Part shown: positions 1-36,314 of the stretch, one piece after another
How positions within the stretch are numbered: position 1 is the stretch's first letter
Layout: the number at the start of each line of letters is the position of its first letter
From: Geminicoccaceae bacterium
GTDB taxonomy: Bacteria; Pseudomonadota; Alphaproteobacteria; Geminicoccales; Geminicoccaceae
Direction: 5' to 3'
Assembly: GCA_023512415.1 (NCBI GenBank)
Contig: JAILZQ010000010.1
Coordinates: 1-36,314, forward strand
DNA length: 36,314 nt
The notes under the pieces: model-generated
What the model was told of the DNA's origin: nothing
The model's database searches: none
Seen by the model: the letters and a program-made list of their open reading frames with translations, nothing else
Position numbers and translations under genes: made by a program

Positions 1-2
1 GC

Positions 3-788
3 AGCACGATCCGCGCGCTCTCGATGGAAGGCAGGATGACGATCTGCAACATGTCGATCGAGGCGGGTGCGCGGGCCGGCCTCGTCGCCCCCGACGAGAA
101 GACCTTCGCGTACCTGAAGGGCCGGCCCAAGGTGCCGAAAGGGGCCGCTTGGGAAGCCGCGGTCGCCTATTGGCGGACCCTGCCCTCGGATGCGGACGCG
201 GTGTTCGACCGTGAGATCACCCTCGATGCCGCGGCGATCGAGCCCCAGGTGACTTGGGGCACCTCGCCCCAGGACGTCGTGCCGATCACCGGTCGGGTCC
301 CCGATCCCGAGGACGCGCCGACCCCGGAGCGGCGGGCGGCCATGGAGCGGGCACTCGCCTACATGGGGCTCGAGCCCGGCACGCCCATGGAATCGATCAA
401 GATCGACAAGGTCTTCATCGGCTCCTGCACCAACGCCCGGATCGAGGATCTCCGGCTCGTGGCCAAGCTCGTCGCGGGCAAGAAGGTGGCCCCGCACGTC
501 CAGGCGATGATCGTCCCCGGTTCGGGGCTCGTGAAGCACCAGGCGGAAGAGGAGGGGCTCGACAAGATCTTCCTCGAAGCGGGCTTCGAGTGGCGCGAGG
601 CCGGCTGCTCCATGTGCCTCGGGATGAACCCCGACCAGCTGAAGCCCGGCGAACGCTGCGCCTCGACCTCCAACCGCAATTTCGAGGGCCGGCAGGGCAA
701 GGGCGGCCGCACGCATCTGCTCTCCCCGGCCATGGCCGCCGCGGCCGCCATCGAAGGCCGCCTCGCCGACGTCCGCCGGCTTTCCTGA
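3..788 (+). CDS. leuC: 3-isopropylmalate dehydratase large subunit, C-terminal part (5' end outside window)
   Basis: Frame is open from the window edge ([32 protein letters not shown]); aconitase-family motifs [72 protein letters not shown]; followed by leuD and leuB. Confidence 0.97.
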
Positions 789-814
789 ACGGCATCGTCC
801 TCCGACGTCGCACA

Positions 815-846
815 CCCGCGCTGCCGCGGGCGCCGACTTTTTTTTT
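815..846 (+). terminator. Candidate intrinsic terminator downstream of leuC
   Basis: Inverted repeat CCCGCG(CTGC)CGCGGG at 815-830, then a 7-nt gap (CGCCGAC) and a T9 tract at 838-846. Confidence 0.55.
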
Positions 847-1097
847 CGACGCCGCGTGACGGCCGGCGGGATCGTGTCGTCCGATGCTTGACGCGGGCAG
901 CCCATAAGCTTAACCAATCAGCGCCAAAAGTTGAGCGAATGAGTCGGTCCCCGGTTGCCAGCCGATCGCGGTCCCGACGGGAGCCCGAGCCCAGCGGACG
1001 CGCGCAACCCTCGTCGTCCGAGCGGTTCGTCGGGGACGCGTTTCGGCCTCCGGGTGGTCGGTCCGTCCGCGCGACTTCGTCTCCGTCCTCTTCTCCT

Positions 1098-1128
1098 GGG
1101 CCGAGGCACCCTCTCGGCCCTCTTTTTT
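1098..1128 (+). terminator. Intrinsic (Rho-independent) terminator
   Basis: Perfect 8-bp inverted repeat GGGCCGAG(GCACCCT)CTCGGCCC at 1098-1120, followed directly by TCTTTTTT (1121-1128). Confidence 0.8.
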
Positions 1129-1343
1129 CAGCGTCCCCCGCTCAGCGCCAGTGCTCGGAGGGATAGTTCACCCCGCCGGTCCGGCGGGCGAAGGCGAGCC
1201 GGGCGGAGGTCGCCGCCGCGGCCGGCCTCGGTCTTCCGTGCCGACCGCTGGCCTTCGAAGCCCGCGCGACCGCGCGCGCAGCCGGTGACAGGTGGACGCC
1301 GGCGCGCTAGAGGGACGCACGCCGATCAGCCGAGTCCCAGCCC

Positions 1344-1967
1344 ATGCAGCCTTTCACCACGCTCCGCGGCCCGGCCGCCCCGTTCCTCGCGATCAACGTC
1401 GACACCGACCAGATCATCCCGGCCCGCCACCTCAAGACGATCCGTCGCACCGGGCTCGGCGTCGCACTGTTCGAGTCCTTGCGCTACGACGAGCAGGGTC
1501 GCGAGCGGCCCGACTTCGTCCTGAACCAGCCCAAGTACCGGAACGCCAAGATCTTGATCACCGGTGAGAATTTCGGCTGTGGCAGCTCGCGTGAGCATGC
1601 ACCTTGGGCGCTCCTCGACTTCGGCATCCGTTGCGTGATCGCCCCCTCCTTTGCCGACATCTTCTACAACAACGCCTTCAAGAACGGCATGCTGCTGATC
1701 ACCTTGCCGAAGGAGCAGGTCGAGCTCCTCGCCAAGGAGGCCGAGACCGCGGCCGACCCGACCTTCGAGATCGACCTCGAGGCCCAGGAGATCCGCAGGC
1801 CCACCGGCAACGCGCCGATCCGCTTCGACATCGACCCGTTCAAGAAGCACTGTCTCTTGAACGGGCTCGACGACATCGGGCTGACGATGGAGCGGGTCGA
1901 CAAGATCGCCGCCTTCGAGGCCCGTCGGCGGCTCGAGATGCCTTGGCTCGAGCCGGCGCGCGGCTGA
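1344..1967 (+). CDS. leuD: 3-isopropylmalate dehydratase small subunit
   Basis: [39 protein letters not shown]..., [48 protein letters not shown]; 207 aa, typical LeuD. Confidence 0.98.
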
Positions 1968-2023
1968 GCCCCGGCCATTTCGCCCTTTCCTTCCCCCTCG
2001 GCGGCCGGACGCGGAGACGACCG

Positions 2024-3127
2024 ATGAGCGCTCGCACGATTCTTTTCCTCCCCGGTGACGGGATCGGGCCCGAGGTGATGGAGGAGGTCCGCCGGGTCAT
2101 CGGCTGGTACGCCCGCCGCCAGCTCCCCCTCGAGGTCGAGGAGGATCTCGTGGGCGGGGCCGCTTACGACCGTTACGGCACGCCGCTCACCGAGGCGACG
2201 CTCGAGAAGGCGAAGACGATCGGCACGGTGATGTTCGGAGCGGTCGGCGGCCCGAAATACGATTCCTTGCCGTTCGAGGTGAAGCCCGAGCGCGGTCTCT
2301 TGCGCCTGCGCAAGGAGCTCGGCCTGTTCGCCAATCTGCGGCCGGCGATGGTGTTCCCGGCGCTCGCCGACGCCTCGAGCCTGAAGCGGGAGCTGGTCGA
2401 GGGGCTCGACATCATGATCCTCAGGGAGCTCACGGGTGGGGTCTATTTCGGCGAGCCCCGAGGGATCGAGCGGCTGCCGGACGGCCAGGAGCGGGCGGTC
2501 GACACCCAGGTCTACACGACGGGCGAGATCGAGCGGATCGCCCGGGTCGCCTTCGAGCTCGCCCGGGCCCGCAAGAACAAGGTCACCTCGGTCGAGAAGG
2601 CCAACGTCATGCACACGGGTGTGCTTTGGCGCCGCGTGGTGCAGACGGTGCACGACCGGGAGTTCCCCGACGTCACCCTCGAGCACATGTACGCCGACAA
2701 TTGCGCCATGCAGCTCGTGCGTAAGCCCAAACAGTTCGACGTCATCGTCACCGACAATCTGTTCGGTGATCTCTTGTCGGACTGTGCGGCGATGCTCACG
2801 GGCTCGCTCGGCATGCTGCCTTCGGCCTCGCTCGGGGCACCCGGCCCGGACGGGCGGCGTAAAGCGCTCTACGAGCCGGTGCACGGCAGCGCCCCCGACA
2901 TCGCCGGCCAGGGGATCGCCAACCCCCTGGCCTGCATCCTCTCCTTCGCGATGCTCTTGCGCTGGAGCCTCGCCCTGCCGGCCGAGGCCGATCGGCTCGA
3001 GAAGGCGGTCGCCCGCGTGCTGGAGCAAGGCTATCGCACGGCCGACATCATGCAGCCCGGCTGCACCCGGGTGAGCACCGCCGAGATGGGCAGCCGCGTC
3101 CTGGACGCGCTCGACGCCACGATTTGA
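2024..3127 (+). CDS. leuB: 3-isopropylmalate dehydrogenase
   Basis: ATG at 2024 inside the longer [28 protein letters not shown]..., [93 protein letters not shown]. Confidence 0.98.
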
Positions 3128-3132
3128 GGGTT

Positions 3133-3154
3133 GGCGCGGGCGAACGCCCGCGCC
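3133..3154. terminator. Strong hairpin between convergent leuB and SOD genes (possible bidirectional terminator)
   Basis: GGCGCGGGCG-AA-CGCCCGCGCC, perfect 10-bp arms, directly after the leuB stop and before the SOD 3' end; no T tract. Confidence 0.5.
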
Positions 3155-3163
3155 GGCCTCGCT

Positions 3164-3868
3164 TCAGATCGTGAGCTTGCCCGCCTGGGCCGCCGCGTAA
3201 CGCTCGCCGACCTTCTGCCAGTTCACCACGTTCCACCAGGCCTTCAGGTAATCGCCCCGGCGGTTCTGGTAGAGCAGGTAATAAGCGTGCTCCCAGACGT
3301 CGTTGCCGAACAACACCCGGCCACCCTCCATCAACGGCGTGTCCTGGTTCGGCCGGGTCACGATGGCGAGCTTGCCCGCGGCATCGACGGTCACGAACAC
3401 CCAGCCCGAGCCGAAGACGCGCAGGCCCGCGGCGTTGAACTGCTCCTGGAGCTTGTCGAGACCGCCGAAATCGCGGTCGATCGCGTCCTTGAGCGCGCCC
3501 GCGGGCTGGCCCCCGCCCGGCCCCATCACCTCCCAGAACATGGTGTGGTTCGCGTGCCCGCCGCCATTGTTGCGGACCGCCGTGCGGATGCCCTCCGGCA
3601 GCTCGCCGAGCTTGGCCAAGAGCTCGTGCAGCGGCAGCTTGGCCGCCTCGCCGTGGTCCTTGAGCGCGGCGTTCAAATTGTTGACGTAGGCCTGATGGTG
3701 GCGGCCGTGGTGGATCTCCATGGTCCGCTGGTCGATGTGCGGCTCGAGAGCGTTGGTCGGGTAGGGCAAGGGCGGCAGGCTGTGCGGGCCGGACGGCGCT
3801 TGGGCCCGAACTTGCCGGGCGAACACGGGCAGGCTCGCGAGACCGACGAGAACGGCGCGACGTTGCAT
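3164..3868 (-). CDS. Superoxide dismutase, Fe/Mn family, with an N-terminal export signal
   Basis: LPPLPYPTNALEPHIDQRTMEIHHGRHHQAYVNNLN, GGGHANHTMFWEVM, DVWEHAYYLLYQNRRGDYLKAWWNVVNW; N-terminus MQRRAVLVGLASLPVFARQVRAQA looks like a twin-Arg/Sec signal ending AQA. Confidence 0.95.
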   Translation of the reverse strand: MQRRAVLVGLASLPVFARQVRAQAPSGPHSLPPLPYPTNALEPHIDQRTMEIHHGRHHQAYVNNLNAALKDHGEAAKLPLHELLAKLGELPEGIRTAVRNNGGGHANHTMFWEVMGPGGGQPAGALKDAIDRDFGGLDKLQEQFNAAGLRVFGSGWVFVTVDAAGKLAIVTRPNQDTPLMEGGRVLFGNDVWEHAYYLLYQNRRGDYLKAWWNVVNWQKVGERYAAAQAGKLTI

Positions 3869-3985
3869 GCTTGGCCCCCTTCGTTTCCGGTCGATTGGTC
3901 GTCCTCGGCGCAGCCGACCGTAGTATCCTCGCCCGCGCGCGCCAAGCCGGCGCCGCCCGTCCGCGTCGCTTCGAGACCGAACTCC

Positions 3986-5578
3986 ATGCGTCTGACCCGT
4001 CGCTGCCTGCTCGCTTCCGCCACCGCTCCCTTCCTCCTCCGCGCCGGCGCCGCCCGTTCGCGAACGCCGCACCGGGGCGGCGTGCTCGTGGTCGCCGCCG
4101 ACACCGAGCCCCGGAACCTGAACCCGGCGCTCGTCGCCTCGAACGGCGTGTTCTACGTCGCGAGCAAGGTGATCGAGCCCTTGGCCGAGATGGCCTACGG
4201 CGAGCCGGGCTTCACCCCGCGTCTGGCGCTCGGCTGGCAGGGCTCGCCGGACGGCAAGAGCTTCACGCTGCGCCTGCGCGAGGGCGTCCGCTTCCACGAC
4301 GGCCGGCCCTTCACGAGCGCCGACGTCGCCTACTGCGCCCTCGAGCTCTGGAAGAAGCACCAGAATCTCGGTCGGGTGTTCTTCGTGGACCTGGAGGCGG
4401 TCGAGACCCCCGATCCGCACACCGCGATCCTCCGCTTCGCCGCGCCGATGCCCGCCCAGCTGATCGAGAACGCGCTCCCGGCCCTGACCGCGGTCGTGCC
4501 GCGCCATCTGTTCGAGGGCACCGACCCGCTCGCCAACCCGCACAACCAGAAGCTCGTCGGCACCGGCCCCTTCCGCTTCGTCGAGCACCGGCCCGGCCAA
4601 TATTACCGGCTCGAGCGCAACCCCGACTATTGGGACGCGCCCAAACCCCATCTGGACGGCATCGTCTATCGCGTGCTCCCCGATCGCGGCGCGATCGCCG
4701 CGGCCCTGGAAGCGGGCGAGATCCAGCTCGCCGCCTTCTCGGCCGTGCCTCTGGCCGACATGCAAAGGCTCGCGAAGCTCCCGGGGATCGCGGTGATCGA
4801 CCGGGGCTACGAGGGGATCACCTACCTCGTCACCGTCGAGATCAACCACCGCCGCAAGGAGCTCGCCGACGTCCGGGTCCGCCGGGCGATCGCGCATGCG
4901 ATCGACCCGAGCTTCGTGGTCGAGCGGATCTTCCTCGGGCACGCCAAGCCCGCGATCGGCCCGATCCCGCGCTTCGACACCCGCTTCCACACGGCCGACC
5001 AGCCGACCTATCCCTACGATCCGAAGCGGGCCGAGGCGCTGCTCGACGAGGCGGGGCTGCCGCGCGGCCCGAACGGCGTGCGCTTCTCGGTCGAGCTCTT
5101 GCCCGCCCCCTGGTTCGAGCAGACCCGACAGATGGGCGACTATCTGCGCCAGGCGCTCAAGGCCGTGGGCATCGAGGCCAAACTCGTGGTCAAGGACCCG
5201 GCCGGCCACCAGAAGGCGGTCTACACCGACCACGCCTTCGATCTGGCGATCGGCTCGCCCGTCTACCGCAACGACCCTGCCATCTCGACCACGATCCTCT
5301 ACCAGGGAGGCCTACCGCCGGGCGTGCCCTTCTCCAACCAGTACGGCTGGGCCGATCCGGCGATGGACGAGCTGATCGCCCGCGCCGCCCGCACCGTCCA
5401 CCCGGCCGAGCGGGCCGAGCTCTACCGCCGCTTCCAGCGTATCGCGGCGGAGCAGCTGCCGCTGATCCCGGTCGTGGAGTTCACCTTCCTCACGGTCGCG
5501 AGCACGCGCGTGCACGGCGTGGCCGACAACCCGCGCTGGGCGGTCTCCAACTGGGCCGAGACCTGGCTCGACGCGTGA
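3986..5578 (+). CDS. ABC transporter substrate-binding protein, family 5 (peptide/nickel/opine type)
   Basis: MRLTRRCLLASATAPFLLRAGAARS signal-like leader; GGVLVVAADTEPRNLNPALVASNGVFYVASKVIEPL, LREGVRFHDGRPFTSADVAY, GTGPFRFVEHRPGQYYRLERNPDYW. Confidence 0.93.
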   Translation: MRLTRRCLLASATAPFLLRAGAARSRTPHRGGVLVVAADTEPRNLNPALVASNGVFYVASKVIEPLAEMAYGEPGFTPRLALGWQGSPDGKSFTLRLREGVRFHDGRPFTSADVAYCALELWKKHQNLGRVFFVDLEAVETPDPHTAILRFAAPMPAQLIENALPALTAVVPRHLFEGTDPLANPHNQKLVGTGPFRFVEHRPGQYYRLERNPDYWDAPKPHLDGIVYRVLPDRGAIAAALEAGEIQLAAFSAVPLADMQRLAKLPGIAVIDRGYEGITYLVTVEINHRRKELADVRVRRAIAHAIDPSFVVERIFLGHAKPAIGPIPRFDTRFHTADQPTYPYDPKRAEALLDEAGLPRGPNGVRFSVELLPAPWFEQTRQMGDYLRQALKAVGIEAKLVVKDPAGHQKAVYTDHAFDLAIGSPVYRNDPAISTTILYQGGLPPGVPFSNQYGWADPAMDELIARAARTVHPAERAELYRRFQRIAAEQLPLIPVVEFTFLTVASTRVHGVADNPRWAVSNWAETWLDA

Positions 5579-6588
5579 GCCCGCCCGAGCGATCTTTCGT
5601 CCGAGGTCCGGCCTGGCTCTTGGTGCGCCGCCGCCTGGCCCAGGCGCCCTTGGTCCTGCTCTTCGTCCTGGTGGGCGCCTTCCTCCTGCTCGAGGCCGCC
5701 CCCGGCGACGCGGTCGACGCTTACGTCGCGAGCCTCGGCGGCGATGCCGGGTTCGTCCGGGAGCTGCGCGAGCGCTGGGGGCTCGACCGCTCGGCGCCGA
5801 CTCGCTTTCTCCTCTACCTCGCGGGCCTCGCCACGGGGGACCTCGGCTGGTCGGTCGCCTTCGACCGGCCCGTGCTCGCCGTGATCGCGGAACGGCTGCC
5901 GGTGACCTTGGCGCTCGCCGGCGGGGCGACCCTGTTCGCCTTCGCGCTCGGCACCGGCCTCGGGATCCTCGCCGGGGCGCGGCCGCAGGGCCCGCTCGAT
6001 CGGATCTTGTCGGCTGCCGCTCTGGTCTTGAACGCCACGCCGAGCTTCTGGCTGGGCCTCCTCCTCGCCCTCCTGTTCGCCGTCCGCCTGCGCTGGCTGC
6101 CTCTGGCGGGGATCGAGACGATCGGGGCCGGCTATTCCGGCCTCGTGCGCCTTCTCGACCTGGCCCGCCACCTCGTCTTGCCGGTCCTGACCCTGGGGCT
6201 CGTTTACGCCGCGCTCTATCTCCGCCTCATGCGTGCCGGCATGGTCGAGGCCTGGCGCAGCGATTTCGTGCGCGCCGCCCGCGCCAAGGGCATTTCCCGC
6301 CGCCGCCTCGTGCTCCGCCACGTCGCCCGCAACGCGCTCCTGCCGGTCGTCACGATGCTCGGCCTGCAGAGCGCCACGCTCGTGGGCGGCAGTGTCGTCG
6401 TCGAGAGCGTGTTCGCCGTGCCCGGCCTCGGCCGGCTCGCCGCCGAGGCGGTCACCCAGCGCGACTTCCCGCTCCTCCTCGGGATCCTGATCGTCTCGGC
6501 GCTGCTCGTCCTGCTCGTCAACCTCCTGGTCGATCTGCTCTACGCCCGGATCGATCCGCGCGTCGAACTCGGCGCCCGTACTCCGTGA
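5575..6588 (+). CDS. ABC transporter permease, DppB/OppB type
   Basis: GTG start overlapping the previous stop (GTGA); EAAPGDAVDAYVASLGGDAGFVRELRERWGLDRSAPTRFLLYLAGLATGDLGWSVAFDRPV, RAARAKGISRRRLVLRHVARNALLPVVTMLG, VVVESVFAVPGLGRLAAEAV. Confidence 0.94.
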   Translation: MSPPERSFVRGPAWLLVRRRLAQAPLVLLFVLVGAFLLLEAAPGDAVDAYVASLGGDAGFVRELRERWGLDRSAPTRFLLYLAGLATGDLGWSVAFDRPVLAVIAERLPVTLALAGGATLFAFALGTGLGILAGARPQGPLDRILSAAALVLNATPSFWLGLLLALLFAVRLRWLPLAGIETIGAGYSGLVRLLDLARHLVLPVLTLGLVYAALYLRLMRAGMVEAWRSDFVRAARAKGISRRRLVLRHVARNALLPVVTMLGLQSATLVGGSVVVESVFAVPGLGRLAAEAVTQRDFPLLLGILIVSALLVLLVNLLVDLLYARIDPRVELGARTP

Positions 6589-7418
6589 CCGACCTGCTCG
6601 TTCGTTTCGCCCGCGACCGGGCCGCACTCCTGGCGGCATGCGTCGTGGCCGGCCTCACCCTCGCCGCGGCCTCGGCTCAGCTCTTGTGGCCGCTCGATCC
6701 CGAGGCGGTCGGCGGGCCGCCGCTCCTGCGCCCGCTCGTCGACCCGGCCCACCCTTTGGGGACCGACCGGCTCGGCCGCGACGTCTTGGCCCGCTTGTTG
6801 CATGGTGCCCGCCTCTCGCTCACCGTCGCCTTCGCCGCCGCCGGCGCAGCCACGGTCCTGGGCTCGGCCGTGGGCCTCGCCGCCGGGCTCGCCGGCGGCC
6901 GGATCGACGAGCTCCTCATGCGGATCACCGACGCCTTCCAGACGGTCCCCGGCTTCCTCCTGGCCCTGGCCTTCGTGAGCGTGCTCGGGCCCGAAGCGCG
7001 GAGCGTCGTGCTGGCGATCGCCGCCTCGGCTTGGACCGGCCCGGCGCGCCTCGTGCGCGCCGAGATCGCGAGCCTCGCCGGCCGCGACTTCGTGCTCGCC
7101 GCGGTGGTGGCGGGGCTGCCGCGCCTGGATATCGCACTCCGCGTCCTCCTCCCCAACGCCCTGCCCCCGGTCGTTGCCTTCGCCGCGACGAACGTCGCCT
7201 CGGCGGTGTTGATCGAGGCCGCCCTCTCCTTTCTGGGGCTCGCCGATCCGAACCGGGCGAGCTGGGGTGCCATGATCGCCGAGGGCCGCGCGGTGCTCGT
7301 GAGCGAGCCCTGGCTCTCGATCCTCCCGGGCCTCGCCCTCCTCCTCACCGTCCTCGCGGTCAATCTCGTGGGCGAGGGCCTGAACGAGGCGCTCGCCCCG
7401 CGGCGGGCCCGGCCGTGA
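6585..7418 (+). CDS. ABC transporter permease, DppC/OppC type
   Basis: HPLGTDRLGRDVLARLLHGARLSLTVAFAAAGAATVLGSAVGLAAG, RLDIALRVLLPNALPPVVAFAATNVASAVLIEAALSFLGLADPNRASWGAMIAEG; GTGA overlap with previous gene. Confidence 0.95.
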   Translation: MTDLLVRFARDRAALLAACVVAGLTLAAASAQLLWPLDPEAVGGPPLLRPLVDPAHPLGTDRLGRDVLARLLHGARLSLTVAFAAAGAATVLGSAVGLAAGLAGGRIDELLMRITDAFQTVPGFLLALAFVSVLGPEARSVVLAIAASAWTGPARLVRAEIASLAGRDFVLAAVVAGLPRLDIALRVLLPNALPPVVAFAATNVASAVLIEAALSFLGLADPNRASWGAMIAEGRAVLVSEPWLSILPGLALLLTVLAVNLVGEGLNEALAPRRARP

Positions 7419-8359
7419 GGCTCGTGCCGCTGCTCGAGCTGCGCGGCCTCTCCGTCCGGCTGCCGGCCGAGCCCGTTCCGGTCCACGCCCTGCGTGGCCT
7501 CGACCTCGAGCTCCTGCCGGGCGAGCGGCTCGCGCTGGTGGGCGAGAGCGGCTCGGGCAAGAGCACGGTCCTCCTCGCGATCGCCGGCCTCTTGCCGGAC
7601 GAGGCGGAGATCACGGGCGGGCGCCGTTTTCCCGCGCTCGGCCGCGAGCCTACGCCCGGCCGCGATCTGGGGCTCGTGCTCCAGGACCCGTTCGCGAGCC
7701 TCGACCCGGTGCTCTCGGTCGGCGAGCAGATCGGCGAGGTCCTGGTGGCGCATCGCGGCGCCCGCTGGGCCGAGGCCCGCCGCGCCGCGGTCGTGCTCCT
7801 CGGGCGGGTCGGGATCGCCGAGCCCGAGGCCAGGGTCGACGATCCGCCGCACCGCTTCTCGGGCGGCCAGCGCCAGCGGATCGCCATCGCCATGGCGATC
7901 GCCGCCGGCCCCCGGCTGCTGTTGGCCGACGAGCCGACCTCGGCGCTCGACACCGTGGTCCAAGCGCAAATCCTCGACCTTTTGGACGGCCTCGTCCGCG
8001 AGCAGGGCACCGCGCTGCTTCTCGTGACCCACGATCTCGCCGTGGCGAGCCGCATCGCCGACCGGATCGCCGTCCTCTATGCCGGAAGGCTGGTCGAGAG
8101 CGGTCCCGCCTTCCGCCTGCTCCGCAGCCCGCGCCACCCCTACACGCGGGCCCTCCTCGCCATCGCCCGTGCCCTCGAGGCCGGTGGCGGCGAGCCGCTC
8201 GCCGCGATCCCGGGAGCACCGCCCGAGCCGGGTGCCGAGCTTCCGGGCTGCAGCTTCGCGCCGCGCTGCCCCCTGGCCTCTGCCCGCTGCGCCGAGGAGC
8301 GGCCCGCCTGGCGCGGCCACCCGCGCGACGGCGTCGCTTGCCATCTGGTGGGCTCGTGA
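7415..8359 (+). CDS. ABC transporter ATP-binding protein, DppD/OppD type
   Basis: Walker A GESGSGKST, Q-loop VLQDPFASLDP, signature FSGGQRQRIAIAMAIA, Walker B LLLADEPTSALD; C-terminal oligopeptide-transport Cys motif GCSFAPRCPLASARCAEERP. Confidence 0.96.
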   Translation: MRLVPLLELRGLSVRLPAEPVPVHALRGLDLELLPGERLALVGESGSGKSTVLLAIAGLLPDEAEITGGRRFPALGREPTPGRDLGLVLQDPFASLDPVLSVGEQIGEVLVAHRGARWAEARRAAVVLLGRVGIAEPEARVDDPPHRFSGGQRQRIAIAMAIAAGPRLLLADEPTSALDTVVQAQILDLLDGLVREQGTALLLVTHDLAVASRIADRIAVLYAGRLVESGPAFRLLRSPRHPYTRALLAIARALEAGGGEPLAAIPGAPPEPGAELPGCSFAPRCPLASARCAEERPAWRGHPRDGVACHLVGS

Positions 8360-9186
8360 GCGTCCCGCCCCCGCTCCTCGAGGTCGAGGGCCTCACCAAG
8401 CGCTGGCCCGGCACCACCGCTGCCGCGGTCGCCGACGTCTCGCTCGCCGTCGCCTCGGGCGAGCGGGTGGCGCTCGTGGGTGCCTCGGGCTCCGGCAAGA
8501 CCACCCTCGCCCGGCTGATCCTGCGGCTGATCGAGCCCGATCGCGGGTCGATCCGCTTCGCCGGGCGCGACCTCTTGGCGCTCCGGGGCGAGGCGTTGCG
8601 CCGGGTCCGGGCCGACCTCCAGCTGGTCTTCCAAGATCCGCTCGCGGCCCTCGACCCGCGGCGGCGGGTCGGCGCGCAAGTGGCCGATCCATTGCGCGCG
8701 CACGGCCTCGTCCCGCGCACCGGCCGGTCGGCTGCCGTGACGGCGCTGTTCGAGCGGGTCGGGCTCGACCCGGCCCTCGCCCGGCGCTACCCGCACGAGC
8801 TTTCGGGCGGCCAGCGGCAGCGCGTGGCGATCGCTCGGGCGCTCGCGAGCCGGCCGCGGCTCCTCGTCCTCGACGAGCCCGTTGCCCAGCTCGACGTGTC
8901 GGTGAAGGCGCAGATCCTCGACCTGCTCGAGCGGCTGCGTCGCGAGGAGGGACTCGCCTGGCTCTTGATCACCCACGATCTGGGTGCCGCCCGGGCGGCC
9001 TCCGACCGGATCTTGGTCATGGCCGAGGGACGGATCGTCGAGGAGGGGCCGACCGCCGCGGTCCTCGCGGCACCGCGCGCGCCCGCGACCCGGGCGCTCG
9101 TCGCCGCCGAGCTCCGCCTGCCGCCACCGCCCGAGCGGCCGGATCAGCCCTTGACCGCGCCGAGCGTCAGCCCGCGCACGATGTAG
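8356..9186 (+). CDS. ABC transporter ATP-binding protein, DppF/OppF type
   Basis: GTG start in GTGA overlap; Walker A GASGSGKTT, signature LSGGQRQRVAIARALA, Walker B LLVLDEPVAQLD, H-loop LLITHDLGAA. Confidence 0.95.
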   Translation: MSVPPPLLEVEGLTKRWPGTTAAAVADVSLAVASGERVALVGASGSGKTTLARLILRLIEPDRGSIRFAGRDLLALRGEALRRVRADLQLVFQDPLAALDPRRRVGAQVADPLRAHGLVPRTGRSAAVTALFERVGLDPALARRYPHELSGGQRQRVAIARALASRPRLLVLDEPVAQLDVSVKAQILDLLERLRREEGLAWLLITHDLGAARAASDRILVMAEGRIVEEGPTAAVLAAPRAPATRALVAAELRLPPPPERPDQPLTAPSVSPRTM

Positions 9187-10004
9187 CGCTGGGCGAGGAG
9201 CGCGATCAGCACCGGCGGGACGATCGCGGTCATCGCCCGCACCCCCATGAACCAGAACTGCACGCCCCGGGTGTCGACGGCGCCGGCGATGTGGACCGGC
9301 ACGGTGATCGCGTTGCGGCTCGAGAGCGCCACGGCGAACAGGAACTCGTTCCAGGTGAAAGCGAAGACGATGAGCCCGGTGGCGGCCAGCGTGGGGGCAG
9401 CGAGCGGCAGGGCGATCCGCCAGAAGGCGCCCCAGTGCGAGGCGCCGTCGACGAGCGCCGCCTCCTCGAGCTCGAGCGGCAGGTCGAGGAAGGTCTGGCG
9501 GAGGATGACGACCACGAAGGGCAGCACGAAGGTGGCGTTGACCAGGATCAGCGCGAGGTGCGTGTCGAGTAGGCCGAGCGCGCGCATCACGAGGTAGAAG
9601 GGCACGACGGTCGCGACGGGCGGCAGGACGCGCTGGGAGAGGAACCAGATCGTGATGTCGCGGTTCTTCCAGCGGGCGAAGCGGAAGCGGGCGACCGCGT
9701 AGGCCGCGGGCGTGCCGAGCAGGAGGGCGAGTGCGGCGGCGCCGCTCGCCACGATCGTGCTGTTGGCGAGCGAGCGCAGGGTCTCGGGGGTGCCGACCTG
9801 GTCGATCCAGTTGGCGAGAGTGGGCGTGAAGTTGACCCAGGGAATGCCGAACCCCGCGACGGTGAAGGTGTCGAGCGGGTTGCGCAGCGACTGCGAGAAG
9901 GCCCAGTAGATCGGGAAGAGGAAGACGAACGCCACGAGCACGGCGGCCAGGGAAGCCAAGCCGTCGGCGAGGCTCGCACCGCGGCGTGCGGCGGGCTCAG
10001 CCAT
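9144..10004 (-). CDS. Carbohydrate ABC transporter permease, MalG/UgpE type (CUT1)
   Basis: ATG at 10004; FVFLFPIYWAFSQSLRNPLDTF, EAALVDGASHWGAFWRIALPLAAPTLAATGLIVFAFTWNEFLFAVAL (EAA loop), AQRYIVRGLTLGAVKG C-terminus. Confidence 0.95.
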   Translation of the reverse strand: MAEPAARRGASLADGLASLAAVLVAFVFLFPIYWAFSQSLRNPLDTFTVAGFGIPWVNFTPTLANWIDQVGTPETLRSLANSTIVASGAAALALLLGTPAAYAVARFRFARWKNRDITIWFLSQRVLPPVATVVPFYLVMRALGLLDTHLALILVNATFVLPFVVVILRQTFLDLPLELEEAALVDGASHWGAFWRIALPLAAPTLAATGLIVFAFTWNEFLFAVALSSRNAITVPVHIAGAVDTRGVQFWFMGVRAMTAIVPPVLIALLAQRYIVRGLTLGAVKG

Positions 10005-10941
10005 AGCTCTCCCGCATCCTCCGGAAGAAGAGCGTGATGACGACCATGACCACGGCCAGGAGCCCGTAGGCCATGGCCGAGGCGTAGCCGAGATCGAAGA
10101 ACCGCAGCCCCGTGCGGAACGCCAGCATCGAGTAGGGCTGCGTGGCGGTACCCGGCCCACCGCCGGTCATGGCGAAGGGGATGTCGAACAGCTTCAAGGC
10201 TTCGGCGAGGCGGATCAGCAGCACGATCACGAAGGTCGGGGTCAAGAGCGGCACGAGCACCTTGGTGAGCAGGTCCCAGTTCGAGGCCCCGTCGATCCGC
10301 GCCGCCTCGTAGAGATCGTCCGGCACAGCTTGCAGGGCCGCCAAGATCACGAGGAAGCAGAACGGCGTCCACTGCCAGATGTCGACCAACGCCACCGAGA
10401 CGAGTGCCCAGGTCGGGTTGGACAACCAGGGGATCCCGGTCCAGGCCAGAGGCCCGCCGACCTCGTAGAAGATCGTGAAGAAGACGTAGCCCACGGCCAA
10501 CGGGGTGGCGAAGATCGGCAGGATCATGGCCGCCCGCAGCACGCTCCGGCCCATGATCCTGCGGTTGAAGAGTAGCGCCAGGAGGAATCCGAGCCCGATC
10601 TCCGCCGGCACCGCGAGCAGGAGGAAGACGAGCGTGACGCGGACGGCATCCGCGACCTGCGGATCGGCCAGCAGCCTGCGGAAATTGTCGAGCCCGATGA
10701 ACGTCGTCGTCGTGACGGTCTCGCGCAGCACGACGTTGCGCAATTTGGGCTGACCGTCCTCCAACAGCGGGCGGCCCTGATCGTCCAGGACCGGCTGCTG
10801 GACCCGCTTGATCTCGACCTTCTGCTCGACCTTGAAGAAAGCGAGGTAGAGGGAATAGCCGAGCGGGAAGACGGTGAAGGCGAGCACCCACAAGACCGCG
10901 GGTGCCAGGAACAGGAAGCGGATCCGGCCGGTCCAGCGCAT
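9997..10941 (-). CDS. Carbohydrate ABC transporter permease, MalF/UgpA type (CUT1)
   Basis: RFLFLAPAVLWVLAFTVFPLGYSLYLAFFKV, YEAARIDGASNWDLLTKVLVPLLTPTFVIVLLIRLAEALKLFDIPFAMTGGGPGTATQPYSMLAFRTGLRFFDLGYASAMAY. Confidence 0.95.
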   Translation of the reverse strand: MRWTGRIRFLFLAPAVLWVLAFTVFPLGYSLYLAFFKVEQKVEIKRVQQPVLDDQGRPLLEDGQPKLRNVVLRETVTTTTFIGLDNFRRLLADPQVADAVRVTLVFLLLAVPAEIGLGFLLALLFNRRIMGRSVLRAAMILPIFATPLAVGYVFFTIFYEVGGPLAWTGIPWLSNPTWALVSVALVDIWQWTPFCFLVILAALQAVPDDLYEAARIDGASNWDLLTKVLVPLLTPTFVIVLLIRLAEALKLFDIPFAMTGGGPGTATQPYSMLAFRTGLRFFDLGYASAMAYGLLAVVMVVITLFFRRMRESYG

Positions 10942-10954
10942 CGATCGCGCCCGA

Positions 10955-10990
10955 CGGTCCCGGCCGGACCTCGCCCCCCGACCGGGACCG
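10955..10990 (-). repeat. Inverted repeat between substrate-binding protein and first permease (possible mRNA stabiliser/attenuator)
   Basis: CGGTCCCGG (10955-10963) and its exact reverse complement CCGGGACCG (10982-10990), 18-nt spacer, in the 66-nt intergenic region. Confidence 0.6.
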
Positions 10991-11007
10991 CCGGGATCAG
11001 CCCGGGA

Positions 11008-12654
11008 TCACTCCTTGTAGCCGATCGCCGCGCGATAGTCCGCGAGCTGCTTGTCGCGGCCGATCCGGTTGGTCACGCCCTGCCAGGCCGCGGCGGTGTC
11101 GTCGAGGGCCTGCTTGGCATTCTTCGCCCCGGACATCGCCGCCGACAGGTTCTTGTCGAGGATGTCCCAATACTCGAAGGTGCCCGGGATCCGCAGATAG
11201 GTGAGTGTGGTCGGCGCGTAGAACAGAGCCTTGTAGGCCTTCGTGTAGGTCTTGGCGTCGTTCGGATCCCAGCCGGCCTTGACGTACTCGTCGAGTCTGG
11301 CCGTACCACCGTCCTCCTCGAGGAACTGGTAGGAAAAGCCGGGGTCGACGCCGTCCCAGCCGTACATCGCCATGAGCTTGGAGACCGGCGGGATCGCCAT
11401 CAGCGACAGGAAGGAGTAAGTCGCCTCGGGGTTGGCCGAGTAGTTGGAGATCACCCCGTGCCAGGAGCCGCCCGTGGTGTTGCCGACCGGGCGCGGCTTG
11501 TCGAGCTTCACCCAGCTCTGCTTGGCGAAGTCCCAATACTCGTTGGAAGAGGGCAGCATCGCCGCGGCGCAATCGCCCGGGATCTTCGAGCGTGCCTTGT
11601 CCTGGCAGAGCGCACCCACGTCACCCCAGGAGAACACGAAGACGGCCTTGCCGCGCAGGAAATAGTCCCACGCCTCACCGAGCGACCAGCCGACCTGCGC
11701 AGCCGGGCCGGTCTTGTGCAGCTCCTGGAGGAACTCGAGCGCCTTGACGTGCCCCGGGCTGTTGATGAGCGGCTTCATGTCGGCCGGGTCGAACCAGTAG
11801 ACATTCTGTGTCCGGGTCACCTTGTCACCCGGGTTGATCACGAACGAAGCCGACAGCGACTGGAAATGGTAATGGCCCTGCTCGCCGACCTTGAGGTGCA
11901 GCACGGTGCCGCTGTCCGGCTCGGCATCGTTCTTGTCCCAGTTCTTACCGTTGAAATATTTCGAGATGTCGAGCAGTTGCTGCCAGGTGGCCGGCGGCGA
12001 CGGGAGGTCGTAGCCGAACTGCGCCTTGAAGGCCGCCCGATGCTCGGGATTCTCGAGCGCCGACTTGCGGTAGTAGAGAACCTGGCCGTCGGCGTCGTTC
12101 AGCACGCCGTAGGACTTGCCCTCCCACTGGTGCAGCGTCTTGAGCGAGGGCGGCATCACGTCGTACGACCATTGCGGGTACTTGCCCGACTTCATCAGGT
12201 CGTCGATCTGGTAGCCGTAACCGGCCGGCACGATGTCGCCGTACCAGAACGCGCCCACCATGAAGGCGTCGTACTGACCGGTGCCGTTCCTCAGATCGAG
12301 CATCATCTTGGTGTAGTGCTCGGCGAACGGCAGCTCGACGATGTTGACCTTGCCGCCCGAGATCTCCTCCCAGATCGGTCGGAAGCTGTAGAGCGGGCCG
12401 GAGATGCCGCCCTTCGGGCCGGCGCCGTTGACCGTGACGCTGATCGTGACGCCTTTGAAGGGCTGCTTGCCGGGGCCGAACGCGCTGCCCAGCATGCTCT
12501 GCGGCACGGTGATCCGGGCGTTGTCGTATTCCGGTCCGAGCTTCAAGGTCGCCGTGCCGTCGGCGTTCCAATCGACGTACTGGCCGGCGCGAGCGGTTCC
12601 CGCGAGCAAGGCCAGTGCCGCGCTGCCGACGAGGAGCATCGTCCTGGTATGCAT
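11008..12654 (-). CDS. Carbohydrate ABC transporter extracellular substrate-binding protein (family 1-like)
   Basis: MHTRTMLLVGSAALALLAGTARA signal peptide; GKVNIVELPFAEHYTKMMLDLRNGTGQYDAFMVGAFWYGDIVPAG, YGVLNDADGQVLYYRKSAL, GKAVFVFSWGDVG; 548 aa, followed by two CUT1 permeases. Confidence 0.9.
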   Translation of the reverse strand: MHTRTMLLVGSAALALLAGTARAGQYVDWNADGTATLKLGPEYDNARITVPQSMLGSAFGPGKQPFKGVTISVTVNGAGPKGGISGPLYSFRPIWEEISGGKVNIVELPFAEHYTKMMLDLRNGTGQYDAFMVGAFWYGDIVPAGYGYQIDDLMKSGKYPQWSYDVMPPSLKTLHQWEGKSYGVLNDADGQVLYYRKSALENPEHRAAFKAQFGYDLPSPPATWQQLLDISKYFNGKNWDKNDAEPDSGTVLHLKVGEQGHYHFQSLSASFVINPGDKVTRTQNVYWFDPADMKPLINSPGHVKALEFLQELHKTGPAAQVGWSLGEAWDYFLRGKAVFVFSWGDVGALCQDKARSKIPGDCAAAMLPSSNEYWDFAKQSWVKLDKPRPVGNTTGGSWHGVISNYSANPEATYSFLSLMAIPPVSKLMAMYGWDGVDPGFSYQFLEEDGGTARLDEYVKAGWDPNDAKTYTKAYKALFYAPTTLTYLRIPGTFEYWDILDKNLSAAMSGAKNAKQALDDTAAAWQGVTNRIGRDKQLADYRAAIGYKE

Positions 12655-12733
12655 CCGTACCTCCCTGATGGTCTCGTCGCGGCCCGCGGTCGGCGCCGGG
12701 CCGCTCGTTCCATCTCTAGGCCGATTTCGCCGC

Positions 12734-14266
12734 TCAGCAACCCCCGCGCGCCGCCGCGAGCCGGCGATGCAGCGCCCGCGTCCCGGCGCAGGCCTCGCCG
12801 TAAGCGGCGAGCAGGGCCCGGGCCGCGGCGGGCGGCCAGCCGGCGAGCGGCGGGACGTGCTCGAAGGCGAGCTCGAGGCCGGCGCGAGCCGCCTCGAGCC
12901 CCGGCCACAGCCCGGCGGCGATCCCGCCCAGCAAGGCCGCGCCCAAGGCCACGGCCTCGGGCATCTCGGCCACCGCGATCGGGCGGCCGAAGAGCGCGGC
13001 CTTGATCTCGAGGAGGAGCCGGTTCTTCGTGCTGCCGCCGATCGCCCGGCAACACTCGGGCAGCGGCCGGCCGAGCAGCTCGCACAGCCGCTCGAGCATG
13101 TGCTGCCAGTCGAGTGCCACACCCTCGAGCACCGCGCGGAACAGGCACGCCGCATCGCACTCCGGGGTGATGCCGAGGAGCGTGCCGTGGCCGTCCGGAT
13201 CGTCGGTCGGCGGCGAGGCGAAGCGCAAATGGGGCAGGAACAGGAGGCCGCGCGCCCCGGGCGGGACGCCGCGCGCCGCTTCGACCAAGGCTTCGCGCGC
13301 GAGCTCCGGGGCGACCAGGCCGTGGCACCAATCGATCGCCGCGGCCGAGGTGGCGAGCCCGGTGAGCACGTAGGGGATCGGCCGATCGACCCGAACCAAG
13401 CCCTGGTTGAAACCGACCGCGGCGAGCCGGCCGTCGAGGACCGGGACCTCGAGCGGCAGCGCCAACCCCTCGGCCGTGCCCATGCTGTCGAGCACCGTGG
13501 TCGGCTCCACGACCCCCGCCGCCAGCATCCCGATCACGTGATCGTGGCCGCCCACCCCGATCGCGCAGGAGGCGGGGAGCCCCGTGGCGGCGGCGATCTC
13601 CACCGCGAGCCCACCGATGCGCGTGCCCGACGGCAGGATCTCGGGCAAGAGCCGCGGCCCGATCCTCGCGCCTTCGAGGAGCTCGACCGACCAGCATCCG
13701 CGGGCGAGGTCGAACAGGCCGGTACGCGAGGCGAGGCTCGAATCGGTCGCTCGCGCGCCGCCCAGCCGGAAGGCGAGCCAGTCGGCGACGTGCAGCCAGC
13801 GGCGCGCGGCGGCGAAGGCCTCGGGCGTGTGACGGGCGTGCCAGGCGAGCTTCAAGACCCCCAGGATCGGATCCGGGGTGACGCCCGCGATTCGCGCCAG
13901 TCGGTCTGCCGACAAGCGGGCCACGACCTCCCGCCGCTCGGCCGACGGGCGCGGGTCGTACCAGGCGAGCATCGGCGCGACGGGGCGGTCGCGGGCATCG
14001 AGCAAGACCCCCGATTCGCCCACACTCGCGACCGCGAGCCCGGCTACCCGGTCCGGCCGGTCGAGCCGCGCGGCGAGCTCGGCCAAGGCCGCGACCGTCG
14101 TCGCGACCAGCTCGTCCGCGTCGAGCTCGGCGAGCCCCGGGGCCGGCTCGTGCCACGGCGTCGGCCGGCCCGCCTCGGCCAGGACTCGGCCGGCCGGGGT
14201 GAAGGCGAGCGCGCGCACCCGGCTCGTCCCGGCATCGACCCCGACGAGCACCGGCTCGGTGGGCAT
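12734..14266 (-). CDS. FGGY-family carbohydrate kinase
   Basis: VLVGVDAGTSRVRALAFTPAGRVLAEA (phosphate 1 motif), VLDSMGTAEG, AIGGSTKNRLLLEIKAALFGRPIAVAEMPEAVALGAALLGGIAAGL (C-terminal FGGY signature). Confidence 0.93.
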   Translation of the reverse strand: MPTEPVLVGVDAGTSRVRALAFTPAGRVLAEAGRPTPWHEPAPGLAELDADELVATTVAALAELAARLDRPDRVAGLAVASVGESGVLLDARDRPVAPMLAWYDPRPSAERREVVARLSADRLARIAGVTPDPILGVLKLAWHARHTPEAFAAARRWLHVADWLAFRLGGARATDSSLASRTGLFDLARGCWSVELLEGARIGPRLLPEILPSGTRIGGLAVEIAAATGLPASCAIGVGGHDHVIGMLAAGVVEPTTVLDSMGTAEGLALPLEVPVLDGRLAAVGFNQGLVRVDRPIPYVLTGLATSAAAIDWCHGLVAPELAREALVEAARGVPPGARGLLFLPHLRFASPPTDDPDGHGTLLGITPECDAACLFRAVLEGVALDWQHMLERLCELLGRPLPECCRAIGGSTKNRLLLEIKAALFGRPIAVAEMPEAVALGAALLGGIAAGLWPGLEAARAGLELAFEHVPPLAGWPPAAARALLAAYGEACAGTRALHRRLAAARGGC

Positions 14267-14279
14267 CGCAGCCGACCGC

Positions 14280-15056
14280 TCAGCCGGCGAGCGCCGCTTC
14301 CACCTCGGCGCGCGGCGCCCCGCGCAAGGTCGCGCGCAGGGCCCGCACCATTCGCTCGGGCTGGGCGTGCTGCCAGATGTTGCGGCCGAACACGACCCCC
14401 TTGCCACCTTCCGCCACGCTGTCGGCGACCATCGCGAGGACCGCCCGGTCGTCGGGCAGGCGCGGCCCGCCGGCGATCAGAACCGGCGCCGGGCAGCTCC
14501 GGACCACCCGGGCGAAGCCGGCGCGGTCGTGGGGGAAATAGGTCTTGAGGATGTCGGCGCCGTGCTCGAAGGCGATCCGGCAGGCATCCGCCATCAGGCC
14601 CGGATCGTTGGTGTCGGCGATCGCGGGATGCCGACAGGGCAGGGCTTCGACCATCACCGGCAGGCCGCGCGCCAGGGCTTCGCCGCAGACGCGGGCGACG
14701 ATCTCGAGGGTCCGCAGCTCGCAGGCCGCCCCCATGAAGTACATGAGGCACACCCCGTCGACGCCGAGCCGGGCCGCGTCGTCGAGCGTGTGGAGGAGGG
14801 ACCATTCGCTGTTCTCGAGCCAGCGCTCCTTGAGCAGCGAGGGTCCGCCGTCGAGCCGCAGGAAGGTCGGCACACGGCCGATCAGCCGGCCGCGGAAGCG
14901 CTTGACCACCCCGAAGCTGGTCATCACCGCGTCGGCACCGGCCTCGAGCACCCGGTCGAGCACCGCCCCCGGATCCTCGAGGCCGGCCACCGCTCCCATC
15001 GCTCGGGCGTGGTCCATCGCCACGACCAGCCTCGGCCGATCGAGATCGAGCCGCAT
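14280..15056 (-). CDS. Class I aldolase, DhnA/LsrF-like (DeoC/LacD superfamily)
   Basis: HGADILKTYFPHDRAGFARVVRSCPAPVLIAGGPRLPDDRAVLAMVADSVAEGGKGVVFGRNIWQHAQPERMVRAL: Schiff-base Lys in the IKTYF motif and phosphate-binding IAGG / GRNIWQ motifs. Confidence 0.85.
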   Translation of the reverse strand: MRLDLDRPRLVVAMDHARAMGAVAGLEDPGAVLDRVLEAGADAVMTSFGVVKRFRGRLIGRVPTFLRLDGGPSLLKERWLENSEWSLLHTLDDAARLGVDGVCLMYFMGAACELRTLEIVARVCGEALARGLPVMVEALPCRHPAIADTNDPGLMADACRIAFEHGADILKTYFPHDRAGFARVVRSCPAPVLIAGGPRLPDDRAVLAMVADSVAEGGKGVVFGRNIWQHAQPERMVRALRATLRGAPRAEVEAALAG

Positions 15057-15245
15057 CTTCCCCGCCTCCCCTTCGCCGGGCGACGCCCCGTGGACAGTAT
15101 CGGCGCCCGCCGGGCGAGCAAGCGGGTCGCCGATCGCCTCCGCCGGCGGCCGGGGCGGCCTTCGTTACGGCGGCCCGGCCGGGGCGGGTTGCCGGGCCCG
15201 CGCGAGCGCGCAATGTTCGCGTCGCAGCGAACGGGAACGGGGCCG

Positions 15246-15887
15246 ATGGGCACGCTCGCGGAGCCGATCACGAAGGAGCGGATGGAAGGCGGCCGAGCAC
15301 CGCCGCACCGCTTCACCGTCGACGCGTACCACAAGATGGCCGAGACCGGGATCCTCGGCGAAGACGACCGGGTCGAGCTCCTGGACGGCGAGATCGTCGA
15401 CATGCCGCCCATCAGCGCCGAACACGCGGGCACGGTGAACCTGACGCTCGCCGCCTTCGCCCGCCGCGTCGTACACGGACGACATCTCCTCTCCGTGCAG
15501 AACCCGCTCCGGCTCGATCCCTGGAACGAGCCGGTTCCCGACCTCCTCGTGCTGCGCTGGCGGCAGGACGCCTACACGAAAGCGCTCCCGGGCCCGGCCG
15601 ACGTCCTCCTGCTCGTGGAAGTGATGCGCAGCAGCCACGACTACGACCGCCGGATCAAACTGCCGCTCTACGCCCGCTTCGGCATTCCCGAGGTCTGGCT
15701 CGTCGATCTGCCGGCCGAGCGGGTCGAGGTCCACCGCGAGCCTTCGGCCGAAGGCTACCGCTCGGTGCACACGGTCGGTCGGGGCGAGAAGGTCCGGGCC
15801 CTCCTGGTCGACGCGCTCGAGCTCGACGCGGCCGATCTTTTGCCGCCCCCGGGCTCGGCGGCAGCCGAGGACGCGCTCAGAGCGTGA
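15246..15887 (+). CDS. Uma2-family (DUF820) putative restriction-endonuclease-fold protein
   Basis: RFTVDAYHKMAETGILGEDDRVELLDGEIVDMPPISAEHA, PDLLVLRWR, DVLLLVEVMRSSHDYDRRIKLPLYARFGIPEVWLVDLPAERVEVHREP; alternative start ATG at 15213. Confidence 0.88.
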   Translation: MGTLAEPITKERMEGGRAPPHRFTVDAYHKMAETGILGEDDRVELLDGEIVDMPPISAEHAGTVNLTLAAFARRVVHGRHLLSVQNPLRLDPWNEPVPDLLVLRWRQDAYTKALPGPADVLLLVEVMRSSHDYDRRIKLPLYARFGIPEVWLVDLPAERVEVHREPSAEGYRSVHTVGRGEKVRALLVDALELDAADLLPPPGSAAAEDALRA

Positions 15888-16641
15888 CCGAGAGGCCGCC
15901 GTCGACGACGAGCACGTGGCCGTTGACGTAGGAGGCCGCGTCGGAAGCGAGGAACACGACCGCCCCACCGATCTCGTGCGGCTGGGCCCAGCGGCCGAGC
16001 GGCGTGCGCTTCTCGACCCAGGCGGTGAAGCCGGCGTCGGCCATGAGTGCCGTGTTCATCTCGGTCGCGAAATAGCCGGGTGCGATCGCGTTGACCGTGA
16101 TCCCCTTGGGCCCGAGCTCGGCCGCCATCGAGCGGGTGAGGCCGTGCAGGCCCGTCTTGGCCGCGGCGTAGCCGTGGATCGTCGGGCGGGCGAGGATGGC
16201 GATCACCGACCCGGTCGAGATGATCCGCCCCCGCCCCTGCGGGATCATGAGCTTGGCGGCCTCGCGGGCGAGCCGGAAGGCGGCCACGAGATGGCTCTGC
16301 AAGAGCCGCTCGAAATCGGCATCCGTCCATTCGGTCAACGGCACGCGGTGCTGGATGCCGGCATTGTTGACGAGGATGTCGAGCCGGCCGTGGACCTCGC
16401 GGATCTTCTCGATCGCATCGAGGGTGGCCGCGGCATCCGTCACGTCGAAGGCCAAGGGCTCGGCGTGGTAGCCGAGATCCGTGAGCTTCTTGGCGGCGGC
16501 GGCGATCGTCTCGGGGTTGCGGCCGTTGAGGACCACCCGGGCGCCGTGGGCCGCGAGCGCCTCGGCCATGGCGAAGCCGAGACCGCGCGAGGCGCCGGTG
16601 ACGAGCGCGATCCGATCCTCGAGCCAAAAGAGGCTGGACAT
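15877..16641 (-). CDS. SDR-family oxidoreductase (gluconate 5-dehydrogenase-like)
   Basis: IALVTGASRGLGFAMAEALAAHGA, LVNNAGIQHRVPL, YAAAKTGLHGLTRSMAAELGPKGITVNAIAPGYFATEMN, FLASDAASYVNGHVLVVDGG. Confidence 0.93.
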   Translation of the reverse strand: MSSLFWLEDRIALVTGASRGLGFAMAEALAAHGARVVLNGRNPETIAAAAKKLTDLGYHAEPLAFDVTDAAATLDAIEKIREVHGRLDILVNNAGIQHRVPLTEWTDADFERLLQSHLVAAFRLAREAAKLMIPQGRGRIISTGSVIAILARPTIHGYAAAKTGLHGLTRSMAAELGPKGITVNAIAPGYFATEMNTALMADAGFTAWVEKRTPLGRWAQPHEIGGAVVFLASDAASYVNGHVLVVDGGLSVTL

Positions 16642-16692
16642 CCGGTCCCTCCCCGACCATCGCTGCAGCCGCTGCTACACGAAGGAGCGGGC

Positions 16693-17559
16693 ATGGCAAA
16701 GGCCGCGGCGCGCGACCCGGGCATCGCCCGGCGGGCGGTCCGCCTCCAGGCGGCCGGTGCCGGCATCCACGGCGAACGGGTCGAGCCGGAGGGCGCGCCC
16801 GCCGCACCCGTCCTCGTCCTCCTCCACGAGGGCCTCGGCTCGACCGGGTTCTGGAAGGACCTGCCGGAGGTGCTGGCCGCCCGTCACGACCTGCCGATCT
16901 TCCTCTACGATCGACGGGGCTACGGCCGCTCCGACCCCGAGCCCCTACCCCGCTCGCTCGACTATCTCGACCGGATGGCGCTCGTGGAATTGCCGGCCGT
17001 GCTCGATGCCGCCGGGATCGACCGAGCGATCCTCTTGGGCCACAGCGACGGCGGGACGATCGCGCTCTTGGCCGCCGCGGCCTTCCCCGAACGGATCGCG
17101 GCCGTGATCGCGATCGCCGCCCACGTCTTCGTCGAGGACGCGACGATCGCCGGGATCCGCGCCGCGGTCGCGGCCTTCGAGGCCGGCGATCTCCGCCAAA
17201 GGCTCGCCCCCTTCCACGGCGAGCGCAGCGAGGCGGTCTTCCGCGCCTGGGCGGAGACCTGGCTCGACCCGCGCTTCCGCACCTGGACCATCGAGGACCG
17301 GCTCGCCGCCGTCCGCTGTCCCTTGCTCGTCCTCCAAGGCGAGGCCGACGAATACGCCACGCCCGCACAAGTCGAGGCGATCGCTCGCGGCGTGCGGGGA
17401 CCCGTGCGGACGGTGCTCTTGCCCGGGGCGGGTCACGTCCCGCACCATCGTGCACGGGCGCCGACGCTCGCGGCGATCGACTCGTTTCTCGACGCGCTGC
17501 GGGCGGGCGCGTTCGGGGAGGCTCCTGGATGCCGCTTCGAGGCAAGCGCGCGATCGTGA
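16693..17559 (+). CDS. Alpha/beta hydrolase
   Basis: VLVLLHEGLGSTGFWKDLPE, FLYDRRGYGRSDP, ILLGHSDGGTIALLAAAAFPERI (nucleophile elbow), LLVLQGEADEYATPAQVEAI, LPGAGHVPHH. Confidence 0.9.
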   Translation: MAKAAARDPGIARRAVRLQAAGAGIHGERVEPEGAPAAPVLVLLHEGLGSTGFWKDLPEVLAARHDLPIFLYDRRGYGRSDPEPLPRSLDYLDRMALVELPAVLDAAGIDRAILLGHSDGGTIALLAAAAFPERIAAVIAIAAHVFVEDATIAGIRAAVAAFEAGDLRQRLAPFHGERSEAVFRAWAETWLDPRFRTWTIEDRLAAVRCPLLVLQGEADEYATPAQVEAIARGVRGPVRTVLLPGAGHVPHHRARAPTLAAIDSFLDALRAGAFGEAPGCRFEASARS

Positions 17560-18308
17560 CCGGAGCCGCGGCCGGGATCGGCCGGGCGATCGCCGAGCGG
17601 CTCGCGCGCGCGGGTGCCACGCTCACCTTGATCGACCGCGCCGGCGACGCGGTCGAGGGGGCGGCCGCGGCTTTACGCGCGCGGGGAGTCCAGGCCCGCG
17701 CCCTCGTCCTCGACATGGCCGAGCTCGACTTGGTGGAGCCCGCGATCCGCCGCGCCGCCGAAGCCATGGGTGGGCTCGAGATCCTCGTCAACAATGCCGG
17801 GATCGCCGCACAGAAGCCGTTCCTCGAGCACGGGCTCGGCGATTTCGAGCGGATCTACCGGATCAATGTCTTCGCCCTGTTCGCCGCGAGCCGGGCGGCG
17901 GCCGCTTGGATGGTCGAGCACCGGGTGCCGGGCCGGATCGTCAACATCGCTTCGGTGGCCGGGCTGCGCGGCTCGACCGGCCGGTCGGCCTACGGTAGCT
18001 CGAAGGCAGCCGTGATCAACCTGACGCAAGTGGCGGCCCAAGAGCTCGCACCGTTCGGGATCACGGTGAACGCGGTGGCCCCCGGGCCGATCGAGACCGA
18101 CATGGTCAAGGCGGTGCACACCGAGCGCACGCGCGCGGGCTGGCTGCGCGAGGTGCCGATGGGCCGCTACGGCGAGCCCGCCGACGTCGCCGAGGCGGTC
18201 GCCTATCTGGTCTCGGACGGTGCCGGCTACGTGACCGGACACGTGCTCTGCGTCGACGGCGGCTTCGCCGGGGCGGGACTGTTGATTCCGGTCGAGGATC
18301 TGGGCTGA
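17529..18308 (+). CDS. SDR-family oxidoreductase
   Basis: RAIVTGAAAGIGRAIAERLARAG, LVNNAGIAAQKPF, RSAYGSSKAAVINLTQVAAQELAPFGITVNAVAPGPIETDM, GYVTGHVLCVDGGF; 31-nt overlap with the upstream gene. Confidence 0.93.
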   Translation: MPLRGKRAIVTGAAAGIGRAIAERLARAGATLTLIDRAGDAVEGAAAALRARGVQARALVLDMAELDLVEPAIRRAAEAMGGLEILVNNAGIAAQKPFLEHGLGDFERIYRINVFALFAASRAAAAWMVEHRVPGRIVNIASVAGLRGSTGRSAYGSSKAAVINLTQVAAQELAPFGITVNAVAPGPIETDMVKAVHTERTRAGWLREVPMGRYGEPADVAEAVAYLVSDGAGYVTGHVLCVDGGFAGAGLLIPVEDLG

Positions 18309-18408
18309 GCGGAGACCTGCGCCGGGCGAGCCCCTCCGGCTCGCGGCGACGGGTCGACCGCGCGAAGGCCGGGCTCTAGGCTCTCGCGCGGGCAAGGAGG
18401 AGAACGCC

Positions 18409-18759
18409 ATGACCATCGAGCGGATCGAACCCGGCAAGCGGCTGAGCCAGGCCGTGGCCTACGGCAACCTGGTCTTCCTCGCGGGGCAAGTGGCCCTCGA
18501 CAAGCCCGGTGCCTCGATGGCCGAGCAGACGAAGAACATCCTCGACCGGATCGACGCGCTCCTGGCCAAGGCCGGCACCGACAAGAGCAAGATCCTCTCG
18601 GCGAACATCTGGATCACCGACATGCGCCAGTTCGACGAGATGAACAAGGTGTGGGACGCCTGGGTGCCGGCAGGCTGCGCGCCGGCCCGGGCGACCGTCG
18701 AGGCCCGGCTCGCCACGCCCGATTATTGCGTCGAGATCATGGTCGTCGCGGCCCGCTGA
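18409..18759 (+). CDS. RidA (YjgF/YER057c) family enamine/imine deaminase-like protein
   Basis: AVAYGNLVFLAGQVALDKPGASMAEQTKNILDRIDALLAKAG, ANIWITDMRQFDEMNKVWDAWVP, APARATVEARLATPDYCVEIMVVAA. Confidence 0.93.
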   Translation: MTIERIEPGKRLSQAVAYGNLVFLAGQVALDKPGASMAEQTKNILDRIDALLAKAGTDKSKILSANIWITDMRQFDEMNKVWDAWVPAGCAPARATVEARLATPDYCVEIMVVAAR

Positions 18760-18772
18760 GCCGGGGCGTGCG

Positions 18773-20023
18773 ATGAAGGTGGCCGTTCTCGGGGCCGGGG
18801 TCGTCGGGGTCACCACGGCCTGGGAGCTCCTGCGCGACGGCCACGAGGTGGTGGTGGTCGACCGCCGGCCGGAGCCGGCCTCCGAGACCTCCTACGCCAA
18901 TGCCGGGATGATCGCCCCCGGCCACGCCTACGCCTGGTCCTCGCCCAAGGCTCTGAAGACCCTGTTGAAGGCGCTCACCCGCGACGACCTCGCCCTCCGC
19001 TTCCGCTTCCAGACCGACTTCGGCTTCTGGCGCTGGGCGGTACGCTTCGCCTTGCAATGCACGAGCGAGAAGGCGGCGGCCAACACCCGGCGCAAAGTGG
19101 GCCTCTCGCTCTACGCCCAGGAACGGCTGCGCGGGGTGCTGGCCGAGACCGGGATCCGCTGCGGCATGCGCTCGGAAGGAGCGCTCTACCTCTACCGCGA
19201 CCCGGCCGGGCTCGCCGCGGCCGACGAAAAGGCCAAGATCCTGCGCGAGGCGGGCGTCGAGGTGCGGCGGGTGAGCCCCGAGGAGGCGGCCGCCCTCGAT
19301 CCGGTCTACGAGGGTGTGAAGGACCGGTTCGCAGGCGCGCTCTACGCCCCGGGCGACGAGAGCGGCGATGCCCGGCTGTTCACCCGCGAGCTCGCGCGCC
19401 GCTGCGCCGAGCGGGGTGCGGAGCTGCGGCTCGGCGAGACGATCCTCGACTTCCGCACCGCGGGCGATCGGGTCGAGAGCGTGCTCACCGACAAGGGCGA
19501 GCTTCGGGCCGACGCCTTCGTCCTCGCCCTCGGTTGTTACAGCGCGCCTTTGGGCAGGAAGCTCGGGCTCGATCTGCCGATCTGGCCGGTCAAGGGCTAT
19601 TCGGTGACCCTGCCGATCGCCGGCTCGAACAACCCGCCGCGCCTTCCCGGGGTCGACGAGGACAATCTCTTCGCCTTCGCCAATTACGGCGATCGCGTGC
19701 GCTTGACCGCGGTGGCCGAGCTCGGCGGCTGGGACTGGTCGCACCGGCCCGAGGACTTCGCGCCCATGCTCAAAGCGGTGCACGAGCTCTTCCCGCAGGC
19801 GGGCGACTGGAGTCGGCCGGAATATTGGGCGGGCTTGCGGCCGATGACGCCGAACAATCTGCCGATCCTCGGCCGCGGCCGGCAGCGCAATCTCTGGGTC
19901 GACACGGGGCACGGCCACATGGGCTGGACCTGGGCTTGCGGCACCGCCCGGATCGTGGCCGATCTCCTGGCCGGCCGACGGCCGGAATGGGACCCGGTCG
20001 GTCTCGAGCCGAAGGCCGCTTGA
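18773..20023 (+). CDS. dadA: D-amino acid dehydrogenase, FAD-dependent
   Basis: MKVAVLGAGVVGVTTAWELLRDGHEVVVVDRRPEPASETSYANAGMIAPGHAYAWSSPKAL, SARLFTRELARRCAERGA-type region, YWAGLRPMTPNNLPILGRGRQRNLWVDTGHGHMGWTWACGTARIVADLLAGR. Confidence 0.93.
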   Translation: MKVAVLGAGVVGVTTAWELLRDGHEVVVVDRRPEPASETSYANAGMIAPGHAYAWSSPKALKTLLKALTRDDLALRFRFQTDFGFWRWAVRFALQCTSEKAAANTRRKVGLSLYAQERLRGVLAETGIRCGMRSEGALYLYRDPAGLAAADEKAKILREAGVEVRRVSPEEAAALDPVYEGVKDRFAGALYAPGDESGDARLFTRELARRCAERGAELRLGETILDFRTAGDRVESVLTDKGELRADAFVLALGCYSAPLGRKLGLDLPIWPVKGYSVTLPIAGSNNPPRLPGVDEDNLFAFANYGDRVRLTAVAELGGWDWSHRPEDFAPMLKAVHELFPQAGDWSRPEYWAGLRPMTPNNLPILGRGRQRNLWVDTGHGHMGWTWACGTARIVADLLAGRRPEWDPVGLEPKAA

Positions 20024-20043
20024 GGCGGAAGGAGCGATCGGCG

Positions 20044-20820
20044 ATGGGCACGGACTATCGCGGCGGTCTTCCCTTCCGACTGGACGAGGGGATCGGGAGC
20101 CGGGCGCGGATCGGGCTCGTCGTGCTCGCCACCGACCAGACGATCGAGCACGAATGGCGGCTCGTCTTCGCCCGGCTCGAGGGCGTGGCGCTCTACGAGA
20201 GCCGCCTTTGGAACGAGGTCCGGATCACGCCCGCGACCCTGGCCGCCATGGAAGGCGACATCGCCGCCGCCACCCGCCTGATCGTGCCCGTGCTGCCGCT
20301 CTCGGTCGTGGCCTTCGGCTGCACCTCCGCGGCGATGGTGCTGGGCGAGGAGCGGATCGCCGCGCGCGTCCACGAGGCCCGCCCGGCGGTACCGGTCACC
20401 ACCCCGATCGGCGGCGCCTTGGCCGCGTTGCGCGCGCTCGGCGCCCGGCGGAACGCCGTGCTCACCCCCTACGGCCGGGCCGTCAACGACGTCGTCCAGC
20501 GCTATCTCGAGGAGCGTGGGCTCGAGGTCCCGGTCTTCGGCAGCTTCGAGGAGGAGGACGATTCGAAGGTGGCGCGGATCGACCCGGCCTCGATCGAGGC
20601 GGCGGTGCTCGAGCTCGGCCGCGACCCGCGGGTCGAGGCGGTCTTCGTCTCCTGCACGAGCCTGCGGCTGGTCGAGCGCGCCCGAGCGATCGAAGAGAAG
20701 CTCGGCAAGCCCGTGACCTCCTCCAACCACGCCATGGCCTGGCACGCGCTCCGGCTCGCCGGGATCGACGATCGGCTCGACGGGCTCGGCCGCCTCTTCC
20801 AGCTGCCTCTCCCGGTCTGA
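20044..20820 (+). CDS. Asp/Glu racemase superfamily protein (maleate isomerase / EutA / arylmalonate decarboxylase-like)
   Basis: RIGLVVLATDQTIEHEWRLVF, two Cys motifs VVAFGCTSAAMVLGEE and AVFVSCTSLRLVERA, LTPYGRAVNDVVQRYLEERGLEV, PVTSSNHAMAWHALRLAGI. Confidence 0.85.
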   Translation: MGTDYRGGLPFRLDEGIGSRARIGLVVLATDQTIEHEWRLVFARLEGVALYESRLWNEVRITPATLAAMEGDIAAATRLIVPVLPLSVVAFGCTSAAMVLGEERIAARVHEARPAVPVTTPIGGALAALRALGARRNAVLTPYGRAVNDVVQRYLEERGLEVPVFGSFEEEDDSKVARIDPASIEAAVLELGRDPRVEAVFVSCTSLRLVERARAIEEKLGKPVTSSNHAMAWHALRLAGIDDRLDGLGRLFQLPLPV

Positions 20821-20863
20821 TACCTGCCGCGTCGTTCCGCGCGCCGTTCGAGGAGACATACCC

Positions 20864-23287
20864 TTGGCCCTGCCCGATCCGCTGCCTGCTTCGGCGCTCG
20901 CCTGGTCGTGTCCGGAAGCGGAGCTCGGCTTCGAGACGACGGCCGAACTTCCCGATCTGGTCGACACGATCGGCCAGGAGCGGGCGGTCGAGGCGCTCGC
21001 CTTCGCCCTCGCGACGCGCCGACCGGGCTACAACGTCTACGCGCTCGGGCCGGACGGGATCGGCAAGCACACCACCGTCCGCCAGCTCCTCGAGACCCGG
21101 GCGCGGAGCGAGCCGCCCTCGGGCGATTGGTGCTACGTCTCGAACTTCAAGGATCCGCGGGCACCCAAGCTGTTGCGACTGCCGCCCGGCCGCGGCGCCC
21201 GGCTCGAGGCCGACATCAAGCGGCTGCTCACCGATCTGTTGCCGGCGCTGCGCAACGCCTTCGAGAACGAGGAGTATCGGACCCGCCGCCAGGTCATCGA
21301 GGAGGAGCTCAAGGAGCGGCAAGAACGGGCGGTCGCCGAGGTCGAGGAGGAGGCCAAGCGGCACAGCGTGGCCCTGATCCGCTCGCCGATGGGCTTCGCC
21401 TTCGCACCGGTGGCCGACGGGCGAATCGTCACCCCGGAGATCTTCCAAGCGCTTCCCGACTCGATCCGCAAGCAGATCGAGCAGACCGTCGAAAACCTTC
21501 AGAAGAAACTGCGCGATGCGCTCGCCAACGCCCCCCGCTGGATGAAAGAGACGCGGGAGAAGATCAAGGCGTTGAACGACGAGACCGCCGCCTTCGCGGT
21601 CAATTTCCTGTTCGACACGATCCGGCCGGCTTATTCCGACTTGCCCGAGGTGATCGGGTTCCTGGAAGCGGCGCGGGTCGACATCATTGAGCACGTCGAG
21701 GCCTTCCTCCAGCTCCCCGAGCAGATCGGGCCGGCGGCGCTGGCGATCGAGGACGGCCATCCGCTGTTCCGCCGCTACCGGGTCAACCTGATCGTCGACC
21801 ACACCGGCCAGACCTCCGCCCCGATCGTCCAGGAGGACGACCCGACCTTCGAGCGCCTGGTGGGCCGGATCGAGCACCGCGCCGAGATGGGCGCGCTCGT
21901 CACCGACTTCTTGATGATCCGCGCCGGCGCGCTGCACCGCGCCAACGGTGGTTATCTCGTGATCGAGGCGAGGAAGCTGCTCACCCGGCCCTTGGCCTAC
22001 GACGCCTTGAAGCGGGCGCTCACCAGCCGCGAGATCCGGGTCGAATCGCCGTTGCAGGCCCTGGGCGTGCTCGGGACCCAGACGCTCGAGCCGCAGCCGG
22101 CGCCGCTCGACCTCAAGGTCGTGCTCTTGGGCGAGCGGCTCCTCTATTACCTCCTGGTCGAACTCGACCCGGAGTTCGCCCGGCTCTTCAAGATCCCGGC
22201 CGATTTCGACGAGCGGCTGCCGCGCGATGCGACCAAGGTCTCGCTCTTCTCGCGGCTCGTCGCGACGATCGCGCGCAAAGAGGGGCTGAAGCCCGTGCGC
22301 CGCTGCGGGGTCGCCCGGCTGCTCGAGCACGCCGCCCGGCGCGCCGAGGATCGCGAGAAGCTCTCGACCGAGCTCGAACACTTGGCCGACGTCCTGCGCG
22401 AGGCCGACTTCCGGGCCGGCTCGGCGGCGGTGATCGACGCGGCGGCGGTGCACGCCGCGCTCGAGGCGCGCGAGCGCCGGCTCGGCCGGCTCAAGGAGCG
22501 GGCCCTCGAGCAGATCACCGAGGGCGTGGTCCAGATCGCAACCAGCGGCACGGCGGTCGGCCAGGTCAACGGCCTCTCGGTGATCCAGCTCGGCGATCTC
22601 GCCTTCGGCCGGCCGTCGCGGATCACCGCCCGGGTGCGGATGGGCAGCGGCCAGGTGATCGACATCGAGCGGGAGGTCAAGCTCGGTGGCCCCATCCACT
22701 CCAAGGGCGTGTTGATCCTGTCGGGCTTCCTGGCCGCGACCTTCACCCCCGATCTGCCGCTCTCGCTCTCGGCCACGCTCGTCTTCGAGCAATCCTACGG
22801 TGGGATCGAGGGCGACAGTGCCTCCTCGACCGAGCTTTACGCGCTCCTCTCGGCGATCGCCGAGGTGCCGATCCGGCAGAGCCTCGCGGTGACCGGCTCG
22901 GTCGACCAGTACGGCAACGTCCAGGCGATCGGCGGGGTCAACGAGAAGATCGAGGGCTTCTTCGATCTCTGCGCCGCCCGCGGCCTCGACGGCAGCCACG
23001 GTGTCTTGATCCCGGCCACCAATGTACGGCATTTGATGCTGCACGAGCGGGTCCGCGAGGCGGTCGCGCAGGGGCGGTTCACGATCTGGCCGGTGCGCAC
23101 CGTCGCCGAAGGCATCGAGATCCTGACCGGGATCCCGGCCGGCACCCGCGGACCGGACGGGCGCTTCCCGGAGGGCACGGTGTTCCGCAAGGCCGAGGAC
23201 CGGCTCGTCGCGATGGCCGAGAAGCGCAAGGCGTTCGCCGCGCGCGAGGGCGAGGAGCGGGCCGAGCGCAGGGAGGAGACGGCGTGA
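20864..23287 (+). CDS. ATP-dependent Lon-like (LonB/LonC-type) protease, AAA plus S16 protease domain
   Basis: TTG start; Walker A-like YALGPDGIGKHTTVRQLL; Lon C-terminal domain LFEQSYGGIEGDSASSTELYALLSAIAEVPIRQSLAVTGSVDQYGNVQAIGGVNEKIEGFFDLC with the Ser (GDSAS) and Lys (NEKIEGF) catalytic dyad. Confidence 0.94.
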   Translation: MALPDPLPASALAWSCPEAELGFETTAELPDLVDTIGQERAVEALAFALATRRPGYNVYALGPDGIGKHTTVRQLLETRARSEPPSGDWCYVSNFKDPRAPKLLRLPPGRGARLEADIKRLLTDLLPALRNAFENEEYRTRRQVIEEELKERQERAVAEVEEEAKRHSVALIRSPMGFAFAPVADGRIVTPEIFQALPDSIRKQIEQTVENLQKKLRDALANAPRWMKETREKIKALNDETAAFAVNFLFDTIRPAYSDLPEVIGFLEAARVDIIEHVEAFLQLPEQIGPAALAIEDGHPLFRRYRVNLIVDHTGQTSAPIVQEDDPTFERLVGRIEHRAEMGALVTDFLMIRAGALHRANGGYLVIEARKLLTRPLAYDALKRALTSREIRVESPLQALGVLGTQTLEPQPAPLDLKVVLLGERLLYYLLVELDPEFARLFKIPADFDERLPRDATKVSLFSRLVATIARKEGLKPVRRCGVARLLEHAARRAEDREKLSTELEHLADVLREADFRAGSAAVIDAAAVHAALEARERRLGRLKERALEQITEGVVQIATSGTAVGQVNGLSVIQLGDLAFGRPSRITARVRMGSGQVIDIEREVKLGGPIHSKGVLILSGFLAATFTPDLPLSLSATLVFEQSYGGIEGDSASSTELYALLSAIAEVPIRQSLAVTGSVDQYGNVQAIGGVNEKIEGFFDLCAARGLDGSHGVLIPATNVRHLMLHERVREAVAQGRFTIWPVRTVAEGIEILTGIPAGTRGPDGRFPEGTVFRKAEDRLVAMAEKRKAFAAREGEERAERREETA

Positions 23288-24030
23288 GCCCGGCGCTGCC
23301 GGCGCGACTGCTGGTCGTCCTGCCGCCCGAGGAGAACGCCTTCTCCCTGCTCGACACGGCGCTGGCCATGGCCGAGCGGCTCGAGCGCGAGCTGGTCGCG
23401 CTCCTGGTCGAGGATCGGCGCTTGTTGGCTTCGGCGGCCCTCCCCTTCACCCGGATCGTGAGCCGAACCGGGGCCGCCGAGCGCGAGTTCGACGTCGCGG
23501 CGACCGAGCGGATGCTCAGGGTCGTGGCCGAGCGGGCGCGGCACCGCCTCACGGAAGTGGCGCGCCGGCGGAGCGTGCGCTGGCGCTTCGAGACGACCCG
23601 CGAGCTCGAGGCGGTGACCTTGGGCGAAGGGGACGTGCTCGCGGTGGCCACGGCCTCGACCTCGTGGGTCGAGGAGCCGCCGGCGCGGCTGCCCTGTCCC
23701 GTCCTCCTGATGGGCCGGGCGGGCGGCCCGCTCGTGCTCGTCCACCGGGGCGGCCGCGCCGCCGCGGATCTCGCCCGCGAGCTCGCCCGACACACCCAAC
23801 TTCCGCTCGTCGTGCTCGCCGGTGACGAATCGGCCGCGGCCGAGGCGCGCGCCGTCCTCGGCGAGGGAGCCCGGATCCAGACCTGCCCGATCGGCGAAAG
23901 CGGTCCGCTCGGCGAACGGCTGCGGGCGCTCGCCCCCGGCCTCGTGCTGCTCGACGCGTGCGAGGACGGTACGGTCTGGCGGGCCGCGGTCGAGGCCGTG
24001 CGCGCTGCGGCGACTCGCCCGCCCGGCTGA
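23284..24030 (+). CDS. Hypothetical protein, possibly tandem UspA-like (Rossmann-like) domains
   Basis: GTGA overlap with the Lon-like gene; LLVVLPPEENAFSLLDTALAMAERLERELVALLVEDRRLL...CPVLLMGRAGGPLVLVHRGGRAAADLARELARHTQLPLVVLAG; family call is weak. Confidence 0.7.
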   Translation: MSPALPARLLVVLPPEENAFSLLDTALAMAERLERELVALLVEDRRLLASAALPFTRIVSRTGAAEREFDVAATERMLRVVAERARHRLTEVARRRSVRWRFETTRELEAVTLGEGDVLAVATASTSWVEEPPARLPCPVLLMGRAGGPLVLVHRGGRAAADLARELARHTQLPLVVLAGDESAAAEARAVLGEGARIQTCPIGESGPLGERLRALAPGLVLLDACEDGTVWRAAVEAVRAAATRPPG

Positions 24031-24079
24031 GCCGCACGCGGACCTTGTGTCGGGCGACCGCCGCCCCCAGTTGGAGACG

Positions 24080-24331
24080 ATGATGACGCCGCCCGCCCCG
24101 GACAGCCGCCCGACCTTGAGCGAGATCGCCAAGATCGTGCGCGACGACGACCCCGAGAAACTGGCCCGGATCCTGGCCACGGGGGCGACGATCGCCGAGA
24201 TCGAGAAGGCGGTCTTGTGGGCGAGCGGGGCCGAGGACGTGCTCGGCGAGGCGCCGCACCCGCTCGAAGGGGCGGCCGCCCTCGTCTACGACATCTTGAC
24301 GGCGGACGCGCCCGAGGAAGAGCGCCGCTGA
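24080..24331 (+). CDS. Small hypothetical protein (83 aa)
   Basis: MMTPPAPDSRPTLSEIAKIVRDDDPEKLARILATGATIAEIEKAVLWASGAEDVLGEAPHPLEGAAALVYDILTADAPEEERR; sits collinear between flanking genes; no recognised family. Confidence 0.65.
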   Translation: MMTPPAPDSRPTLSEIAKIVRDDDPEKLARILATGATIAEIEKAVLWASGAEDVLGEAPHPLEGAAALVYDILTADAPEEERR

Positions 24332-24365
24332 GCCTTCGCGCCGTTGCAACGGGGGACCGATCGCG

Positions 24366-24806
24366 ATGCCGAACCGGACGATGTGGGTGGTGGTGGCCGA
24401 CGGGGCGCGGGCCCGGATCTTCCAGGGCGATCCCAAGGTGGGCGGGCTCGAGCTCGTGATGCCCGAACTCACCGGCCGCGGCCGCGAGAAGGGCTCGGAG
24501 CTGTTGGCCGACCGTCCGGGTCGGAGCGTCGATTCGAGCCATGTCGGCAATCGCCACGCCATGGAGCCCTCGACCGACCCCAAGGAGGTCGAGAAGGAGC
24601 GCTTCGCCCGCGAGCTCGCCACGACCCTCGAGGCTGCCGCCAACGAGGGCCGGTTCGCCCGGCTGATGCTCGTGGCCCCACCCAAGATGCTGGGCGAGCT
24701 GCGCGAGCTGATCTCCGAGAAGGTCAAGGAGAAGGTCGTCAAGGAGGTCGACAAGGACCTCACCTGGGTCTCGGTGCACGAGCTGCCCGGGCATCTGCGG
24801 GATTGA
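24366..24806 (+). CDS. Host attachment protein family (protein required for attachment to host cells)
   Basis: TMWVVVADGARARIFQ N-terminus, central EPSTDPKEVEKERFARELATTLEAA, RLMLVAPPKMLGELRELIS, VVKEVDKDLTWVSVHELPGHL; characteristic of the family. Confidence 0.88.
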   Translation: MPNRTMWVVVADGARARIFQGDPKVGGLELVMPELTGRGREKGSELLADRPGRSVDSSHVGNRHAMEPSTDPKEVEKERFARELATTLEAAANEGRFARLMLVAPPKMLGELRELISEKVKEKVVKEVDKDLTWVSVHELPGHLRD

Positions 24807-24845
24807 CGCCCGCTTCCCGCCGGTCGGCGCGCGCGAGGGGGAAAG

Positions 24846-25946
24846 ATGAAGGAGATCCGCACGGTCGGGATCGTCGGCACCGGCACGATGGGCACCGGCA
24901 TCGCGACCAACGTGGCCCAGCACGGGATCGCGGTCCGGCTCTACGACGCCCGCCCGGAAGCGGCGCAGGCCGCGATCGCGCAAGCGAAGGCGTTCTGGGC
25001 GAAAAGCGTGGAGCGCGGGCGGCTGGCCGCGGCGGCGGCCGAAGAAGCGGCCGGCCGGCTCGCGGTGGCGAGCGGGCTCGGCGAGCTCGCCGGCGCGGAT
25101 CTCGTGATCGAAGCGATCTTCGAGGATTTCGAGCTGAAGGCCCGGCTGTTCGAAGAGCTCTCGCGGCTCTTGCCCGCCGACACGCTGATCGCGACCAACA
25201 CGAGCTGTCTTCGGGTGAGCGAGCTCGCCCGCCACGTGGCCCGCCCCGAGCGCTTCTTGGGTCTGCACTATTTCAGCCCGGCGCAGATCAACCCGATCGT
25301 CGAGGTGGTGCGCGGCGAGGCGACGGCCCCCGCGACCGTGGAGGCCGGGCTCGCCTTCTGCCGGGCGACCGGCAAAAAGCCGATCACCTGCAAGGACGCC
25401 TACGGGTTCGCGATCAACCGCTTCTTCTGCCCCTACACGAACGAGGCCTGCCGGCTCCTCGACGAGGGGCTCGCGAGCACGGCCGAGGTCGACGCGGTGG
25501 CCGAGGAGGCGGTGGGGGCGGCGGCCGGGCCGTTCCGCGTGCAGAATCTGATCAAGCCGCGGATCAATCTCCACGCGATCCGCAACCTGGCCCCGCTCGG
25601 GCCCTTCTACGCCCCGGCCAGGAGCCTGATCGAGGTCGGCGAGGCCGATCGGAATTGGGAGATCGGGGAGGTGGGCGAGATCCCGCCCGAGCGGCGGGCG
25701 GCGATCCGCGACCGGCTCCGGCTCGGCGTGTTCCTGGCCGTGCTGCAAGAGCTCGACGAGGGGGTCGCGGTGCCGGCCGACATCGACACGGGTGCCCGCG
25801 AGGCACTCCGCTTCGCCAAGCCGCCCTGCGCGCTCATGAACGAGCTCGGCCGGGCCGAGGTCGAACGGATCCTCGCCCCGGCGCTCGCCCGCTACGGCCT
25901 CCCCCGGCCCGCTTCACTCGACCGGGTGGGGCATCTCACGAGCTGA
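24846..25946 (+). CDS. 3-hydroxyacyl-CoA / 3-hydroxybutyryl-CoA dehydrogenase
   Basis: VGIVGTGTMGTGIATNVAQHGIAVRLYDARPEAAQAA, LVIEAIFEDFELKARLFEELSRLLPADTLIATNTSCLRVSELARHVARPERFLGLHYFSPAQINPIVEVV, CRATGKKPITCKDAYGFAINRFF. Confidence 0.93.
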   Translation: MKEIRTVGIVGTGTMGTGIATNVAQHGIAVRLYDARPEAAQAAIAQAKAFWAKSVERGRLAAAAAEEAAGRLAVASGLGELAGADLVIEAIFEDFELKARLFEELSRLLPADTLIATNTSCLRVSELARHVARPERFLGLHYFSPAQINPIVEVVRGEATAPATVEAGLAFCRATGKKPITCKDAYGFAINRFFCPYTNEACRLLDEGLASTAEVDAVAEEAVGAAAGPFRVQNLIKPRINLHAIRNLAPLGPFYAPARSLIEVGEADRNWEIGEVGEIPPERRAAIRDRLRLGVFLAVLQELDEGVAVPADIDTGAREALRFAKPPCALMNELGRAEVERILAPALARYGLPRPASLDRVGHLTS

Positions 25947-25952
25947 GACCCC

Positions 25953-26567
25953 GTGGCCCGGCGACCGCCGCAGGCCGAGCCCGCGGTCGATCCGGACCGG
26001 ATCCTCGAGGTCGCGCTCGCCCTCGCCGAGGAGAACGGCTTCGAGCAGCTCCGGCTGAGCGAGGTCGCCGAGCGGGCGGGCGTGACCCTTCCCGAGGTCG
26101 CGGCCCGGTTCCCGGATACCAACGCCATCGCCGATGCCTGGTTCGCCCGCGCCCTCGATGCGGTCTGGGCGAGCCCGCCCGAGCTCCTGGCCGACCCCGA
26201 CCCCGCGGTCCGGCTCGAGCGGGTGATGCTCCGCTGGTTCGAGGCGCTCGCGCCGCACCGGGTCCTGACCGGCGCCATGATCCGGGCCAAGCTCTGGCCG
26301 TCGCACCCGCACCATTGGGTGCCGATGATCTTCGCCCTCTCGCGCCTGGTGCACGCTTTCCTCGACGTGGCCCGCATACCCGGTCGCGGTGCCGAACGCG
26401 CCGCCCAGGAGATCGGCGGGACGCTTTTGACCCTCGAAACGCTCGCCGTGTTCCTGACCGATCCGACCCCCGAGCTCGAGCGGACGCGCGCCGTGCTGCA
26501 CCGCAGCCTCGAGGGTGGCGTGGCGGTCCTGCGCAGGGTCGGCCCGTTCCTCGCCCGGATCGGCTGA
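25953..26567 (+). CDS. TetR/AcrR-like transcriptional regulator
   Basis: GTG start; ILEVALALAEENGFEQLRLSEVAERAGVTLPEVAARFPDTNAIADAWFARAL resembles a TetR N-terminal HTH; helical C-terminal region. Confidence 0.75.
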   Translation: MARRPPQAEPAVDPDRILEVALALAEENGFEQLRLSEVAERAGVTLPEVAARFPDTNAIADAWFARALDAVWASPPELLADPDPAVRLERVMLRWFEALAPHRVLTGAMIRAKLWPSHPHHWVPMIFALSRLVHAFLDVARIPGRGAERAAQEIGGTLLTLETLAVFLTDPTPELERTRAVLHRSLEGGVAVLRRVGPFLARIG

Positions 26568-26575
26568 ACCCGACG

Positions 26576-26680
26576 GCTGCGGCTGCAGGTCGCAGCGAGG
26601 CGATCCGGATTCGCCTCACACGGGCGTTCCACCCCTTGAACGGGCCTGCTGCGCTGCGATATGCATTGTGCAGCGCAGCA
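26576..26680 (+). promoter_or_regulatory. Two TGC-rich dyads upstream of the phasin gene, candidate PhaR-type operators
   Basis: GCTGCG-N9-CGCAGC (26576-26596) and perfect 11-bp inverted repeat TGCTGCGCTGC-N12-GCAGCGCAGCA (26647-26680); the same hexamer half-site in both, 22 nt before the phasin ATG. Confidence 0.5.
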
Positions 26681-26701
26681 AACCGGCCAGAGGAGGGCTC
26701 G

Positions 26702-27073
26702 ATGACTGCCAAGACCGCTTCGCCCGTGATGCCCAAGTTCGACATCGAGGCCTGGGTCGCCCTGCACAAGGCGAACCTGGAGACCGCGGTCGCCGCCCAG
26801 AAGATCGTCTTCGACTTCTGGCAGACGGTCGCCAAGCGCCAGGTCGAGATGATGAAGGAGTCGTTCGCCAAGTTCGACGGCTTCGTGAAGGGCTTCGACG
26901 CCAAGAAGCAGCCCAAGGAGTATGTCGAGGACGCCAAGGCCGTGCTCGAGAAGGCCATGGCCGACGCCAAGGAGACGCTCGATCTGGGCATGAAGGCGCA
27001 GGCCGAGGTGGTCGACCTCCTGGTCAAGCGCGCGACGGCCAACCTCGACGAGGTCAAGTCGCTCGCCGCCTGA
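26702..27073 (+). CDS. Phasin family protein (PHA granule-associated)
   Basis: FDIEAWVALHKANLETAVAAQKIVFDFWQTVAKRQVEMMKESFAKFDGFVKGFD..., DAKETLDLGMKAQAEVVDLLVKRATANLDEVKSLAA; amphipathic helical small protein. Confidence 0.9.
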   Translation: MTAKTASPVMPKFDIEAWVALHKANLETAVAAQKIVFDFWQTVAKRQVEMMKESFAKFDGFVKGFDAKKQPKEYVEDAKAVLEKAMADAKETLDLGMKAQAEVVDLLVKRATANLDEVKSLAA

Positions 27074-27104
27074 TCGGCCGAGCGAACCGTTCCGTTCGAC
27101 ATAC

Positions 27105-27140
27105 GGCCCCGGCGGCCCCCGCCGGGGCCTCGTCGTTTCT
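27105..27140 (+). terminator. Intrinsic terminator downstream of phasin
   Basis: GGCCCCGGCGG-CCC-CCGCCGGGGCC, perfect 11-bp arms (27105-27129), followed by TCGTCGTTTCT. Confidence 0.7.
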
Positions 27141-27244
27141 CGGACAGGAAGCGGCCGACTCCTCGCGCAGCGATTGCAACGCTCGCCGGCTTGCGCCACA
27201 AGGGCGACCCGCGGCACCACGCCGCTCGTTCTCGGAGACCGCTC

Positions 27245-28141
27245 ATGGCGTTGCGCGAGCCCGAGTCGCACGTGCCCTTGCCGTCGGCGCGCGAGGAGGC
27301 GCTGCGCGAGCCACCGCGGCCCGACACCCCGCAGACCCGCTCGCCGAGCTACCGGCTCGCCTTCACCGACATCGACTTCCTGCTGCGCGAAGAGCTCCGC
27401 CCCGTCCGGCTGCAGCTCGAGCTCTTGAAGCCCGAGCTCGAGCTGCAGCGCCACGGGATCGAATCGACCATCGTCGTGTTCGGCAGCGCGCGGATCGTCG
27501 AGCCTGCCGAAGCGCGGCGTCGCCGACTCGAAGCCGAAGCGGAGGCCCGCGCCCGACCGGACGATGCGGCAGCCGCCCGTCGCCTTGCGATCGCCACCCG
27601 GCTCGAGCAGCTTTCGCGCCACTACGAGGAGGCCCGCCGGTTCGCCGCCCTTGTCTCGCGCGAAAGCCGCGACGGCGACCGGCATCGTTACGTCATCGTC
27701 ACGGGCGGCGGGCCGGGGATCATGGAGGCCGCCAATCGTGGTGCGTCGGAGGCCGGGGCGCCCACGATCGGCCACAACATCGTGTTGCCGCAGGAACAGG
27801 CCCCCAATGCTTGGGTGACGCCGGAGCTCTGCTTCCGCTTCCACTATTTCGCGCTCCGGAAGATGCATCTTTTGACCCGTGCCAGGGCACTGGTCGTGTT
27901 CCCCGGTGGCTACGGCACACTGGATGAGCTCTTCGAGACGCTTTGCCTCATCCAGACCAAGAAAGCGCGATCGATACCGGTGCTGCTCTTCGACGAGAAT
28001 TATTGGAGGAGCATCGTCGATTTCGAGGCGATGGTCGAGCAGGGCGTGATCGACGAGCACGACCTCGCGATCTTCCGCTTCGTGGAGACCGCGGAGCAGG
28101 CTTGGCAGGTGATCCGCGAGCACTACGCAGCGCGCGAATGA
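27245..28141 (+). CDS. LOG family protein (TIGR00730-type / lysine decarboxylase-like Rossmann fold)
   Basis: TIVVFGSARI, YVIVTGGGPGIMEAANRGASEAGAPTIGHNIVLP, CFRFHYFALRKMHLLTRARALVVFPGGYGTLDELFETLCLIQTKK (PGGYGTLDE signature). Confidence 0.93.
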   Translation: MALREPESHVPLPSAREEALREPPRPDTPQTRSPSYRLAFTDIDFLLREELRPVRLQLELLKPELELQRHGIESTIVVFGSARIVEPAEARRRRLEAEAEARARPDDAAAARRLAIATRLEQLSRHYEEARRFAALVSRESRDGDRHRYVIVTGGGPGIMEAANRGASEAGAPTIGHNIVLPQEQAPNAWVTPELCFRFHYFALRKMHLLTRARALVVFPGGYGTLDELFETLCLIQTKKARSIPVLLFDENYWRSIVDFEAMVEQGVIDEHDLAIFRFVETAEQAWQVIREHYAARE

Positions 28142-28180
28142 TCGGACAGAAATTCATCTGATGGTTGCTACACGGCGAGC

Positions 28181-28196
28181 CCGCTGCTAGCAGCGG
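28181..28196. repeat. Perfect 16-bp palindrome upstream of the degenerate MBL gene
   Basis: CCGCTGCTAGCAGCGG is its own reverse complement; its GCTGC/GCAGC half-sites match those upstream of the phasin gene. Confidence 0.7.
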
Positions 28197-28227
28197 CGCG
28201 CGTCGAAGTCGCCTCGCGGGAGACGGG

Positions 28228-29805
28228 ATGCCGATCCGCCTCACCTTCCACCGTGGAGCCTCGACGGCCACCGGAAGCTGCTTCCTCTTCGAGCACGACC
28301 GCGGCCGCTTCCTGGTCGATTGCGGGCTGTTCCGAGGAACCCGCACCCTCGCCGCGCTCAACCACCGCGATCCACCCTTCGCCGCCGCGAGCCTCGACTT
28401 CGTGCTGCTCACCAGCGCCCGACCGGATCGCGCCGGGCTATTGCCCGCGCTCCTGCGGGCCGGTCTGCGCGGCCCGATCATGGCCTGCGAGCCCACTGCA
28501 GAGCTGCTCGGCTTCGTCCTCCCCGACCTCGCCGATCGCCTCGCCGAAGAGGCCGCCGAGCGCAACGCCCGGGCCCGTCGCCGCGGCCTGCCCGAGACCC
28601 GGCCGATCTTCTCGCCGAACGATGCGGCCCGCTGCCTCGAGCGGCTCGAGGCTTGCGACGCCGGCCGATGGTTCGAGCCCGGGCCCGGCGTTCGAGCCCG
28701 CTTCTGGGCAGCTCCGGGCGCACACGCCGCGAGCGCGCTCGAGCTCCTCGTCGAGGACGGTAGCGGGCCGCCGCAACGGCTGTCGATCTCGGGCGAGATC
28801 GGGTCGCTCGACCCCCGGAACCCGGCCGGGCCTTCCGGGGTCGACCAGCTGATCGTCGAGTGTACCGGCTGCGGCCGGGAGTCCGGCGAGGCGAGCCGCG
28901 ACGAGCGCCGTGGGGAGCTCCTCCGCGAGATCGGCGAGGCGCTCGCCGCCGGTGGGCCGGTGCTGATCCCGGCCTTCGAGGCCGAGCAGGGTCGCGAGCT
29001 CCTCTCGGTGCTCCTCGATGCGATCGAGCGCGGCGAGCTCCCCGAGGTTCCGGTGATCGTCGACACGCCGCGCGCCGGTGCGGCGATCCGCACCTTCGCT
29101 CGCCAAGGGCCGGGTCTCGCCGCACCGATCGATCCGGCCCGTCTCTTCGCGAGCGCGCGGCTCGTTCTCGCCGAGAGCGGCGAGACGAGCGCCGTGCTCG
29201 AGGGCGCCGCCGGCCGAGCCGTCATCCTCGCCTCGAACGGGCTCGACGGCGGCGGGCGGCTCGGCCGGCATCTGCGCGAGCATCTCTGGCGACCGCAGGC
29301 CACCTTGCTGTTCATCGGCCATCAACCGCCCGGCGGGCTCGGCCAGGTCATCCTCTCGGGTGAGCGGCGGGTGCGGATCGCCGGAGAGGAGACCGCGGTC
29401 CGCGCCCGGATCCGCCGCACCGATGCGCTGGCCGGCCACGCCGACCGCCGCGCCTTGCTCGCCTGGATCCTGGAGCGCGGCCCGATCGCCGGCTCGATCT
29501 TCCTGGTCCGCGGCGAGGAGGCCGCCGGCGCCGCGCTGCGCGCTCACCTCGCGGCCGAGGGCGTCGACCCCTTGCGGATCGTCGTTCCCGAACTCGACCA
29601 GCGCTTCCTGCTCGTCCGGGGCGGCAGGGCCGAGCCCCTGCCCGGCCCGCGCCGCCTCGAGCCCCGCTTCGTCGGTGCCGCCGCCGACTGGCACAACGCC
29701 TATGCGCGGCTCCTGCTCGACATCGCCGAGGAGGTCCGGCAGCTGCCCGACGATCGCTCGCGCCTCGAGCTGCTCGGACGGCTGCGCCGGACGCTGCGCG
29801 CGTGA
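28228..29805 (+). CDS. Metallo-beta-lactamase/beta-CASP-fold protein with degenerate metal-binding motifs (probable pseudo-enzyme)
   Basis: beta-CASP layout: SARPDRAGLLPALLRAGLRGPIMACEPTAELL, VDQLIVECTGCGRE, LIPAFEAEQGRELLSVLLDAI, ILASNGLDGGGRLGRHL, LLFIGHQPPGGLGQVIL, LAGHADRRALLAWI, IFLVRGEEAAGAAL; HxHxDH replaced by SxRxDR. Confidence 0.85.
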   Translation: MPIRLTFHRGASTATGSCFLFEHDRGRFLVDCGLFRGTRTLAALNHRDPPFAAASLDFVLLTSARPDRAGLLPALLRAGLRGPIMACEPTAELLGFVLPDLADRLAEEAAERNARARRRGLPETRPIFSPNDAARCLERLEACDAGRWFEPGPGVRARFWAAPGAHAASALELLVEDGSGPPQRLSISGEIGSLDPRNPAGPSGVDQLIVECTGCGRESGEASRDERRGELLREIGEALAAGGPVLIPAFEAEQGRELLSVLLDAIERGELPEVPVIVDTPRAGAAIRTFARQGPGLAAPIDPARLFASARLVLAESGETSAVLEGAAGRAVILASNGLDGGGRLGRHLREHLWRPQATLLFIGHQPPGGLGQVILSGERRVRIAGEETAVRARIRRTDALAGHADRRALLAWILERGPIAGSIFLVRGEEAAGAALRAHLAAEGVDPLRIVVPELDQRFLLVRGGRAEPLPGPRRLEPRFVGAAADWHNAYARLLLDIAEEVRQLPDDRSRLELLGRLRRTLRA

Positions 29806-29902
29806 CATACCGGAAGGCTGCAACAGGATGTGGCTCTGTCGCGTTCGGGTGACACCCTTAACGCTGCACCCGCCAAGATCGCTCGTGGCCGTTTCCGCCT
29901 CT

Positions 29903-29941
29903 TGCCGGCCGGTCACCGTCCCGTCACGGTGCGCGCCGGCA
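29903..29941. repeat. Composite nested inverted repeat between the MBL-like gene and the downstream hypothetical
   Basis: Outer arms TGCCGGC (29903-29909) / GCCGGCA (29935-29941); inner arms CACCGT (29914-29919) / ACGGTG (29926-29931). Confidence 0.6.
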
Positions 29942-29978
29942 GGGAGGGCACCCGAGCGGCCGACGCTGGGTGATACGC

Positions 29979-30461
29979 ATGAGCGAGCAAGCTGGCGGTG
30001 AGTGGGCCACGGCCCGGTTGATCCGATCGGACGGGCTCGTCCGGATGGTACGGTGCTCGCTCGCCGCGGCCAACGACAATCGCCGCCGCGCCGAGCGCGG
30101 TGCGGTCTCGCTGGCCCGCGCGGTCGTGGCCACGGGCGGCGCCCCGGGCCGTCGGCCGCCCTTGCCGGCCACCGATCCGCCGGCACGGCGCCGCTGCGCC
30201 CCACCCGATCCCGCTTCGGGCCTCGCCACGACCTGGCTCGGCCAGAGCCTCGCCCTCTGGAGCACCGGCCTGGGTGCCGCCTGCCGCCTGCCGCCGATCG
30301 CCTCCGGTCTGGCCCTCTGGCGGGCCTGGAGCGAAGTGGGGCTCGCCGGGATGGCGACCTGCGCGAGCGTGGCGGCGAGCGGTGCCGAGCTCGCCGCCCT
30401 CACGATCGCCGGCATGTTGGGCGCGGCCGCACCGCGCCGCCGCTCGCCCGACCCCGGCTGA
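29979..30461 (+). CDS. Hypothetical protein with a hydrophobic/helical Ala-rich C-terminal half
   Basis: MSEQAGGEWATARLIRSDGLVRMVRCSLAAANDNRRR...TWLGQSLALWSTGLGAACRLPPIASGLALWRAWSEVGLAGMATCASVAASGAELAALTIAG; ORF fills the gap between flanking genes; family unknown. Confidence 0.55.
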   Translation: MSEQAGGEWATARLIRSDGLVRMVRCSLAAANDNRRRAERGAVSLARAVVATGGAPGRRPPLPATDPPARRRCAPPDPASGLATTWLGQSLALWSTGLGAACRLPPIASGLALWRAWSEVGLAGMATCASVAASGAELAALTIAGMLGAAAPRRRSPDPG

Positions 30462-30495
30462 GCGGGCACGTCGCGACCCGCTGCCCGGCGGCCGC

Positions 30496-32817
30496 TCAGG
30501 CGGCGGCCCGGCGCGCCCCCTGGGCCAACCGCCAGACCTTCTCCGGCAGGGCGGGCATGTCGACGTGGCGGACCCCGAGCGGAGACAGCGCGTCGACCAG
30601 CGCGTTGATCACCGCGGCACAGGAGCCGACCGAGCCCGCCTCGCCGCAACCCTTCACGCCCAACGGATTGTTCCGGCACCGGACCTCGACCGTCGAGAAG
30701 TCGAAGGACGGCAGATCGTCGGCCCGCGGCATGCAATAGTCCATGAAGGAGCCGGTCAGGAGCTGGCCCGAGCGGTCGTAGACCGTGTGCTCCAGCAGCG
30801 CCTGGCCGATGCCCTGGACCACCCCGCCGTGGACCTGCCCTTCGACCAGGAGCGGGTTCACCACGACCCCGAAATCGTCGACCACGGTGTAGCGGACGAT
30901 CCGGGTGACGCCGGTCTCGGGGTCGACCTCGACCTCGGCCACGTGGCAGCCGTTCGGGAAGGTCCAGGCATCGAGCTCGATCGAGGCGCTCGCATCGAGG
31001 CCCTCTTCGAGCCCGGGCGGCTTGCTCGCCATGACCCGCACCCGCTCGGCGAGCTCCAGGATGCCGATCGCCCGGTCCGTGCCGGCGACGCGGAAGGTGC
31101 CGCCTTCGAAGGTGATGTCGGCGACCGCCGTCTCGAACACGTGCGCGGCGGCGACCTTGCCCTTCTCGATCACCCGGTCCGAGGCCTCGAGGATCGCCAC
31201 CCCCTCGGCCGTCAAGGAACGCGAGCCGCCGGTCCCGCCGCCGTCGGCGATCGCGTCCGTGTCGCCCTGGACGATCCGCACCTTCTCGAACGGCACGCCC
31301 AGCCGCTCGACCAGGACTTGGGCATAGGCGGTCTCGTGACCCTGACCGTTGCTCTGCGTGCCGACCAGCACCTCGACCGCGCCGTCCGCGGTGAACCGCA
31401 CCGTGGCGTGCTCGACCGGGTTGCCCATGGTCGATTCGATGTAATAGCAGAGGCCGATCCCGCGCAGCTTGCCGCGTCGAGCCGCTTCGGCCCGGCGAGT
31501 CGGGAAGCCCTGCCAATCGGCGCGCGCGACCGCGGCGTTCATCACGCGCTCGAAGTCGCCCGAATCGTAGATTTCACCGGCCGCCGTCTTGAACGGCATC
31601 TGCTCGGGCCGGATGAAGTTCTTGCGGCGCAGCTCGAGCCGGTCGACGCCGAGTTCGGCCGCCGCGAGATCCATGAGCCGCTCGATGCAGTAGATCGATT
31701 CGGGCCGCCCGGCGCCGCGATAGGCGTCGACCGGAACGGTGTTGGTGAAGACCGCCTTCACCCCGTAGCTCAGGCACTTCACGTCGTAGACGCCGGGCAG
31801 GACCTTGAGCGCCGCTCCGGTCGGGATGAAGGGCGCGAAGAAGTAATAGTACGCGCCCATGTTGGCGACGACGTCCACCTTGAGCCCGAGGATCCGGTGG
31901 TCGGCATCGAAGGCGAGCTCGGCCACGGTCACGTGGTCGCGGCCCTGGCTGTCGGAAAGGAACGCTTCGCCGCGCTCGCTCGTCCACTTGACCGGCCGGC
32001 CGAGCTTCCGGGCGGCGAAGGCGCAGAGCGTGTACTCGCCGTAGAACATCGCCTTCATGCCGAAACCCCCGCCGACGTCGGGGGTCAGGACCCGCACTTT
32101 CTCCTTCGCCAGGCCCAGATTTTGGGCGAGCACGTCGCGGAACGCCCAGCCGCCCTGGGTGCAGGTGTGCACGGTGAGCTTGCCGGCCCCCGCGTCCCAT
32201 TCGGCGACCGCGGCGCGCGGCTCCATCGGGTTGCAGACGAGCCGGTTGTTGACGAGCTCGAGGCGCACCCGCCGGGCCGCCTTCGCGAACGCCGCGGCGA
32301 CCGCCCGCTCGTCGCCGAAATGCCAGTCGAAGGCGAGATTGCCGGGGCATTCCTCGTGCACCGGCGGGACCCGGGCGCCGAGCGCGGCGGCCGTGTCGAC
32401 GACCCCCTCGAGCGGCTCGTAGTCGACCTCGACGAGTTCGGCCGCATCGCGCGCCTGCGCCCGGGTCTCGGCCACGACGAAGGCGACCTTGTCGCCGACG
32501 TAGCGAACCTTGTCGCGGCAGAGGATCGGGTGCGCCGGCATCGGCGCCTTCGAGCCGTCGCGGTTGGTGATCGGCACGAAGCAGGGTATCGAGGCGCCGC
32601 CCACGTCCGCCGCCGTGAGCACGGCCAGCACACCGGGGGCGGCCATGGCCTTGCTCGTGTCGATCCGGCGGATCCGGGCGTGCGCGTGCGGGCTGCGGAC
32701 GACGAAGCCGTAGACTTGGCCGGGCAGGTTGACGTCGTCGGTGAACCGGCCGCGACCGGTGACGAGCCGCTGGTCCTCCACCCGTCGCACCGGCTGGCCG
32801 ATCCCGAACTTCGCCAT
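30496..32817 (-). CDS. Xanthine dehydrogenase family molybdopterin-binding subunit (form II CoxL-like)
   Basis: GQPVRRVEDQRLVTGRGRFTDDV, TPDVGGGFGMKAMFYGEY, PVDAYRGAGRPESIY (form II AYRGAGR motif), VGTQSNGQGHETAYAQ, NNPLGVKGCGEAGSVGS. Confidence 0.95.
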   Translation of the reverse strand: MAKFGIGQPVRRVEDQRLVTGRGRFTDDVNLPGQVYGFVVRSPHAHARIRRIDTSKAMAAPGVLAVLTAADVGGASIPCFVPITNRDGSKAPMPAHPILCRDKVRYVGDKVAFVVAETRAQARDAAELVEVDYEPLEGVVDTAAALGARVPPVHEECPGNLAFDWHFGDERAVAAAFAKAARRVRLELVNNRLVCNPMEPRAAVAEWDAGAGKLTVHTCTQGGWAFRDVLAQNLGLAKEKVRVLTPDVGGGFGMKAMFYGEYTLCAFAARKLGRPVKWTSERGEAFLSDSQGRDHVTVAELAFDADHRILGLKVDVVANMGAYYYFFAPFIPTGAALKVLPGVYDVKCLSYGVKAVFTNTVPVDAYRGAGRPESIYCIERLMDLAAAELGVDRLELRRKNFIRPEQMPFKTAAGEIYDSGDFERVMNAAVARADWQGFPTRRAEAARRGKLRGIGLCYYIESTMGNPVEHATVRFTADGAVEVLVGTQSNGQGHETAYAQVLVERLGVPFEKVRIVQGDTDAIADGGGTGGSRSLTAEGVAILEASDRVIEKGKVAAAHVFETAVADITFEGGTFRVAGTDRAIGILELAERVRVMASKPPGLEEGLDASASIELDAWTFPNGCHVAEVEVDPETGVTRIVRYTVVDDFGVVVNPLLVEGQVHGGVVQGIGQALLEHTVYDRSGQLLTGSFMDYCMPRADDLPSFDFSTVEVRCRNNPLGVKGCGEAGSVGSCAAVINALVDALSPLGVRHVDMPALPEKVWRLAQGARRAAA

Positions 32818-32889
32818 CGCTTCCTCCCTCGCGCCGGCCGGACGGCCGTCCCTGCCCGCTGCGCGATATAGAACCCGCTCGGTGCTCTC

Positions 32890-33333
32890 TCAACCGTCGC
32901 GACGGAAGAGCCGGTAAGCCCCGATCGCCGAGGCCAAAAGCGGCCCGCCTGCCTCCCCCTCGTGCAGGTGCATGACGAGGTGCGCGACGCTCTTGCCGAG
33001 ATGGTCGATCCGGGCGGTGGCGACGACCCGACCCGGCTCGGCCGGGCGGATGAAGTTGGCGGCCAAGGAGATGGTCGCGATCCGCGCGAGGGTTTCGCCG
33101 ACCGCGAGGGCGGCTGCGACCCCGCCCACCGTGTCGAGCAGGACGAGCGTGACCCCGCCGTGGGCCACGCCAAACTGGCTCAGATGGCGCTCCTCGAGGT
33201 CGAGCTCGACGGTGAGGCCGGCATCCTCGTCCCAACCGTAGCGGTAACCCACGAGGCTTTCGAACGGCCCGGTCAGCGGTCGCCCCGCGGTCGCGGCGAG
33301 GGCCGCCTCGAGCCGCTCGCGCGTGGGTCGCAT
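32890..33333 (-). CDS. PaaI-family hotdog thioesterase
   Basis: ATG at 33333; EERHLSQFGVAHGGVTLVLLDTVGGVAAALAVGETLARIATISLAANFIRPAEPGRVVATARIDHLGKSVAHLVMHLHE. Confidence 0.9.
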   Translation of the reverse strand: MRPTRERLEAALAATAGRPLTGPFESLVGYRYGWDEDAGLTVELDLEERHLSQFGVAHGGVTLVLLDTVGGVAAALAVGETLARIATISLAANFIRPAEPGRVVATARIDHLGKSVAHLVMHLHEGEAGGPLLASAIGAYRLFRRDG

Positions 33334-34322
33334 CAGAGCCAGCCCCGCTGCTTGAAGAACCAATAAGGCAGTACGGCCGACAGCACCATGAGGAGGAGCG
33401 CGAAGGGATAGCCGAGTGGCCACGACAATTCCGGCATGAACTCGAAATTCATGCCGTAGATGCTGGCGATCAAGGTCGGCGGCAGGAAGACCACCGCCAC
33501 GACCGAGAAGATCTTGATGATGTTGTTCTGCTCGATGTTGATGAGGCCGAGGGTGGCTTCCAAAAGAAAGCTGGTCTTCTGCGAAAGGAAGGTGGTGTGG
33601 TCGGAGAGCGACTGCACGTCGCGGACCAGCGCCTTGGCCCGGGCCCGCACCTCCTTGCGGTTGGAACCGAGGACCAACTGGCTCGTCGCCACGGCGAGCA
33701 GCACGCGCTGCAGGGTCAAGATGCTCTCGCGCAACTTGGCCGCGGTGTCGCCGTTCCGGCCGATCCGGTCGACCGTGCGCACGAGGTCGATCCGCTCGCC
33801 GGCCTTGGCCCGCCGCTTGGCCGCCGCGCCGAAAATCTCGGCCGAAAGCTCGTCGACGTCGAGGTCGGTTTTTTCGAGGATGTCGGCGAGCCGGGCGACG
33901 ATCTGGTCCATCAGCCAGAAGAAGGCCGCCTGCGCCGTGCCGAGCCCGCTACCCGCCCGCTCGAGCCGCGACTTCAGGGTGCGGAAGGGTTGCGGGTCCT
34001 CGTAGCGCAGGGTGACGAGCCGGTCGCCCTTCAAGACGAAGGTGATCTCGGTCGTGGCCGGCGGCGGCTCGTCGGCGTGGACCAGGAGCGTGGCGGTGAG
34101 GAACAGTGCCTCGCTCTCCTCGTAGACCCGGGCGGAGGCCTCGATCTCCTGCATCTCCTCCCGCGAGGGCATGGCGATCCCGAGCGCCCGCTCGACGAAG
34201 CGGACCTCTTCCGGGCTCGGGGAGCGAAGGTCGAACCAGATCACCTCGGCCGGCAGCTCGCCTTCGGGCGGCTGCTCGTGGACGAACATCTCGCGAGCGC
34301 ACCGCGTGAAGGTGGCGAGCAT
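33333..34322 (-). CDS. corA: CorA-family magnesium/cobalt transporter
   Basis: ATG at 34322; VWFDL-type N-terminal domain, LGLINIEQNNIIKIFSVVAVVFLPPTLIASIYGMNFEFMPELSWPLGYPFALLLMVLSAVLPYWFFKQRGWL with the YGMN motif and two TM helices. Confidence 0.95.
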   Translation of the reverse strand: MLATFTRCAREMFVHEQPPEGELPAEVIWFDLRSPSPEEVRFVERALGIAMPSREEMQEIEASARVYEESEALFLTATLLVHADEPPPATTEITFVLKGDRLVTLRYEDPQPFRTLKSRLERAGSGLGTAQAAFFWLMDQIVARLADILEKTDLDVDELSAEIFGAAAKRRAKAGERIDLVRTVDRIGRNGDTAAKLRESILTLQRVLLAVATSQLVLGSNRKEVRARAKALVRDVQSLSDHTTFLSQKTSFLLEATLGLINIEQNNIIKIFSVVAVVFLPPTLIASIYGMNFEFMPELSWPLGYPFALLLMVLSAVLPYWFFKQRGWL

Positions 34323-34554
34323 GCGGCCTCCTGTCCGATCGGGGAGCCCCGCCGGTGTAGCCGAGATCGAGGACGGACCCAAGCCGGGCGGGCGAGCCGC
34401 CGACCCTCGCCACTCAGGAGCTGGATCCGCGGCTGGATGATCTCCTCCGAAGCGACCGTTCGTACGACGTCGGCCTCCTCGTCGATTGCCCGGGAGGCGA
34501 GCCGTCGCTACGAGAAATCCGCAATGGATCGTCGAATGATCGGGATGTTCCCAA

Positions 34555-35621
34555 TTGATCGGCACGGATCCTTCCGGTGCACCCGACTTCGAAGACGAGC
34601 CGGGCTTCCGGGCGGTCGGCGATCGGTCGCCGCCGTCACGCGGTCGAGCGGATCACGCCGAGCCCTCGACGAGCCCGAGAGGCGTCGAGATCGACCCCGT
34701 CGACCACCGTCCGGGCCCGGGCGATCTCCCGCCCGAATCGAGCTTCCGCGCGCTCCTGGCCCATGCACCCGACGCGCTGCTCGTCGTCGACGGGCAGGGC
34801 ACGGTGCGCCTCGCCAACGAGGTGGCCGGGCGGCTCTGGGGAGAGCCCGCCTCGGTCCTGGTCGGCCGGCCGCTCGCGGGCCTGCTGGAGCCGGTGGAGC
34901 GGGCATGGGAGGAGCTCGCCGGAACGGTCGGCGCACCGGTCGAGATGCGGGCGCGACGCCGGTCGGCCGAGGCCGTCCCGGTCGAGGTCGCGCTCGGGCC
35001 GGTCGGCTTGCTCGGGCGACCGCTGCGGTTCGTCGCGGTCCGCGACGTGAGCGCGCGGCGCGCCCGCGAGGTGGCGATCGCGCGTTTGGCGCTGCGCGAC
35101 CCGCTGACCCGCCTGGCCAACCGGCTCGCTTTCGAGGATCGGCTGCGCCAGGCGATCGGCCGCGCCGAACGGTACGGCGGCCTCCTCGCGCTCCATCTGC
35201 TCGATCTCGACGGTTTCAAGGCGGTCAACGACCGGCACGGGCATCGTTTCGGCGATGCCGTGCTCGTGGCGTTCGCCGGGCGGCTGCGGCCGATCGTCCG
35301 CGCGAGCGACACGCTGGCAAGGCTCGGCGGCGACGAGTTCGCCCTCCTCCAGAGCGAACTCCGGGCGCTCGACGGTGCCGGGGCGGCCGCCCGGAGGCTG
35401 CTCGCGAGCCTCGCCGCCCCGCTCGAGGTCGGAGCGTTGCAGCTCACGATCGCCGCCAGCATCGGGACCGCGCTCTACCCCCTGCACGGCCGGACGCCCG
35501 AGGCACTCTTCGAGGCCGCCGATCGCGCGCTCTACGCCGCCAAGCGATCGGGGGGGGTGCCGTGCTCCTCGCCACGCCGGATCCGGCGGACGGTCCGGTG
35601 CGCGCCGCGGACGAGGGCTAG
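34555..35621 (+). CDS. PAS-GGDEF diguanylate cyclase; frame slip at the G8 tract (35550-35557), probable true stop at 35621
   Basis: PAS-like SSFRALLAHAPDALLVVDGQGTVRLANEVAGRLWG; GGDEF domain DPLTRLANRLAFEDRL, LLDLDGFKAVNDRHGHRFGDAVL, I-site RASD then LARLGGDEFALL, TIAASIGTALYP, EADRALYAAK-type end. As sequenced, frame 1 runs to 35841 antisense to asnB; the alternate frame gives GGAVLLATPDPADGPVRAADEG*. Confidence 0.85.
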
Positions 35622-36313
35622 CCCGCCGTCCCGACCGGCACCGGCCGCCGGGCCGGGGCCAGCCACCGGCGCCGCCAAGCCTCGAGCATCAACAGGTTCC
35701 ACAACGGGAAGCGACGATCGCAGCGGCCCTCGAGGTGCTGCGCCCAGACCCGCCGCACCGGCGCCGGATCGACCAGACCCGCCTCGGCGAGCCGGCGGGG
35801 ATCGAGCAGGTCCTCGGCCCAGTCGCGCAGCGGACCCCTGAGCCAGTCGTGGATCGGCAGCGAGAAGCCGCGCTTGCCGCGGTCGACGAGTTCGTCCGGT
35901 AGATGGCGGGCGAGCAGCCGGCGCAGGAGATATTTGCCGCTGCCGGCGCGAGCCCGGAGCCCGGGCGGCAGGCGGAAGACGAACGCGACGACCCGGTGAT
36001 CGAGCAGCGGACAACGCGCCTCGAGGCTCACCGCCATGCTCGCCCGATCGAGCTTGGTCAAAATGTCCTCGGGCAGCCAGGACAGCAGGTCGAGGAGCTG
36101 CAGCCGGGTCGCGAGGTCGGGCACGCGGGCGGCGAGCGCGCCGTCGAAGCCCGCCGGCTCCGGCGCCGGCGCCCCCGTGAGGGTCTCGGGTTCGCCCCAG
36201 TGGCTCGCGATCTCGAGGCTCGCCCGTTCGGGCGGGCCCGCCAGGACGCGCGCGAGGCGCCGGGCCCGCTCGGCGAGCCGCTCGGGCTCGAGCCGGCGGG
36301 GCACGAGCCGGCC
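35618..36313 (-). CDS. asnB: Asparagine synthase (glutamine-hydrolysing), C-terminal part (5' end outside window)
   Basis: LLDLLSWLPEDILTKLDRASMAVSLEARCPLLDHRVVAFVFRLPPGLRARAGSGKYLLRRLLARHLPDELVDRGKRGFSLPIHDWLRGPLRDW; frame open to the window edge. Confidence 0.93.
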   Translation of the reverse strand, partial: GRLVPRRLEPERLAERARRLARVLAGPPERASLEIASHWGEPETLTGAPAPEPAGFDGALAARVPDLATRLQLLDLLSWLPEDILTKLDRASMAVSLEARCPLLDHRVVAFVFRLPPGLRARAGSGKYLLRRLLARHLPDELVDRGKRGFSLPIHDWLRGPLRDWAEDLLDPRRLAEAGLVDPAPVRRVWAQHLEGRCDRRFPLWNLLMLEAWRRRWLAPARRPVPVGTAG

Positions 36314-36314
36314 G

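Follow-up and report, generated by a model that had tools for sequence, protein, structure and literature searches.

The pseudo-nucleases known for the beta-CASP fold are chiefly eukaryotic subunits such as INTS9 and CPSF100; the RNase J2 proteins of Firmicutes belong with them in part. INTS9 is the pseudoenzyme in a nuclease pair; its motif 2 reads NYHC and it pairs with INTS11 partly through C-terminal domains (PMC7980224). RNase J2 has a binding role in addition to an activity that is weak in some species (PMC7864078, PMC5383250). Replacement of a single motif-2 His in E. faecalis RNase J2 (H69A or H71A) leaves the protein inactive without weakening its binding to RNase J1 (PMC5383250), and the S. 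epidermidis protein, with Glu for the bridging Asp, still binds one Mn at a site that also has four His ligands (PMC7864078). Our literature search on beta-CASP pseudoenzymes returned Integrator papers only.

Here we examine a gene in a 36,314-nt stretch of Geminicoccaceae DNA (contig JAILZQ010000010.1; hereafter the window) whose product, like INTS9 and CPSF100, has a beta-CASP fold that has lost its metal motifs and is conserved despite an apparent loss of catalysis. INTS9 and CPSF100 are paired with active paralogues, whereas we found no paralogue of the same subfamily, active or otherwise, in the window genome. The window protein resembles RNase J2 in being bacterial, of beta-CASP type and altered at the metal site, but RNase J2 retains several His ligands, of which the window protein has none, and belongs to a different subfamily.

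A beta-CASP protein with an intact predicted fold

The gene (28228-29805, forward strand) runs uninterrupted from ATG to stop, as the first-pass annotation had stated, and its open reading frame, Pfam matches and aligned orthologues identify it as the coding sequence of a 525-residue beta-CASP protein. Pfam matches to Beta-Casp (3.5e-13) and RMMBL (3.1e-8) are both over the cut-off. The Lactamase_B match falls below its cut-off, and the metallo-beta-lactamase (MBL) part was recognised by alignment and from the structural model, so that the MBL, beta-CASP and RMMBL parts of the fold all lie within one chain. The AlphaFold2 model, computed from an alignment of 26 natural homologues, has a pLDDT of 86 and a pTM of 0.88, and Foldseek searches with it put TTHA0252 entries at the top (target-normalised TM 0.84). 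The model scores and these matches indicate that the fold is predicted to be intact, and together with the Pfam matches and the homologue alignment they bear out the earlier recognition of a beta-CASP scaffold.

TTHA0252, a beta-CASP ribonuclease of Thermus thermophilus (PDB 2dkf, 3ie1), is also the nearest solved structure by sequence (E 5e-44). It has the same MBL/beta-CASP/RMMBL architecture but carries all seven metal ligands, compared with one of seven in the window protein, and at 431 residues it has no room for the C-terminal extension present here. The window protein is probably a descendant of a zinc-dependent beta-CASP ribonuclease of this TTHA0252-like family, which occurs across Alphaproteobacteria. 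Its core is detectably similar to that of Cas14 of type VII CRISPR systems (NF045584) and to that of aCPSF1/FttA (TIGR03675), but it scores 182.5 bits against a cut-off of 800 for the former and 130 bits against a curated cut-off of 580 for the latter, and unlike aCPSF1/FttA it lacks KH domains. No CRISPR-type genes were seen among its annotated neighbours (phasin, LOG, 3HCDH, TetR and Lon-like genes). Nor does it match RNase_J_b_CASP or RNase_J_C, which sets it apart from RNase J.

Loss of metal ligands

Alignment with more than 50 homologues placed the canonical motifs and shows that six of the seven metal ligands are replaced in the window protein (H63S, H65R, H68R, H164G, D190E and H428R), leaving D67 as the only unchanged one. 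Motif 2 (residues 62-70, 28411-28437) reads TSARPDRAG in place of THAHxDHxG, exactly as first reported, with all three His replaced and the Asp kept. The motif 4 bridging ligand (28795-28797) is Glu within SGE rather than SGD, and the motif C ligand (29509-29511) is Arg within FLVRGE rather than FLVHGE; both earlier readings agree with the alignment. The His of PGAHAASA had been taken for the motif 3 His, but it is out of register: it is residue 166, is found only in the window genome among the three that share this altered site, and the motif 3 position itself (residue 164, 28717-28719) is Gly in all three. Ligand equivalents by motif alignment are thus S63, R65, G164 and E190, and D67, R68, E190 and R428, and the set expected of an active zinc-dependent beta-CASP nuclease (HxHxDH, motif 3 His, motif 4 Asp and motif C His) is absent. 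The Arg, Asp and Glu residues R65, R68, R428, D67 and E190 are expected to form salt bridges where the metals sat.

Other motif residues persist. Asp31 of motif 1 (28318-28320) is kept, as are Glu211 of motif A (28858-28860) and His404 of motif B (29437-29439), the last two as previously noted. His404 is kept genus-wide, whereas Asp31 is Glu in G005 and Glu211, also kept in G005, is lost in G004 and G002. By its Pfam matches the protein would be annotated as a zinc-dependent metallo-hydrolase.

Distribution of the losses within the genus

The genus is represented in our collection by six genomes (G000-G005, G000 being the window genome), and most genomes used are draft assemblies. Three of the six, G000, G004 and G005 (AP024683, the complete genome of Geminicoccaceae bacterium KatS3mg117), define a dead-site clade with 100% support in the gene tree. 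They have in common xARPDRAG, G164, E190 and R428, so that five replacement residues are identical in all three species, and only position 63 varies (S or D). The other three congeners, G001, G002 and G003, retain HAHxDH, the motif 3 His and SGD, yet already carry R428. All seven ligands are intact in the ~65 homologues sampled, not exhaustively, outside the genus (44 from Alphaproteobacteria, plus a phylum sample of 28 in which 7 come from genomes already represented). Because the same losses occur in G004 and in the complete genome G005 while the outside homologues are intact, chance and sequencing error, the latter raised by the first-pass annotation, can be excluded. That annotation had also proposed that closest homologues with HxHxDH, together with relaxed selection, would mark an isolated decaying copy; G001, G002 and G003 do keep the motif, but G004 and G005 share the dead site.

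Since H428R is carried by all six congeners, ligand loss was stepwise. The simplest history has H428R arising in the ancestor of the genus, with the remaining losses following on the branch that leads to the dead-site clade. The intermediate orthologues in G002, G001 and G003 (L004-L006), which keep HxHxDH but have Arg in motif C and, in G002, have also lost the motif A Glu, may already be impaired enzymes. The beta-CASP domain of these orthologues is strongly diverged (omega ~0.17).

A conflict between the gene tree and the species tree was suspected. The neighbouring Lon-like protease and LOG genes place G002 closer to G000 than G004, and the protease rejects the other order (AU p 0.002). 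The RNase J tree, however, weakly groups G000, G005 and G004 as the gene tree does, and a wider concatenation did not resolve the branching order of the genus; the dead site can therefore have had a single origin without gene transfer. The adjacent Lon-like protease, CoxL-like and LOG genes give conflicting trees for the genus, which suggests local recombination. We set aside the rpoB tree as uninformative for G000, because the contig carrying its rpoB match (C171, 596-1765; L074) looks like a foreign contaminant. That match is only ~68% identical to its congeners, has an internal TAA and spans 1170 nt over the Pfam region, compared with ~1700 nt in the others. The window contig, in contrast, agrees with the genus wherever the two were compared.

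Selection and the C-terminal extension

We fitted codon models (own implementation, F3x4) on a fixed alignment and assuming the gene's own tree. Omega is 0.102 for the dead-site crown, 0.111 for the other branches of the genus and 0.062 for intact outgroups; the dead-site stem value of 0.30 does not differ significantly from the rest. Omega of 1 is rejected for the crown (2dlnL 473), although selection there is weaker than in the outgroup (2dlnL 7.4); for neighbouring genes of these three genomes omega is 0.04-0.08. Because synonymous divergence is near saturation, these tests against neutrality are firm whereas the absolute omega values are rough. Given the fitted branch lengths, the probability that an Arg, Gly or Glu is kept in all three genomes is 0.02-0.04 under neutrality and ~0.6 at the observed omega. 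The SxRxDR-type site is thus shared by a clade of three species under purifying selection, and the loss of catalytic residues from a protein that keeps its fold and this selection fits a pseudo-enzyme, as first suggested.

Constraint has also moved within the protein. When domains were fitted separately, intact clades had omega values of ~0.04-0.08 in the core and 0.08-0.18 in the C-terminal extension, whereas in the genus the core rises to ~0.07-0.17 and the extension (residues 456-525, 29593-29802) falls to 0.024-0.035, so that no other part of the protein is under stronger constraint there. The ratio of tail to core omega is 0.26 in the genus versus 1.99 in intact clades (2dlnL 107.5, p = 3.5e-25). 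The last 42 residues are identical between G001 and G003 (42/42) although 20 of the 42 codons differ synonymously, which indicates that selection on the tail acts on the protein. Nucleotide-level conservation was considered as a cause and rejected, since fourfold sites diverge in the tail as elsewhere in the gene. The AlphaFold2 model predicts two helices in the tail (488-505 and 509-524). The tail has no match among Pfam and PDB sequences, and no second copy was found in the genome, where the only other match has an E value of 0.5. The shift of constraint extends to genomes whose only loss is motif C, so the new role may have arisen before motif 2 was lost.

Neighbourhood, spacer and palindrome

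Upstream of the gene lie genes for a Host_attach/baeRF12 protein, a 3-hydroxyacyl-CoA dehydrogenase, a TetR-type regulator, a phasin and a LOG-family protein. The LOG gene (PF03641, TIGR00730-like; 27191-28141, forward strand) is a conserved partner, 83-94% identical within the genus, and the order LOG then beta-CASP holds in most family members examined; the phasin (PF09361, TIGR01841; 26702-27073, forward strand) is likewise a conserved neighbour in the family. The TetR-family gene (25953-26567) lies between the dehydrogenase and the phasin genes, and only the six congeners have it in this neighbourhood. The Host_attach protein of bacterial eRF1-like family 12 (24366-24806) is encoded upstream of the cluster. 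A literature search linking this beta-CASP family to phasin operons returned nothing relevant.

The gap between the LOG stop and the start of the pseudo-enzyme gene is 86 nt in the window (28142-28227) and 80-87 nt across the genus, versus -4 to +23 nt in six of the seven relatives measured outside it; in the seventh (G011) it is 980 nt. Within the spacer, 32 nt before the start codon, lies a perfect 14-bp palindrome, CGCTGCTAGCAGCG (28182-28195), a candidate operator. Each dead-site genome carries a single copy, located in this spacer, and the three other congeners have none. The other spacer columns are 44% invariant, a rate at which 14 consecutive invariant columns have a probability of ~1e-5 per position. 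The leader gave no support for a conserved RNA hairpin (z from -1.4 to +0.3 across the three genomes), and since its folding is unremarkable a DNA operator is likelier. Scans of the spacer for a consensus sigma-70 promoter and for a terminator found neither. The pseudo-enzyme gene is now set apart from LOG and probably under the control of its own palindrome.

Possible functions of the protein

In the dead-site clade the product has probably given up cutting and taken on a new function, because the gene is intact, the tail is under stricter selection than in working relatives and a putative control site has appeared. By analogy with E. faecalis RNase J2, whose inactive mutants still bind RNase J1, and with INTS9, we lean towards a former beta-CASP ribonuclease that is conserved as a non-catalytic adaptor or regulator and relies on its C-terminal helices, in parallel to INTS9 and CPSF100. 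The first-pass annotation had likewise suggested a repurposed protein, possibly for RNA binding or as a scaffold. Under this proposal the motif C ligand would have been lost first (H428R, in the whole genus), followed by motifs 2, 3 and 4 in the clade of G000, G005 and G004. The fold would have been retained with an Arg/Asp/Glu cluster in the former metal site, and the helical extension would have become the part under strongest selection. The protein would then work without catalysis, the tail binding a partner and the retained beta-CASP body possibly RNA, while the gene became separated from LOG and probably controlled by its own palindrome. Whether all three elements, namely stepwise loss, movement of selection from the catalytic body to a helical tail formerly under weak constraint, and a new spacer with a palindromic control site, belong to one such conversion we regard as an even call.

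The partner might be an active beta-CASP enzyme, as in the mixed dimers INTS9-INTS11, CPSF100-CPSF73 and RNase J2-J1, and here that enzyme would be RNase J. It is the only other RMMBL protein in the window genome, where it is intact and matches both RNase_J_b_CASP and RNase_J_C, and likewise in each genus genome examined, with intact motifs wherever the full gene was seen; its presence indicates that another beta-CASP enzyme serves RNA turnover. The partial reliance of INTS9/INTS11 pairing on C-terminal domains (PMC7980224) would also suit a protein whose tail is its most constrained part. Known active/inactive pairs are close paralogues, however, whereas RNase J falls in another subfamily and has a C-terminal domain of its own, and no signal connects the two genes, which lie on different contigs; we therefore consider this partnership rather unlikely. 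A changed yet active enzyme, using a new metal site or metal-independent chemistry, is highly improbable. D31, D67, E190, E211 and H404 do persist in the window protein and could possibly form a different weak metal site, which counts against the adaptor reading, and RNase J2 is an example of activity at an atypical site that holds one metal (PMC7864078). But all five His ligands are gone, three of them now Arg, which would repel a cation, and the remaining set is not conserved, E211 being Gly in G004 and D31 Glu in G005.

Slow decay of an enzyme no longer needed, with relaxed selection on a gene heading for loss in a family where loss is common, would account for a core omega about twice that of intact relatives (0.10-0.11 versus 0.04-0.05). 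It would also fit the lack of a match to the query in 14 of 32 family genomes and the faster divergence of the protein within the genus (52.8% identity between G000 and G002, compared with 87.2% for RNase J). Some of the relaxation anticipated for a decaying copy is thus seen, in the core, yet a copy decaying in isolation is excluded. The gene is full-length, in frame and free of stops in all six congeners, omega of 1 is rejected by a large margin, constraint on the tail exceeds that seen in intact relatives, the replacement residues are fixed, and the palindrome is conserved within an otherwise variable spacer. Decay is therefore quite improbable, and the non-catalytic adaptor or regulator remains our preferred reading. 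The ancestral state, an intermediate that has lost motif C but retains motif 2, and the final state all survive as orthologues, mostly in the same neighbourhood, so the route from enzyme to non-enzyme can be tested step by step.
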